Below are positions 1-57,501 of a stretch of DNA of 57,501 nt, piece by piece. Every line of letters starts with the position of its first letter. The first letter of the stretch is position 1. Under the pieces are notes generated by a model. It searched no databases, was not told the origin of the DNA, and saw nothing but the letters and a program-made list of their open reading frames with translations. The position numbers and the translations under genes were made by a program. Source of the DNA: Verrucomicrobiota bacterium (GTDB lineage Bacteria; Verrucomicrobiota; Verrucomicrobiia; Chthoniobacterales; JAFAMB01); contig JAFBAP010000022.1 in the NCBI GenBank assembly GCA_019247695.1, positions 1-57,501 on the forward strand, written 5' to 3'.

Positions 1-56
1 GTGGCGCGTGCCGGGTCTTGCTTGACGGTGGCAGAATTGCGGGTCAGGTCGAGGGG

Positions 57-361
57 TAAACGCTGGGCTATGTTCTCTTGGCCCTTCGGGCCGTAAGACG
101 GTCACGGCTGTCCCGCGCTGCCCTCAAACAATGTGGGTAAAGCTCAGAGGTAAAACCCTGGGAACGCATTTCCCCCCTCGATCGAGCTCTGAAAGGGCGG
201 CAGAAAGCGTCGCTCCCGGGTTCTGACGCCCTCTCAGGGCTCGATCGTGATTTTACGGTTACCCAGGGAGTAAAGCCCTGGGCTAAGTTCCCTTGGCTCT
301 TCGGGCCGTAAGACGGTCACGGCCATCCCCGCGCTGCCATCAAAAAATGTGGGTGAAGCTC
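57..361. repeat. Direct repeat pair of about 90 bp
   Basis: Copy A (57-145) and copy B (271-361) share a TAAA-x-CTGGGCTA start, the segment CTTCGGGCCGTAAGACGGTCACGGC and an ending close to AATGTGGGTRAAGCTC. They differ by scattered substitutions and about two inserted bases. An inverted repeat lies between them. The arrangement looks like a dispersed non-coding repeat family, but only these two copies are visible in this window. Confidence 0.7.
179..247. repeat. 27-bp imperfect inverted repeat (hairpin)
   Basis: The left arm at 179-205 begins CGATCGAGCTCTGAAAGG. The right arm at 221-247 is its reverse complement with 3 mismatches in 27 positions. The loop is 15 nt (206-220). It sits between the two direct repeat copies, so the whole 57-361 segment could be one structured element. 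No T-run follows, so it is not an ordinary terminator. Confidence 0.75.
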
Positions 362-607
362 TTCCGGCCCGTTGGGCCTAAGACAGAGTTTCACCTCGAT
401 GGCCATCGAAATGGTGTGATCGATGCCAAACAAGGAAATTTTGGGGCGCCGGCGCGGCGAAAATGGAGTGGTAGTTCCTACATTTTCCGTGCAAATTGCA
501 CCTTTCTCGAGGGAGTGCCGGTTTTTCGTCAGGAAGTCAGGTTAAGTCTCAATGGATGGCAGGCCGGTGTTCAACCTCTCGCGTAGCGTTCCTGGGGCCT
601 CAAACCA

Positions 608-802
608 CTACTGGAGCGCATTGAGTCTTTCTTCCAGACTTGTGATCTGTTCTTCAGTACGCTGAAAATAGAGGTCGGGGTTCTCCCTGCACCGATCACG
701 GTCATTGAGAAACTCGCGCTCAGACTCTCTCAGTTGCTCCCGTCGCGCCGGGGAGAGCCTCGCACGCAAGCTCAAGTAAACTTCGTTTAATCGCTCATCC
801 AA
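608..802 (-). pseudogene. LprI/DUF1311-like C-terminal domain after an in-frame stop
   Basis: The frame encodes about 64 residues with the lysozyme-inhibitor-LprI-type pattern: LNEVYLSLRARLSP, then RDRC near residue 37, then a helix ending in LEERLNAL. The open frame has no good start of its own (TTG at 802). Upstream it stays open only as far as the TAG that ends the next gene at 878-880, and it lies in the same reading frame as that gene. It may therefore be the C-terminal domain of one longer secreted protein split by a nonsense change. It could also be a small independent protein starting at TTG. Family recognition is by pattern only. Confidence 0.5.
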
Positions 803-877
803 CGGCGCGTATCGGGGGTCATCCTCGATCCTTGAGCTCCCGCGGGCGCCCGAAGAATGGCTGGCGCCCGGTGGCGG

Positions 878-1687
878 CTAACTCGGCACCGGTGTGCCCG
901 CCGCCTCCGGGTCGTCGCTGAGCACCTTTTGGCCCGCAAACCGGCTCTCGACCCCCACCGCCAGCGCCGCTTTGGTCGCCTCCAGGTAGATCACCTTGCG
1001 ATCCGAGCCGTTGATGGGCTCCTCCCGGCATTCCTTCAGCGCCCCGTAGATGCGAAGCACCGCCTGCCGGCCGCTGGCGCGCAACGCCGGTTCCAGGTAC
1101 CTCGCCTGCGCTTGCTCAAAGGGAATGAAGTCCAGGTCGGCCCCATTGGTAAACCTCACGACGTACGTGCCGTTATCAAAGGTCGGGTAATGCGTTTCGC
1201 TCAGCGGCGTACGGAACCCTTGCCGCTCAAAGTCGTAGGTCGGCAGCGGGTAAGGGAACTTAACCATGAAGCGTTTGGTCGCCCGCGCTTCGGCGATGCG
1301 CCGCTCGATAGCCGGCTTGATCCTCTCCAATAGGGCGTGTTGTTCGAACTCATCGGTCGAGCGCCGGTAAGCTGAAGAAACATAGCCGGCCAAGTCTTCG
1401 GGCGGGGACGGCAGTTCGGCCTGCGCTTCGTAGACGAACGGGGCCCGCGCATCGTCAAGCAGGGGCGCTTCGTCCCGCACCGTCTGGGCCGGGATAGCCG
1501 GGGCCAGCGCCAGGCTGAGGCCGGCGACGGCGGCACCAAACCAGCCGGGCCCCGCCCCGCGGGCCGGGCGAACCGGTTGACCGCCGCGGCTCGCAACCGC
1601 TCGCCAAGCCTTAAGCAGAGCATCCCAGGGCGCAGCCAGGCATCGGACACAGAAATCGACAACAACCAGGGCCAGCACCTTGCTCAC
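878..1687 (-). CDS. Secreted/periplasmic protein, possibly DUF4852-like
   Basis: The frame encodes 269 residues from a GTG start that overlaps the stop of the upstream isomerase gene as GTGA, which suggests translational coupling. A hydrophobic stretch followed by AQ, about 50-65 residues in, looks like a late signal peptide or membrane anchor. The soluble part has short aromatic motifs ([14 protein letters not shown] and [16 protein letters not shown]) that recall DUF4852-type exported proteins; that family call is tentative. The reading frame continues beyond the TAG into an LprI-like domain. It is the last gene of the tetronate operon by position, but no link with tetronate metabolism is evident, so it may be only a transcriptional passenger. 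Confidence 0.55.
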
Positions 1688-2463
1688 TGCTTCGTCCCCC
1701 TGAACCAATCCAGCCCATTCTCCGTGCCGGCGCGCGGACGGTATTCGCAACCCACCCACCCCTCGTAGCCTAACTCGTCCAGCAGGCGGAACAGGTAACG
1801 GTAATTCACCTCACCGTCGTCCGGCTCATTGCGTTCGGGTACGCTGGCGATCTGAATGTGGCCGACGCGCGGCAGGTAGCGGCGCAATTTTACGGCGAGG
1901 TCACCTTCCCCAATTTGCACGTGGTACAAATCCATCTGCACCTTGAGGTTTGGCTCACCCGCTTCTTCGCAGATGGCGTGCGCCTCACCCTGAGTATTCA
2001 GGAAATAACCGGGCATGTCGCGGGTGTTGATCGGCTCGACGAGGAGCATTCGATTCTCCCCGGCGAGTGTTTTGGCGGCGAACCGTAAATTACCGATGTA
2101 CACTGCCCGATGCCGCTCGCGGTCTGCCCCCGCCGGGATCAGCCCGGCCATGGCGTGAAGACACGGCGTGCCCAGGGCGCGAGCGTACTCAAGCCCGGTG
2201 CGGACCCCGGCCCTGAATTCGTCTTCTCTCCCGGGCAACGCGGCCATCCCCCGCTCGCCCGCTGCCCAGTTGCCCGGCGGCAGATTGATCAGCACGCTTT
2301 CCAGCCTGCTCTCTTTGAGCCACTGCGCTACCTCTTGGGGCGGATAGTCGTAAGGAAAAAGGAATTCAACCGCCGTAAAACCGGCCTTTGACGCGGCGGC
2401 AAACCGCTCCGGAAACGGCACTTCGTTAAACATCATCGTCAGATTCGCGGCGAATTTCGGCAT
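1684..2463 (-). CDS. otnI: 2-oxo-tetronate isomerase (hydroxypyruvate isomerase family)
   Basis: This 259-residue TIM-barrel protein of the xylose-isomerase-like superfamily matches the Hyi/OtnI type. It begins [21 protein letters not shown] and carries the metal and substrate motifs [43 protein letters not shown] and GCEYRP. OtnI converts 2-oxo-tetronate to 3-oxo-tetronate in the cytoplasm. Length is normal for the family. It follows the decarboxylase gene by 37 bp and overlaps the next gene by 4 bp. A plain hydroxypyruvate isomerase would look similar; adjacency to the kinase and decarboxylase is what favours OtnI. Confidence 0.88.
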
Positions 2464-2500
2464 AGGACGCGGCGGGGGCGGAAAGCGCGGATTGCGGGAG

Positions 2501-3163
2501 TTAGAAGTCCAGTTTGAACGCTGTTTTTAGTTCTTGGACCTGCTCGGCGTTCAGCGGGCGGGTAGGCGCATTCCGCAGGAGCAAAAACAGTTTGGCCGTT
2601 TCTTCCAGCTCCTCAACTGCGTACACGGCCGCTTCCAGCGTATTGGCCGACACGACCGGCCCGTGATTCGCGAGCAGCACGGCGGAATGTTTGCCCGCCA
2701 GGCCGCGAATCGCTTCTCCCAAGGCAGGATCGCCCGGCCGGTAATACGGGATCAGCGGTAATCTGCCGATCTTCATCACATAATAGGCAGTAAGGGGCGG
2801 CAGGCAGTCGGCCGGGTTCAGCCCGTCCATGCACGAGATGGCAGCCGAGTGCGTCGAATGCAGGTGAACGATGGCCCCTGCCCCGTGCCGTTCTTCGTAC
2901 ATCGCCCGGTGCAGGAACGCTTCTTTGGACGGCGCATCACCCGATACCCGGTTGCCTTTCCAATCCAGCTTGGCCAGACGCGCCGGGTCAAGCCTGCCGA
3001 GCGACGCATTGGTTGGCGTGAGCAGCCAGCCGTCCTCCAGCCGCACGCTTAGGTTGCCGCTGCTGCCGGCCGTCAAACCCCGGTCGAAAATCGAACGGCC
3101 GAACTCGACGATCTGTTCGCGCAGCCGCATTTCGTCGCTGTTGGTCTGAATCATCGTACTCAT
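2501..3163 (-). CDS. otnC: 3-oxo-tetronate 4-phosphate decarboxylase (class II aldolase family)
   Basis: The 220-residue class II aldolase/adducin-type protein has the motifs [22 protein letters not shown] (zinc histidines) and NHGPVV (third zinc histidine). OtnC decarboxylates 3-oxo-tetronate 4-phosphate to dihydroxyacetone phosphate and CO2. The ATG at 3163 overlaps the kinase stop codon as ATGA, which decides the start against a longer upstream frame. Size and order match known otnK-otnC-otnI operons. An L-fuculose-phosphate aldolase-like activity is the alternative, but the neighbours argue against it. Confidence 0.88.
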
Positions 3164-4443
3164 GAAAGGTAACTCCAGGCTTTTAGAAAAAAATCGGGCG
3201 TGCCGAAATTGCCGGACTTGAGCGCCAGCGCCAAGGGCCGCTCGTGAGCGCTTTCGGCCTGAAGGGCCGTGGTCCACGGCACGCCGGGATCGATCTCCGG
3301 CCCGATCCGCAGTCCCTTGACGCGGAGAGCTTTCACCACCGACCCCGACGTCTCGCCGCCGGCCACGATCAATTGTCCCACGCCAAGCTCAACCAACCCG
3401 CAGGCCACGGTCGCGAGCGCCGCTTCAACGAGTTCCCCCGCCCTGGCCGCCCCCAATTGCGCCTGCACTCCCTTCACCGCCTCCGGCGTGCTCGTGGCGT
3501 AGATTAGCACCGGTTCCCGGCCGACCCGGTCCGCCGCCCATTCCAGCGCCGCACCGGCCACGTCACCGCCGCCTGCCAGCTTTATCGGATCAACCTGAAA
3601 CGCCGGATGGCGTTCGCGCATCCGGGCCACCTGACCCTGCGTGGCAATGGAACAACTGCCCGCAATCACGGCCCGCAAACCTCCCGTGGCGGGTAACGCA
3701 TCGGCGACCACATTCCCCGCCAGCAGACCCTTTCGGCGAAAATTCTCCGGCAGTCCCACCGCCAGGCCGGAACCCGCGGTGACCAGCGGCAGACCGGCAC
3801 ACGCCGCGCCGAGCCCGACCAAATCCTCATTTGACACTGCATCTACGACCGCAAAGCCGCACCCGTCCTTGCGCAAGCTCGCAAATCGCTCACCGATCGC
3901 GCCCGCCCCTTGGGACACCGTGCCATAATCGACAAGGCCAACCCGTCGCTTAACCTGCGCCTGCAGCACACGCATCAGGTTGGCGTCCGTCATCGGCGTA
4001 AGGGGATGGTGCCGCATCCCGCTTTCGTTGAGCAACACATCCCCGACAAACAGGTACCCTTGATAGATCGTACGCCGGTTGGCGGGAAACGCCGGGCAGG
4101 CGATCGTGAAGTCTGCGCCCAGTCTGTCCATCAGCGCTTCAGCTACCGGACCGATGTTGCCCTGCGGAGTTGAATCGAACGTCGAACAGTATTTGAAATA
4201 GAATTGTTTACACCCGGCTTCCTGCAACCACCGGAGCGCCGCCAGGGATTCCCTGACCGCTTCGGCTGCCGGATTGGTCCGCGATTTGAGGGCGACCACG
4301 ACCGCATCGACGTCCGCCGGACACGGTTCCGCCTCCGGCACGCCGATCATCTGGACGGTGCGCATCCCGTGCTTGACGAGCATACCGGCGAGGTCGGTAC
4401 CGCCGGTAAAATCGTCCGCGATGCATCCAAGGATTGCAGCCAT
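3160..4443 (-). CDS. otnK: 3-oxo-tetronate kinase (DUF1537 family)
   Basis: The 427-residue four-carbon acid sugar kinase starts with the family hallmark IADDFTGGTDLAG. It continues with the N-terminal substrate domain (KYCSTFDSTPQGNIGP) and a C-terminal nucleotide-binding domain with GGETSGSVVKAL and an IDPGVPW segment. It phosphorylates 3-oxo-tetronate with ATP in the cytoplasm. Length is typical. It lies 28 bp downstream of the dehydrogenase gene and overlaps otnC by 4 bp, so the four pathway genes are very likely co-transcribed. Confidence 0.92.
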   Translation of the reverse strand: MAAILGCIADDFTGGTDLAGMLVKHGMRTVQMIGVPEAEPCPADVDAVVVALKSRTNPAAEAVRESLAALRWLQEAGCKQFYFKYCSTFDSTPQGNIGPVAEALMDRLGADFTIACPAFPANRRTIYQGYLFVGDVLLNESGMRHHPLTPMTDANLMRVLQAQVKRRVGLVDYGTVSQGAGAIGERFASLRKDGCGFAVVDAVSNEDLVGLGAACAGLPLVTAGSGLAVGLPENFRRKGLLAGNVVADALPATGGLRAVIAGSCSIATQGQVARMRERHPAFQVDPIKLAGGGDVAGAALEWAADRVGREPVLIYATSTPEAVKGVQAQLGAARAGELVEAALATVACGLVELGVGQLIVAGGETSGSVVKALRVKGLRIGPEIDPGVPWTTALQAESAHERPLALALKSGNFGTPDFFLKAWSYLS

Positions 4444-4471
4444 GGGGATTTTCCTTTTCGAAACCTTTGCG

Positions 4472-5386
4472 TCAGCTGCCTGCCGTTTTATTTGCCGCCG
4501 GAAGTTCGATGCCCGGGAAGACCTTGATCACCGCCGAGTCGTCCTCGCGGCCCAAACCTGCCGCCGACGCCTGCAGAAACATCTGATGCGCTGCCGCCGA
4601 CAGCGGCAAGGGAAAGACCTTCGCCTTGGCGTAATCGAGCACGATCCCGAGGTCTTTCACAAAAATATTAACCGCTGATAACGGCGTGTAATCGCCGGCC
4701 AGAATATGAGGCACGCGGTTCTGGAACATCCACGAGTTCCCGGCGCTGCTGCAGATTACCTCGTAGAGTTCGGCGGGATCCGCGCCCGCCCGCAACCCGA
4801 GGGCCATCGCCTCCGCAGCCGCTGCGATGTGCACGCCCGCCAGGAGCTGGTTGATCATCTTGACCGTCGCACCCTGGCCCGGCTTGTCGCCCAACCGGTG
4901 CACCCGGCTCGCGATCGCCTTGAATACTCCCTCGCACCGGGCGAACGCTTCGGGTGCGCCGGACGCCATGACCGACAACTCCCCGGAAGCTGCTTTACCC
5001 ACGCCGCCCGAGACCGGCGCATCGATTAAGTGCAAATTCATGGCCTGCAGCCGCTCGCCCAACCAGACCGCGAATTCCGGCGAGACCGTCGCGCTGGCGA
5101 TCACCACCGATCCGGGTTTGAGCCGCGACGCCGCCCCCGCCTGACCGAACAAAACGGCTTCAGTCTGCTGCGCGTTGACCACCAGGATCAGAACCGCTTC
5201 CACCTCAGCCGCAAGCGCTGCCGGCGACTCCGCGCCGCGTCCGCCCGCATCGACGACCTTCTGGACCGCCTCCGGCCGTACATCATACGCGTGCACCGTC
5301 AGGCCCGCGCGCAACAGTGATTGGGCTACCCCCATGCCCATCGCCCCAAGGCCGATCACCCCTATGCAACGTACTTCCTCTTTCAT
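4472..5386 (-). CDS. ltnD: NAD-dependent tetronate (L-threonate-type) dehydrogenase
   Basis: The 304-residue beta-hydroxyacid dehydrogenase has the Rossmann motif GVIGLGAMGMGV (residues 9-20), the substrate signature DAPVSGGVGKAASG (122-135) and the catalytic lysine in GQGATVKMINQ (K176). In DUF1537 operons this family oxidises L-threonate or D-erythronate to 2-oxo-tetronate. The ATG at 5386 starts MKEEVRCIGVIG close to the Rossmann motif; an upstream ATG at 5422 would only add an Ala/Gly-rich leader. It is the first gene of the operon, and no regulator is adjacent. Which stereoisomer it uses cannot be read from sequence. Confidence 0.85.
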   Translation of the reverse strand: MKEEVRCIGVIGLGAMGMGVAQSLLRAGLTVHAYDVRPEAVQKVVDAGGRGAESPAALAAEVEAVLILVVNAQQTEAVLFGQAGAASRLKPGSVVIASATVSPEFAVWLGERLQAMNLHLIDAPVSGGVGKAASGELSVMASGAPEAFARCEGVFKAIASRVHRLGDKPGQGATVKMINQLLAGVHIAAAAEAMALGLRAGADPAELYEVICSSAGNSWMFQNRVPHILAGDYTPLSAVNIFVKDLGIVLDYAKAKVFPLPLSAAAHQMFLQASAAGLGREDDSAVIKVFPGIELPAANKTAGS

Positions 5387-5742
5387 AAATGGTCCCGCTG
5401 CTGCACCGCACGCCTCCCCCATCTTGAGGCCGCCGGTAAGCTGCCCGCACCAACGAATCTGCGGAGCCGGTCTCCATCATCATCGTCCGGGAGGGTAAAG
5501 CCGTGCCGGTGAGGACGTGCCCCGTCCGTCCAAAACGCCGGTTGTGCACACATAATGCCCGCCGCGTCGCAAATCAAACGTCACTGTAGCCGATGAAGGA
5601 ACTGCGGACGGTTCTATGACATATACGACCCGATCCCGCGGCGTTTCTGAAAGCCGTCCACACGCTGGACAAACCTCCGGTGGCGGCCTAGCCTGGAGGG
5701 CTGTCTCTAAGAGCTGATCACCCGTCAGCCGAGGAGAAATTT
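5387..5742. other. Divergent intergenic region
   Basis: This 356-bp region separates the divergently transcribed tetronate operon and the YiiX-like gene. No gene is seen. It holds a possible minus-strand promoter (listed separately) and the plus-strand ribosome-binding site GAGGAG at 5731-5736, 6 nt before the ATG at 5743. Confidence 0.5.
5549..5577 (-). promoter_or_regulatory. Candidate sigma-70-type promoter for the tetronate operon
   Basis: On the minus strand TTGATT (5577-5572) is followed after 17 nt by TATGTG (5554-5549). It would lie about 163 nt upstream of the dehydrogenase start. The match is moderate and unsupported by other data. Confidence 0.25.
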
Positions 5743-6789
5743 ATGTCAGCCCTCAAAGACGCTGTCCAAGGGTTCAAAACCGGTGACCTCATTATCACTT
5801 ATCTACCCGGCGTGAACCGTCCGCTGCATGTCACGATTTATTTGGCCCCGGCGGATTCACCATCAAATTTGCCCGCTTTCATTCATTCGTCCACCGACGG
5901 GGTCATGATCGAAGGCATAAGCGCCTGGAAGGATATGCCTAAGTACCGTCACGCCCGCCGGAGCGGAGATCTGGCGGCGGAAGCGGCAAAGGCAGCCAAA
6001 GTCTGGGCCGCCGATCGAACGATCAACCAGAACACCGCCACAACCACACCCTACGGCAGCTACCCTGGCTCCAAGGAGAGCGCAACCAAGGGGCTCCGGG
6101 CCAACCGATTCTCCGCGATGATGCAAACTACCTCGATCGCAAGCATCCCGATCGAAGCTGCCGGCCTGGTTCGGCTTATGAAATGGACGTATCGACTGAA
6201 GACGAGTGCGCCGTTGAGCGTTAACCGCGGGATCACCTGTGCGGCCTTCTCTTGCGCATGCCATCAGGCGGCCGCAATGAAGATTTATTTGCGCGACCGG
6301 GGCGTCCTCAACAACCTCGACGAAGCAAAGTCCGGTGAGATCAACGGCCTGCTTGAGTCCAAAAAGGACTTGCGGGTACGGTTGCCCCTCCCTGAAGCGG
6401 AACCGTTGCCGGGAGTCGTGCCGAAAAAACCAATCCTGATCGGGGCCGCATTACGCGAGCATTCGAATCGGGGGATGACCAAGGAGACCACGGAGACGAT
6501 TGGGAAGGTGACCGGACGTGTCGAGAAAAGCCCCAAAACGACGCTGAATAGTTTCCCCGAGTTTTTTCCAGACGAGGCCAGCCTGACCACGGCCAGTACT
6601 ACGGACCTGCTTTGGCTATACATCCAAACCAAAGTGCTCGGAATCAGCTCCTTTTTGGCCGTTCGCCTCGATCGCGTGATTCCGACCGACTTTTTCTACG
6701 ACGCGAAATACGTCAACAGCCTCCTCCTCGATGCGTTGATCCGAAACTCGACGGATTGGGCGACCAAGGACTACGATACATACGAATAG
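5743..6789 (+). CDS. YiiX-like permuted NlpC/P60 (papain-fold) protein
   Basis: The 348-residue protein starts at an ATG preceded by GAGGAG at 6-nt spacing. The N-terminus reads GDLIITYLPGVNRPLHVTIYL, the usual opening of circularly permuted NlpC/P60 proteins, where a glycine-aspartate loop precedes the histidine (H29). A second half contains GITCAAFSCACHQAA with C166 as the likely nucleophile and extra cysteines C171 and C173. Members hydrolyse amide or ester bonds in cell-wall, lipid or protein substrates; the target here is unknown. There is no signal peptide, so a cytoplasmic site is likely. The last 170 residues match nothing I recognise. It stands alone between minus-strand operons. Confidence 0.55.
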   Translation: MSALKDAVQGFKTGDLIITYLPGVNRPLHVTIYLAPADSPSNLPAFIHSSTDGVMIEGISAWKDMPKYRHARRSGDLAAEAAKAAKVWAADRTINQNTATTTPYGSYPGSKESATKGLRANRFSAMMQTTSIASIPIEAAGLVRLMKWTYRLKTSAPLSVNRGITCAAFSCACHQAAAMKIYLRDRGVLNNLDEAKSGEINGLLESKKDLRVRLPLPEAEPLPGVVPKKPILIGAALREHSNRGMTKETTETIGKVTGRVEKSPKTTLNSFPEFFPDEASLTTASTTDLLWLYIQTKVLGISSFLAVRLDRVIPTDFFYDAKYVNSLLLDALIRNSTDWATKDYDTYE

Positions 6790-6833
6790 AGCCGCATCCG
6801 GTCCCGGTCGTCCCCGGACCTGGGAATCCGAAC

Positions 6834-7793
6834 CTACCTGTTCGGCACGATCAGCGCCGGATCCAATCTGCCGTCGATGGCGTCGAGACAATTCTGAGTT
6901 GCCACCCGGTCCATGCGGGCGGCGCACTCGCGCGTCAGCGCGGCAGTGTGCGGTGAGAGAATCACGTTTTCGAGCTTAACCAGCGGATGGCTCGCGGGCA
7001 AAGGCTCCTCCACAAACACATCTAACCCCGCCCCGCGGATCCGGCCGCTGCTCAATGCATCTACCAGGGCCGCCTCATTGACGATCCCGCCGCGGGCCGT
7101 GGAAATTACGAAAGCGCCCGGCTTCATCAGACCTAACTCCTCGGCCCCGATCAAGTCACGCGTCTGCGGGGTCAGCGGGACGTGTACGCTGACGAAATCA
7201 CAAGCCCCCAGCCCTTCCCGTAAGTTGTCCACAAAACGGACCGGAGCGTTCCGGACCGGCAGCAAGTCCACGAACGGATCGTAAACGATGATGTTCATTC
7301 CGAGCGCTGCCGCCCGTGGTGCCACGGCCTGCCCTACCCTTCCGAAGCCGACCAGGAAAAGCGCCTTATCAAGCACGTCCACGGCAGACCTGCTTTCGCG
7401 CAGGTCCCAGTTCCCGGTCCGCGCCGCCTGGTCGTAAACGATCGCTTGTTTGGCCAGCGCCAGGATGAAAAAGAGGGTGTGTTCAGCCACACTCGACGAG
7501 TTGGCGGTCCCCACAATCGCCAGGGGAACGTTGCGCCGGCGCAGCGCCGCCAGGTCCACGTTGTCATAGCCCACCCCACGGCGGGAGACCACCTTAAGCT
7601 TAGGCGCCGACTCGATGACTTTGGCGGTGATCGGCGTCAGACCGACGAGGATCGCGTCCGCCTCGGCTACCCGGGCGGCAAGCTCGTCTTCGCTCCTTGT
7701 GCCGACCGCCAGTTCCGTCAGCACGTCAGGGCGTTGCGCCAACACCCCGAGCGCCGCCGGCGGTACCGGGTCAGTGATAACGATCTTGCTCAT
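6834..7793 (-). CDS. NAD-dependent D-2-hydroxyacid dehydrogenase
   Basis: The 319-residue protein of the D-isomer-specific family has RRGVGYDNVD (71-80), the dinucleotide motif GFGRVGQ (149-155) and the catalytic triad Arg in STARGG (R234), Glu in VEEP (E263) and His in SPHTA (H282). It resembles phosphoglycerate dehydrogenase-like or glyoxylate/hydroxypyruvate reductases. The start is placed at the ATG at 7793 (MSKIVITDPV); a TTG at 7805 is possible. It lies 36 bp after the aldolase gene on the same strand, so the pair may handle an aldol cleavage product such as a 2-oxo acid. The exact substrate is unknown. Confidence 0.85.
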   Translation of the reverse strand: MSKIVITDPVPPAALGVLAQRPDVLTELAVGTRSEDELAARVAEADAILVGLTPITAKVIESAPKLKVVSRRGVGYDNVDLAALRRRNVPLAIVGTANSSSVAEHTLFFILALAKQAIVYDQAARTGNWDLRESRSAVDVLDKALFLVGFGRVGQAVAPRAAALGMNIIVYDPFVDLLPVRNAPVRFVDNLREGLGACDFVSVHVPLTPQTRDLIGAEELGLMKPGAFVISTARGGIVNEAALVDALSSGRIRGAGLDVFVEEPLPASHPLVKLENVILSPHTAALTRECAARMDRVATQNCLDAIDGRLDPALIVPNR

Positions 7794-7829
7794 CCCCTGA
7801 TCCAACCTCGTTCACGCTGCTCCCGCCCC

Positions 7830-8639
7830 TCAGTACGGTCCCCGTCCCACGGGGGAAACGCGCTCGACCGTACCCGGCCGGATTTTTCCGAACGGTTGCA
7901 AAACCTCGGCAATCTTGCTGGTCAACAGCCGCAGGTCCGAGGCGATCGTCACAAACCGGAATCCCTTCTCAATCATTTTTTGAGCGTACGCGGGCGACTC
8001 GGTGTGAATCCCGGCAAAAATCTTATTCTCGCGCGCCCGTGCCACAATGAGATCGATCGCCGCCACCACCTCCGGTTCCTCGCTGTCCAGACGCGGCGGA
8101 TAACCGAGCGAGATTGAAAGGTCGGACGGTCCGACGTAGATGCCATCCAGGTGATCCACGGAAAGAATTTCATCGAGCTGATCCAGGGCCGGGCGGGTCT
8201 CGATCATGGCCATCGTCACGACGTGATCGTTCGCCCCTGCCACGTACCCAGGACCCGCATAAAGGTTCGCCCGGATCGGCCCGCAACTGCGTATACCCGC
8301 CGGCGGATACCGGCAGCACGCCACAAAACGCGCCGCTTCCTCCGCCGAATTGATCATCGGGCAGATTACCCCGTACGCGCCCGCGTCCAGTACCTTCATG
8401 ATGATGCCGGGCTCCAGCCAAGGGACCCTTACCAGGGGCACGGTATTTGTCGTGGAAATCCCCTGCAGGATCGTTACTGCGGTCTGGTAATCGATAAGGC
8501 CGTGCTGCAGGTCAATGGTAAGCGAATCCCAGCCTTCGTGCGCCATGACCTCCGCCGTGATGCTGGTGGGCAGGGTTAGCCAGCCGTTCACGACCGGTTC
8601 ATCGCGCTGCCAGGAAGCTTTAATCAGGTTTTCTCGCAT
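7830..8639 (-). CDS. HpcH/HpaI family aldolase
   Basis: The 269-residue class II pyruvate-type aldolase has the catalytic DLQHG motif (H46), the metal-binding GVICPMIN and MIET segments, and the GPSDLSISLG signature. Relatives cleave 2-keto-3-deoxy sugar acids or 4-hydroxy-2-oxo acids into pyruvate and an aldehyde. The ATG at 8639 is favoured because family similarity begins at MRENLIKASW; upstream in-frame codons would add about 30 residues of unlike sequence. It is divergent from the ribose-type transporter at 8905, suggesting shared control of uptake and breakdown of a sugar acid. Confidence 0.85.
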   Translation of the reverse strand: MRENLIKASWQRDEPVVNGWLTLPTSITAEVMAHEGWDSLTIDLQHGLIDYQTAVTILQGISTTNTVPLVRVPWLEPGIIMKVLDAGAYGVICPMINSAEEAARFVACCRYPPAGIRSCGPIRANLYAGPGYVAGANDHVVTMAMIETRPALDQLDEILSVDHLDGIYVGPSDLSISLGYPPRLDSEEPEVVAAIDLIVARARENKIFAGIHTESPAYAQKMIEKGFRFVTIASDLRLLTSKIAEVLQPFGKIRPGTVERVSPVGRGPY

Positions 8640-8775
8640 GATTCGGCTTTCGTTCACGTCAACCCCGCCCCGCATGACGTCCCCATGCGTCGGGCCCAGG
8701 ACGACGCCGCCGAGGCGGTAGCGTGTCAAACGACTGCTGATCCCTACTTGAGGTCAAGCGCAGCTGCAAGTTTGC

Positions 8776-8800
8776 GTCGAATTCCGTACCGGACGAATTC
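8776..8800. promoter_or_regulatory. Candidate operator: paired GWCGAATTC sites
   Basis: GTCGAATTC (8776-8784) and GACGAATTC (8792-8800) repeat directly with a 16-bp period between the divergent aldolase and transporter genes. The position suits a shared operator, but no cognate regulator is nearby. Confidence 0.25.
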
Positions 8801-8904
8801 TGCTGACGGTAACGCCACGTTCGGCTATGTTGCGACGCTACCCCCCGTCGGGGCTTGGAAGAGCAGGCCCCGCATTAAGGCCTTTTACCAGAAAGAGCAC
8901 CCCC

Positions 8905-9873
8905 ATGCTTAAAAGATTACGCCTATTCCTGCTGATGCTCGGCGCCGTCGTGCCGCTGTCAGCTCCTTTCGCCGGTTTAGCCCAGGACGCAAAACGGGTT
9001 TTTTACTGGGTGTCGCACGGCGCCCCGACCGACCCGGTCTGGACGTACTTTCTGCAAGGCGCTGAGCAGTGGGGTAAGGACACCGGAAACGAGGTTCGCA
9101 CGTCATTTCACAGCGGCGACGTTCCGTCGCACCAGGAAGCGATCCGCGCGGCCATCTCCGCCAAGGCAAGAGGGATCGTCACCAGCACCCCGGATCCGGG
9201 CAGCCTCACGAAGGTCATCGCCGAGGCCCACGCTTCCGGCATCCCGGTCATCATCATGAATACCGAAGACAAGACCAGTGGCCGGGACGCCTACGTGGGC
9301 GGGGACAACGTCGCCATCGGCCGTCGTTGGGCCCAGTACCTGGTCGATCACGGTTTTATCAAAAAGGGCGATTTTGTCTGGATGCCGGTAGAGGTTCCCG
9401 GTGCCACCTACCAGACGCTTGAGACTCAGGGGATCACCACCGTGTTTGAACCCCTGGGCGTAACCGATGAAATCACCGAGGCTACCCTCGATCAGGCTGA
9501 GATCATTACCCGCATGTCGGACTATCTGACCGCCAACCGCAACCGGATCAAGGCAATCATCGGTCTCGGTGACTTGGTGACCGGCAGCATAAAGCGCGTG
9601 TTCGACCAGGTTGGGGTCAAGGCCGGCAGCATTCCGGTCGTCGGCTGGGGCAACTCACCCGACACGGCCCAGGAAGTTCTGGATGGTTACGTAAATGCGG
9701 CCATGTGGCAGGATCCGCAGGCCACCAGCTACATGGCCCTGTCGATGGCGGCAATGGCGGCCAGCGGTATTCCGCCCGGATTCGATATCAGCGTCGGGAC
9801 CCTCTACGAAAAGGATAAGGCGGCAAACTACCTCAAGATCATGCAAAGTTCGGCCCCCAAAGAACATAAGTAA
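8905..9873 (+). CDS. Sugar ABC transporter periplasmic binding protein (ribose/LacI-fold type)
   Basis: The 322-residue protein has a signal peptide (MLKRLRLFLLMLGAVVPLSAPFAG, cleaved near AQDA) and the two-lobe periplasmic-binding-protein-4 pattern. YWVSHGAPTDPVW opens the mature domain, and GVKAGSIPVVGWGN closes the second lobe. It captures a sugar or sugar derivative in the periplasm and delivers it to the permease encoded 27 bp downstream. The start at 8905 is chosen because the signal peptide begins there. The ligand cannot be deduced; divergence from the aldolase pair suggests an acidic or deoxy sugar. Confidence 0.85.
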   Translation: MLKRLRLFLLMLGAVVPLSAPFAGLAQDAKRVFYWVSHGAPTDPVWTYFLQGAEQWGKDTGNEVRTSFHSGDVPSHQEAIRAAISAKARGIVTSTPDPGSLTKVIAEAHASGIPVIIMNTEDKTSGRDAYVGGDNVAIGRRWAQYLVDHGFIKKGDFVWMPVEVPGATYQTLETQGITTVFEPLGVTDEITEATLDQAEIITRMSDYLTANRNRIKAIIGLGDLVTGSIKRVFDQVGVKAGSIPVVGWGNSPDTAQEVLDGYVNAAMWQDPQATSYMALSMAAMAASGIPPGFDISVGTLYEKDKAANYLKIMQSSAPKEHK

Positions 9874-9899
9874 CGGCACGGATTCGGACCTGCATACGC

Positions 9900-10883
9900 T
9901 TGCGATTGCCCTCACCCCTCCAACGGCTGGTTTCCAGGCCTGAGTTCGGACCGTTCGTCCTGCTCGTCCTGGAAACCGCCGTCTTCACCGCGCGGTCTCC
10001 GGCCTTCATGTCGCCGGGCAACATCAGCAACCTGCTGGCCTTCACTCCCGAACTGGGCATGATCACGCTGGGCATGACCCTGCTGATGACCTCCGGGGAG
10101 TTTGACCTGTCGGTAGGCTCGGTCTTCGGCTTTGCCCCCGTGGTGATGTGGACGTTCTATAACACTCACACCGCCTCCCTGGAGGGGGGATTCCTGATCG
10201 CGATCGCGCTCGCCGCCGTCATCGGCTCTATTAACGGCTGGTTTGTTACCCGCCTGAAGATCCCCTCGTTCCTCGTCACGCTCGGCATGCTGCTGGTTGT
10301 GCGCGGAACAGCTCTCTACCTTACCAGCGGTTTCCCGCAAAGGACCTGGACGGCCAACTCGTGGCTGATGAGAGTCATCGTCGGCGAATTCGCAGCCGGC
10401 GAACTGCACCTCTACGCGTCGCTGCTCTGGTTTCTCCTGTTCGCCCTTCTCCTCCATTACGTGCTCACCAGGTCAAAAGCGGGAAACTGGATTCAGGCCG
10501 CCGGCGGCAACGCGGAAGCCGCCCGCGCGCGCGGCGTGCGCGTAACGCGCACCAAAAGCATCCTGTTCATCCTCACCGCGGTGATCGCGGCATACGCCGG
10601 CGTCACCAGTTCGATCCGGGTCTCAGCCGCCAACCCGAACAGCGGGACCGGCTACGAGCTCGAGGTGATCGCGATGGTGGTCATCGGGGGCACCGCCCTC
10701 AACGGCGGGCGCGGCACCATCATCGGCACCGTCATCGGCGTGCTGATCCTGCGCATGATGCGTAACGGCATCGTCCTCGTCGGCGTCCCCGGCCTCGCCT
10801 ACAACATCTTCATCGGCGCCATCATCCTCGCCATGATGGCGCTTCATTCCTGGCTCGAACGCCGTCACCACGCCGGCACCTGA
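9900..10883 (+). CDS. Sugar ABC transporter permease (RbsC-like)
   Basis: The 327-residue membrane protein belongs to the branched-chain/ribose permease family. Hydrophobic segments run through the whole length, and a GELDLSVG-like motif is present as GEFDLSVGSVFG near residue 72. The late cytoplasmic loop reads GGNAEAARARGVRVTRTKS. Translation seems to start at TTG 9900; an internal ATG at 10008 would remove the first membrane helix. It is the second gene of a binding protein-permease-ATPase operon. Confidence 0.85.
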   Translation: MRLPSPLQRLVSRPEFGPFVLLVLETAVFTARSPAFMSPGNISNLLAFTPELGMITLGMTLLMTSGEFDLSVGSVFGFAPVVMWTFYNTHTASLEGGFLIAIALAAVIGSINGWFVTRLKIPSFLVTLGMLLVVRGTALYLTSGFPQRTWTANSWLMRVIVGEFAAGELHLYASLLWFLLFALLLHYVLTRSKAGNWIQAAGGNAEAARARGVRVTRTKSILFILTAVIAAYAGVTSSIRVSAANPNSGTGYELEVIAMVVIGGTALNGGRGTIIGTVIGVLILRMMRNGIVLVGVPGLAYNIFIGAIILAMMALHSWLERRHHAGT

Positions 10884-10888
10884 GGATC

Positions 10889-11650
10889 ATGGCGGACGAA
10901 CTCGTGCGCATGGAGCGCATCAACAAGTACTTCGGTCGCGTGCAGGCGCTCAATGACGTCACCCTGTCCGTGCGCCCGAACGAAATCGTCGGTCTGCTGG
11001 GCGACAACGGCGCCGGCAAATCGACGTTGATCAAGATCCTTTCCGGTGCGCTCAGGGCCGACAGCGGGGATATCTACATCCGCGGCAACAAGGTAGACAT
11101 CCGCACCACGACCGATGCTATCGCCCACGGAATCGAGACGATCTACCAGGACTCGGCGCTTGTGGCCCAGCTCTCAATTGCGCGCAACCTGTTCCTGGGA
11201 CGCGAACCGGTCAAGGGCCCACGCCTTTTCGGCCGGCTCGATCAACACGCCATGAATGAGGCCGCACGCCAGCTCCTCAGGCAGGTGGGTATTACCAAAG
11301 ACATCCCGCCGACCACCCCCATCAGCGCACTTTCAGGCGGTGAGCGGCAATCCGTCGCCATCGCCCGCGCCATGCATTTCGAGAGCGACCTGATCATCCT
11401 CGACGAGCCGACCAACAACCTTGGCGTTCAGGAGACCCAGGGAGTGCTGCGCTTCGTCCGGAACGCCCGCGACTCCGGGCATTCCTGCATCTTCATCGCC
11501 CACAACATCTACCACGTGTTTCAGGTGGTGGATCGCATCATCGTCCTGCGGCGCGGCAGAAAGGTGGCCGACGACATCGAACCTAAGCAGACGACGATCG
11601 ATGCCGTCGAGCGCATCATTACCGGGATCGCGCTCACCCCGCCGCACTAA
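10889..11650 (+). CDS. Sugar ABC transporter ATP-binding protein (single domain)
   Basis: The 253-residue ATPase has Walker A GDNGAGKST (near residues 37-45), signature LSGGERQS and Walker B LIILDEPTNNL. It is the half-size, FrcA-like form with one nucleotide-binding domain rather than the duplicated RbsA form, so it would act as a homodimer. It starts 5 bp after the permease stop. The ATG at 10889 fits the family N-terminus. Confidence 0.88.
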   Translation: MADELVRMERINKYFGRVQALNDVTLSVRPNEIVGLLGDNGAGKSTLIKILSGALRADSGDIYIRGNKVDIRTTTDAIAHGIETIYQDSALVAQLSIARNLFLGREPVKGPRLFGRLDQHAMNEAARQLLRQVGITKDIPPTTPISALSGGERQSVAIARAMHFESDLIILDEPTNNLGVQETQGVLRFVRNARDSGHSCIFIAHNIYHVFQVVDRIIVLRRGRKVADDIEPKQTTIDAVERIITGIALTPPH

Positions 11651-11695
11651 TAGACCGGCAATCACCGATCACGTGATTACACGCGCGCACGCGCT

Positions 11696-11717
11696 GCACA
11701 GAAATCATTTTCTGTGC
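11696..11717 (+). repeat. Perfect 9-bp stem-loop after the ABC operon
   Basis: GCACAGAAA (11696-11704) pairs perfectly with TTTCTGTGC (11709-11717) around a TCAT loop, 45 nt after the ATPase stop. No T-run follows, so it could be a weak terminator, an mRNA 3' stabiliser or an operator for the TIR gene. A separate 10-bp palindrome ATCACGTGAT lies at 11668-11677. Confidence 0.5.
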
Positions 11718-11725
11718 CGATGGTA

Positions 11726-11754
11726 TTGACGATTTGTAATCCTTTTTCTAACTT
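11726..11754 (+). promoter_or_regulatory. Candidate promoter of the TIR-Sel1 gene
   Basis: TTGACG (11726-11731) and TAACTT (11749-11754) are separated by 17 nt, about 120 nt upstream of the ATG at 11877. The -35 match is good and the -10 match is poor. Confidence 0.3.
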
Positions 11755-11876
11755 CTTGGTGGCTCGCTCGCGAAACTCACGCCGGCAACCTCACTTGTCC
11801 AACCGGCCGCGGCCGGATGATCCGCCGCTGGCCAGAGGACCTACTCTAACTCAGCAGCAAATGGAACCTCGCAAAC

Positions 11877-14549
11877 ATGAGCGGACAGATCTTCATCGTT
11901 TATCGTCCCGATGACGCTTCGTCAGAGGCAGGACGCGTGTACGACCGCTTATCCACACACTGTGCCCAAAACCGGATCTCAATGGACGCCAATGCTGCCC
12001 CGGAGATCAACCCTGCAGAACCCGGCCCAAAAGACGGGAACCCTTCCTGCGACGTCTTGATCGCCATAATCGGCAAACGTTGGCTGGATGCTTCTGACGA
12101 AGAAGGAAAACGGCGGCTGGATGATCCGGAGGATTTTGTTCGGACCGAGATCGGGACCGCCCTTAAGCGCGGCATTCGCGTAATCCCCGTGCTGGTGGAG
12201 GGCGCGTTGATGCCCCGATCCGGCGAACTCCCTGACGAATTAAAAGCGCTGGTTCGCCGGCGAGCGATCAACGTCAGCCCGGATCAATTCCTGGATGATT
12301 TGGAGCAACTGACCGGCGCCGTCCAGCGAGCGTTGAAGACCGTTCGAACCCAAGATCGGCGCGATCGTCAGGAGCAGGCGCCCGTCGATATAGCGCGCCG
12401 CGCGCAGACTGACAGGGAACCGTTGCAAGCCGGCCCGCGGGAGCAGGAGGCCGTGCGGCGTGAGCCCCGGCACGAGGAACAGGCGAGCTTAAACGCCGAG
12501 CAGCAGTTGCTGGTACACCAGGAACGGCAGCAAACTGACCAGGGTGCGAAAGAAGGCCTGGAAGCTGCACGTCGCCACCAGGTGTTGCAACCGGCGGAAG
12601 CGGAACCTCCTCCGCCCGCTCCCTCTATTCCTGTAAGGTTCCCCACTAGATGGAGTCAGCAGGTCTCGAAACCCGAGGAAGCAAAACCTTCAAGCGGACA
12701 GCCAAATCTCGATACCGAACCTCTAACCGCGGCGAAACCGCCCGGGGATCAAACGCTGCAGGGCACTAATGCCGGTTCCGGGGCCCCTTCATCGCCTGAT
12801 GGGAACGCCAGGAACGTTCACCGGAGCCTGAAAGGTTTGGCGGTTGGAAAATCAACAACTGCTACCAGCCTCCCGCCGGAACCCGTGAAGCCCCCCATCC
12901 AGGTCGTTAAGGAAGATCCGGACCCGGCCGAAACGGGCGCCACAACTCATCCAATGTTGAGGCGGCCGTTGGTTGCTACTGGAATTGCGGCTGCGGTTCT
13001 CTTGCTGGGCATGACGCTTTTTTTCGAGGCACGACGGCCGCCGTCTGTTTCCGTGGGGCCTACACCGCCCTCGACCCCACCTCCGCCTGCTATTACGGAT
13101 AATAGTACTAATACGACTAACACTGTTCCTACCAAAATTATCAGTACTCCTGCGCCTGACGTAAAGAACCCGATGCCTGCAGTCATCCAGGTTGCACCCA
13201 GCCCAACCGAGGCCGCCGGCGAGGCTGCACCAAGCCCGCTTCCGGCAGTCAGTCAAGCCGCGCCGAGCCCAACCGCAGTGGCCGCCGAAAAAACTCTGCC
13301 GGGCCCGGTTCCGGCGGTCAGCCAGGCTGCGTCCAGCCCGGCGGTTGCAGTTGACCAGCCTTCACCCGGCCCGGCGCCTGCAGTCAGTCCGGTCGCGCCA
13401 GGCCCGGCGCCGTTGGCCAACGAGACGACACCGGGTCCAACCCCTGCGGCGAACGGGGTTTCGCCCGGCTTGTTACCTGCACTCAGCGAGGCTGCGCCAG
13501 GGTCGACCCCCGCAGGTGCGGAAGGACTTGGTGAGGCCAGGCCCTACCTTGACGCCAAGGATTACGCAACGGCGCTGCCGCTCCTGCTGAAGGCCGCCGA
13601 CGCCGGTGACACGGAGTCCATGAACCAGTTGGGCGAGCTGTATTGTTACAGCCGTGGGGTTCCCCAGGATTATGGCCGAGCCTATGAGTTGTACTCAAAA
13701 GCCGCCGAGGCCGGTAACGCGGCTGCGATGACTAACCTGGGGGGCCTGTACGAGAAAGGGTGGGGCAGACCTCAGGATTACACCCAGGCGCGCCTGTGGT
13801 ACCAAAAGGCCGGCGAGGCCGGTGACGCGGAGGGCATGTACAGTTTGGCTTGGCTGTACCGCAAAGGCTGGGGCGGGGCTCAGGATTACACCCAGGCGCG
13901 CCAGTGGTTCCAGAAGGCGGCTGAGGCCGGCAACGCACCCGCGATGTACAACTTGGGCGGGTTGTACCGGAACGGCCAGGGTGGGGCGCGGGATTATGCC
14001 CAGGCGCGCCTGTGGTTCCAGAAGGCTGCCGAGGCCGGCAACGCACCTGCTATGGTTAATCTGGGCGTGCTGTACCGGAACGGTGAAGGCGGCCCCCGGG
14101 ATTACGCCCAGGCGCGCCAATGGTTCCAGAAAGCCGCCGAGGCCGGCAACGCGTATGGCATGAGCAGCTTGGGCGAGCTCTACCGGAACGGCGAAGGCGG
14201 TCCCCGGGATTATGCCCGCGCACGCCAGTGGTTCCAGAAAGCCGCCGAGGATGGCAACGCGGACGCGATGGCCAACCTGGGTTACCTGTATCACAACGGC
14301 TGGGGCGTGCGGCAGGATTATGTCCAGGCGCGGCAGTGGTATCAAAAAGCGGCCGCAGCCGGTAACACCGCTGCGATGTACAACCTGGGCGTGCTGTACC
14401 GGAACGGCCAAGGCGTGGCCCGGGATTACGCCCAAGCTCGCGAGTGGTATCAGCAGGCCGCCGGCAGCGGCAACGCGGATGCGAAGCAGGCGCTCTCGAA
14501 GCTTCCCGCCAAGCCGGGCCGATGGTTTTGGCCGTGGCCATGGCCGTGA
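11877..14549 (+). CDS. TIR domain-transmembrane-Sel1 repeat protein
   Basis: The 890-residue protein has four parts. Residues 1-150 form a TIR (Toll_2-type) domain: GQIFIVYRPDDASSEAGRVYDRL, CDVLIAIIGKRWL, and a PEDFVRTEI segment that carries the glutamate usual at the NADase position. Residues about 155-350 are charged and Gln/Glu/Arg-rich, partly coiled-coil-like. A membrane segment (LVATGIAAAVLLLGMTLFF) lies near 364-382, followed by about 160 residues of Pro/Ala-rich tandem repeats. From about 549 come eight full Sel1/TPR-like repeats (pattern AM-x-NLG-x-LY...DY-x-QAR-x-W-x-QKAAEAGN) plus a partial ninth, and the protein ends in a Trp/Pro tail. Topology would put TIR inside and Sel1 outside. 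Bacterial TIR proteins act in NAD-degrading defence or signalling; Sel1 repeats bind proteins or peptidoglycan-related partners. No effector gene is adjacent. Confidence 0.8.
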   Translation: MSGQIFIVYRPDDASSEAGRVYDRLSTHCAQNRISMDANAAPEINPAEPGPKDGNPSCDVLIAIIGKRWLDASDEEGKRRLDDPEDFVRTEIGTALKRGIRVIPVLVEGALMPRSGELPDELKALVRRRAINVSPDQFLDDLEQLTGAVQRALKTVRTQDRRDRQEQAPVDIARRAQTDREPLQAGPREQEAVRREPRHEEQASLNAEQQLLVHQERQQTDQGAKEGLEAARRHQVLQPAEAEPPPPAPSIPVRFPTRWSQQVSKPEEAKPSSGQPNLDTEPLTAAKPPGDQTLQGTNAGSGAPSSPDGNARNVHRSLKGLAVGKSTTATSLPPEPVKPPIQVVKEDPDPAETGATTHPMLRRPLVATGIAAAVLLLGMTLFFEARRPPSVSVGPTPPSTPPPPAITDNSTNTTNTVPTKIISTPAPDVKNPMPAVIQVAPSPTEAAGEAAPSPLPAVSQAAPSPTAVAAEKTLPGPVPAVSQAASSPAVAVDQPSPGPAPAVSPVAPGPAPLANETTPGPTPAANGVSPGLLPALSEAAPGSTPAGAEGLGEARPYLDAKDYATALPLLLKAADAGDTESMNQLGELYCYSRGVPQDYGRAYELYSKAAEAGNAAAMTNLGGLYEKGWGRPQDYTQARLWYQKAGEAGDAEGMYSLAWLYRKGWGGAQDYTQARQWFQKAAEAGNAPAMYNLGGLYRNGQGGARDYAQARLWFQKAAEAGNAPAMVNLGVLYRNGEGGPRDYAQARQWFQKAAEAGNAYGMSSLGELYRNGEGGPRDYARARQWFQKAAEDGNADAMANLGYLYHNGWGVRQDYVQARQWYQKAAAAGNTAAMYNLGVLYRNGQGVARDYAQAREWYQQAAGSGNADAKQALSKLPAKPGRWFWPWPWP

Positions 14550-14642
14550 TCAAAGTCTTTGGGTTCCCCCGCCTTTCCAGGCCGGGGCGCCACAGGACTT
14601 GCTGTCCACCCTCTCCTGACTCGGGACGAAAATCCGTCCGTA

Positions 14643-15899
14643 TCAGTCCCGTACGGGCACTGCCGCCGCGGGCCGATCCAACGCCACCGGCTGCTGCCGG
14701 TTCTTCACCGCGCTCCGGCGCGCCTTACCCTGCGCTGCAAGATGGCCGAGTCGCTCCGTCCCGTCGGGAAACCACTCGGATAACCGCCGTTTAGCCAGGT
14801 TGACGTGCAGCACTTCATCCGCCCAATCGTAATCCTGAAACGTCGTCATCAAGGCATGGCGGGCGGCATCCCGGCAAAACTCCCATTCGCCACGCTTTCC
14901 AACCGGGTATTTCATTTGCCCACCTTCAATTTCCAGCCCAAGCGTCGCGTACTGCTCCAGCGGGGTGGCTTCCATGCAGTAGACGCTCTCGTAATCCCGC
15001 ATCGGCACGGCGTCCCTCGAGCTGAAGGTCGACTCAATGGCGGCCTCACCCATCAACGAGTGCCGGACCTCATCCCAGAGGTGGCGTGAAATGTCGAAGT
15101 AAAATTCCCACGGCATGCCCGGCGTTTCGCAAAGCACCAGGCTCAAGCCTTCGGCCACGTTGATCTCCGAAAGGCGGATTCCCATCATGTAGATAAGGTG
15201 CGCCTCAACGTCCTCCATGGCCGGTTTTACGAAATCCCAGACCCGAGGGGACGAAACATCCCGGCCGGGTTGCCGGGGGATTCTGAACGGTTCGATTGAC
15301 CGCTGGCGGGGTGGAAGCTCGGACCTGGGATGCGTCCCTCCCCACCCTCCGGCTGCGCTCAGGTACGGCCCCAGCAGGTCTGCTGCCGCGCTCCCGGACT
15401 TTTCCGGGCCAACCTCATCAAGACAGGCATCCAGGCGCTCGACCACGCGACGGAGCGAATTCTCAAAGGAGTCAAGCAGATCGCAGGTCGGCGCATCCGC
15501 CAGCGGGTTAGTCGTGCCGCGATAACCGCGGTAGGCTCCTTCCAGGCCGGCATGCAGCCAATGGAGAATCGCTACCACCTCCGCGTCATTACCTGCATGC
15601 ATAGCTTCGTCGGCGAGGATCTCGAGCGCAGGATCGGAAAAAGCGTCGATTTTGATTTTCGGCATCCGCATCTCGCGCAGCCGTCCCCGTAACGCGTCTG
15701 CACGGCTCGCCGCCTGGTACTGTAACCGGCCGAGGTAAACCTTCAGGTCACGATCGCGGACGTCGACCATGCGGGCGGCACAGAAAAACATCAGCCGTTT
15801 TTCAACGTACGCGAAACGAACGAGGCGCCCGGTGGCCTCCGGTACGCTGAACCCGAGCTTTTTGACGTCGCCGAGAGCGGCGAATTTGAGAGAATTCAT
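14643..15899 (-). CDS. Ferritin-like (putative di-iron) protein
   Basis: The 418-residue, mainly helical protein starts MNSLKFAALGDVKKLGFSVPE. Two ExxH motifs typical of ferritin-like di-iron bundles are visible, WDEVRH (E277, H280) and ADEVLH (E362, H365). Acidic helix residues upstream (around E229-E246) could supply the other ligands. A further DEAMHAG segment lies at 98-103. The first 150 residues look like an accessory helical domain. It follows the Rieske-fusion gene by 28 bp on the same strand, so the two are probably co-expressed and may pass electrons from the Fe-S cluster to the di-iron site. The substrate is unknown. The start at 15899 avoids a long Cys/Arg-rich upstream extension. 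Confidence 0.55.
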   Translation of the reverse strand: MNSLKFAALGDVKKLGFSVPEATGRLVRFAYVEKRLMFFCAARMVDVRDRDLKVYLGRLQYQAASRADALRGRLREMRMPKIKIDAFSDPALEILADEAMHAGNDAEVVAILHWLHAGLEGAYRGYRGTTNPLADAPTCDLLDSFENSLRRVVERLDACLDEVGPEKSGSAAADLLGPYLSAAGGWGGTHPRSELPPRQRSIEPFRIPRQPGRDVSSPRVWDFVKPAMEDVEAHLIYMMGIRLSEINVAEGLSLVLCETPGMPWEFYFDISRHLWDEVRHSLMGEAAIESTFSSRDAVPMRDYESVYCMEATPLEQYATLGLEIEGGQMKYPVGKRGEWEFCRDAARHALMTTFQDYDWADEVLHVNLAKRRLSEWFPDGTERLGHLAAQGKARRSAVKNRQQPVALDRPAAAVPVRD

Positions 15900-15927
15900 A
15901 AGGAAGCCTTTCAGGAAACTACCTTCA

Positions 15928-17694
15928 TCAACCGGCATGCAGTTCGTCGCCTCGATGCAGCCGCAAGGCGACGGCAACCGCTTGGCCGGAACTGCGCGTT
16001 GTGGGGCAATGTGCAGCCAGGTGGCGTGCCACGGCCGCATACAACAGTTCGCGCTCTGCACAGCCCTGCGGCCACGTTGCGGCTTCTGTAATCCCGGCAT
16101 CAAGCACCTGCAGCATGTGGAAGTCGAGGTCCTCACGCACTGTACCAAACGCCAGCGCGTCGATCAAACCCTCCTCCGGGTGGCCCCGGCGCAGATAGCC
16201 GGTCACCAAGCGCGGCAGTTCCGCCCAGCCCCGCCTCTGGTCCAGCGCGGAGAGCATCGCTTCCCGAAATTCGTCTGGTGTATCTGGAAGCTGATCTAAC
16301 GGTCTTTCGCCCGGCAACGGGGCCCGCGGGATGTTGAGGAAGCGGTCCGTATAGATTGACATGGCGGCATGAAACAATCCGCGCACCAACTCAGTTTCTC
16401 CCTCGCTCCGGCCCAGCACCTGGTGAAGGGCATGGCAGAATGAAAAGGTGTGCATGGGAGCAAACCAATCCGCGATATCATTCGATTCAGGAAAACACGC
16501 CAGCCGCCAGGCCGCCGCCAGCGCAAGGTGACGGGCGATTGCCTCCGGCGACGTACCCTGCCGAACGGCTTCCGTAATCGCCCCAAGAATCGCCCGGGGA
16601 TCTTCGCCGAGGAAGATCCGATAAAATTCGCGGCGGCAGGCACCCCCTGACTTCACGGGCTTCGGACCTGCACGAAGCGCATCCTCAGCTGCTCGAATCA
16701 GCTCGATCAGATCCGTCGGCGCGCGCCAACTGCCGCTTTCTTCCTCGGACTGTGACTGGGTCAGGTTCTCCACAATGAGCGGCAACACCACGGCGGCGTG
16801 TTGCCAGCCGATAACCTCCAGAAGTTCGAAGGCTTTGTTGGACAGGTCGAGCGCGTGGCCGCTATCGGCGTAGATTCGCGCCTGAAGAGGGCCAAAAACC
16901 AGGCGATGAACGGCGTCGCGGCCCAGACCGGATTCGAGCGCCGTCAGCAAGGTCCTCTCCGCCCCGTCATCATGACGCACCTTCGCCCAATGAAACATCC
17001 AGCGACTGAGCCGGTCCTCATCAAAGCATTCTCCGCCGAACCCTCCTGGAGAATACCGCGGGGCTTGGCCGGCGCAATTCTGTCCTACCGTTCGCGCCGC
17101 GAGCGCCAGAACATAAACCCGGGTGGTTTCGCTCAATCGGGAACTCAGCCGGGCGGCGATGGTCAGGAGAGTCATCCCGTCTCGCCAGGTCCGGCGATGC
17201 CGCGCGCCGAACTCGGCGACCTGGCCCACGATGGTTTCCACCGGTTCGCGCTGGGCCAGCAAGGCAACGATCCCTTTTGCCTGTATGAGCCCGATTCCCT
17301 GCTCCAGGCCCCGCCGGAGACGGGCGGCGTAAAATGCCGCGTCGGCCTTTTGCCGGAGCTGGCGCGCCACCCAGACGTTTTCGCCTTCGACACGCACCTC
17401 GAAGCTTGGGGTATCATCGGCCCACAAATCGAACGTGCATCCGCTGCGGAGATCGAACCGGGCGTGATGCCAATGGCACGTCAGGATGCCGTCGCGCACA
17501 CTGCCCTTGGCCAGCGGGAATCCCATGTGGGGGCAGCGATCATCCAGGGCAAAAACGACGCCTTCATGCCAGCAGAGCAACACCGGCCGGTCGGCCCCGG
17601 CGACTGTCATCATCCCTTTTTCCCGCAGTTCGGCGACGGTCGCCGCGCAAAAAAAACCTGTCAAATCATGAGGGACGGGTCCGAGGGGCGTCAT
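15928..17694 (-). CDS. Rieske [2Fe-2S] domain fused to a large helical domain
   Basis: In this 588-residue protein residues 10-115 are a Rieske ferredoxin domain with the cluster ligands C54-x-H56 (CPHMGFPLAKG) and C73-xx-H76 (CHWHHARFDL), at the canonical spacing. The remaining 470 residues are predicted helical and rich in conserved-looking His segments (MHTFSFCHALHQ, LFHAAMSIYTD); I do not recognise this domain. There is no signal peptide, so it is likely cytoplasmic. The protein is too long for a simple ferredoxin and lacks the usual ring-hydroxylase iron motif, so an oxygenase-like or oxidase-like role with the neighbouring ferritin-like protein is only an inference. Confidence 0.7.
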   Translation of the reverse strand: MTPLGPVPHDLTGFFCAATVAELREKGMMTVAGADRPVLLCWHEGVVFALDDRCPHMGFPLAKGSVRDGILTCHWHHARFDLRSGCTFDLWADDTPSFEVRVEGENVWVARQLRQKADAAFYAARLRRGLEQGIGLIQAKGIVALLAQREPVETIVGQVAEFGARHRRTWRDGMTLLTIAARLSSRLSETTRVYVLALAARTVGQNCAGQAPRYSPGGFGGECFDEDRLSRWMFHWAKVRHDDGAERTLLTALESGLGRDAVHRLVFGPLQARIYADSGHALDLSNKAFELLEVIGWQHAAVVLPLIVENLTQSQSEEESGSWRAPTDLIELIRAAEDALRAGPKPVKSGGACRREFYRIFLGEDPRAILGAITEAVRQGTSPEAIARHLALAAAWRLACFPESNDIADWFAPMHTFSFCHALHQVLGRSEGETELVRGLFHAAMSIYTDRFLNIPRAPLPGERPLDQLPDTPDEFREAMLSALDQRRGWAELPRLVTGYLRRGHPEEGLIDALAFGTVREDLDFHMLQVLDAGITEAATWPQGCAERELLYAAVARHLAAHCPTTRSSGQAVAVALRLHRGDELHAG

Positions 17695-17768
17695 AAGCCA
17701 ATCAAACGGTTGATTTCCTCAAAAAGCAAAACCGGTCCCAGCTGAACCAACGTTTTCCACCAAACAAA

Positions 17769-17791
17769 CAGACCTGTCCCTCTCAGGTCTG
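17769..17791. repeat. 8-bp inverted repeat upstream of the Rieske gene
   Basis: CAGACCTG (17769-17776) and CAGGTCTG (17784-17791) form a perfect stem with a 7-nt loop, 75 bp upstream of the Rieske gene start. Related CCTGTCCC strings occur at both ends of the adjacent insertion element, so this may be transposon-associated rather than regulatory. Confidence 0.4.
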
Positions 17792-17829
17792 ACCAGTGAA
17801 GTAAATAAGTGGACCTGTCCCCAATGGCG

Positions 17830-19293
17830 CTAAGTTAAGGGCGCTTTGTGACGGCTACGGCGTTGGGTCAGGACGAATTGGTGGCGGGGTTTGGTCAGCA
17901 GTTGGTAGTTTTTGGGCCGGCGTTTCTTGGCCCGGGGTTCGACCCGGTCAGGCCGCGCCCGCACGGGATCGGAGGCAATCAGCCGCAGCAATTCGCTCTC
18001 CAGCGCGGCTTGTTGACGCACGCTCAGGCCGCCCCCCTGCAGCACGGCCGCAAAGGCCTGCAGGGCGTCCAGCGTGCCTTTGAACGAGAGCCGGCTTAAG
18101 GCCACCTGGTGCTGAAGGGCCGCCTGCAGCATCACGGCGCGCACCAGGTTATAAGCAATAAAGTGCATCAACAATTCTTTACCGATCATCTGCGGCGAGC
18201 GGCAGCGTAACACGTCGAGCCGCATCAGGGTTTTGAGTTCGCGGAAATGCAACTCCACCTGCCAGCGTTGCAGGTAGAGGCCGGCCAGGGCCTCGGCCGG
18301 GTAGGCGACCGGATCCAGCAGGGTGGTCACCAACACCAGGCTGCGGGGGCGGAAGCCTTTGAGGGTGACCTTGACGCGCGCTTGGCGCACCGTCAGGGTG
18401 TCGGGCAAGGCCGCAAACTGCTCGGCACTCAGCGTGCGGGGACAGCCGCGCGGCTTGGTCCACGCCAGTTGCCGATCCGCTTTGCCCAAGCGCTGGCCGC
18501 GTCGCCAATTGACGCGCCGGGCCTGATGCAGCCGCATGAGGCCATCGACGCCCCGCTGCTGCAAGGTGGCCAGCAAGCCAAAGGAGCAAAACCCCCGGTC
18601 CGCCACCAGCACATCGCCTGGGGCTAAGTGGTGCCAGAGTTGTCGAAATAGCTGCACGTCATGCACCCGCACCGGGCCGTGCACCGCGTGCAACAAGGCC
18701 CCCGTGGCCAGCGAGAAGAGGCCCACTAACTTCAGCATCGGGAAGCCGCAGTCGGCTTTCTGACCGCTGGGTTGGGGGTAGGCCTCCTGATTTTGGGCCG
18801 TATCGGGCATCGAACAGGTGGTGCCCTCGACGACTTTAACTTGGTGGCCGCGCCACCAGTGCGGGTCGGGTAGCTCGCTTTCCATCCCGCCAGCGAGTTG
18901 CTGGTGGATGGCTTCGAGCGTCGCCTCGGGCAAGCGGGCGCGCGCTTGGCAATAGGCGCTGGTGTTGGCCGACATCGGCCCGCCGCCCTGCCGGATCCAC
19001 CAGGCTTGGACTTTACGCACCGCGGTGCGGCAGGCAGAATCGGCCGAAAGCACTTGCGACAAAAACGCCCAGAAGGTGATCAGGGGAGTAAAGAGCCGTT
19101 GCCGGCCGGACGGGCCCCGCGGGAGGCCCTGCCAGCGGCTGTCGGGGATCAACAGGCCGAAGAGGGCCCGCAGTTGGCTCAGCGATTTGGCCTGGAGCAC
19201 CGCCGGGGGCACCTGGGGGCGCGCCCGGCGGGCAGCCTGGCCCAAGAGCAAGGCCTGAAAGCCGGGCAAAATGGGGAGGGCAGAAGCGTGCAT
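17830..19293 (-). CDS. IS4 family transposase
   Basis: The 487-residue DDE transposase has an N-terminal helical domain, then VVEGTTCSMPDT at the position of the first catalytic acid, LVADRGF for the second, and LYLQRWQVELHFRELK, the Y-x2-R-x3-E-x6-K signature with the third. The first catalytic acid is Glu rather than the usual Asp (VDGT), which may weaken or merely vary catalysis. The stop TAG lies in the left terminal inverted repeat. The frame is intact and full length, so the element may be recent. Confidence 0.9.
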   Translation of the reverse strand: MHASALPILPGFQALLLGQAARRARPQVPPAVLQAKSLSQLRALFGLLIPDSRWQGLPRGPSGRQRLFTPLITFWAFLSQVLSADSACRTAVRKVQAWWIRQGGGPMSANTSAYCQARARLPEATLEAIHQQLAGGMESELPDPHWWRGHQVKVVEGTTCSMPDTAQNQEAYPQPSGQKADCGFPMLKLVGLFSLATGALLHAVHGPVRVHDVQLFRQLWHHLAPGDVLVADRGFCSFGLLATLQQRGVDGLMRLHQARRVNWRRGQRLGKADRQLAWTKPRGCPRTLSAEQFAALPDTLTVRQARVKVTLKGFRPRSLVLVTTLLDPVAYPAEALAGLYLQRWQVELHFRELKTLMRLDVLRCRSPQMIGKELLMHFIAYNLVRAVMLQAALQHQVALSRLSFKGTLDALQAFAAVLQGGGLSVRQQAALESELLRLIASDPVRARPDRVEPRAKKRRPKNYQLLTKPRHQFVLTQRRSRHKAPLT

Positions 19294-19335
19294 CTAGGGA
19301 CGTAAGCCTACGCCCCCCTAACGCGAGCTTTTTTT

Positions 19336-19677
19336 ATGACTGAGCCGGTGCTGTCGCCCCCCGAACTGCGCCGACTCCAGCAGCGCTATCGCCACCTGCA
19401 GGCCGAAGTGGCCCAGTTGGGCTGGATCGTTCAGGGCAGCCTCATGCCCAAAGCCCCGCGCGCCTGGCGCCTGACGCGTAAAGTCCAGGGCAAGACGGTG
19501 ACCCTGGCGCTTTCGGCCGCGCAGGCCGACGCGTTTCGGCAGGCCATTGCCAATCACCGCCGGCTCGAAGAACTGCTGCACGAGATGCGCCAACTCAGTG
19601 AGATTGCCCTGCTGGGCTCCGCCCCCGGCGTCAAGAGACGGCCCCGACCTACCCGGCCGAAACCACCCTTAACTTAG
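19336..19677 (+). CDS. DUF6788 family protein carried by the IS
   Basis: The 113-residue protein has the pattern RYRHLQAEVAQLGWIVQGSL...GKTVTLALSAAQADAFRQAI, followed by a helical tail and a basic C-terminus. Similar small proteins accompany IS4-like transposases; the role is unknown, perhaps DNA binding or regulation. It is divergent from the transposase with only 42 bp between the starts, so they must share a promoter region. No Shine-Dalgarno sequence is evident. Its last residues PLT and TAG stop lie in the right terminal repeat, mirroring the transposase end. Confidence 0.75.
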   Translation: MTEPVLSPPELRRLQQRYRHLQAEVAQLGWIVQGSLMPKAPRAWRLTRKVQGKTVTLALSAAQADAFRQAIANHRRLEELLHEMRQLSEIALLGSAPGVKRRPRPTRPKPPLT

Positions 19678-19755
19678 CGCCATTCGGACCTGTCCCCCTT
19701 TTGGATGTTCCCGGCTTTTGGAATGCGCCCGCCCGGGCCAGGTTGGACCCCGGGC

Positions 19756-19799
19756 AAAGGGACAGACCCTCCTACCGCAAGGCAAAAGGGACAGACCCT
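19756..19799. repeat. 15-bp direct repeat AAAGGGACAGACCCT
   Basis: Two exact copies lie at 19756-19770 and 19785-19799. The GGGACAG core is also seen, inverted, as CTGTCCC at both ends of the IS and upstream of the Rieske gene, which points to a family of short mobile or REP-like sequences in this island. Confidence 0.6.
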
Positions 19800-20023
19800 G
19801 AAGCACGGGACCTGGCTCGAAGGGCGCTAAGGTATAAGGGTGGCGGGGTGAAAACGACGGGTGGCCCTTCCCCGCGTTGAAAGCGGCTGCTAACGCGCGG
19901 GCCTAACGGAGCCGTCCTCCTTCAAAGCCCCTCGGCGAAAACGGGTAAAGGGGAGCGTCCCGGTCCAGGAGCAAGGCCAGGGTTACCAGATACCAGCCGT
20001 TAAGCCAGCACCAAGCCGCAGCA

Positions 20024-20043
20024 GAGGCGGGCCCGCCCGCCTC
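20024..20043. repeat. GC-rich palindrome (REP-like candidate)
   Basis: GAGGCGGGC (20024-20032) and GCCCGCCTC (20035-20043) form a 9-bp perfect stem with a 2-base centre, 266 bp beyond the 3' end of the RAYT gene. It may be a substrate hairpin for that transposase. Only one copy was noticed. Confidence 0.35.
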
Positions 20044-20308
20044 AGGCGGCTGGATGGAATAGGAAGCCGGTCTGGGCGACAGTGAAGGCCGAGCGGCCAT
20101 GGACTGCCGCCCGCCAAACGCGCCAAGGGCGCCGGGGCCGAGCGGCCCTCACTGGCCCCCCTTTGACGGAATACGGGTCGGCCCTCAGCCGCGCGGGCCG
20201 TGGTCCATCCAGGTCTACTGCGGCCGCCAAGCTGGCACCGCGTTTGTGTCAACGGGGTCCGGCAGCCGATCCACGAACGGCCCAAGGCATCCGCCCCGCT
20301 TACCCCCT

Positions 20309-21340
20309 TCAGCCCGGGGCCCCTCGTGCCGGCACGGCCCGGCCCCGCCAGCACACAAACCACTCCGCCCCGCCCCCTTGGGCCGCCCCCGCCGGCTCAG
20401 CGCCCGGCCCGGGCGGCTGGCCCGGGCCCCGCCAGCGGCTCAGCTGTTCTTCGACAAAGCGGCGGCTGCCCAGCACCAACCCGTTGGTCAGAAAGCGCAG
20501 CCGGCAGCCCAGGCTCACCCCGGCCGGCAACGCCCCTTTTTCCTGCTCGACCACCCGGCGGGCCACCTCGGGCTCTATCACCGCCTGCTCCGGCTTAGCA
20601 GCCACCACCCCGGCCCGAAACAGCAGGCACCGGTACTCAGCCCCCACCTCGGCCCAACTCGTTTGGTCCGGTTCGTACCCCAAGGCGCGCGCCAGCCCCG
20701 CGCGCGCTTGGACCCGGCCCGCCCCGACCGCCTCGCCGTACCCGGAGTAGCCGTAATCCTTCGGGTCAGCGCACTGCTTGGCTCGCACGGGGTTGAGATC
20801 GATGTAGAGCGCCACGGCCTGCAAGGCTGTGCCGTCCTGGACCAACAGGCTCTTGAAGCGCTCGGCCCACAGCGGGCCGAAGCGGCCGTGCCGGCGGTTA
20901 TACCACTGGGCAAAGCGGCTCTTGAGTTCCTGGAGGAACCTCGACAGGTCGAACATGCGCGCCTGTAGCGCCTCGCGCAAGGTTTGGGCGGCCAGTTCCC
21001 CACCCGGCGTCTGGCCGGCCAGCACCCGCTGGAGGGCGTGCCGGCGCGCTTGGCCGTACAAGGCTTCCACGCGCTCGAGCAACTCGGGATCCGACAGGAG
21101 GCGGGGTTGGGGCACCTCGCACAACAGGTGGAAATGGTTGGCCATCACCGCATAGGTCAGCACGGGGATACCGCAGAAGGCGGCCAGCCGGTGCAGGAGG
21201 CGCACCCAGTACTCCGCCTCGGGGCAGCCGGACCCAGAGCCCTCGAAGATGCGCTGGCCGTTGGTGACGCGTGAGATGCAATGGTAGAAACAGGGGTGGG
21301 CGGAGCCTTTGAGGCGGGGCTGGCGCATAGAGCGACCCAT
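20309..21340 (-). CDS. REP-associated tyrosine transposase (Y1_Tnp, IS200-like)
   Basis: The 343-residue single-strand-type transposase has the HUH motif NHFHLL (near residue 69) in a MANHFHLLCEVP context. The catalytic tyrosine is probably in VALYIDLNPVRA, after RFGPLWAERFKS. The start MRQPR or MGRSMRQPR is typical of the family. A C-terminal extension beyond about residue 230 is GC-rich and poorly conserved-looking. RAYTs act on REP palindromes and are usually single-copy domesticated genes. An AT-rich stretch at 21341-21385 precedes it and may hold its promoter. Confidence 0.88.
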   Translation of the reverse strand: MGRSMRQPRLKGSAHPCFYHCISRVTNGQRIFEGSGSGCPEAEYWVRLLHRLAAFCGIPVLTYAVMANHFHLLCEVPQPRLLSDPELLERVEALYGQARRHALQRVLAGQTPGGELAAQTLREALQARMFDLSRFLQELKSRFAQWYNRRHGRFGPLWAERFKSLLVQDGTALQAVALYIDLNPVRAKQCADPKDYGYSGYGEAVGAGRVQARAGLARALGYEPDQTSWAEVGAEYRCLLFRAGVVAAKPEQAVIEPEVARRVVEQEKGALPAGVSLGCRLRFLTNGLVLGSRRFVEEQLSRWRGPGQPPGPGAEPAGAAQGGGAEWFVCWRGRAVPARGAPG

Positions 21341-21724
21341 ATGATAACATAATAAAATAATGTTTAAATATTTTTTTTCACTGCGAGGTTGGTTGGGACC
21401 TTTTTTGGGCGGAAAGCTTACGGCGGCGTTGCCCTGACTGCGTGTCTCGACCGTGCCGATCCAGCCTTGATCGTCGCCTCCTTGTGTCGTTTAGACCCGT
21501 TTCATTCCGTGCATATCGAAGAGCTCTTGATCACCGCCATGAGCGGCGTTACGCCCTGCCCGAAATGGAGGTAAGTTGAGCGTGGTTTTGGCTGGCCAGC
21601 ACCAGGCCGTTTCTTACCGCCGGGTGCGGCGCCCACGAGGGCCATTTCACTGCGTGAACGCCTTTAAAGAAGGAGCGCTTCGAGCCGGCGGTGGTTCGAC
21701 GAAGGACTGCCGAGCGGCGCTGGT
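21341..21724. other. Non-coding region between RAYT and the DUF6788 remnant
   Basis: An AT-rich patch at 21341-21385 likely serves the RAYT promoter. The rest shows only short open frames without recognisable similarity. The part near 21655-21724 may be the decayed 3' end of the DUF6788 remnant. Confidence 0.4.
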
Positions 21725-21913
21725 CTACGCCGCTGAGAGAAACAGGATGGCGGTTTTGCCACGTACATTGCGCGGCAGACACCATGCGCGCGCGTCTTCG
21801 CGCCTCAAGCTTCCCTGAACGAGGCCGCCTGACCGGGCCACTTCCGCCCGCAGCTGGCGGTAGCGCCGGTGGGGCCAGCACAATTGGCCGGGCGACAGCA
21901 CAGGCTTGGTCAA
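21725..21913 (-). pseudogene. DUF6788 gene remnant
   Basis: The first 62 codons closely parallel the intact gene at 19336: MTKPVLSP, RYRQLRAEVARSGGLVQGSL, ARAWCLPR, GKTAILFLSAA. Where the intact protein reads LSAAQAD, this copy has TAG in place of the CAG glutamine codon, and the downstream sequence no longer follows the family. No transposase is found beside it; the expected position is taken by a LacI gene. It is thus the relic of a second IS copy. Confidence 0.75.
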
Positions 21914-21964
21914 ACGCAGGTATCCTTCAACGGAGAACCAAACTCTGATTCAGAGAAGATCCGG

Positions 21965-23083
21965 TTACCGCCGTTTCGGAGACCCCCGTGAGCGTGCAGG
22001 CGGGAATGCAGGCCGTGCGTCCTCACGAGTAACCGAGGGAGCATTCCTCTTTCTTGAGATCGTTTCTGCCCCGCAGGACGCGCGGACGATCAACTCCAGG
22101 GGAACCATGTCGAGCTGGCGTCCGATGGCTTCCCGCTCTAACAGGGCGATCAGTGCTTCACCGGCCCGGCGCCCCTGTTCGATGGCATGGGATCGAACCG
22201 TCGTCAGGGGTGGACTGGTAAAGCTTGCCGCCGGTAAATCATCATACCCGACCACGGCAATATCCTCCGGGATGGAGAGCCCGGCTTCACGAATGGCCGC
22301 CATGGCCCCGATAGCAATCGTATCATTGCCCGCGAATAGCGCCGCTGGCCGAGCGTTCGACGCCAGAATCCGCTTCATTGCGGCGTGGCCACTCTCGAGG
22401 CTGAAGTCGCCCTCTGCAAACAGTTGCCGATCGAAGGGGATCTTCGCCCGTTTCAGCGCGGCGCGATAACCTTCCAGCCGTTTGGAAGCGGGCAGGTACG
22501 TCAAGGCGGCGTAGCTGATATGCGCGATCCGCTGCCGGCCCAGTGCCAGGAGGTGTTCGGTTGCCCGGCAACTCGCTTCACCGTCCTTGGTGCCGACGGC
22601 ATTCTCGGCCGAATGCCCGCAGGAACCGAAGATCAGAACGGGAAACTTCGATTCGATCAGCTTGACGAGAGCAACATCCCCCTTGCGAGGGTTGATGACG
22701 ATGAGGCCGTCAATGCGCTTGCTCTTGGCTAACTCCAGGTAGGCGTCGCCATTGGACGGATCCACAACGGTCTCCATCAACAGGCGGTACCCGCGGGCGC
22801 GGCATCCCTCGTTGATGCCGAACACCATCCTCGGCACAAACGCATCCACCGCCATCAGATCCGGCCGCGACAAGATCAATCCCACCGTGCGGCTACGCCC
22901 ACTGACGAGCATCTGGGCGGCTGAGTTGGGCACGTAACCGAGCTTCCGGGCCGCCGCCAGAATGCGCTTCCGGGTAGCGTCCGGGATCTGAATCTTCGGG
23001 TTATTCGTCAGGACGAGTGACACCGTGGAACGTGCCACGCCGGCTTCCCGGGCGATGTCATGACTGGTAACGCGTCCCTTCAT
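21965..23083 (-). CDS. LacI family transcriptional regulator
   Basis: The 372-residue regulator has an N-terminal HTH (SHDIAREAGVARSTVSLVL), the hinge helix KLGYVPNSAAQML and a sugar-binding domain ending in the usual DLPAASFTSPPLTTVR and GEALIALLERE. The start at 23083 (MKGRVTSHDI) gives the typical N-terminus; an upstream ATG at 23119 would add 12 residues. A basic tail of about 30 residues past the family end is unusual and reaches the mobile island, suggesting a rearranged 3' end. It is the last gene of the alpha-galactoside-type operon and probably its regulator. Confidence 0.88.
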   Translation of the reverse strand: MKGRVTSHDIAREAGVARSTVSLVLTNNPKIQIPDATRKRILAAARKLGYVPNSAAQMLVSGRSRTVGLILSRPDLMAVDAFVPRMVFGINEGCRARGYRLLMETVVDPSNGDAYLELAKSKRIDGLIVINPRKGDVALVKLIESKFPVLIFGSCGHSAENAVGTKDGEASCRATEHLLALGRQRIAHISYAALTYLPASKRLEGYRAALKRAKIPFDRQLFAEGDFSLESGHAAMKRILASNARPAALFAGNDTIAIGAMAAIREAGLSIPEDIAVVGYDDLPAASFTSPPLTTVRSHAIEQGRRAGEALIALLEREAIGRQLDMVPLELIVRASCGAETISRKRNAPSVTREDARPAFPPARSRGSPKRR

Positions 23084-23196
23084 AACCTTCCACAGTGAGG
23101 TTAGCGCTACCAGGGGCATGCGGGCAACCTACCTACCTGCCCCGGATGCCGGCTGCGCGCGCAAAAGCCTGCCAGCACCCCCGCCGCAGCTTTGCC

Positions 23197-24543
23197 CTAA
23201 GCCGCCACAGCTTTTTCCTTCCTCGGAACGGCTCGCAAGCGTTCCGGGATCCACTCGCCGTGGGCTGCGAGCAAATCATCCACCAAGGCCCAGATCTGAT
23301 TCAGGTCAAGTTCGGCGGCCGTGTGCGGGTCAAGCATTGCCGCCTGGTAAATACGATCACGGTTGCCGGTCAGGATCGCTTCAACCGTGAGCGCCTGCAC
23401 ATTGATGTTCGTCTGCATCAATGCGCCCAAATGCGCCGGGATACGCCCGATCCGGATTGGTTGAACCCCGTTTTTGTCCACCAGGCACGGCACCTCAACG
23501 CAGCAGCCAGCCGGCAGATTCTCAATGAGGCCATGGTTGGCCACATTGCCATAGATGACCCGAGGCGTGCCCGTCTCAAGGCTATGAATGATCTTGGAGC
23601 CATACTCGACGCTGCGGCGGACCTCGACCGGCTGATCCGAACTTTCCAGGTCAGACCGCAGTTTTTGCCACTCCGCAATCTGGACTTCGCAACGGCGCGG
23701 GTACTCATCCAAGGGCACGTTATAATTCTTGATCAGATCCGGCCGGCCCTCCTTGATAAACCAAGGTACGTACTCGGAAAAATGTTCGCTCGATTCCGTC
23801 ACGAAGTAGCCGACCCGGGTGAACAGGTCATACCGCACCCGGTTCCACTCGGGAACCCGTCCTTCATCAACCACTCGCCGGATTTCCGGATAAAGGTCCT
23901 GGCCGTCACGCTCGAATTTCAGGTAAAAGGCCATGTGGTTAATGCCGGCCACCAAGTAATTAATTTCCTCCACCGGCACGCCGATGTCCTGAGCCAACTC
24001 ATCCGCTGTATGCTGTACGCTGTGGCAAAGCCCAATCGTGCGCGTCTTCGAGGCTTCGTACATGGCCCAGCAGTTAATCGCCATCGGGTTAACATAATTC
24101 AGGTGCACGACGTCCGGGCAGAGGCGCTCCATTTCCCGGCACATGTCAATCAACACCGGAACCGTCCGCAGGGCCCGCATGATGCCCCCGATGCCCAGCG
24201 TATCAGCGATCGTCTGACGAAGCCCGTAGCGCTTGGGCACTTCGAAATCGGTGACGGTGCAGGGCCGGTAGCCCCCAACCTGAATCATGTTGATCGCGTA
24301 GGCGGCCCCTTCGAGTGCCTGGGAACGATCTGTCGTCACCTCCACTTTCGCCGATGCCCCGAGAGTCTGGATGATCCGGCGGGCCACGATCTCGGACGAT
24401 TTCAGACGCTCCGGATCAATGTCGAACAGGCAAATATTGGAATCTGCCAACTCGGGAAACGACAAAATGTCACCGATCAGGTTCTTGGCGAACACGGTGC
24501 TGCCTGCCCCGATAAAGGTGATCTTTCGGTTTGGGTTACTCAT
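23197..24543 (-). CDS. melA: Glycoside hydrolase family 4 alpha-galactosidase-like enzyme
   Basis: The 448-residue NAD- and divalent-metal-dependent glycosidase has ITFIGAGSTVF at the N-terminus (Rossmann), LNYVNPMAINCWA, the metal-site cysteine in CHSVQ (C173) and the histidine in INHMAFYL (H203). The CHSVQ form is that of MelA-type alpha-galactosidases rather than phospho-glycosidases. It hydrolyses alpha-galactosides or related sugars in the cytoplasm by a redox-elimination mechanism. It lies downstream of the binding-protein gene and a strong hairpin. Galacturonidase or glucosidase specificity cannot be excluded. Confidence 0.85.
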   Translation of the reverse strand: MSNPNRKITFIGAGSTVFAKNLIGDILSFPELADSNICLFDIDPERLKSSEIVARRIIQTLGASAKVEVTTDRSQALEGAAYAINMIQVGGYRPCTVTDFEVPKRYGLRQTIADTLGIGGIMRALRTVPVLIDMCREMERLCPDVVHLNYVNPMAINCWAMYEASKTRTIGLCHSVQHTADELAQDIGVPVEEINYLVAGINHMAFYLKFERDGQDLYPEIRRVVDEGRVPEWNRVRYDLFTRVGYFVTESSEHFSEYVPWFIKEGRPDLIKNYNVPLDEYPRRCEVQIAEWQKLRSDLESSDQPVEVRRSVEYGSKIIHSLETGTPRVIYGNVANHGLIENLPAGCCVEVPCLVDKNGVQPIRIGRIPAHLGALMQTNINVQALTVEAILTGNRDRIYQAAMLDPHTAAELDLNQIWALVDDLLAAHGEWIPERLRAVPRKEKAVAA

Positions 24544-24580
24544 GTGGGCGGTTCTTCGAATAAGAGGCTTGGAAACAGGA

Positions 24581-24606
24581 GATCCTCGCGTCTACACGCG
24601 AGGATC
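24581..24606 (-). repeat. Perfect 11-bp stem-loop between binding protein and melA
   Basis: GATCCTCGCGT (24581-24591) pairs with ACGCGAGGATC (24596-24606) around a 4-nt loop. It lies 34 nt after the binding-protein stop and 38 nt before the melA start, within the operon. No T-run follows, so an mRNA processing or stabilising role is more likely than complete termination. Confidence 0.75.
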
Positions 24607-24639
24607 CGGGTAGCATCAGGACCAAAAAAACCAGCAAAC

Positions 24640-25953
24640 TTAGTCCTCGAATAGGGCGTTCACTTCGGCATTGGCCTTCTTCAACGTAGACGCCGCGTCC
24701 GCGCCATTCAGCAGGATCGCGTCGAGCGCCACGCGCATAATGCGCAGGACGTCAGCGGCGTGGTCGGCAATCGGGAAAAGAAAAGTCCCGTTCGGGTCGG
24801 TCGCTTCCTGGACGAACGGCGACACTTCTGCGCCTTTTTTGTTCATCGCCTGTTCCGCGACCTCAGCCGTACCCTTGATCGCGGGAAACACCACGCCGTA
24901 GCTGGCCACAATCTTCTGCGCGTCTTCGGATCCGAGAAACTTAACCCACTTCCACGCCTCGGCCTTATGCTTGCTGCCCGTCCAGATGGAATCGGCCAAG
25001 CCGTTGAACATCGATTTCCTGCCTTGCGGGCCTTTCGGTAACGGAGCGAAATTTTTATCGAACTTGGCGTTGTCAAGGTACCAATTGATGTTCCACGAAC
25101 CGGTCAGCGCCAGCGCTCCCTTCTGGGCCGCAAACAGGCTGTTGGCCCCGAGTTGCCGGGCGTCCTTGGCGGGGATGATAAACCCCTTTTTCAGGCTCGT
25201 GTCGGCGATCCATTGAAGGGCTTCAGCCAGCCGAGGGTCGTCGTAATGAAAGCCCTTCGCCCAAGGACCATCATGAAACTTAAAGCCGTTCGAAACCGCG
25301 AAATGGCTCCATTCCGTCTGGCCGAAACCGTCCGGCATGCCATCGATCAGGAGGCCGTACTGTTTAACCTTCTTGGGGTTGAAATTAGGCGACGAGCCGT
25401 TGTTGCCGGCCTCATCAATCGAGAGCTTGGCGATCAACTGCCCGAACGTACCCCCGTCCTTCGGATTCCACGTGAGGTCATTCAACTCTTTCGGATCCAC
25501 CCCGGCCTTGTCGAGCATCGCCTTGTTATAAACGATGCCGATGGTGTCCCAATCTTTCGGAAACCCGTACTGCTTGCCCCCTTTACCCCACAGTTGGTAA
25601 AGGCCGCCCAGGTAGTTGTCCGTAGGCACGTTTTCTTTCTTGATCATCGGGCCGACGTCGACCAGCAAATCATTCTGGACGAATTCCGGGTAGCGAGACA
25701 GGTGATCAGTAAACACGTCAGGCGCCGTGCCGGAAACAAAGCCGGTGCTCAACGCGGTCCAGTAGTCGCCCCAGGAGGTCTGGGTAATTTTTATGTTAAT
25801 ATCCGGGTTGGCCTTCTGGAAGGCGGCCGCGGCAGCCTGGTACATCGGCAACTGGGCAGGGTCCCAGAGCCAGTAATTGATGGTAGTGGCAGCATGGGCT
25901 GACGCGCTGACTAACAGCAGGGCGGCAAACAGCGGTTTGCTAAGGTGCAACAT
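24640..25953 (-). CDS. Carbohydrate ABC transporter binding protein (family 1)
   Basis: The 437-residue extracellular solute-binding protein has a signal peptide MLHLSKPLFAALLLVSASAHA and a mature start TTINYWLWDP. The motif WGDYWTALSTGFVSGTAPDVF and later ALTGSWNINWYLDN are typical of oligosaccharide-binding MalE/UgpB relatives. It is the third gene of the operon after two permease genes (25 bp gap) and would deliver an alpha-galactoside or other glycoside. Confidence 0.9.
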   Translation of the reverse strand: MLHLSKPLFAALLLVSASAHAATTINYWLWDPAQLPMYQAAAAAFQKANPDINIKITQTSWGDYWTALSTGFVSGTAPDVFTDHLSRYPEFVQNDLLVDVGPMIKKENVPTDNYLGGLYQLWGKGGKQYGFPKDWDTIGIVYNKAMLDKAGVDPKELNDLTWNPKDGGTFGQLIAKLSIDEAGNNGSSPNFNPKKVKQYGLLIDGMPDGFGQTEWSHFAVSNGFKFHDGPWAKGFHYDDPRLAEALQWIADTSLKKGFIIPAKDARQLGANSLFAAQKGALALTGSWNINWYLDNAKFDKNFAPLPKGPQGRKSMFNGLADSIWTGSKHKAEAWKWVKFLGSEDAQKIVASYGVVFPAIKGTAEVAEQAMNKKGAEVSPFVQEATDPNGTFLFPIADHAADVLRIMRVALDAILLNGADAASTLKKANAEVNALFED

Positions 25954-25978
25954 TGATAGTTTGGGGAGTTTTAGGTTT

Positions 25979-26869
25979 TTATCTCATCCCGCTGAACTGG
26001 AACGACTCGACCACCTTGCGGCCGAAGACAACCAGGAGCACGGCAACGGGAATCATCGCGAGGACCGTACAGGCCATCAAGCCCGTCCAGTCCGGCACGC
26101 CGGACTGCTGCTGCGTGCGAAAAGCGTTAATCGCAACGGCAATGACGCGCACCGAGGGGTCACGCCCGATCAGGAACGGCCAGAAGAAGTCGTTCCAGGT
26201 CGCCACCGTCGTCAGGATCGCCAGCGTGGCGAGCGAAGTCCGGTGCAGCGGCAAAATGATGCGGAAGAAAATCGAAAAATACGAAGCGCCGTCGATGCGA
26301 GCCGCTTCCTCGACGTCACCCGGGGTGCCCAGGAACATTTGGCGCAGGAAAAACACCGCGAACGGCGTCATCAGCGCGTAAGGCGCGGCCATGCCCTGAA
26401 AAGTGTTCAACCAGCCCAGATCATGGATCAGGATAAAATTCGGGATAAACAGGACGGCTGCCGGTATCATGGTGGCCGCGACGAAAAGGAAGAACAGCAA
26501 CTTGCCGCCGGGGAACTTCAACCGTGCAAAGGCGTAAGCCGCCATCGCGCTAAAGAAAATTTGCGGCGCCACCGCCACGATGGTGAAGATGATGCTGTTG
26601 ACCAGTGCCCGCAGAAAATCGACCTTGGCCAACCCCGTCTGCTGCAGGCGCGGATCGGAGGGATCGATCAGCCCAAGCACCCGCTGGAAACTGAACAGCG
26701 TCGGATCCTGCGGCAGGACCGAGCCCGCACTCTGGAAAAGCGCGTTTGAACCGGTCAGCGCGGTCTTGAGCGCGATCCACACCGGCCCCAGCGAAAGCAG
26801 GGCAAACGCGACCAGGGCCGCGTAGCCCAACCATCGGCCCACGCTCGGTTTTCGCGTCGATTTTTCCAT
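25979..26869 (-). CDS. Carbohydrate ABC permease (MalG/UgpE type)
   Basis: The 296-residue inner-membrane protein has the EAA loop EEAARIDGASYFSIFFRIILP and a C-terminal region typical of MalG-type permeases. The ATG at 26869 is preceded by AAGGAGGT, an excellent ribosome-binding site, at 11 nt; this decides the start. A longer alternative beginning at 26905 would overlap the previous stop as ATGA but has an Arg-rich leader. It pairs with the upstream permease. Confidence 0.88.
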   Translation of the reverse strand: MEKSTRKPSVGRWLGYAALVAFALLSLGPVWIALKTALTGSNALFQSAGSVLPQDPTLFSFQRVLGLIDPSDPRLQQTGLAKVDFLRALVNSIIFTIVAVAPQIFFSAMAAYAFARLKFPGGKLLFFLFVAATMIPAAVLFIPNFILIHDLGWLNTFQGMAAPYALMTPFAVFFLRQMFLGTPGDVEEAARIDGASYFSIFFRIILPLHRTSLATLAILTTVATWNDFFWPFLIGRDPSVRVIAVAINAFRTQQQSGVPDWTGLMACTVLAMIPVAVLLVVFGRKVVESFQFSGMR

Positions 26870-26901
26870 GTAAACGCCAGACCTCCTTCTTCTGCTTCGC
26901 T

Positions 26902-27843
26902 TCATCCCAGGTCCGATTGCCCGGAGCGCAAGACCCGCATCTGGATGACGGTGATGATGATCAGGACGAAAAAGAGCGCGGTCGACATGGCCGACGCGTA
27001 GCCCATGCGCATGCTGCTGAAGGCCAGCTGATAGATGTACCAGACGATCGTGCGGGTGGATATCCCCGGACCACCCTGCGTGGTGACGGCGATGGTATCA
27101 AAGATCTGGAATGAACCGATGACGCTGGTCACGAGCACAAACACCAGCGTCGGCCGCAGCAGCGGCAGGGTGATGGACCAAAACATCTTCCATTCGGAAG
27201 CGCCCTCGATCCGGGCCGCTTCGTACAGGTGCCGCGGGATCGCCTGCAATCCGGTGTAAAACAGCAGCGCGATAAAGCCGGTGTGACGCCAGATGTTGAT
27301 GGCCGCAATCGTCGGCAATGCCAGGCTCCCCTCGCTAAAGAAGGCGTGGCGTCCGAGGCCGATGTGTTCCAGAATGATGTTCACGATCCCTAGAACAGGG
27401 TCGAGCATCCAGAGCCAGATCATGGCGGCCACCACGTTCGAGATCAGGTATGGAACCAGCAGAATCGAGCGCATCAACACCGACCCGGTCAACCGGTTGA
27501 TGAGCACCGCCAGCAACAGCCCGAAAACGGTCTGAACCGGGATGTTATAAATCACGTAGAGGAGCGTGACCCACATCGATTCCCAGAACCTCTGGTCGGC
27601 GATTAACTTCTGATAGTTTTCCAGCCCCAGGAACTTCGGCGCCCGCATCAGGTTCCAGTTGGTCAGCCCGATGTAAAACGCCCGGATGGTCGGCAGGAAA
27701 TAAAAGAGGGTAAACCCGATCAGCGCGGGAAAGACAAACAGCCAACCGCAAAATGCCTGGCTGGCGAGCAGGCTGCGTCGCGGCCGGATCGCCGGGGTCG
27801 CGAGGGTCGCGGAATCAGACGCAACGGGGATTGAGCTGGACAT
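26902..27843 (-). CDS. Carbohydrate ABC permease (MalF/UgpA type)
   Basis: The 313-residue membrane protein has the EAA motif YEAARIEGASEWKMFWSITLPLLRP and the QGGPGIST segment, both hallmarks of sugar permease UgpA-type subunits. It is first in the operon permease-permease-binding protein-glycosidase-LacI. The operon contains no ATPase, so a shared MsmK/UgpC-like ATPase elsewhere is probably used. Confidence 0.9.
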   Translation of the reverse strand: MSSSIPVASDSATLATPAIRPRRSLLASQAFCGWLFVFPALIGFTLFYFLPTIRAFYIGLTNWNLMRAPKFLGLENYQKLIADQRFWESMWVTLLYVIYNIPVQTVFGLLLAVLINRLTGSVLMRSILLVPYLISNVVAAMIWLWMLDPVLGIVNIILEHIGLGRHAFFSEGSLALPTIAAINIWRHTGFIALLFYTGLQAIPRHLYEAARIEGASEWKMFWSITLPLLRPTLVFVLVTSVIGSFQIFDTIAVTTQGGPGISTRTIVWYIYQLAFSSMRMGYASAMSTALFFVLIIITVIQMRVLRSGQSDLG

Positions 27844-28151
27844 TTCCGGGGAACTTTGGAGTGTTGGATGGCAGCGCTAAAACCCGGAGCCTCGCCGCGC
27901 ATCGGCCATAAACTAACCTCCACGGGGGTCTCGCGCCGGTTTAATAACTCGTGCCAGTAACACGATATTGTGCGCCGGTGCCAGGTTGTCAAACGGCATT
28001 TCGATAAAAATCGGAAAGAAAACCACGGCCTTGCGGCCCGCTCACCCATCGCCGCTCCGGTTGCTTCCCCGGCGCTTATCATGCAACTGATACCAGATGA
28101 CCGCTGAGGCGTCAGCGCACAAACAAACGAACGGGACGGAGGGCGTACGGC
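27844..28151. other. Divergent regulatory region between two transporter operons
   Basis: This 308-bp region has no gene. Two imperfect palindromes are visible: CACGATATTGTG at 27961-27972 (two mismatched pairs) and CGCTGA/TCAGCG with a 4-bp centre at 28102-28117. Either could be a regulator site, with low confidence. Confidence 0.35.
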
Positions 28152-29210
28152 ATGATTACGATTGAGAATCTTTCCAAACGGTTCGGTGACTTTCTCGCGC
28201 TCGACCGCGTCGGGTTGAAAATCGAAACGGGTGAGCTGTTCTTTCTCCTGGGTCCAAGCGGCTGCGGCAAGACCACCCTCCTCCGCCACGTCGCCGGGTT
28301 CTATCAACCCGACGAAGGCAGGATCCTGTTCGACGGCGAAGACGTCACCCGCGTTCCGCCTCACCGGCGCAACACGGGCATGGTCTTCCAGAACTATGCG
28401 CTCTGGCCCCACCTAACCGTGGCAAAGAATGTCGCGTTCGGCCTGGAGGAACGGCACCTCCCTAAACCGGAAATCGAAGGGCGGGTTGCCGAAGCTTTGC
28501 GCGTCGTCCGGCTCGAAGACATGGCCCGACGCAAGATTCACGAACTGTCCGGCGGCCAGCAGCAGCGGGTGGCCCTGGCGCGGGCGCTCGTAATCCGGCC
28601 GGCCTGCCTCCTGTTGGATGAGCCGTTATCCAATCTGGATGCCAATCTCCGGTTGGAAATGCGAGGCGAGATCCGCCGGATCTGCCGGCAGTTCGGGTTA
28701 ACCTCACTCTACGTTACGCACGACCAGCAGGAAGCCCTCTCCATTGCCGATCGCATCGCGATCCTTGACGGCGGCAAACTGCTCCAGGTTGGCACGCCCG
28801 CGGAAATCTACCGCCGGCCGCGTAGCCGGTTCGTGGCGGAGTTTATCGGCGAAGGCAATTTCCTGGTCGGGCAGATCGTCGGCCGCGACGAATTCCTGAC
28901 CATCAAGGTTGGTAACCGCTCCCTGCGGGCCGCCGATCCCCCCGGGCACGTCCTGTCCCCCGGGTCACGCGTCGTGCTTTGCCTTCGTCCGGAAGCCATT
29001 CGCATCTCAGACAACCAGCCGCCGGGGCCTGCGTGGCGGGCGAAGCTGCTCGAAACCACCTACCTTGGCCAGATTGCCCAGCACCGGTTTCATTGCGGGA
29101 CTGATACCCTTAAAGTTGCCGAGTTGAATCCGCGGCCGGGCCGCGTGAAACCCGGTAGCGAATATTATTTAGGCGTGGACCCTGAAGAGGTGACGCTCCT
29201 CGGGGAATAG
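28152..29210 (+). CDS. Fe(III)/polyamine-type ABC transporter ATP-binding protein
   Basis: The 352-residue ATPase has Walker A GPSGCGKTT, Q-loop VFQNYALWPHL, signature LSGGQQQR, Walker B LLLDEPLSNLD and a C-terminal TOBE-like domain (VLCLRPEAIRI...TYLGQ). This arrangement is shared by FbpC, PotA and related importers. The next two genes encode the binding protein (4 bp gap) and a fused permease (3 bp gap), so the set is complete. It is divergent from the MalF-type gene; it could in principle also energise that ATPase-less operon. Confidence 0.88.
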   Translation: MITIENLSKRFGDFLALDRVGLKIETGELFFLLGPSGCGKTTLLRHVAGFYQPDEGRILFDGEDVTRVPPHRRNTGMVFQNYALWPHLTVAKNVAFGLEERHLPKPEIEGRVAEALRVVRLEDMARRKIHELSGGQQQRVALARALVIRPACLLLDEPLSNLDANLRLEMRGEIRRICRQFGLTSLYVTHDQQEALSIADRIAILDGGKLLQVGTPAEIYRRPRSRFVAEFIGEGNFLVGQIVGRDEFLTIKVGNRSLRAADPPGHVLSPGSRVVLCLRPEAIRISDNQPPGPAWRAKLLETTYLGQIAQHRFHCGTDTLKVAELNPRPGRVKPGSEYYLGVDPEEVTLLGE

Positions 29211-29214
29211 AACG

Positions 29215-30846
29215 ATGCGCGGCGTACTTCCCCTTCTGTTGTGTCTCGGCCTGATTCTGGCGGTCCCGCTCCTGCTCCGGCAACCGCAGGAAGCCGGCCA
29301 TGATTCGGCCCAGGATTCACTCGTGATCATCTCGCCCCATGACGAGACCATCCGGTTCGAATTCACCCGCGCCTTCGCCGATTACTACCGGAAAAAGACC
29401 GGGCGCACGGTCCGCCTTGACTGGCGCCTTCCGGGCGGTACCGCCGAGATCGTCCGGTACCTCGACTCGGAATTTGAAGCAGCCTTTCGAGCCTACTGGT
29501 CGGGAACGCTCCACCGTCCCTGGACCCGTGAGGTCCTCGAGAGCTTTTCCAACCCGCGAGTGCGCGCCGACGCCCAGCAAGGTTCCCCCGGCGAGGCCGC
29601 CAGAAAGGCATTTTTGAGTTCCGACGCCGGCTGCGGGATCGATCTCCTTTTCGGGGGCGGCAGCTTTGATTTTATCAACTTCGCCAATCGCGGGTTTCTC
29701 GTCGACAGCGGCGCGCTCGGCCGTTTCCCGGAACTGTTCGGCGGCAACGGCGACCTGGCGATCCCACGGTCCCTCGGCGGCGAACCATACTGGGACGAGC
29801 GGGGCCGCTGGGTCGGCACCTGCCTGGCCGGATTCGGCATTTGTTACAATCCCGATGTTCTGGAGCGCCTGGGCGTTCCATCGCCGCCGCAACAATGGGC
29901 TGACCTGGCTGACGCACACTTCTTCAAAGCGATTGCGCTGGCCGATCCGACCAAAAGCGGTTCTGCCGCGAAGGCTTTTGAGCTGCTGATCCAGCAACAG
30001 ATGAATGAACGGTTGTCTGAGTTATCGGGGTCAGCGAAAGATCAATCCCGGGAAAAGCTGGAAGCGCAAGCCGTGGCCGAAGGATGGCAGCGCGCGCTCC
30101 AGCTCCTGATCCGGCTCGCGGCCAACGCCCGCTACTTCAGCGATGCGGCGTCGAAGGTGCCTCTGGATGTCGCCTACGGAGAAGCGGCGGCCGGCATGTG
30201 CATCGACTTTTACGGCCGCTTTGAAAGCGAGGCCGTGGCCGACGGAAACGGCCGGAGCCGGCTCGGGTACACCAACGTCCTGGGTGGAACCTCCGTCGGG
30301 GTCGATTCGATCGCGCTGCTTCGTGGCGCGCCCCATTCGCAGGTCGCCAGGGCGTTCATCGATTTTGTCCTGCAACCCGAAGGTCAAAAGCTTTGGGACT
30401 TTCGTCCGGGGACGCCCGGCGGCCCCGTGCGCTATGTGCTGAGGCGGTTGCCGGTCCGGAAGGAATTTTACCGCGAACCGCTGCGCTCGTCCCTCGCGGA
30501 CCGGGACGCCGACCCCTACCGCGACGCTGAGGCCTTCCAGTACCATGAGGGGTGGACCGCGCCGCTTTTCTCCGCAATCCGGTTTTTAGTCCGCGTCATG
30601 TGCATCGATTCACGCGAGGAACTCGTGGCGGCTCGCCGCGCCATCGGCAACGCCCCGGTAAACTCGCCCGGTTTCCAGAAACTGCTCGATGTTTCCCGCG
30701 TTCGCTACGACGTCGCCCGGCAACAAATCCGGGAAACGCTTCGATCCGCCGACCGCGTCCAGGAAATCCGTCTGGCCGAAGAGCTCACGACTCACTTCCG
30801 CGACCAATACCGCCAGGCCGAACGGCTGGCGCGAGAGGGGCATTGA
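29215..30846 (+). CDS. Extracellular solute-binding protein, iron/phosphonate-type, extended
   Basis: The 543-residue protein starts with a hydrophobic anchor (MRGVLPLLLCLGLILAVPLLL), then SLVIISPHDETIRFEFTRAFADYY, the opening of FbpA/2-aminoethylphosphonate-type binding proteins. It includes GIDLLFGGGSFDF, WVGTCLAGFGICYNPDVL and ADPTKSGSAAKAFE. A typical FbpA is about 340 residues. The extra length lies largely in a helical insertion near residues 260-300 and a C-terminal helical extension from about residue 410. No lipobox cysteine is seen, so it may stay membrane-anchored by its N-terminus. The ligand is unknown. Confidence 0.75.
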   Translation: MRGVLPLLLCLGLILAVPLLLRQPQEAGHDSAQDSLVIISPHDETIRFEFTRAFADYYRKKTGRTVRLDWRLPGGTAEIVRYLDSEFEAAFRAYWSGTLHRPWTREVLESFSNPRVRADAQQGSPGEAARKAFLSSDAGCGIDLLFGGGSFDFINFANRGFLVDSGALGRFPELFGGNGDLAIPRSLGGEPYWDERGRWVGTCLAGFGICYNPDVLERLGVPSPPQQWADLADAHFFKAIALADPTKSGSAAKAFELLIQQQMNERLSELSGSAKDQSREKLEAQAVAEGWQRALQLLIRLAANARYFSDAASKVPLDVAYGEAAAGMCIDFYGRFESEAVADGNGRSRLGYTNVLGGTSVGVDSIALLRGAPHSQVARAFIDFVLQPEGQKLWDFRPGTPGGPVRYVLRRLPVRKEFYREPLRSSLADRDADPYRDAEAFQYHEGWTAPLFSAIRFLVRVMCIDSREELVAARRAIGNAPVNSPGFQKLLDVSRVRYDVARQQIRETLRSADRVQEIRLAEELTTHFRDQYRQAERLAREGH

Positions 30847-30849
30847 GGC

Positions 30850-32619
30850 ATGATCGAATCCCCTTCCAATGCAACGCGCGCCGTCCGCGGGAGCAGGCGG
30901 CGGCGGCGGCGACGGATCCCTACCGGCTCACATCCAATGCTGGCATTCCTGTATTTCGGAATCCTGGCATTTTTCGGGATCTTTTTTGTTCTGCCGATTC
31001 TAACCGCGCTCCGGGGGGCATTTCTGGATCAGACCGGCGCCTTAACGTTTGATTATGTCGTCGAGGTTTTTCGGAACCCGGTCTACCTGGAAGGGTTTGT
31101 CAACGCGCTGAAACTTGCGACCGGGAGCACGCTCCTGGCATTCGCCATTGCCGCGCCCCTGGCTTGGCTCGGTCAAAGGTTCGAGTTTCCGGCCAAGCGC
31201 ACGCTCTCGGCGCTTTTACTGCTGCCGATGATGCTGCCGCCCTTTGTGGGCGCAATCGGATTTCGCCAGATCTTCGGCCAGGAAGGCGCCGCCAACGCCC
31301 TGCTCCACGCCGCCGGATGGCTCCGGCCCGGCCAGGTGATCGATTGGCTCGGGAGCGGTCGTCAATGGGGCATCATTCTGCTCAATGCACTGCACCTTTA
31401 CCCGATCTTCTACCTTAACCTCGTTGCGGCCCTGGCAAACGTTGATCCCGTATTGATGGAGGCCGCGGAAAATCTCGGGTGTTCAGGCCTGCGGCGCGCC
31501 CGGCGGATAACTCTCCCGCTCATCATGCCCGGCATTTTTGCCGGCGGCAGCATCGTGTTCATCTGGGCATTCACCGAGCTGGGTGTGCCGCTGATGTTCG
31601 ATTACTACCGGGTGACCCCGGTCCAGATCTTCGAAGGCATCAGGGACATCGGGAGCAATCCGTTTCCTTACGCCCTCGTCGCAGTGACGCTCATCAGTTC
31701 TGCGCTGATCTACCTCAGCGTCCGAATCGCGATCGGGTCGCCGCCGCCGGCCTCGCCCGGGCGCGGCGGGCATAGCGGGCAAATTCACTCCCTGCACGGG
31801 CTCCGGGGGACGTTGTGTTCCGCCTTCTTCCTGGCCGTTTGCCTGCTGGCCGTCCTGCCCCACATCGGCGTCATTCTCGTCTCGGTCTCCAGGGACTGGT
31901 ACCGGGCGATCCTGCCGCACTCCTTTACCCTGCAGCATTACGCTCTGGCGCTGGGCGATCACCTGACCGTTCCCGCCATCCGGAACAGCCTGATCTACGC
32001 CTCCCTGTCTACCCTGATCGATCTTTTGCTCGGAGTCGCCATCGCCTACCTGGTGACACGAACCGCAATCCCCGGCCGCTCCCTGCTGGACGCTCTCGCC
32101 ACGCTTCCCCTCGCCGTGCCGGGACTTATCCTCGCGTTCGGATACCTGGCCCTTACGCGCCGGGGCAGCTTTCTGAACTTCCTGGATCCGACCCGTGACC
32201 CGCTCGTTCTCCTGGTGGTAGCCTACGCCGTACGGCGGATCCCTTACGTGGTCCGGTCGGCAACCGCCGGCTTTCAGCAGGCCAGCATCGTGCTGGAGGA
32301 AGCGGCCCAAAGCGCAGGCGCCGCACCCTTCCGTGCGTTGACACGGGTCACGTTACCCTTGATCAGCGCGAACCTGCTTTCCGGAGCCCTCCTGGCATTC
32401 GCGTTTGCCATGCTCGAGGTGTCGGACTCGCTCGTACTCGCACAGAAGCAAAACGATTATCCGATCGCGAAAGCGATCTACGAATTGTCGACGATTCTCG
32501 GCGAGGGCCGGTACCTTGCGGCCGCCCTCGGCGTCTGGGCGATGGTGTTTCTGGCCGTCACCGTCGCGGCCGCGTCGCGGTTGATCGGCACGAAGTTAGG
32601 CGCCATGTTCCGGGGCTAA
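30850..32619 (+). CDS. Iron/polyamine-type ABC permease, two fused permease domains
   Basis: The 589-residue membrane protein contains two binding-protein-dependent permease modules, as in FbpB. The first EAA loop is MEAAENLGCSGLRRARRITLPLIMPG and the second is LEEAAQSAGAAPFRALTRVTLPLIS. An Arg-rich N-terminus precedes the first membrane helix. It starts 3 bp after the binding-protein stop. Fe(III), thiamine or phosphonate are the usual ligands of this architecture; none can be chosen from sequence. Confidence 0.85.
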   Translation: MIESPSNATRAVRGSRRRRRRRIPTGSHPMLAFLYFGILAFFGIFFVLPILTALRGAFLDQTGALTFDYVVEVFRNPVYLEGFVNALKLATGSTLLAFAIAAPLAWLGQRFEFPAKRTLSALLLLPMMLPPFVGAIGFRQIFGQEGAANALLHAAGWLRPGQVIDWLGSGRQWGIILLNALHLYPIFYLNLVAALANVDPVLMEAAENLGCSGLRRARRITLPLIMPGIFAGGSIVFIWAFTELGVPLMFDYYRVTPVQIFEGIRDIGSNPFPYALVAVTLISSALIYLSVRIAIGSPPPASPGRGGHSGQIHSLHGLRGTLCSAFFLAVCLLAVLPHIGVILVSVSRDWYRAILPHSFTLQHYALALGDHLTVPAIRNSLIYASLSTLIDLLLGVAIAYLVTRTAIPGRSLLDALATLPLAVPGLILAFGYLALTRRGSFLNFLDPTRDPLVLLVVAYAVRRIPYVVRSATAGFQQASIVLEEAAQSAGAAPFRALTRVTLPLISANLLSGALLAFAFAMLEVSDSLVLAQKQNDYPIAKAIYELSTILGEGRYLAAALGVWAMVFLAVTVAAASRLIGTKLGAMFRG

Positions 32620-32806
32620 CCGTCCGCTTTCAAACTGAATTCGCTGTCGCAGTTCATTGGGACTCCTGCCCGTGTGCTGCCACATCACCCGGCCAGGCGA
32701 GCTCCGCCGGGCCGGGGATAACGGCGATCTTCGATTCACGTGCCTTGCAAAGCGCGAGTTTTACCGTTTGTTTTACGCCCGTTCAGTATGCCCTGTACGA
32801 TACATT

Positions 32807-35407
32807 ATGGATCCCTTACCTGATAAACCGTTGGATTCCTGCTGTAAAAATCTCTCCATTGAGGACGATCGTACCGGCTTGAGCGTCGAAACCCTCAAAC
32901 GAGCCTTTGCGGACAACCTATTTTACGTTCAGGGCAGGTTTCCGGAGATCGCGACGCAAAATGATTTCTACATGGCGCTGGCCTATACGGTGCGTGATCG
33001 CCAGTTACACCGCTGGATCAACACCATTGAAACCTACCTTAAACAAAAACACCATAGGATCGTCTCCTATTTTTCCGCGGAATACCTGCTTGGACCGCGC
33101 TTAGGAAACAGCCTGATCAGCCTGGGAATTTACGAGCAAGTCCGCCAGGCGGTGGAAGAGTCCGGGCTTCGCCTTGAACGTTTGCTCGAACAGGAAGCCG
33201 AACCGGGTCTGGGTAACGGAGGCTTGGGACGGCTTGCCGCCTGTTTCATGGATTCTCTTTCCACCCTGGAAGTTCCCGCCATCGGCTACGGAATCCGTTA
33301 CGAATTCGGAATCTTCACCCAGGAGATTCGCGACGGCTGGCAGGTCGAAGTCGCCGACCAGTGGCTGCGCCTGGGCGACCCGTGGGAAATCCGCCGTCCT
33401 GACCGCACCGTGGAGGTCGGCTTCGGCGGCCGTACCGAATGCTACACGGACGATCAGGGCCGCTCCCGGATGCGCTGGATTCCGAGGCGGATCGTATGCG
33501 GTGTCCCGCACGATATGGCAATTCTCGGCTACCACGTCAACACGGCCAATACGTTACGCCTGTGGAAGGCCGAAGCCTCTGAATCGTTCAACTTTCAGGA
33601 ATTCAACCAGGGGGACTACTACGGCGCCGTTCACGAACAGGTGGTGACCGGGACCATCTCCAAAGTTCTTTACCCCAACGACGCCGTGGTCCAGGGAAAG
33701 CAGTTGCGGCTGGAACAGCAATACTTCTTCGTTGCCTGCTCTGTGCAGGACATGATCCGCATCCACTTGCGTCTGGGACGAAGCCTGGAGGAATTCCATG
33801 AGACGTTTGCGGTGCAACTGAATGATACCCATCCGTCGATCGGGATCGCCGAACTCATGCGGTTACTCGTGGATGAGCACCGGATAGCGTGGGAAACCGC
33901 CTGGGACATTACCCGTAAGACGTTTGCGTACACCAACCACACGCTCCTGCCGGAAGCGCTCGAGAAATGGCCGGTCCGCTTGTTCGGCGACCTCCTGCCG
34001 CGGCACCTGGAGATCATATACGAGATTAACCGTCGGTTCCTCGACGAGGTTCGCCGGAAGTATCCGGATGATCCGGCGCGGGTTGCGCGGATGTCCCTGA
34101 TCGATGAAAGCGGTGAACGCTACGTCCGGATGGCTTACCTTGCGACCGTCGGCAGCCACGCCGTCAACGGCGTGGCCGAACTGCATTCCCAACTCCTGAA
34201 GGAGACCACCCTACGCGATTTCTTCGAACTCTGGCCGGAGAAATTCCTCAACATCACCAATGGCGTTACCCCGCGCCGTTTCATCGTCTCCAGCAATCCC
34301 CGGCTCTCCCGCCTGGCGACCCGGAAAATCGGGGATGGTTGGATTACCCGCCTGGAGGACCTTCGGAAGCTGGAAGCCTTCGTGGAAGATCCCGGTTTCC
34401 GGAGTGAGGTCCGGCAGATCAAGCAGGCAAACAAGCGGGACCTGGCGAGCTATATCCAAAAACAAACCGGCGCCACGGTGGACCCGGAGAGCATGTTCGA
34501 CGTGCAGGTGAAACGGCTGCACGAGTACAAGCGCCAGCATTTGAACGTGTTGCACATCATTACCCTGTACAACCGCATCAAACACGATCGCAACATCGAC
34601 CTCCTGCCCCGCACCTTTCTTTTCGGAGGCAAGGCGGCCCCGGGATACTTCATGGCCAAGCTGATCATCAAACTGATCAATTCCGTTGCCGAGGTGCTGA
34701 ACCGTGAACCGGACGTCCGCGATCGTCTCAAGGTAGTATTCCTGCCTAACTATGACGTCAAGCAGGCGCAACGAATCTTCCCTGCGGCTGACCTGTCGGA
34801 GCAGATTTCGACGGCCGGCTATGAGGCGTCCGGAACGAGCAACATGAAGCTTGCGATGAACGGGGCATTGACGATCGGCACGCTGGACGGCGCAAATATT
34901 GAAATCCGGCAGCAGGTCGGCGAAGAAAACTTTTTCCTGTTCGGTCTGACGTCTAAAGAAGTGTTTGAAAAGCGCGCCGCGGGCTATCGTCCGCGAGAGT
35001 ACTACGACGCTAACGCGAATTTACGCGCCGCAGTTGACCTGATCAGCTCGGGACACTTCTCCAACGGCGACACCCGGTTATTCGAACCATTGGTAGATTC
35101 GTTGATGAAGCATGACCCGTACATGCTGTTTGCCGATTACGAATCTTACGTGAAGTGCCAGGACCAGGTCAGCCAAGCATACAGGGATACGGACCATTGG
35201 ACGCGGATGTCGATCTTGAATACGGCCCGCGTGGGCATTTTCTCTTCGGACCGGGCGATTCGGGAATACAGTGGGAAGATTTGGGATGCGCACCCGGTCA
35301 AAGTTGAACTACAAGCTTACAGGCCGGGCGACGCGGGACTGAAAGTCGATGCCGGTGGCGGACAGACCGAACCGGCCGGGGCGATCGCTCCTATTGAGGG
35401 ACGTTAG
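32807..35407 (+). CDS. glgP: Glycogen/starch/maltodextrin phosphorylase
   Basis: The 866-residue enzyme releases glucose 1-phosphate from alpha-1,4-glucans using PLP. Motifs include EYLLGPRLGNSL, EPGLGNGGLGRLAACFMDS, QLNDTHPSI and the PLP-lysine signature EASGTSNMKLAMNGA with K681. The length fits the family. The ATG at 32807 (MDPLPDKP) is chosen because upstream codons give a Cys/Arg-rich leader unlike phosphorylases. No Shine-Dalgarno is visible before it, and a TACGAT hexamer lies 17-12 nt upstream, so a leaderless or short-leader transcript is possible. It is monocistronic or paired loosely with the next gene. Confidence 0.93.
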   Translation: MDPLPDKPLDSCCKNLSIEDDRTGLSVETLKRAFADNLFYVQGRFPEIATQNDFYMALAYTVRDRQLHRWINTIETYLKQKHHRIVSYFSAEYLLGPRLGNSLISLGIYEQVRQAVEESGLRLERLLEQEAEPGLGNGGLGRLAACFMDSLSTLEVPAIGYGIRYEFGIFTQEIRDGWQVEVADQWLRLGDPWEIRRPDRTVEVGFGGRTECYTDDQGRSRMRWIPRRIVCGVPHDMAILGYHVNTANTLRLWKAEASESFNFQEFNQGDYYGAVHEQVVTGTISKVLYPNDAVVQGKQLRLEQQYFFVACSVQDMIRIHLRLGRSLEEFHETFAVQLNDTHPSIGIAELMRLLVDEHRIAWETAWDITRKTFAYTNHTLLPEALEKWPVRLFGDLLPRHLEIIYEINRRFLDEVRRKYPDDPARVARMSLIDESGERYVRMAYLATVGSHAVNGVAELHSQLLKETTLRDFFELWPEKFLNITNGVTPRRFIVSSNPRLSRLATRKIGDGWITRLEDLRKLEAFVEDPGFRSEVRQIKQANKRDLASYIQKQTGATVDPESMFDVQVKRLHEYKRQHLNVLHIITLYNRIKHDRNIDLLPRTFLFGGKAAPGYFMAKLIIKLINSVAEVLNREPDVRDRLKVVFLPNYDVKQAQRIFPAADLSEQISTAGYEASGTSNMKLAMNGALTIGTLDGANIEIRQQVGEENFFLFGLTSKEVFEKRAAGYRPREYYDANANLRAAVDLISSGHFSNGDTRLFEPLVDSLMKHDPYMLFADYESYVKCQDQVSQAYRDTDHWTRMSILNTARVGIFSSDRAIREYSGKIWDAHPVKVELQAYRPGDAGLKVDAGGGQTEPAGAIAPIEGR

Positions 35408-35497
35408 AATGCCGGCCCCCGAACCCCAAAATCGTTTGCATATTTAAACTGCTATGAATACACGTACGTCGATTTGTTCTATAGGATGGAGACAGCC

Positions 35498-36355
35498 ATG
35501 ATTGCGAAGCAGATTTTCGGACGCACCGGACACGAGAGCACACGGACCGTCTTCGGCGGCGCCGCTCTGTCCAGAGTCACGCAGGACGAAGCCGATCGTA
35601 CCCTCGAGGTGTTGCTAAAGTACGGCGTCAATCACCTTGATGTCGCCGCCAGCTACGGTGATGCCGAACTTCGAATCGCCCCATGGCTGAAAAGGTATCC
35701 CGATCGCTTTTTCCTCGCCACCAAGACGGGCAGCCGCACCTACGACGAGGCCAAGCGCGACATTCACAATTCGCTGAAACGTACGGGGGTGGAGCGGGTT
35801 GACCTTATCCAGCTTCATAACCTCGCCGATCCCATCGAATGGGACATCGCGCTGAGTCCCGGAGGCGCGCTCGAGGCCTGCATCGAGGCGCGCGAGCAGG
35901 GTCTGGTACGGTTTATCGGCGTCACAGGGCACGGCGCTCAGATCGCCGCGACGCATCTGCGTAGCCTTGAACGCTTCGACTTCGATTCGGTGCTGCTGCC
36001 GTACAATTACCTCATGATGCAGCACGACTATTTCGCCGGCGCCTTTGAACGGGTCGCAGCGGCGTGCAAGGCGCGGAACACGGCCGTGCTGACGATCAAA
36101 GCGATTGCGCGACGGCCCTGGTGGGGACGCGAGCACACGCATGCGACGTGGTACGAACCGTTCGAAGACCAGCGCGACATTGACGCAGCCGTCCACTGGG
36201 TGCTGGCGCGCCCTGACGTCTTCCTCGCGACCCCAGGCGACATCCACCTGCTCCCGAAAGTTCTCGACGCGGCGAGTCGCTTCGTCTCCGCCCCGGAGGA
36301 GGAAGTGATGCGTGAACAGGGTGCGCGGCTGGAGGCACTTCCGCTCTTCGTTTAG
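35498..36355 (+). CDS. Aldo/keto reductase
   Basis: The 285-residue NAD(P)H-dependent oxidoreductase has the AKR tetrad: D48 and Y53 in [13 protein letters not shown]76 in LATKTGS and H107 in LIQLHN. The C-terminal [10 protein letters not shown] and KAIARRPWW segments fit the family. The ATG at 35498 follows GGAG at 6 nt, so it is preferred to the in-frame ATGs at 35474 and 35486. A strong intrinsic terminator lies about 140 nt downstream. The substrate is unknown. Confidence 0.87.
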
Positions 36356-36495
36356 GGGCGGACAAGCAAAGCCGGGGGCAGCATTCCCGAACGGTGCCAG
36401 GGAACATCCTTATCTCTGATTCGGAAACGCCCCGATTGTCCCTCGGCGGGCCTTTCTGTAAGTATGTTCCCGTATACCTTCTCTCGTTCAACCTG

Positions 36496-36529
36496 CCCGC
36501 CGGTCGGGTGACCGGCGGGTCTTTTTTTC
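36496..36529 (+). terminator. Intrinsic terminator after the aldo/keto reductase
   Basis: CCCGCCGGTC (36496-36505) pairs perfectly with GACCGGCGGG (36510-36519) around GGGT, and is followed by TCTTTTTTT. It is the clearest rho-independent terminator in the window, on the plus strand. Confidence 0.92.
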
Positions 36530-36733
36530 TCGCCGCTGTTTTGTGCCGGTAGGTGGGGATTAGATCACTTTCTGCGGACCACAGCAGGAAGAAGGATCAT
36601 CCGCAGAACACGCAGAAGAACGCAGAAAAGAGAAAAGCGTCCACAGATTAACACAGATTAAGCGGGCCCGGCGGGCCCGATACCTGGCGGCAACTCTAAG
36701 GTTGACACTCGCACCCACCCCCCAGGATGCCGC

Positions 36734-36810
36734 TCCGAACTCCGAACTCCGAACTCCGAACTCCGAACTCCGAACTCCGAACTCCGAACTCCGAACTCCG
36801 AACTCCGAAC
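36734..36810. repeat. 11-copy tandem heptamer TCCGAAC
   Basis: Eleven perfect head-to-tail copies of TCCGAAC span 77 bp, with a partial TCC after them. The perfection indicates recent slippage expansion, so length polymorphism between strains is likely. Confidence 0.95.
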
Positions 36811-36858
36811 TCCTTCCCCCCTCTTCCCGCCGTGGTCGCCGTGGTCCGCCGTGTTCGC

Positions 36859-36918
36859 CGTGTGAACTCTTACGCTGTGCCCGCCGTGTGACCGTGTGAA
36901 CTCTTACGTTGTGCCCGC
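36859..36918. repeat. 26-bp direct repeat overlapping the reductase 3' end
   Basis: Copy 1 (36859-36884) and copy 2 (36893-36918) differ at one base; the shared core begins CGTGTGAACTCTTACG. Copy 2 covers the last four codons and stop of the minus-strand reductase gene, so copy 1 looks like a local duplication of that gene end. Confidence 0.85.
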
Positions 36919-37842
36919 ACCGATCTCGTGATCTGCCAGCAATTCGATCGCGTGAACCAGAGCGGAATGGTCCGATTTGGAAAGGCCGTGCGCGGCGCAG
37001 GCGTTGAACAGTTGCTGGCACGTCGCGGTATTCGGCAACGCCATCCCGAGTTCTTTGGCATTTGCAAGGGCGAGCCCCAGATCTTTCTGGTGCAATTCGA
37101 TCCGGAATCCAGGTTGGAAGTTTCGTTTGAGCAGACGTTCGCCATGCACTTCCAGGATTCGCGACGAGGCGAACCCGCCCATCAGCGCCTGCCGGACTTT
37201 CGCGGGATCCGCCCCGGCCTTTGACGCGAACACGAGTGCCTCGCAGACGGCTTCGATCGTCAGGGCAACAATGATCTGATTGGCTACCTTGGCGGTCTGG
37301 CCGTCCCCGTTCTCACCGACGCGGGTAATGTTTTTGCCCATCAATTCGAATAGCGGCTGCGCGCGCGCGAAAGCGGCTTCGCTGCATCCGGCCATGATGG
37401 TCAGCGTCGCATTTCTGGCGCCCACGTCACCACCGGAAACGGGTGCATCGATGTAGTCCGCCCCTAGTTCACGAATCCGGGCGGCGAACCGTTTGGTTGC
37501 CAGCGGCGAGATCGAACTCATGTCGATCACCAGCTTTTGCGGCGGCCCGTCCGCATCGCTTCCGTGCCCCTCGTGCGACCCTGCCGTAAGGGTGGTTGCC
37601 ACGCCATTGTCGCCGAACAACACCGATTCCACGTCCGGCGTATCCGGGACCATCGTGATGATGAACTCAGCCGCCTGGGCAACTTCCGCGGGAGAACCGC
37701 ATTCCTTCCCACCCCCGTCGAGCAAAGCCCTGTCTTTAACCCCGTGCCGGCTATGCAGAAAGAGGTGGTGACCGCCCTTCTGAAGGTTAAGCGCCATCGG
37801 CGCACCCATGATGCCCAAACCAATAAAACCGACGTTCGACAT
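36904..37842 (-). CDS. Tartronate semialdehyde reductase-like (beta-hydroxyacid dehydrogenase)
   Basis: The 312-residue enzyme has the Rossmann motif GFIGLGIMGAPM, the substrate signature DAPVSGGDVGA (132-142) and catalytic lysine K185 in GQTAKVANQ. This is closest to GarR/GlxR 2-hydroxy-3-oxopropionate reductases that make D-glycerate. A Gly/His/Asp-rich insertion of about 20 residues (84-103) sits before the VIDMSS strand and is not usual in the family. It is the last gene of a sugar operon. Its stop codon lies within a duplicated 26-bp sequence. Confidence 0.83.
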   Translation of the reverse strand: MSNVGFIGLGIMGAPMALNLQKGGHHLFLHSRHGVKDRALLDGGGKECGSPAEVAQAAEFIITMVPDTPDVESVLFGDNGVATTLTAGSHEGHGSDADGPPQKLVIDMSSISPLATKRFAARIRELGADYIDAPVSGGDVGARNATLTIMAGCSEAAFARAQPLFELMGKNITRVGENGDGQTAKVANQIIVALTIEAVCEALVFASKAGADPAKVRQALMGGFASSRILEVHGERLLKRNFQPGFRIELHQKDLGLALANAKELGMALPNTATCQQLFNACAAHGLSKSDHSALVHAIELLADHEIGAGTT

Positions 37843-37966
37843 ACAGGTAACTTACACGTTTGGCCGGCAGGTAAATCATCTCCGGACACGAACCGTGACG
37901 GCCGCCGGCGGATGATCCGGCGAGGATCACCCGCCCGTGCCGGGTTCCTGGCCCGGACCTTACGTT

Positions 37967-38860
37967 TCAGCCCTCGTTTTTGGACTGAGCCGACTGAGCT
38001 TTCTTCTGTTCCGCCCGGACGAATTCGGCGGAACGGGTCGCTTCTTCATCGAGCTTGTCGTGACCGGGCAGGTAGCGATAGACCGCGATATCCCGCCCGA
38101 CCTCGCCGCCCGGAATCAGGAAAGGCTCCATGACCACGGCACCCTGATAATTAATCTGGTGCAACGCGCCGAAAATCTCCGGCCACGGCATCCGGCCGCG
38201 CCCGGGCGGGCGCCGGTTCGCTTCGCCGATGTGAAAGTGCCCCAACCAGGGTCCCGCTTCGACGATGGCGCCTCCGATGCTGTCTTCCTCAATGTTCAGG
38301 TGGAACGTATCCAGATGGACTTTGCAGTTGGGGCTCCCGACCCGTTGAACAAAAGCGATCCCTTCAGCAGCGGTGTTCATAAGAAAGTGCTCGAAGCGAT
38401 TCACCACCTCGATACAAATGTAAACGCCGCAGTCTTCGGCACCCTTGACCGCTTCGCGCACACCCTCAACCGCCCGGTCAGTGAGAAGTTGTTTATCCTC
38501 ACCCGGCAAAGGCCGGCGCGGCCACGAACTATAATTGATGCCGGCCATGATGGTGCCCCCCAGCTGCTGCATACCCCGGCATACCTCGTGCAGAAACGTA
38601 ATCGCGTTTTTGCGGATTGCGGCGTCTTCCGAGAGCATGTCCATATCGGCCGTCATCCCGATGCTGTAGGTGAGCCCGATGCCGGCATTCGCTGCCGCGC
38701 CTTTGAGTGTGTCCCGCTCCGCAGTGCTCATCCGGGCGATTTTCTGGGCGCGAACTTCGAGCACGTCAAAGCCGCATTTTTTTGCTCGCGCGATAAACGG
38801 GAGCGGATCCACCTCCCAATACTGGGTCCAATAACCGAAGTGTATTCCGACGGGGTTCAT
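37967..38860 (-). CDS. Ketose 3-epimerase-like sugar epimerase (TIM barrel)
   Basis: The 297-residue protein of the D-psicose/D-tagatose 3-epimerase family starts MNPVGIHFGYWTQYWEVD. Metal and substrate motifs are IEVVNRFEHF, HLDTFHLNIEED, GHFHIGEANRRPPGRG and VVMEPF. It would interconvert ketoses or related acids, feeding the downstream reductase. A lysine/serine-rich C-terminal tail (KKAQSAQSKNEG) is variable. It follows the LacI gene on the same strand with a 146-bp gap. Erythrulose- or sugar-acid-specific epimerases of the same fold are alternatives. Confidence 0.83.
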   Translation of the reverse strand: MNPVGIHFGYWTQYWEVDPLPFIARAKKCGFDVLEVRAQKIARMSTAERDTLKGAAANAGIGLTYSIGMTADMDMLSEDAAIRKNAITFLHEVCRGMQQLGGTIMAGINYSSWPRRPLPGEDKQLLTDRAVEGVREAVKGAEDCGVYICIEVVNRFEHFLMNTAAEGIAFVQRVGSPNCKVHLDTFHLNIEEDSIGGAIVEAGPWLGHFHIGEANRRPPGRGRMPWPEIFGALHQINYQGAVVMEPFLIPGGEVGRDIAVYRYLPGHDKLDEEATRSAEFVRAEQKKAQSAQSKNEG

Positions 38861-39006
38861 AAATTAACTCTTGAAAGGTGCCGGGGTTACCGGCTCTCGG
38901 CTGCGGTGAAGCACCTTTTTGTTCGAGGTTCTGTGGGGAAATGCGCTTTGAATGCCTGCCTCTTTTTCAGTTGTGGCCCTCTTCGGCCTGTGGCATCCGT
39001 GGCCTT

Positions 39007-40068
39007 TCACGGTCGCGCCATCGTCGAGCCCGACGCTCGGGGAGGTGCAGTGGAACCTCGAACGACGACGCGGGTAGGAAGGAGCGCACTTTGGGGCTCA
39101 AATTCAAAATCATGATTCTGGTCGCCGCGAACCCAGCGCGCCTGGACGAGCTGCAATAACCGGTCCACGGTTCGCTCTCCCATTTCCGTGATCGGTTGAG
39201 CGACTGTGGTCAGCTCCGGCGAAACGTATGCTGCCAACGGGATGTCGTCAAAACCCGTCACCGACAACTCATCGGGCAACTGGAGGCCCGCCCTGCAAGC
39301 CCCATGGAGCACGCCCACCGCCAGCCCGTCGGTGAGCGCGACGATGGCCGTGGGTGAAGGGCGATGACGCAGGACACCTTGTGCGGTGCTGAGGCCCAAG
39401 CCGAACTGTTCTCCCGAACCGATCACCACCCATTCCTCCCTGAGTTCGACTCCGGCTTCATCCAACGCCCGCCTGATCCCGGACAGCCGGCGCCCCATCG
39501 ACTCGCTGTGCGGTTCTGCACCGACGACGGCAATCCGCCGGTGCCCCAGGTCGAGCAGATGGCGGCCGATCCCGTAACCACCCTGAAGGTTGTCACTCAA
39601 TACCCGGTCGACCGGGAGTGCGGGAAGGTCACGGTCCACCAACACGACCGGAACCCGGGTCCGCAGCAGCCGTTCGACGTTGGCCACGCTGTGACCGGTC
39701 GGCACCAGGATGATGCCGTCCACGCGTTGCCGCAGCAACATCTCGAGGTAAGCCGATTCCTTTTCCGGGTTTTCTTCGGCGCTGCATAAAAAAGCGCGGT
39801 ACCCCTGTTTGAATAGCGCCTGTTCGATCGCATAACCGAGCAGGCTGAAAAACGGCTGTGAAACTTTCGGGACCAGCACACCAATAGACTGCGTTTTCTG
39901 GCGCCGGAGCCCCCGGGCCAAAGCGCTCGGTTGATAATTAAGCGCTTCCATGGTTTGCCGCACCTTGTCCTGGACGGCTTGGGTCACGTACCCGTTCTGG
40001 TTGATCACCCGCGAAACCGTGGCGGTCGATACACCGGCAAGGGCAGCGACTTCCTTTATCGTGGGCAT
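39007..40068 (-). CDS. LacI family transcriptional regulator
   Basis: The 353-residue regulator begins MPTIKEVAALAGVSTATVSRVI, a canonical LacI HTH, followed by the hinge ALNYQPSALARGLR. The effector domain has SVTGFDDIPLAAYVSPELTTV. An upstream ATG at 40149 would add 27 unlike residues. It lies in the middle of the transporter-epimerase operon and likely binds the GTAAAGCTTTAC palindrome before its first gene. The C-terminal tail is longer than usual and ends in a basic, Pro-rich stretch. Confidence 0.9.
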   Translation of the reverse strand: MPTIKEVAALAGVSTATVSRVINQNGYVTQAVQDKVRQTMEALNYQPSALARGLRRQKTQSIGVLVPKVSQPFFSLLGYAIEQALFKQGYRAFLCSAEENPEKESAYLEMLLRQRVDGIILVPTGHSVANVERLLRTRVPVVLVDRDLPALPVDRVLSDNLQGGYGIGRHLLDLGHRRIAVVGAEPHSESMGRRLSGIRRALDEAGVELREEWVVIGSGEQFGLGLSTAQGVLRHRPSPTAIVALTDGLAVGVLHGACRAGLQLPDELSVTGFDDIPLAAYVSPELTTVAQPITEMGERTVDRLLQLVQARWVRGDQNHDFEFEPQSALLPTRVVVRGSTAPPRASGSTMARP

Positions 40069-40145
40069 ACATGATCGGTTGAAGGTCCCATTAACTCCCG
40101 GCTCTGTGTCCGTCCACGAACTCCGGAGCCACGCCACCTGCCGCC

Positions 40146-41210
40146 TCATTTCAACGTTCCGCGTAACCAGAGGCGGGCCATCCAGCGGTCGCGCACCAGC
40201 GCGATGGCAATCGCCAGAATCATCGTCGCGCCCCAGATGGCTTCGGTCAGGTGCGGGCTGAAGCCCAGCAAATTAAAGCCCGTGGAGATGATTTGAAGCA
40301 GCACCAACGAAAGAAACAGCCCCAGCACCTTGCCGAACCCCCCGTTCGGATCCACCCCCCCCAGCACCGCCGCCAAAATCGTGATCAGCAGGTAGGATTC
40401 CGCGTAGCCCGCCCGCGCCGAGTTAAACCGCGCCATCATCACCACCGCCGCCACCCAGCACAGCACGCTGGAGGCCACGTACACCCCCACCAGCATCCAG
40501 TCGGTGGCCACCCCCGAGTAGCGCGTCGCCCGCTCGTTCGAGCCGATCATGCGCACCGACACCCCAAAGGCCGCGTGGCTCATGAGCACCGCCACCACCA
40601 CCGCGCAGACCACAAACAGCACCATCGGCACGGGCACCCCCCCCAGCGTGCCGTTGCCCAAATACAGGATCGCCGGGGGAAACCCCCCGATGACCCCGCC
40701 GTTGGTGGCGTAGACGGCGATGCCTTTGACCGCCGTCATCGTGCCCAGCGTCACCAGGATGGGGTGCACGCCCAAAAAGGCGACGATTACCCCCGTGATG
40801 AGCCCGACCACCAACGAGGTTGCCAGGCCCGCGACCAGCGCCAGCGCGATGACCCCGGCCACCGCCGACGGCGCGCTGGCGGGCCCGAGCAGCTTGGTCA
40901 GGATCGCCGCCATCACCAGCGCCGACAGGTTGGCCGTGGCAATGATCGCCAGGTTCAAGCCCCCGCTCATCAGCGGGATCATCATGGCCAGCGCCAGGAT
41001 CCCGAGCTCCGGCATCTGGAACGCCATGGCCCGAAGCGTCTCGCCCGATAAGAACCGCGCCGGGGCCAGCGCCCCGAAGAAGACCGCCGCCAGCACAATC
41101 AAGCCGATCAGCATCGTGATGGTCGGATCCCGCCCCAGCCAGCCCAGGGCGGAGGAGGGCCGGGGCGCGGGGGCGGCGGGCGCGGGGGCAGTGGCGGCTT
41201 CAATGGGCAT
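40146..41210 (-). CDS. Sugar ABC permease 2 (RbsC-like)
   Basis: The 354-residue membrane protein has an Ala/Pro-rich N-terminal tail, then ribose-type permease helices, a PLMSGGLNLAI motif in place of GxDLSVG, and the FGVSVRMIGSNERATRYSGV cytoplasmic loop. It overlaps the first permease gene by 11 bp. Third positions are almost all G or C, as in its two upstream neighbours. Two distinct permeases with one duplicated ATPase is the AI-2/rhamnose-type arrangement. Confidence 0.88.
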   Translation of the reverse strand: MPIEAATAPAPAAPAPRPSSALGWLGRDPTITMLIGLIVLAAVFFGALAPARFLSGETLRAMAFQMPELGILALAMMIPLMSGGLNLAIIATANLSALVMAAILTKLLGPASAPSAVAGVIALALVAGLATSLVVGLITGVIVAFLGVHPILVTLGTMTAVKGIAVYATNGGVIGGFPPAILYLGNGTLGGVPVPMVLFVVCAVVVAVLMSHAAFGVSVRMIGSNERATRYSGVATDWMLVGVYVASSVLCWVAAVVMMARFNSARAGYAESYLLITILAAVLGGVDPNGGFGKVLGLFLSLVLLQIISTGFNLLGFSPHLTEAIWGATMILAIAIALVRDRWMARLWLRGTLK

Positions 41211-42195
41211 GGCGAACGGTCCGTTTTTGCTGGCGTTTGGCGGCGTAAGCCGTGGCGCTCACGCTGATGAGGATGATCAACCCGGTGACAAACCCGAACG
41301 AATACGACGACACGCCCCGCAGGGTGAGGCCATTCTGCAGGATCGCCAACAGCACGATGCCCAGCACCGTCCCGCCGACGGTGCCAATGCCGCCCAACAG
41401 GCTGGCCCCGCCCAGCACCACCGCCGCCAGCACGTCAAGCTCGCGCCCGATCAGGGCATTGGGCACCACCTCTTCGACCCGGTGGGCTTGAACCAGCCCC
41501 GCCACGCCGGCCATCAGGCCCGAGTAGCCGTACACAAAACACTGCAGGCCCAGCAGGTTGCAGCCGACGCGCTTGGCCGCTTCGGGGTTGCCCCCCAAGC
41601 CGTAAATCTGCCGCCCGACCGACAACCGGCTCAGCAGCAAGGCCGTGATGAGCAGCACGATCGCCGCCACCACCACCGGAAAGGGGATCCCAACCAGCGA
41701 CAGGTCCGCCGTGAACCAGTCGGGTAAATCGTAGATGGACTTGCCGTCGGTCACAAACATCAGCATCGCGAAGTAAAAGGTCATCGTCGAAATGGTCACG
41801 ATCACCGGCAAGGCCCGCAGGTAGTAAATCAGCAGGGCATTCATGACGCCCAGCAGCGCGCCGAACAAGGCCGCCAGCCCAAAGGCCATGACCCAGTTGC
41901 CCCCGTAACGCACGAGGAGGCTGGCCACCAGGTACTGGCTGACGGCCGCCATGGCGGCGAACGAAATGTCGATCCCCCCCGAGATGAGCACCACCAGCAA
42001 GCCGGAGGCCATGATCGCCATCACCGAATAGTTCTCCAGCAAGGTGACCAGGTTTTTGCCGCTTAGAAAGCCGGGCGAGACCGCCGAGAAAATGACCGCC
42101 ATCACGATGACGATGCCGGCCAGTTGGGCGTCGTGGCGCCGAAATGCCGTCCGCAAGGAGGCCGAGGGACCGGAGACGGAGCCGTTCTCAGGCAT
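41200..42195 (-). CDS. Sugar ABC permease 1 (RbsC-like)
   Basis: The 331-residue membrane protein carries VLISGGIDISFAAMAA, the ribose-type permease motif, and the loop GRQIYGLGGNPEAAKRVG. The ATG at 42195 (MPENGSVSG) overlaps the ATPase gene by 8 bp, which supports translational coupling. It would form a heterodimer with the next permease. Confidence 0.88.
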   Translation of the reverse strand: MPENGSVSGPSASLRTAFRRHDAQLAGIVIVMAVIFSAVSPGFLSGKNLVTLLENYSVMAIMASGLLVVLISGGIDISFAAMAAVSQYLVASLLVRYGGNWVMAFGLAALFGALLGVMNALLIYYLRALPVIVTISTMTFYFAMLMFVTDGKSIYDLPDWFTADLSLVGIPFPVVVAAIVLLITALLLSRLSVGRQIYGLGGNPEAAKRVGCNLLGLQCFVYGYSGLMAGVAGLVQAHRVEEVVPNALIGRELDVLAAVVLGGASLLGGIGTVGGTVLGIVLLAILQNGLTLRGVSSYSFGFVTGLIILISVSATAYAAKRQQKRTVRHAH

Positions 42196-43729
42196 AGATG
42201 ACCTCCCGGAGTTCCCGCTCGCTGACGCGCTGCGGATCGTAGGCTCCCACGAGCCGGCCCTCGCGCATGACCAGGATGCGGTGGCTCTGGTAGAGCACCT
42301 CTTCGATCTCATCGGAGATCAGCAGGATGGCCAGCCCCCGCGCGGCCAGCGCGTCGACCGCCTGGAAAATGCCCGCTTTGGCCCCGACATCCACCCCTAC
42401 CGTGGGCGAATCCAGGATCAGCACCCGCGGATCGGTCGCCAGCCACTTGGCCAAGACCACCCGCTGCTGGTTGCCCCCGGAAAGTTGTTGCACCGGCCGC
42501 TCGGCGGTGTTGGTCTTGACGCGCAGTTCCTGGAAAATCCAGCGCTCGATGGTCTTGGCCCGGCGCGCCCCCTCGATGAGGCCCAGCCGCCCCGTGAGCC
42601 GGTCCAACACCGAAATGACCGTGTTATCGGCAATGGTCTGCGGCATCACCAGGCCCAGCGAGAGGCGGTCTTCGGACACGTAAGCGATCTTCCGGCGGAT
42701 GGCCGCGCGGTTGGTGCGCAGCTGCACGGGCTTGCCGTCGACCCGGATCTGGCCCGAATCGGGCGGGTTCATGCCAAACAGCGACAGGGCCAGCTCGGTG
42801 CGCCCCGCCCCCAGCCGCCCGATCAGACCCAGGATTTCGCCGGGCCGCAACTCCAGGTCAACCTCGGCGTACTGGCCCGCGCGGCTCAGGCCGCGCACCT
42901 CCAGCACCGGGGCGGCCTGGCCCGACCACGGGGGTTTGAGGCTGCTTTCAAACACGTGGCCGGTGATCAGTTCGCCCAGGCGGCGCCGGTCGAGTTCTCT
43001 CACCCAATAGGTGCCCAGGTTGCGCCCGTCGCGCAGCACCGTCACCCGCTCGGCGATGGTCAGCACCTCCTCGAGCCGGTGGCTGACGAACACCGTGGCG
43101 ATGCCCTGACGCTTGAGTTCGTGAATGGTGGCCAGCAGCGCCGTCACCTCCTGGTGGGTCAACGACGCGGTCGGCTCGTCCATGACGATCAGGCGCGCCT
43201 GCTCGCCGGCCAGCGCCCGGCAGATGGCCACCAGTTGGCGCGTGGCGATGGGCAGCGCCCCGACCAGCTCGTCCAGCGGCAGAGCAATCTTGAGCCGTTG
43301 CATGACCGCTTGCGCCCGACGGCGCATCGCCGGGCGGTCCACCAGGCGCACCGGCGTCGGGATGTGGTGGCCGAAGGCGATGTTCTCGGCCACTGAGAGG
43401 TTGGGAAACAACGAGAGGTCCTGGTAGATGATCTGCACGCCGAAGCGCTGCGAAGCGGCCGGCGTCAGGTGGGAGTGCGCCTTGCCCTCCAGCATGATCT
43501 GGCCTTCATCGGGCGCGTGCACCCCCGAGAGGATCTTGATTAGGGTGCTCTTGCCGCAGCCGTTCTCGCCGGCCAGGCAATGAATTTCGGCGGCCCGAAT
43601 CGAGAAACTGACATCGGTTAACGCCCGTACGCCGCCGAAACGCTTGCTGATGCCCCGCATCTCGATGAACTCGGGGCCGGGCGCGGTTTGCAGGCTCTCA
43701 GGCGCGGGGCTGCTGATTAGGTCCGCCAT
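42188..43729 (-). CDS. Sugar ABC ATP-binding protein, duplicated (RbsA-like)
   Basis: The 513-residue protein has two nucleotide-binding domains. The first has Walker A GENGCGKST and Walker B LIVMDEPTASL but a degraded signature (LPIATRQ). The second has a degraded Walker A (GRLGAGRTE), signature LSGGNQQR and Walker B LILDSPTVGVD, where Ser replaces the catalytic Glu of DEPT. This asymmetric pattern is normal for RbsA/LsrA-type proteins, except the Ser, which is less common. A strong hairpin precedes its start. Confidence 0.9.
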   Translation of the reverse strand: MADLISSPAPESLQTAPGPEFIEMRGISKRFGGVRALTDVSFSIRAAEIHCLAGENGCGKSTLIKILSGVHAPDEGQIMLEGKAHSHLTPAASQRFGVQIIYQDLSLFPNLSVAENIAFGHHIPTPVRLVDRPAMRRRAQAVMQRLKIALPLDELVGALPIATRQLVAICRALAGEQARLIVMDEPTASLTHQEVTALLATIHELKRQGIATVFVSHRLEEVLTIAERVTVLRDGRNLGTYWVRELDRRRLGELITGHVFESSLKPPWSGQAAPVLEVRGLSRAGQYAEVDLELRPGEILGLIGRLGAGRTELALSLFGMNPPDSGQIRVDGKPVQLRTNRAAIRRKIAYVSEDRLSLGLVMPQTIADNTVISVLDRLTGRLGLIEGARRAKTIERWIFQELRVKTNTAERPVQQLSGGNQQRVVLAKWLATDPRVLILDSPTVGVDVGAKAGIFQAVDALAARGLAILLISDEIEEVLYQSHRILVMREGRLVGAYDPQRVSERELREVIYA

Positions 43730-43737
43730 GTTCGGGT

Positions 43738-43770
43738 GTTCGTCGCGCCCACGGCACCGGCGCGACGAAC
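43738..43770 (-). repeat. Perfect 12-bp stem-loop after the binding-protein gene
   Basis: GTTCGTCGCGCC (43738-43749) pairs with GGCGCGACGAAC (43759-43770) around a 9-nt loop. It lies 19 nt beyond the binding-protein stop and 8 nt upstream of the ATPase start on the minus strand. No T-run follows. It probably sets the ratio of binding protein to membrane components. Confidence 0.8.
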
Positions 43771-43789
43771 GGGTAGGTTGGTTAACGCG

Positions 43790-44785
43790 TTAGAGCCCCA
43801 ACGAGGCGAGCTTATCAACCGTGTCTTTGTCTATCTTGAGCACTTTGATGACCCGAATCACCCGTTTCTCCGGATCCACGCTTGCCTTACCCAGGCCGGG
43901 TATCTCCATACCGTCTGTGATCGGCGTCTTGTCCACCACCATCTTTGACACCGTTACGATCGCGGCCCCCGCTTCGATCGGGCTCCAGATGTAACCCGAC
44001 TTGATGATACCCTCTTTCACCAGTTTCCGGCCCTGGCTGGGTGAGCAGGCCCCGACCAGCACGATCTGGCTTTCTTTGCCGCGCTCCTTGATCGCGCGGC
44101 CCGCCCCGATGGGCCCTTGGCTGCCGAAGGTCAGGATGCCCTTCAGATTAGGGTGCGCCAGCATCGCGTCCAACGCGGTGCGATAGCTGTCGTCGACGCT
44201 TTCCGCCACGCCGTAACGATCGGCGACGAGCTTCATTTTAGGGTAATGCTCCTTCTGGTAAGCAATGGCGGCGTCCGCCCAAAGGTTGTGCAGCGGCACC
44301 GTCAACGAACCGACATAGACGATGTACTCGCCTTCTTCCCCCATGTACTGGGCAAAATCCTTCATGTGCTGTTCACCGAATTCCTTGTTGTCGATCATCT
44401 CGATGTCCCAGACGTTGCCTTTCTGATCAGGCGACTCGTGGGTGATGACCGGAATACCAGCCGCCTTTGCCCGGTCGAAGACCGGTTCGAGTGCCTTGGC
44501 GTCGTTCGGCACGACGCCGATTACACTCACCCTTTTGGCGATCAGGTCCTCAACCGCACGCACCTGCTGAGCCGGGTCAGCCGTGGTCGGCCCAACCATG
44601 TAAGCCTTCACGTGGTCTTCGGTTCCAGCTCTCTTGATGCCTTGTTCCATGGCGTTAAACCATGGGATACCGCCGATCTTGACCACGACGGCAATCTCCG
44701 GTTCGGCGGCTCGGAGCTGGGCATTGAACGTTGAACACAGAAAGAGCAGCGCTGAAAGGGCTGCATGTTTGGGGGTAACGCGCAT
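43790..44785 (-). CDS. Sugar/AI-2-type ABC binding protein
   Basis: The 331-residue protein has a signal peptide MRVTPKHAALSALLFLCSTFNAQLRA cleaved near AAEP. The LsrB/RhaS-like ligand domain includes VVVKIGGIPWFNAM, VGPTTADPAQQVRAVEDLIAKRV, ITHESPD and WSPIEAGAA. It is the first gene of the seven-gene operon, placed 38 bp downstream of a perfect palindrome. Because the epimerase and tartronate-type reductase follow, a ketose or sugar-acid ligand is more likely than autoinducer-2. Confidence 0.87.
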   Translation of the reverse strand: MRVTPKHAALSALLFLCSTFNAQLRAAEPEIAVVVKIGGIPWFNAMEQGIKRAGTEDHVKAYMVGPTTADPAQQVRAVEDLIAKRVSVIGVVPNDAKALEPVFDRAKAAGIPVITHESPDQKGNVWDIEMIDNKEFGEQHMKDFAQYMGEEGEYIVYVGSLTVPLHNLWADAAIAYQKEHYPKMKLVADRYGVAESVDDSYRTALDAMLAHPNLKGILTFGSQGPIGAGRAIKERGKESQIVLVGACSPSQGRKLVKEGIIKSGYIWSPIEAGAAIVTVSKMVVDKTPITDGMEIPGLGKASVDPEKRVIRVIKVLKIDKDTVDKLASLGL

Positions 44786-44822
44786 TTTTGTTCCTTTGAG
44801 GGGGGGTAGAGTGACGGGGTAT

Positions 44823-44834
44823 GTAAAGCTTTAC
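44823..44834. promoter_or_regulatory. Candidate LacI-type operator GTAAAGCTTTAC
   Basis: A perfect 12-bp palindrome lies 38 bp upstream of the binding-protein start, in the only non-coding gap before the operon. LacI-family sites are palindromes of this size. The LacI gene within the operon is the natural candidate to bind it. Confidence 0.55.
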
Positions 44835-45057
44835 CTAAGGCCAAACACGTTTCGTTTACAAGGCTGGACACGCGTTTTCTAAAACTTTTACCCTGACGGG
44901 CATCGTGCAGTGAATCACAGCCGCACCTTGAAAATCGGAATCAATCCGGCGCGGCAAAACACCAAGCGGCCCGGAGTCACGCCGGAGATCCGTTCACGGC
45001 GCGTTTGCACGCGCATGACCGATACGGCTTGGAGGCAGGTCCAAGGCGTAAACCAAG

Positions 45058-46494
45058 ATGACAACCATGAAAATGCTTCCTCAGGCCGACCCCGTCGTGC
45101 CCGTGATTCCGGTAATGCCCACGAAGAGTGCAAACGCACTGCGCACCCTGCTCCCCAGCAACGAGGAGCGAAGGGCCGCGGGGCGCGCACTTCGAGACCG
45201 CATAAAACGCGGTGATCTCGGCCGGTGGCGACCCGCAGAAGGCCGCCCAGACCCGGTCCACCTCATCGAGCAATCAAACCTGGGACGCCTGGAGAGGCTG
45301 ATCTCAGTGCGGATCAGCCGGATGCTGGCGTCGCCGTACGCCTTCCTGCGTGGCTCGGCCGCCCTGATGACTAACGACTTCGCGCATCTCCCCAGAACCG
45401 GGATTGAGCCGGTAATCTGTGGCGACGCACACCTCGGCAATTTCGGCTTCTACGCCTCCCCGGAACGCAACCTGGTGTTCGATCTGAACGATTTTGATGA
45501 GGCGCACCCCGGTCCTTGGGAATGGGATCTTTGGCGGCTGGCGACGAGCATCTGGGTAGCCGGTCGGCAGAACGGTCTGGCCGACGCCACCTGTGAGGAC
45601 GCCGTGCTCTGGTGCGCGTCGGCTTACCGCCGGCAAATCGAGCGGCTGGCCGGGCAACCGCTGCTGGCCCGCTCCTTCGAGCGGATGGACATCGACCGCA
45701 TGCGACAGGAGATGGCGGACTGGTCACTGCGGGCGGAAGTCGAACGGGCGGCAACTCTGGCCCGCCGGAGAACCACCGACCGGGCCCTGCCCAAGCTGAC
45801 GGCCGAACACGACGGCGTACGGCACATCGTGGACCAGCCGCCCGTCGTGATGCACGTGTCTGATGACGAGAAGGAATGCCTCGTGGACGGCCTCCAGGCT
45901 TATCTGACAACCCTCCCACCCCACTGGGCCCGGGTGCTCAGTTCGTACGTCGTGGTCGACCTGGCCCTGAAGGTGGTCGGGGTCGGTAGTGTGGGCCTTC
46001 GATCGTTCGTGGCGCTGTTGCAGGGTAACGGGCCTCATGACCTGCTCTTTCTGCAAATGAAACAGGCCCGGCGTTCCTGCGTGGCAGAGTTCGTCCACGG
46101 CGCCACTGCGTGGCACGCGCATCAGGGCCAGCGGGTGGTGGAGTACCAGCAGACCCTGCAAACGGTCAGCGACCCGTTGCTGGGCTGGACCACGGTTGAC
46201 CACCGTGACTATTACGTTCGGCAGTTCCGCGACATGAAGGGCGCAATCACCGTAGAGGGCATGGATGGCTCGGCGCTCATGGATTACGGTCGGATCTGCG
46301 GCGCCCTGCTTGCCAAAGGCCACGCCCGCACAACCGGCGCCACGATGTTGTCCGGTTATCTCGGCAAAGGAGACACTGCCGACCGGGCATTCGCGCGGTT
46401 TGCCCGCGCCTATGCGGATCAGACAGAGGCCGACCACCAGGCCCTCCAACGAGCCGTCAAGTCCGGCCGGTTACCCGCCGAACACGGGACCTAG
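45058..46494 (+). CDS. DUF2252 family protein
   Basis: The 478-residue protein has the family hallmarks RGSAALMTNDFAHL, ICGDAHLGNFGFY, FDLNDFDEAHPGPWEWDLWRLATS, and later FLQMKQARRS. The GDAHxGNF and DFD motifs recall the catalytic and metal-binding loops of aminoglycoside-phosphotransferase-like kinases, but no activity is established. The start MTTMKMLPQ is uncertain; an internal Met at 45067 is possible. It stands alone and is not obviously linked to either neighbour. Confidence 0.85.
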   Translation: MTTMKMLPQADPVVPVIPVMPTKSANALRTLLPSNEERRAAGRALRDRIKRGDLGRWRPAEGRPDPVHLIEQSNLGRLERLISVRISRMLASPYAFLRGSAALMTNDFAHLPRTGIEPVICGDAHLGNFGFYASPERNLVFDLNDFDEAHPGPWEWDLWRLATSIWVAGRQNGLADATCEDAVLWCASAYRRQIERLAGQPLLARSFERMDIDRMRQEMADWSLRAEVERAATLARRRTTDRALPKLTAEHDGVRHIVDQPPVVMHVSDDEKECLVDGLQAYLTTLPPHWARVLSSYVVVDLALKVVGVGSVGLRSFVALLQGNGPHDLLFLQMKQARRSCVAEFVHGATAWHAHQGQRVVEYQQTLQTVSDPLLGWTTVDHRDYYVRQFRDMKGAITVEGMDGSALMDYGRICGALLAKGHARTTGATMLSGYLGKGDTADRAFARFARAYADQTEADHQALQRAVKSGRLPAEHGT

Positions 46495-47152
46495 CTTCGA
46501 ACCCTGTCCCAAAACGTGTAACGCGCAGCCGGCCGGTTCGTTGGGGCTCATTGTTCCGCCGGAACAGAATGTGCCGTCTCCCGGTGAGCCGTTCGCGTTT
46601 GTCCAAAGAAATGTGTTGCGAATGCAAAACTTATTGACTGAGCCATATGCCGAATGTTTGCTGAGCATAGTTCTTAATTGTGCCTAGGGTTCCTCCGTAT
46701 GAAAGTTCCTCCCTCACAACGCAAGTTCCTTTGTACCCACTGATGTTGTGCGAAGATTTGTGTGAATCCGGGCCCGACGATTTTTGTTCCGGCCGGACCC
46801 AAGTCGAACCGCACATTGAACCGGAAGGGGTACTGCTCTCCTTACCGGTGAGCGACTGTCCAAACCCCGGGTTAAGGTCGCCCAAGGCGAGCCAGCATCG
46901 CAAACTGACAAGTAGGGCCTGCCGGGTAAGGTGGTCCCGGTCAGCGCGATCGAAGATGGCGACCTGAGGCCGGAGAGGCCATGCCGGTGTGGCTTCCACC
47001 GGCGCGCTGGTTGCGTTCGCGGCTTCTGCAGCCTGCGCATGAGATAGTTCTTCTTCTGCTGAAACGAAGAGGCCGCCCGGAACTCCTGGAATTCTACCCG
47101 GAATCACTAACTAACGAATCGGCCGCTCCGGCTGCCGTAAAGGACATCTGAT
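46495..47152. other. Non-coding region
   Basis: No gene is supported in these 658 bases; open frames on both strands lack recognisable motifs. A 6-bp stem TGTTCC/GGAACA with a 3-nt loop lies at 46552-46566 after the DUF2252 stop. The promoter of the downstream alcohol dehydrogenase set must be here but was not identified. Confidence 0.45.
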
Positions 47153-48196
47153 ATGAAAGCCGCGCTGTTATACGAGTACGACACCAGCCTGGCCAGCCCC
47201 GACTACGTCAAGCTGGAAGAGGTGCCCGAACCCCGGCTGCTCAACGACACCGACGTGCTCGTCCGCATCGGCGGCGCCGGCGTCTGCCGCACCGACCTCC
47301 ACGTCATCGAGGGCATCTGGCGCCAGAAGGTCGACGTCAAGCTGCCCTACGTCCTGGGCCACGAAAACGCCGGCTGGGTGGAGGAAGTCGGCAAGAGCGT
47401 CCACGGCCTCAAGAAGGGCGACCCGGTCATCTGCCACCCCCTCATTTCCAACTGCCACGCCCTGGAAGCCCGCCGCGGCCAGGACATGCACGTCGAGGGC
47501 AGCGAGTTTCCCGGCATCAACACCAACGGCGGCTACGCCGAGTTGTTGCGCACCGGTTGGAGCTCGCTGGTCAAGCTGCCCCAGACGCTGGCCCCCAAGG
47601 ACGTCGCCCCCCAGGCCGATGCCGGCCTGACGGCTTACCACGCGGCCAAAAAGGCCGCCGCCCACCTCTTGCCCGGCCAGAAGGCCGTCGTCATCGGCGT
47701 GGGCGGCCTGGGCCACATCGGCATCCAGGCCTTGAGCGCCTTGTGCGCCGCAGAGATCATCGCCGTGGACCGCTCCGACCTGGCCCTCTCGCTGGCCAAA
47801 GAGTGCGGGGCCCACCACACCGTCAAAGCCGACGAACATGAAGTCGAGGCCATCCAGGCGCTCACCGGCGGCAAGGGCGCCGAGGCCGTCATCGACTTCG
47901 TCGGCGAAGGCAACGCCATCAACGTCGGGCTGGCCGTCACCCGCAACAACGGCGCTTACTACGTCGTGGGTTACGGCGGGGAGGTGCGCATTTCGACCCT
48001 CGACCTGATCACCAGCGAAAAGCGCATCATCGGCAACCTGGTGGGCACCTACACCGAGTTGGTGGAGCTCATGGAGTTAGCCGATCAAGGCAAGGTCCAC
48101 CTGGCCACCAAGCATTACAAGCTCAGCGAGGCCAACCAGGCGCTCCACGACCTGCACGCCGGCAAGGTCAAAGGCCGGGCCGTGCTGGTGCCCTGA
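47153..48196 (+). CDS. Zinc-type NAD(P)-dependent alcohol dehydrogenase
   Basis: The 347-residue medium-chain dehydrogenase has catalytic zinc ligands C45 (GAGVCRTDLH), H70 and E71 (LGHENAG) and the Rossmann motif VVIGVGGLGHIGIQ. The structural-zinc lobe is degenerate: only C94 and C101 remain around HPLISNCHALEARRGQDMH. It closely resembles the alcohol dehydrogenase of propane/acetone monooxygenase clusters, recognised by GSEFPGINTNGGYAE. Those enzymes oxidise 2-propanol-type products. It heads a three-gene set with the amidohydrolase (65 bp gap) and DUF59 protein. Third positions are almost all G/C, unlike the flanks. Confidence 0.85.
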   Translation: MKAALLYEYDTSLASPDYVKLEEVPEPRLLNDTDVLVRIGGAGVCRTDLHVIEGIWRQKVDVKLPYVLGHENAGWVEEVGKSVHGLKKGDPVICHPLISNCHALEARRGQDMHVEGSEFPGINTNGGYAELLRTGWSSLVKLPQTLAPKDVAPQADAGLTAYHAAKKAAAHLLPGQKAVVIGVGGLGHIGIQALSALCAAEIIAVDRSDLALSLAKECGAHHTVKADEHEVEAIQALTGGKGAEAVIDFVGEGNAINVGLAVTRNNGAYYVVGYGGEVRISTLDLITSEKRIIGNLVGTYTELVELMELADQGKVHLATKHYKLSEANQALHDLHAGKVKGRAVLVP

Positions 48197-48261
48197 GCCA
48201 GCCGTTAACCCCAAACCCGTACGCACACGCACCCACCCACACCCCCCCTCCTTACCAGCAT

Positions 48262-49305
48262 ATGTTTACCACCAAGAACGGAGAGAACATCTTCGTCATC
48301 GACGCCCACATCGCCCTGTGGGATGGCAGCCCGGCCAACCAGCGCAACCGCCACGGCGAGGAATTCATCAACTGTTTCTACAACTACCACAAGATCAGCC
48401 CCAAGGAATACCTCTGGCCCCGCGACAAGTTCGAGCGCTACAGCGAAGAGGACCTCATCAAGGACATCTTTGAGGACGGCTACGCCGACATGGCCATCTT
48501 CCAGCCGGCCTACTTGGGGGAGTTCTATAAAGAGGGCTTCGGCAACCTCAAGCGCAACTGGGCGCTGACCCAGCAGCACCCCGACCGGCTGATCCACAAC
48601 GGCTGGTGGGACCCGCGCAACGGCGAAGAGGGCCTGGAGCAGTTGGAACGGGAGGCCGAACTCTACAAGCTCAAAGGCGTCAAGCTTTACACCGCCGACT
48701 GGAACGGCAGCTCCAAGGGCTACAAGCTCTCCGACCCCTGGGCGCAGCGCTACCTGCAAAAGTCCATCGAGCTGGGCATCAAAAACATTCACGTCCACAA
48801 GGGCCCGACGATCCTGCCGCTCAACCGCGACGCCTTCGACGTGGCCGACGTCGATGACGCGGCCAGCAGCTTCCCCGAGCTCAACTTCATCGTCGAGCAC
48901 GTGGGCCTGCCGCGGCTGGACGACTTTTGCTGGATCGCCACCCAGGAGCCCAACGTCTATGCGGGCCTGGCGGTGGCCAGCGCGCTGATCCACACCCGCA
49001 AGCGCTACTTTGCCGAGATCATGACCGAGTTGCTCTACTGGCTGGGGGCGGACCGCATCCTGTTCGGCAGCGACTACGCCATCTGGCAACCCAAATGGAT
49101 CATCGAGCAGTTCATGGAGCTGGAGTTGACGGAGGACCTGGCCGCCGAGGCCAACCACACCCTGAGCCTGGAGGTCAAAAAGAAGATCATGGGCGAAAAT
49201 GCCGCCCGGCTCTACGACATCAACATCGCCAAGCAGTGCGCGCGGCTGGGGCTGCCGGTCATCGAAGAACCCGTGGGCCAGGACGTCGGGGTGGGCGTGG
49301 GTTAA
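48262..49305 (+). CDS. Amidohydrolase 2 family protein of the monooxygenase-cluster type
   Basis: The 347-residue metal-dependent hydrolase-fold protein starts MFTTKNGENIFVIDAHIALWDG. The usual HxH of amidohydrolases is reduced to H16-I-A. Other motifs present are IKNIHVHKGPT, VEHVGLPRLDDFCWIA and the metal-site aspartate in FGSDYAIW. The same protein accompanies propane and acetone (MimABCD/PrmABCD-type) di-iron monooxygenase genes in actinobacteria, where its role is uncertain, perhaps maturation. Here the monooxygenase itself is absent from the window. The TAA stop is 5 bp before the next gene. Confidence 0.8.
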   Translation: MFTTKNGENIFVIDAHIALWDGSPANQRNRHGEEFINCFYNYHKISPKEYLWPRDKFERYSEEDLIKDIFEDGYADMAIFQPAYLGEFYKEGFGNLKRNWALTQQHPDRLIHNGWWDPRNGEEGLEQLEREAELYKLKGVKLYTADWNGSSKGYKLSDPWAQRYLQKSIELGIKNIHVHKGPTILPLNRDAFDVADVDDAASSFPELNFIVEHVGLPRLDDFCWIATQEPNVYAGLAVASALIHTRKRYFAEIMTELLYWLGADRILFGSDYAIWQPKWIIEQFMELELTEDLAAEANHTLSLEVKKKIMGENAARLYDINIAKQCARLGLPVIEEPVGQDVGVGVG

Positions 49306-49310
49306 GGCCT

Positions 49311-50045
49311 ATGGAGCCGGGGATGAAAGATCGGCCTGAGGACCGGGTGGAGCAGGTGCGGGCCGCCCTGGAGACGGTGACCGATCCGGAGATCGACGAA
49401 TCGGTCACCTCGCTGGAATTCATCAGCGCCCTGGAGGTGGGCGAACGCGGGGAGGTGTCAATCGAGTTTCGGCTGCCGACCTACTGGTGCGCGCCCAACT
49501 TTGCCTTCCTGATGGCCAGCGACATGCGCGACGCGGTGGGGGCCTTAAGCTGGGTGCAGGGCGTCTCGGTGAAGCTGTTGGACCACTTCAGCGCCGGGTT
49601 GATCAACCGGGGGGTGGCCTTGAAGCAAGGCTTCCGGGAGGCCTTCCCCGGCGAGTCAGACGACGACCTGGCGGTGGTGCGCCAGAAGTTCCTGGGCAAA
49701 TCCTTCGAGCGGCGCCAGGAATTGTTGGTGCGCCACCTGCTTGAGCGGGGGCAGCGGGCCGAAGGGCTGACGGCGCTGAGCCTGCGGGGGTTGCTGGGGC
49801 TGGCGCTGGAGGCCGAGGGCGACCGGTTGCGGGCGCTGTACGCCTTTGCTTGGCGGCGGCTGTGGCCGGCGTGGGGGGAGGAGCGCCTGGCCTTTGTGAC
49901 GCTTGACGGGCAGGCCTTGGTGGCCGGGGAGCTGTCGCGCTACCTGCGCAGGCTGGCGGGGGTGCGGCGCAACGCCGAGTTTAACGGCGGCATCTGCCGC
50001 AGCCTGCTGGCTGAACGCAAGGCAGACCTGCTCACCGCAACGTGA
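49311..50045 (+). CDS. DUF59 (MIP18-like) iron-sulfur assembly-type protein
   Basis: In this 244-residue protein an N-terminal DUF59 domain contains TDPEIDESVTSLEFI and RLPTYWCAPNFAFLM with the conserved cysteine. The C-terminal half is a helical extension ending in NGGICRSLL, as in the monooxygenase-cluster member of this family. DUF59 proteins help load Fe-S or metal cofactors. The ATG at 49311 is 5 bp after the amidohydrolase stop; MKDRP at 49323 is an alternative. The stop codon lies inside a LacI-type palindrome. Confidence 0.82.
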   Translation: MEPGMKDRPEDRVEQVRAALETVTDPEIDESVTSLEFISALEVGERGEVSIEFRLPTYWCAPNFAFLMASDMRDAVGALSWVQGVSVKLLDHFSAGLINRGVALKQGFREAFPGESDDDLAVVRQKFLGKSFERRQELLVRHLLERGQRAEGLTALSLRGLLGLALEAEGDRLRALYAFAWRRLWPAWGEERLAFVTLDGQALVAGELSRYLRRLAGVRRNAEFNGGICRSLLAERKADLLTAT

Positions 50046-50055
50046 AACGTTTCAC
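50042..50055. promoter_or_regulatory. LacI/GalR-type palindrome GTGAAACGTTTCAC
   Basis: A perfect 14-bp palindrome overlaps the stop codon of the DUF59 gene. Its 12-bp core TGAAACGTTTCA recurs exactly at the start of the SDR gene (53967-53982), supporting a real operator. Confidence 0.55.
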
Positions 50056-50070
50056 CGCAGATCTGCGGTG
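50053..50070. repeat. Perfect 18-bp palindrome CACCGCAGATCTGCGGTG
   Basis: It overlaps the preceding LacI-type palindrome by three bases and directly follows the DUF59 stop. It has no loop, so it is more likely a protein-binding site than an RNA hairpin, although it could fold in RNA. Confidence 0.7.
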
Positions 50071-50089
50071 GTGACGAAGGCACAATTGA

Positions 50090-50131
50090 CCAATCACTCC
50101 AGGACGGCATAACTGCTGTCCTGGAGATTGG
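50090..50131 (+). terminator. Long hairpin downstream of the DUF59 gene
   Basis: CTCCAGGACGGCA (50097-50109) pairs with TGCTGTCCTGGAG (50114-50126), with one G-T wobble, around a TAAC loop. CCAAT (50090-50094) pairs with ATTGG (50127-50131) after a 2-nt bulge, giving an 18-bp stem. There is no T-run, so it may be a terminator of a non-classical kind or an mRNA 3' stabiliser. Confidence 0.6.
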
Positions 50132-50353
50132 GTATTTACCGCCTTCGTTCTCAAAGAGGCCGGCCGGTCCCTCCGGGGCCAAAAACAAAACTTGCCGGTC
50201 GCCCTCACGAAATGCCCATTGGGCAAACCGCCCGGCGAGGTCTGCCGGCCCCTTTCACGACCCGGCAGGACACCTCTGTACCCCGGCAACGGCCTGGCCA
50301 AGGCTCGTTGAGCCACCCCGAAAACCGTTACCCCGCCGGGACAGATTTACAAA

Positions 50354-50371
50354 AGTTCATTTAAATAAACT
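50354..50371. promoter_or_regulatory. Operator candidate O1 (AGTTCATTTAAATAAACT)
   Basis: An 18-bp palindrome with one mismatched pair lies immediately upstream of the -35 box of the DeoR promoter. It shares AAAGTTCATTTA with a second site at 50445-50463. Confidence 0.5.
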
Positions 50372-50376
50372 AATAT

Positions 50377-50404
50377 TTGACATGCCCAAGAGTTTCTCTA
50401 TCAT
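50377..50404 (+). promoter_or_regulatory. Promoter candidate for the DeoR gene
   Basis: TTGACA (50377-50382) and TATCAT (50399-50404) are spaced 16 nt apart. The consensus -35 and a near-consensus -10 lie between two similar operator-like sites, which suggests autoregulation. Confidence 0.6.
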
Positions 50405-50444
50405 TCGGGACCTTATCTTCCGGCATCCTTGCGGAGATATAAAT

Positions 50445-50463
50445 AAAGTTCATTTATTTGAAC
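50445..50463. promoter_or_regulatory. Operator candidate O2 (AAAGTTCATTTATTTGAAC)
   Basis: GTTCA and TGAAC arms flank an AT centre. It lies just before the ATG at 50467 and repeats the AAAGTTCATTTA string of O1 about 91 bp away. Confidence 0.5.
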
Positions 50464-50466
50464 AAA

Positions 50467-51408
50467 ATGAATACGGATCCGCTCATTACCCCCCTTGGTT
50501 CCGAGGAAAATCTTTCGCGCGGTATCGACTGCGCCGCGAAATCTGCCTGGCGCCGGAACCGCCGGCAGCCCGATACCCCTCAGGGCGTCGCGTTGCGGAT
50601 CGCGGAGGATCGCCTCTGCCCGGTGCTCCCCGTCAAACGGCACCTTGAACTTTTAGGTCTCCTTTGCAACCGCGGTCAGTTGACGGTCAGGGAGGTGGCG
50701 AATCGTTTTGGAATTTCCGTGGATACGGCCCGCCGGGACCTCGACCTTCTGGCGCGTCAGGGCCGGCTTGCCCGCGCTTACGGGGGCGCCGTCGCGATCG
50801 AATCGCAGGTGCCGCAAGAACGGAAGCTTATGCCGCGAGCACCCGGCCATCGCTTTGAACCAACGCCCCTTGCGCAATCCCTTCACCAACTCGTTAAGGA
50901 CGGCGAAACGCTCCTCTTAAGCGGCGGTTCCGCCACGTGGTGTTGTGCCGAAGCGTTAGGCGGCCGGAGCATACGGATGGTCACCAACAGCCTCGACCTG
51001 CCCTTCGAACTGGTGACCAGTGCCGACGTTTACGTCCTTGGGGGAAAATGCCGCCCGGACGCGCGGCTGACGGTCGGCCCGGTGATGCTTTCTGGAATGA
51101 ACATCAACGCCGACTCTGCGGTCATCGGCGTTGACGGGATCACGGCAAAAGACGGGCTCACCGCAGACCGTCCCGAAGACGCCTTGATGGCTTCAGAAAT
51201 GATCGCCGCCGCACAACGCACGATCGTCATGGCGGATTCTTCCACGCTCGGCAAAAGGTCCTTCGCCCGGATCGGACCGATCGCGAGCATGCAGGTGCTC
51301 ATTACGGATAAAGCGCCGCCGGCCGATTTAGCAGATGCCTTACACGACGCGCGCGTGAAAGTGATCGTTGTTGGGCCGGAAGCGGCGAACCCGCTTGACG
51401 GTGACTGA
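50467..51408 (+). CDS. DeoR family transcriptional regulator
   Basis: The 313-residue regulator has a DeoR HTH (LTVREVANRFGISVDTARRDLDLLARQGRLARAYGGAV) at about residues 73-109, then the phosphosugar-sensing domain with LLSGGSATWCCAEAL, MVTNSLDLPFEL, VIGVDGITAKDGLTA and MADSSTLGKRSF. The HTH normally begins within ten residues of the start; here about 58 residues precede it. Either the protein has an unusual N-terminal extension or the true start is internal (a TTG at 50591 is in frame). No Shine-Dalgarno is seen at 50467. It probably controls the following polyol-type genes and itself. Confidence 0.85.
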   Translation: MNTDPLITPLGSEENLSRGIDCAAKSAWRRNRRQPDTPQGVALRIAEDRLCPVLPVKRHLELLGLLCNRGQLTVREVANRFGISVDTARRDLDLLARQGRLARAYGGAVAIESQVPQERKLMPRAPGHRFEPTPLAQSLHQLVKDGETLLLSGGSATWCCAEALGGRSIRMVTNSLDLPFELVTSADVYVLGGKCRPDARLTVGPVMLSGMNINADSAVIGVDGITAKDGLTADRPEDALMASEMIAAAQRTIVMADSSTLGKRSFARIGPIASMQVLITDKAPPADLADALHDARVKVIVVGPEAANPLDGD

Positions 51409-52215
51409 TGTCCAGCACGTCCCAGAGCACAAAGATAACTCTAAGCGACCGTTTTTCGAAGGTAGGACGTGCCGTTCTATGCTGCACCATGCCATTCTAT
51501 GCAGCTCACCGTCAACTAACCATGCATCTATACCGGCGAATGGTGAATTGTGGTCCTAAACTATCTCTGCCAACAACTCCCGTCTCTCTGCAGCAACGTG
51601 CCGTTCTATGCACTTCTGAACGCGGAAGCGCACCGCACGGGCGGCGCGGCGATGGGCAAAGGAAGGAAAAAATCTTTTCTGTCAACGTAAAATCGATTGA
51701 CGTAGGCGCAGCGTTAATCTTAGCTAGGTTCGGAGCTTAAGCTTACCTAAAGTTGCTCTTTATGAATGTCTCCCCCCTGAGTTCCTTCCCCCTTAAGAAA
51801 GCCCCTGGTCAAGGTCCTTTCGGAGGATTGACGTCGTACGACGAGCTACCCGCACCCGGTTGAGTCATCTTTCGTTCCGGCAGGACGCAAATCAGGTAAA
51901 CAACACACCAGCATACAGCCAGGCACGCGTGAATGGCCGCCGCATAAAGGCCACGTTAGTTAGGTTCGATCAAGGCGGAGCCGGGGCGGCTGTTGGCCGC
52001 AAACCCGCGCATATTTTCCTGCCGATGAATGACGCGGATGCAGAAGTGGGATTCGGTGCCTGGCGGCGGAAGGCGAACCAAGCCGCCGATCGACTCCTTT
52101 TACGCAGCGGTAGGTCCGTTGAAACGTTCAGGGGCTGTCGGCATGCAGAACGGGACGGACGGCAAACAACTTAACAACATACAATCTGGGTCATAATAGG
52201 TAATAGGACAAGCAT
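51409..52215. other. Long non-coding region before the zinc dehydrogenase
   Basis: No gene is supported in these 807 bases. It contains three copies of GCCRTTCTATGC (51471-51482, 51491-51502, 51600-51611), a palindrome AGCTTAAGCT near 51734, and TTGAAACGTTCA at about 52119, which is one base short of the TGAAACGTTTCA palindrome found elsewhere. An untranslated leader or small RNA is possible. Confidence 0.45.
51471..51611. repeat. Three copies of GCCRTTCTATGC
   Basis: Copies lie at 51471-51482, 51491-51502 and 51600-51611, all on the plus strand; the second has A in place of G. Spacing is 20 and 109 bp. They could be binding sites or remnants of a duplicated segment. Confidence 0.6.
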
Positions 52216-53301
52216 ATGAAAGCGCTTCGTTTTCACGGCCGGAAAGACTTGCGGGTGGACGACGTGGAGGATCCGAAGTCATGCGGGCCTCACCAGGTTC
52301 TGGTTAAAAACTCCTATTGCGGCATTTGCGGGACTGACCTGCACGAGTATTTGCACGGTCCGATCCAAATCCCGCAGAAGCCCCACCCCTTCTCAAAAGC
52401 GGTCCTCCCGTTGATACTCGGGCACGAATTTTCCGGCGTGGTTGAGGCGGTTGGGCCCGAGGTGCAAAGCGTCCACCCCGGGGATCACGTTTCCATTCAA
52501 CCCAACGTCATCCCGGGCGGAGACTACTTCGACCGGCGCGGCTGGAGTCATCTGAGTGATAACCTGTCGGTGGTCGGCTTAAGTTACCCGTGGGGCGGCA
52601 TGGCCGAGCGCTGCCTGGTCTACGATTACAACGTCGCCAAACTGCCGCCCGAGGTCTCCGATGAGCAGGGCGCGATGATCGAACCGGCCGCCGTCGCGGT
52701 TAATGCGATTGAAAATGGGGACCTGAAGGCCGGAGACACGATCCTCATCACCGGCGGTGGGCCCATCGGGGCGCTGGTTGGGATGGCAGCCTCCGCAGCC
52801 GGTGCATCAAAAATCTTTCTTTCGGAACCGAACCCGGTCCGCCGCGAATTCCTGGCCTCCTGGGACGTGTTCACCGGCATTTACGACCCGTTAAGCCAGG
52901 ACGTGCCCGCGCTTGTGCGGGAACAGACCGAGAGCGGCGTCGGGGTGGACGTCGCGGTCGAATGCGTCGGCAACGAGAGAGCGCTCGCAACGTGCATGGA
53001 TGCGGTGCGTCGTCGCGGGACCGTGGTTCAGGTAGGCCTCCCCACGCGCCCCGCAAACATAGACTTGCACAAGCTCGTGACCAAAGATCTTTCCTATCGC
53101 GGCAGTTGGGCCTATAAGAACACGGCATGGCCAAAGGTGATCGGCCTCGTTGCCTCCGGCAAGCTGCCCGTCGAAAAGGCCATCACCGGTAAGGTCAAAC
53201 TCGACGCGGCGGTCTCGCAAGGCTTTGACGCGCTGGCGGCCCCCGACAGCGCTCACATCAAGATCCTCGTGGAGGCACCTTCACATACAGCTACCCCGTA
53301 A
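52216..53301 (+). CDS. Zinc-type polyol/2,3-butanediol dehydrogenase
   Basis: The 361-residue medium-chain dehydrogenase has catalytic zinc ligands C38 (CGICGTDLHEY), H70 and E71 (LGHEFSG), and the Rossmann motif ITGGGPIGALVG. Long loops after the active-site cysteine are typical of (R,R)-butanediol and sorbitol dehydrogenases. The structural-zinc cysteines are absent; the region reads PNVIPGGDYFDRRGW. It would oxidise a secondary alcohol of a sugar alcohol or diol. It follows the DeoR gene by 807 bp and precedes an internally deleted copy of itself. Confidence 0.85.
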   Translation: MKALRFHGRKDLRVDDVEDPKSCGPHQVLVKNSYCGICGTDLHEYLHGPIQIPQKPHPFSKAVLPLILGHEFSGVVEAVGPEVQSVHPGDHVSIQPNVIPGGDYFDRRGWSHLSDNLSVVGLSYPWGGMAERCLVYDYNVAKLPPEVSDEQGAMIEPAAVAVNAIENGDLKAGDTILITGGGPIGALVGMAASAAGASKIFLSEPNPVRREFLASWDVFTGIYDPLSQDVPALVREQTESGVGVDVAVECVGNERALATCMDAVRRRGTVVQVGLPTRPANIDLHKLVTKDLSYRGSWAYKNTAWPKVIGLVASGKLPVEKAITGKVKLDAAVSQGFDALAAPDSAHIKILVEAPSHTATP

Positions 53302-53690
53302 CCCTAAGCAGGCAACCAATCCCCAGGTATGACAGATAAATTCCCAATGGACGTTTCGGCTAGGCGTTACCGGCTGACGTTTCATTCGAGGGAACAACAA
53401 CGTCTACCCCGCCCTCTTCGACGGAGCCGGGCATCGCGTCGCTTTACAGTACACCATGGCGGCGTTCAACCGGGATATCGAATCTAACCTTTTGCTGAAG
53501 TACCGGGCCCACGTCCAAACGCCAGGTCTTCTGCTCTGCTTCATCGGCTTTAGTGAGGGGATCATAGCGGCTTGACATCTTTTTGGATTCCGTCTATCTC
53601 TATTGTCGCGTATTCCCCTCATTCGAACATCGTGCACATCCCGCATAGGGGTCACCAGATGAACACGCGTAGCAAATCGGCGGACATTCC
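53302..53690. other. Non-coding region with a promoter
   Basis: No intact gene is seen in 389 bp. Near its 3' end lies a good promoter (53572-53600). An isolated half-site GACGTTTCAT lies near 53377. Confidence 0.5.
53572..53600 (+). promoter_or_regulatory. Promoter candidate TTGACA-17-TATCTC
   Basis: TTGACA (53572-53577) is followed after exactly 17 nt by TATCTC (53595-53600). It lies 90 bp upstream of the dehydrogenase remnant and 365 bp upstream of the SDR gene, so it could drive the SDR-transporter operon through the remnant. Confidence 0.55.
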
Positions 53691-53930
53691 ATGAAAGCGC
53701 TTCGTTTCCACGCCATTAAAGAGTTGTGGGTGGAAGATGTGGACGAAAACCGCGCCGGGGTGAACGTTGCTATTGAATGCGTAGGAAATGAGAAAGTGCT
53801 CGCCACTATGGATTCTGTGGGTCGTCGCGGGACTTTGGTGCAGGTCGGTCCTCCCACGCGCGGGACGGCGATCGACTTGCACAAGCCGGTTGCCGTCCTA
53901 AGCAGACGGCCATCACCCCATCGCACATAA
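53691..53930 (+). pseudogene. Internally deleted paralogue of the zinc dehydrogenase
   Basis: The first 21 codons match the start of the gene at 52216 (MKALRFH...ELWVEDVDE). The next about 50 codons match its residues 240-288 (GVNVAIECVGNEKVLAT, MDSVGRRGTLVQVG, IDLHK). The end matches its 3' flank (CTAAGCAG). Thus about 650 bp of the middle and about 220 bp near the C-terminus are gone. Both the catalytic zinc and Rossmann regions are lost, so the product cannot be an enzyme, although the frame stays open for 79 codons. Confidence 0.85.
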
Positions 53931-53964
53931 CTGCCTGCTTATACTTATCTGAGCTACTGAATTT

Positions 53965-54750
53965 ATGATGAAACGTTTCATCGGTAAGACTGTGGTGGTC
54001 ACCGGGGCCGGCCGCGGCATCGGGTTCGGCATCGCCGAGCGCTTCGCGGAAGAGGGAGCGAACCTTGTGGTGGCTGATCGGGATCCGAAGGTGGAGGAAG
54101 CGGGCGAAAAGCTAAAAAAATCTTTCGGGGTCGGCGCCTTGGCCGTGGAATGTGACGTCACCAACAAGGCGCAAGTCGAAAGCCTTTATGAGCGGGCGGC
54201 GGCGCAGTTCGGGACCATCGACGTTTCGGTCCAGAACGCCGGTGTCATCACGATTGCCCAACTCGAAAGCCTCACCGAAAAGGATTGGAACTTCGTGATG
54301 GCCGTTAACTCGACGGGCGTCTTTCTCTGCTGCCAAGCCGCCGCCAGATACATGATCAAGCAACGTTCCGGACGCCTGATCAACAGCTCTTCGGCCCAGG
54401 GCCGGCAAGGCTTCATCTATACCCCTCACTACGCGGCCAGCAAATTCGCCGTCATTGGCATGACCCAAAGCCTGGCCAAGGAGTTGGCGCCTCACGGCAT
54501 CACCGTTAACGCCATCTGCCCTGGGATTATCGAGACTGATATGTGGGCTTACAATGACGAACATTGGGGGAAGCTTCTTGGCAACTATAAGCCAGGCGAG
54601 CTGATGAAAGAATGGATTCAAGGGGTTCCCCTGAAACGTGGCGGTAATGCCAAAGATATCGCCGGGTTGGTCAGCTTTCTGGCTTCTGACGACGCCTCCT
54701 ACATCACCGGCCAAGCGGTCAACGTCGATGGAGGGCTGGTGATGTCTTGA
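53965..54750 (+). CDS. Short-chain dehydrogenase/reductase (polyol/diol type)
   Basis: The 261-residue classical SDR has the TGAGRGIG cofactor motif (13-20), NAG (91-93), the active-site serine in INSSSAQG (S142/143), Y156 and K160 in YAASK, and ITGQAVNVDGG near the C-terminus. Relatives include meso-butanediol, sorbitol and glucitol-6-phosphate dehydrogenases. The ATG at 53965 or 53968 lies within a perfect 16-bp palindrome, so a repressor could block initiation. It is followed by the binding-protein gene after 125 bp. Confidence 0.88.
   Translation: MMKRFIGKTVVVTGAGRGIGFGIAERFAEEGANLVVADRDPKVEEAGEKLKKSFGVGALAVECDVTNKAQVESLYERAAAQFGTIDVSVQNAGVITIAQLESLTEKDWNFVMAVNSTGVFLCCQAAARYMIKQRSGRLINSSSAQGRQGFIYTPHYAASKFAVIGMTQSLAKELAPHGITVNAICPGIIETDMWAYNDEHWGKLLGNYKPGELMKEWIQGVPLKRGGNAKDIAGLVSFLASDDASYITGQAVNVDGGLVMS
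53967..53982. promoter_or_regulatory. Perfect 16-bp palindrome GATGAAACGTTTCATC
   Basis: It overlaps the SDR start codons and shares the exact core TGAAACGTTTCA with the palindrome at 50042-50055. The site is within coding sequence (Met-Lys-Arg-Phe-Ile), so coincidence cannot be excluded. Confidence 0.5.
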
Positions 54751-54875
54751 GTGCGGAGCGACTGGAGAACCGGGCGGCGGCCAACGCACCGGAGCGCCGG
54801 CCGCTGCTTTGTAAAAAAGGATAAGAAAAGAGATAAACACGAAAGACGACAAATCATAACTCAGTCGATGCCATC

Positions 54876-55856
54876 ATGAAGACGACAAAAATTGTTCCCC
54901 TGCTCGCCGTTGCGGGTCTGGTTTTTTGTACCGCGGCAATCGCGGCGGATCAGCCCGAAGCCGCGCCGCTGAAACCGATCAACAAAAAGCTGACTTTCAT
55001 TTACATCCCGAAGCTTGTTCACCCTTGGTATGAGGAAGTAAAGCGGGGCGTCGAGTACGGCATTCAGGAAGTGAAAAAGGAAGGCATTGACGTTGAGTAC
55101 ATCTGGGACGCACCGGCCCAGGCCGATGTTGATGAAGAAAACCGGAAGATCGAGGCCGCCATCTCCCGCAAGCCGGACGGATTGTGCGTTTCGTGTCTGG
55201 ACCCGGCTACCAACGCCCAGTTGCTGGACGAGGCGCTCAAAGCGAAAGTCAACCTCCTGACGTTCAACGCCACGGGCGGCCCGAAATACCCGTTTGTCGG
55301 TCGAAACAAAGACACTGACGATGGCTACCAGTGCGGAAAGTACGTGGCCGAAAAGCTGGGGGGGAAGGGAAAGGTGGCCATCCTGTTGGGCAGCCTGACG
55401 GCGCCCGAGCACCAGGGGCGCGTCCAAGGTTTCAAGAAGGCGCTGGCGGAGTACCCGAACATCAAGATTGTTTTTGAACAACCTGACAACGACAACCTCG
55501 AGCAGGCGGTATCGGTCACCGAGAGCGCCTTGCAGGCGCACCCGGACCTCAATGCCATCTTGTGCTGCAACGCCAGCAACCCGATCGGGGCGGCGCGGGC
55601 CGTTAAAAACGCGGGCAAAGCGGGCAAGATCCTGATCGGAGGATTCGATAATCTTCCCGAGACGCTGGATTTCGTCAGGGAAGGGGTGATCCTGGTCACC
55701 ATGGCCCAGCGCCAATGGGAGATCGGTTATTGGACCCTGCGATACCTGGTTGCGATGAACCGGGGCCAGACGATTCCCCAGGATCATGATACCGGAATCC
55801 TGATGGTAACCGCCGACACCCTGAAGAAGATAGGGCAGGCTCAGGCCAGCAAGTAG
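54876..55856 (+). CDS. Sugar/polyol ABC binding protein (ribose type)
   Basis: The 326-residue protein has a signal peptide MKTTKIVPLLAVAGLVFCTAAIAA and the ribose-type ligand domain LTFIYIPKLVHPWYEEVKRG, CLDPATNAQLLDEAL, FNATGGPKYPFVGRN and ILIGGFDNLPETLDFV. It probably binds the polyol or sugar processed by the adjacent dehydrogenases. The ATPase gene follows after 119 bp holding a stem-loop. Confidence 0.88.
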   Translation: MKTTKIVPLLAVAGLVFCTAAIAADQPEAAPLKPINKKLTFIYIPKLVHPWYEEVKRGVEYGIQEVKKEGIDVEYIWDAPAQADVDEENRKIEAAISRKPDGLCVSCLDPATNAQLLDEALKAKVNLLTFNATGGPKYPFVGRNKDTDDGYQCGKYVAEKLGGKGKVAILLGSLTAPEHQGRVQGFKKALAEYPNIKIVFEQPDNDNLEQAVSVTESALQAHPDLNAILCCNASNPIGAARAVKNAGKAGKILIGGFDNLPETLDFVREGVILVTMAQRQWEIGYWTLRYLVAMNRGQTIPQDHDTGILMVTADTLKKIGQAQASK

Positions 55857-55872
55857 CAGCACGCGCCAACAA

Positions 55873-55908
55873 GCGGGCGTTGACGGATCAATCACGATTG
55901 ACGCCCGC
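55873..55908 (+). repeat. 8-bp stem-loop between binding protein and ATPase
   Basis: GCGGGCGT (55873-55880) pairs with ACGCCCGC (55901-55908) with a 20-nt loop that can add two wobble pairs. It lies 16 nt after the binding-protein stop, matching the position of similar hairpins in two other transporter operons. Confidence 0.5.
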
Positions 55909-55975
55909 GTTAATCACGCGAGAACTAACCGGCCTAGACGGCGCGAACGCAAACCCAACAAACCAGCCGACCGAC

Positions 55976-57501
55976 ATGCAGGAGTCCCGAAGCAAAAAGG
56001 AGCTGTTTTTTGAGGTCCGCAACATCTCCAAAAGCTTCTCGGGAACGCAGGCTCTCAAAAATGTAAGTTTGAACGTTCGTGCCGGCCAGGTCCACGCGGT
56101 CATCGGTGAGAACGGGGCGGGCAAAAGCACGCTCATGAACATCATCTGCGGCAAGCTGCAGCCCGACACCGGTGAACTCGCGCGAGACGGCCAGATCTTG
56201 AACTTCCGCTCCCCCCTGGATGCGCATCGCGCCGGGATCGCGATCGCACCTCAAGAACTGAATTTGTGCCCGCAGTTATCGGTGGCAGAAAACATCGTGC
56301 TCGGAAACCAGCTCACCGCCGGCATCAGCATCGACCGGAAGGCGACCCGGCGCGTGGCGGAGGAACACCTCGCCGAGATCGATGACCGAATCGATCCGGG
56401 AACCAAGGTTGGCGACTTAAGCGCGGCCGCTCAGCAGCTCGTGCAGATCGCTCGGGCAACGGCCACCCGCGCGGATATCCTGATTTTCGACGAACCGACA
56501 GCGGCACTGACCGATCGCGAAGCCAAAAGTCTTTTCGGGTTCATCTCACGTTTCCGCGAACGGGGCGGAGCCATCTTTTACATCTCCCACCGCCTCGATG
56601 AGATCCTTGAGTACGGGGACCGCATTTCGGTCCTCCGTGACGGGGCGTACATCACGGAGCTCGACCCGCGCCGGACGAACAAGGACGAAATGGTCCGCCA
56701 CATGGCGGGCCGGCAATTCACGAAGGCCGATCTGCGGTCGGGGGTGAAGGACGCGAAAACAAGCGAAATCGTCTTGAGCGTCGAGGGACTCAGCCGGAAA
56801 CGCGAGTTCGACAACGTCAGCTTCGAACTCCGGCGGGGCGAAATCCTTGGGGTGTCAGGCCTGATCGGATCCGGACGAACGGAAGTGGGCAAGTGCATCT
56901 TCGGTCTGACGAAGGCGGATCGGGGGCAGGTTTTCATTGATGGTAAAGAAGTGGTTCATCGCGGTCCTGCCGACGCGATCAAGAGCGGCCTCGTCTACCT
57001 CCCGGAGGAGCGGAAGAAAGAAGGAATTTTTCCCATCCTGAGCGTGCGGGAAAATCTTTGCATTGCCGGCTTTGAGCGGTTTAGAAATTTTTACGGTTTG
57101 AGCCGGCGCCGGATGGTTAAAAGCACGAAGGACTACATCACGCGCATCGGCATCAAGACGTCACGCACCGAAACACCCATCAGGAATTTAAGCGGGGGTA
57201 ACCAGCAGAAAGTCATTATTGCCCGATGGCTGCTGAAACAGTGCCGCATCTTGATTCTCGATGAACCGACGAGGGGCATCGACGTGAGGGCTAAATTCGA
57301 AATTCAGTCCTTCCTGCGGGAACTGACGAAGCAGGGGTTATCCATCATCTACATCTCGTCGGAAATGGAGGAAGTGCTCGAAGTGTCGGACCGGATCATG
57401 GTGATGCACCTGGGGCAAGTCAAAGGCATCGTGGATGCACACAGCGCAACCCAGGAAGGGTTGCTGGGCATTGCGATGAGCTTGAACGAGGACCTCCATC
57501 G
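55976..57501 (+). CDS. Sugar ABC ATP-binding protein, duplicated (partial at window edge)
   Basis: At least 508 residues of an RbsA-like double ATPase, starting MQESRSKKELFFEVRN, run off the window without a stop. Domain 1 has Walker A GENGAGKST, a reduced signature (LSAAAQQLV) and Walker B LIFDEPTAALT. Domain 2 has a degraded Walker A (GLIGSGRTE), signature LSGGNQQK and Walker B LILDEPTRGID. Given the usual length, only a few residues are missing. A permease gene is expected next. Confidence 0.9.
   Translation, partial: MQESRSKKELFFEVRNISKSFSGTQALKNVSLNVRAGQVHAVIGENGAGKSTLMNIICGKLQPDTGELARDGQILNFRSPLDAHRAGIAIAPQELNLCPQLSVAENIVLGNQLTAGISIDRKATRRVAEEHLAEIDDRIDPGTKVGDLSAAAQQLVQIARATATRADILIFDEPTAALTDREAKSLFGFISRFRERGGAIFYISHRLDEILEYGDRISVLRDGAYITELDPRRTNKDEMVRHMAGRQFTKADLRSGVKDAKTSEIVLSVEGLSRKREFDNVSFELRRGEILGVSGLIGSGRTEVGKCIFGLTKADRGQVFIDGKEVVHRGPADAIKSGLVYLPEERKKEGIFPILSVRENLCIAGFERFRNFYGLSRRRMVKSTKDYITRIGIKTSRTETPIRNLSGGNQQKVIIARWLLKQCRILILDEPTRGIDVRAKFEIQSFLRELTKQGLSIIYISSEMEEVLEVSDRIMVMHLGQVKGIVDAHSATQEGLLGIAMSLNEDLH

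Follow-up and report, generated by a model that had tools for sequence, protein, structure and literature searches.

An alcohol dehydrogenase, amidohydrolase and DUF59 gene trio as a putative metabolic module found with and without soluble di-iron monooxygenases

Genes for an alcohol dehydrogenase (ADH), an amidohydrolase and a DUF59 protein are already known as companions of soluble di-iron monooxygenases (SDIMOs; PMC9213486). Why, then, do the three stand together in a Verrucomicrobiota genome where no such oxygenase is seen? The locus lies in a stretch of 57,501 nucleotides (GCA_019247695.1, contig JAFBAP010000022.1), all of which was analysed and which we call the window. A preliminary description of this sequence had taken the trio for an orphaned accessory cassette of a propane/acetone-type monooxygenase, retained for a function that does not depend on the monooxygenase.

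The three genes form one tight plus-strand operon of 2.9 kb, closed by two hairpins (Table 1). The ADH and amidohydrolase genes are separated by 65 bp, and the amidohydrolase and DUF59 genes by 5–17 bp depending on whether the latter starts at 49311 or at 49323, which has the better ribosome-binding site. The hairpin region scored −50.5 kcal/mol (z −8.0), a value that no shuffle equalled; a T-tailed terminator was looked for after the trio and not found, the hairpins having no T run, and they are probably the transcript end or an mRNA-stabilising structure. Genes for a DeoR-type regulator, a second zinc ADH, an SDR and a sugar-binding protein lie just downstream (50377-55856), with a near-perfect sigma-70-like promoter at 50377-50404; they are a separate, sugar/polyol-like catabolic set.

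Table 1 Features of the operon and of its 3' end, in window coordinates
Feature	Position	Strand	Properties
ADH, zinc-type medium-chain	47153-48196	+	347 aa; ADH_N/ADH_zinc_N, above Pfam cut-offs
Amidohydrolase, Amidohydro_2 (PF04909) TIM-barrel	48262-49305	+	347 aa; Pfam 159.8 bits vs cut-off 26.4
DUF59/FeS_assembly_P (PF01883) protein	49323-50045	+	240 aa; 49.7 bits, above Pfam cut-off; alternative start 49311
Two strong hairpins	50048-50076 and 50090-50131	+	directly 3' of DUF59 stop codon

The trio matches the accessory genes of SDIMO clusters in Caballeronia and Rhodococcus, with identities to the Caballeronia proteins of 69% (ADH), 63% (amidohydrolase) and 44% (DUF59). The order in Caballeronia is ADH, SDIMO alpha, reductase, beta, coupling protein, amidohydrolase, DUF59 and GroEL, and because the majority of the 80 closest loci from public genomes share this arrangement, the trio had been rightly recognised as the accessory genes of PrmABCD/MimABCD clusters. 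Such group 5/6 clusters usually hold homologues of all three genes in one place. The window differs from them in its gene order (ADH-amidohydrolase-DUF59) and in what surrounds it: a tblastn search of the window with the complete Caballeronia cluster returned the trio and a weak match to a second ADH, and no hydroxylase, reductase, coupling protein or GroEL, just as the preliminary description had stated, the absence of the last three applying to the whole window. The SDIMO hydroxylase family (PF02332) was also absent from the genome of the window (5.19 Mb, 97% complete, 191 contigs) and from eight genomes of its family, all searched as incomplete assemblies, while known SDIMO genomes used as positive controls (G048-G050) were matched in the same search. 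Nor did the search of the window's incomplete assembly find a full SDIMO cluster lacking the accessory genes.

The reading that we favour, with moderate confidence, is a self-contained three-gene metabolic module that would predate the link with SDIMOs; its core would be an amidohydrolase metalloenzyme whose metal site is loaded or repaired by a DUF59 protein dedicated to it, and the ADH would be its third member.

The core pair was also seen among distant relatives. In haloarchaea (Natrinema, Natronorubrum, Haloarcula) and Rhodococcus oxybenzonivorans, a small DUF59 gene comes directly after the amidohydrolase gene, and no ADH or SDIMO stands alongside; in actinobacterial genomes, too, the two are paired without ADH or SDIMO. 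A DUF59 profile, built partly from five DUF59 proteins of these same loci, detected the partner beside 22/22 distant amidohydrolases, whereas it found none next to four unrelated Amidohydro_2 genes, of which the window's genome supplied two. In Shinella/Ensifer (L166:4854-6154, L225:2854-4157) a NifU-domain protein follows the amidohydrolase in place of DUF59, an apparent swap between types of iron-sulfur assembly protein. Because distant amidohydrolases keep DUF59 at loci that lack both ADH and SDIMO, the amidohydrolase is likely to be the client of the DUF59 protein and is better supported in this respect than the monooxygenase or the dehydrogenase; the replacement by NifU points both to this client and to a metal-assembly job of the partner. 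Metal-cofactor delivery, as proposed earlier, is a likely role for the DUF59 protein, but its recipient is probably not the ADH, which had been suggested beside another enzyme. The near-obligate pairing with DUF59/NifU predicts a metal-site assembly partnership, which would steer research away from regarding these genes, conserved beside propane/acetone monooxygenases, as monooxygenase chaperones, and SDIMO-free hosts such as the haloarchaea allow tests that do not depend on an oxygenase. In the freely accessible literature searched, we found nothing relevant on this pairing, no description of the trio without SDIMO, and no biochemistry on either protein of the pair or function assigned to them. 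A broader proposal, which we consider rather unlikely, is that amidohydrolase and DUF59 (or NifU) constitute a two-protein metalloenzyme system that is widespread among archaea and bacteria but has gone unrecognised, and of which Prm/Mim-type operons host one branch; its metal site would be unusual in depending on iron and perhaps using O2, and would require an assembly factor of its own.

The structure predicted for the DUF59 protein (pLDDT 94.0) has the CIAO2B/DUF59 fold followed by a helical C-terminal domain, and its best structural matches were CIAO2B (Z 12.3, 113 residues, 3.8 Å) and bacterial DUF59 proteins. Cys56 and Cys225 are invariant among 37 aligned members. The profile match and the conserved Cys place the protein in DUF59/FeS_assembly_P, with the fold and conserved Cys of SufT, PaaD and CIAO2B, from which it differs by the additional C-terminal domain bearing Cys225 and by its tie to an amidohydrolase gene. 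Against the NCBIfam equivalogs for SufT/PaaD it scored 24.4, 21.2 and 18.9 bits, where the cut-offs are 143.4, 180 and 202.6. The C-terminal domain (49650-50045), which holds the invariant Cys225, gave only a weak match to a recombinase (5hxy, E 1.7). Since two further DUF59 genes are present in the genome, the window copy is not the only one.

Alternatively, amidohydrolase and DUF59 might together act as an assembly factor and metallate a different enzyme, namely the SDIMO where there is one and the ADH or another oxygenase elsewhere. Such a service would fit the conserved place of the pair ahead of GroEL within SDIMO operons, the degenerate metal ligands of several amidohydrolases in the wider group, and the separation of the trio from the SDIMO within a single contig or record, as in genome G784 and in T. 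roseum (~370 kb apart on one plasmid). We nevertheless regard it as unlikely, since the pair stands without ADH or SDIMO at many loci and the conserved D14, H16, H179-K180, H213 and D271 would be needless in an amidohydrolase that is not catalytic. The abundance of the protein also speaks against it: the Mim cluster of Actinomycetospora chiangmaiensis encodes an amidohydrolase-like protein that made up 3.2% of the proteome on 2-HIBA, level with the oxygenase subunits (PMC7176365), so that the role of an enzyme suits it better than that of a chaperone. The Mim cluster of this strain (DSM 45062) contains Adh1 as well, both proteins being highly abundant; unlike the window genes, its copies are linked to MimABCD and the GroEL-like MimG, and no function was assigned to the amidohydrolase there (PMC7176365).

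In the self-contained module the amidohydrolase is presumably catalytic. An alignment with 39 relatives showed D14, H16, H177, H179-K180, H213 and D271 to be invariant, and the predicted structure (pLDDT 90.7) is a TIM barrel whose closest folds are metal-dependent hydrolases and decarboxylases (3irs; Z 27.5, 2.7 Å, 269 residues); a sequence search of the PDB gave no match. The protein thus has the Amidohydro_2 profile and barrel without the strand-1 HxH, its motif being D14-A-H16-I-A18 with Ala18 in place of the second His. It had been called HxH-deficient from the outset, which is true of the window protein but not of its family: 36/39 members, SDIMO-linked ones included, keep the second His. 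We therefore rejected HxH loss as a family trait, the window lineage being an exception, with Ala also found in its nearest relative, in Peribacillus and in one further actinobacterial copy. As one canonical ligand is lost, the metal site of the window protein may be different or impaired.

The same fold raises the possibility that the amidohydrolase is an O2-activating oxygenase akin in mechanism to AibH2, PtmU3 and SfbO (the AROs), with DUF59 standing in for a Rieske protein and the enzyme substituting for the SDIMO. The PF04909 family and fold are common to both, SfbO (8sm6) and DitZ (8uyr) were among the structural matches of our model, and iron-sulfur proteins adjoin AROs (PMC10811679), so an iron-sulfur-type partner gene is a further shared trait. 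The window partner is, however, DUF59 and not Rieske, and its operon contains neither a Rieske protein nor a reductase. The metal ligands of AibH2 include His340 and Asp342, at +3 and +5 from the beta-8 Asp (Asp337; PMC7782822). With these positions placed by residue spacing, not by superposition, His340 corresponds to I/L (274) in all 39 sequences, and the acidic residue 342 to a variable position (276) that is acidic in 10/39 and Gln in the window. As the beta-8 His and acidic ligands of the AibH2 type are absent, we did not class the window protein as an ARO, and an oxygenase of this kind seems quite improbable.

The third member of the favoured module is a zinc medium-chain ADH with ADH_N and ADH_zinc_N domains, in which the catalytic Cys45 and His70 are kept and the structural-zinc cysteines are mostly lost (NCHALEARRGQDMHVEG). 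The loss sets it apart from its best solved relative, the Aeropyrum pernix ADH (1h2b, E 1.8e-95), which it resembles over the full length. Because an Asp follows the second Rossmann strand (IIAVD), the sequence suggests an NAD-dependent enzyme. Such an ADH would interconvert a small alcohol and its carbonyl, making or consuming the carbonyl substrate on which the amidohydrolase would act. In propane/acetone degraders the SDIMO would supply the alcohol or hydroxyketone, and in organisms like the host of the window it would come from another source. A route from acetone to acetol and then to methylglyoxal via Adh1 has been proposed in A. chiangmaiensis (PMC7176365). We think that the module is most likely catabolic or detoxifying; a substrate of the small alcohol or acetol/methylglyoxal type is a tentative suggestion, and C3 alcohol/acetol metabolism is our best guess for the trio. 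Glyoxalase-type genes occur near several trio copies, with and without SDIMO, and none lies next to the window trio; these neighbours point to C3 carbonyl chemistry by a weak link that is only suggestive.

How widely does the module occur without SDIMO? Among sampled genomes, the amidohydrolase was found in 12/295 of the Halalkalicoccus phylum, in 41/400 of the Thermoflexus phylum (four of the 41 only at 34–35% identity) and in 1/388 of the window's phylum, namely the window's own genome; three more genomes of the window's family have all or part of the trio. No PF02332 match was obtained in 46 of the 48 other amidohydrolase-carrying genomes checked. The genomes with the trio together and no SDIMO found number at least 35, counting the window, two family members, a Bacillota MAG, two Thermoflexus, Acidocella aminolytica and Halalkalicoccus; the hosts are of Verrucomicrobiota type, Chloroflexota, Bacillota, an Acidocella and haloarchaea. 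Evidently the trio functions without SDIMO elsewhere, and the monooxygenase-independent function first proposed for it is borne out to this extent.

Nearly all SDIMO-free loci fetched contain all three genes together, in at least four arrangements (ADH-amidohydrolase-DUF59, amidohydrolase-DUF59-ADH, DUF59-amidohydrolase-ADH, and with a divergent ADH). When the ORFs of these neighbourhoods were clustered, no family beyond the trio was common to all phyla. A fourth conserved partner was accordingly rejected: an IclR-type regulator recurs among Chloroflexota and CO-dehydrogenase-like genes stand by some copies only, and a DJ-1 gene adjoining the Peribacillus pair is not recurrent.

In the amidohydrolase tree the window groups with its family (99% support), near the Peribacillus copy. 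A Verrucomicrobiota MAG (L002) is the window's nearest relative, and the trio contig of this MAG matches a window-family genome (L082). Between the window and this relative, pN/pS was 0.11 for ADH, 0.10 for the amidohydrolase and 0.27 for DUF59, and the trio is under strong purifying selection. GC3 of the trio is high (0.89-0.92), as had been noted in favour of acquisition as a unit, but this is weak evidence: two neighbour genes have 0.86-0.88, and the trio of the nearest relative (0.60-0.62) equals its neighbours (0.59-0.62). Recent acquisition is not supported by GC3, given that relatives within the window's family have these genes as a single clade.

In trees rooted on distant relatives, the SDIMO-linked copies formed distinct clades, proteobacterial and actinobacterial, set among the SDIMO-free copies. 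Three choices of outgroup gave this same picture, while the exact root moved, the deep rooting being unstable because the outgroup is distant. Since the SDIMO-linked copies form separate clades in this way, it is more likely that SDIMO operons took in an older module than that the trio is their leftover, and recruitment on more than one occasion would be the simplest reading of the trees. In Acidocellaceae, SDIMO-free copies branch from within SDIMO-linked ones, and these few look like later departures from SDIMO operons. The window trio could likewise be what remains of an SDIMO operon that lost its oxygenase genes, its accessory genes drifting or lingering, as its close similarity to SDIMO accessory genes and the seeming escapes in Acidocellaceae would allow; we rejected this decaying cassette, and with it the orphan status first assigned to the trio, as highly improbable in view of the purifying selection, the lack of SDIMO both in the genome of the window and in eight family genomes, and the many SDIMO-free clades (haloarchaea, Chloroflexota, Bacillota and the window's family) across which only the trio is conserved.

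Other arrangements were seen at single loci. A family relative (G004; L126, L127) has two amidohydrolase copies on two contigs, one by DUF59 and one by ADH. In G784 (L154, 2436-18600) a complete SDIMO-GroEL cluster has no amidohydrolase/DUF59 and the trio lies ~9 kb off on the opposite strand, and in G1317 (L216, 6167-19900) one SDIMO cluster is flanked by two different amidohydrolase-DUF59 pairs.
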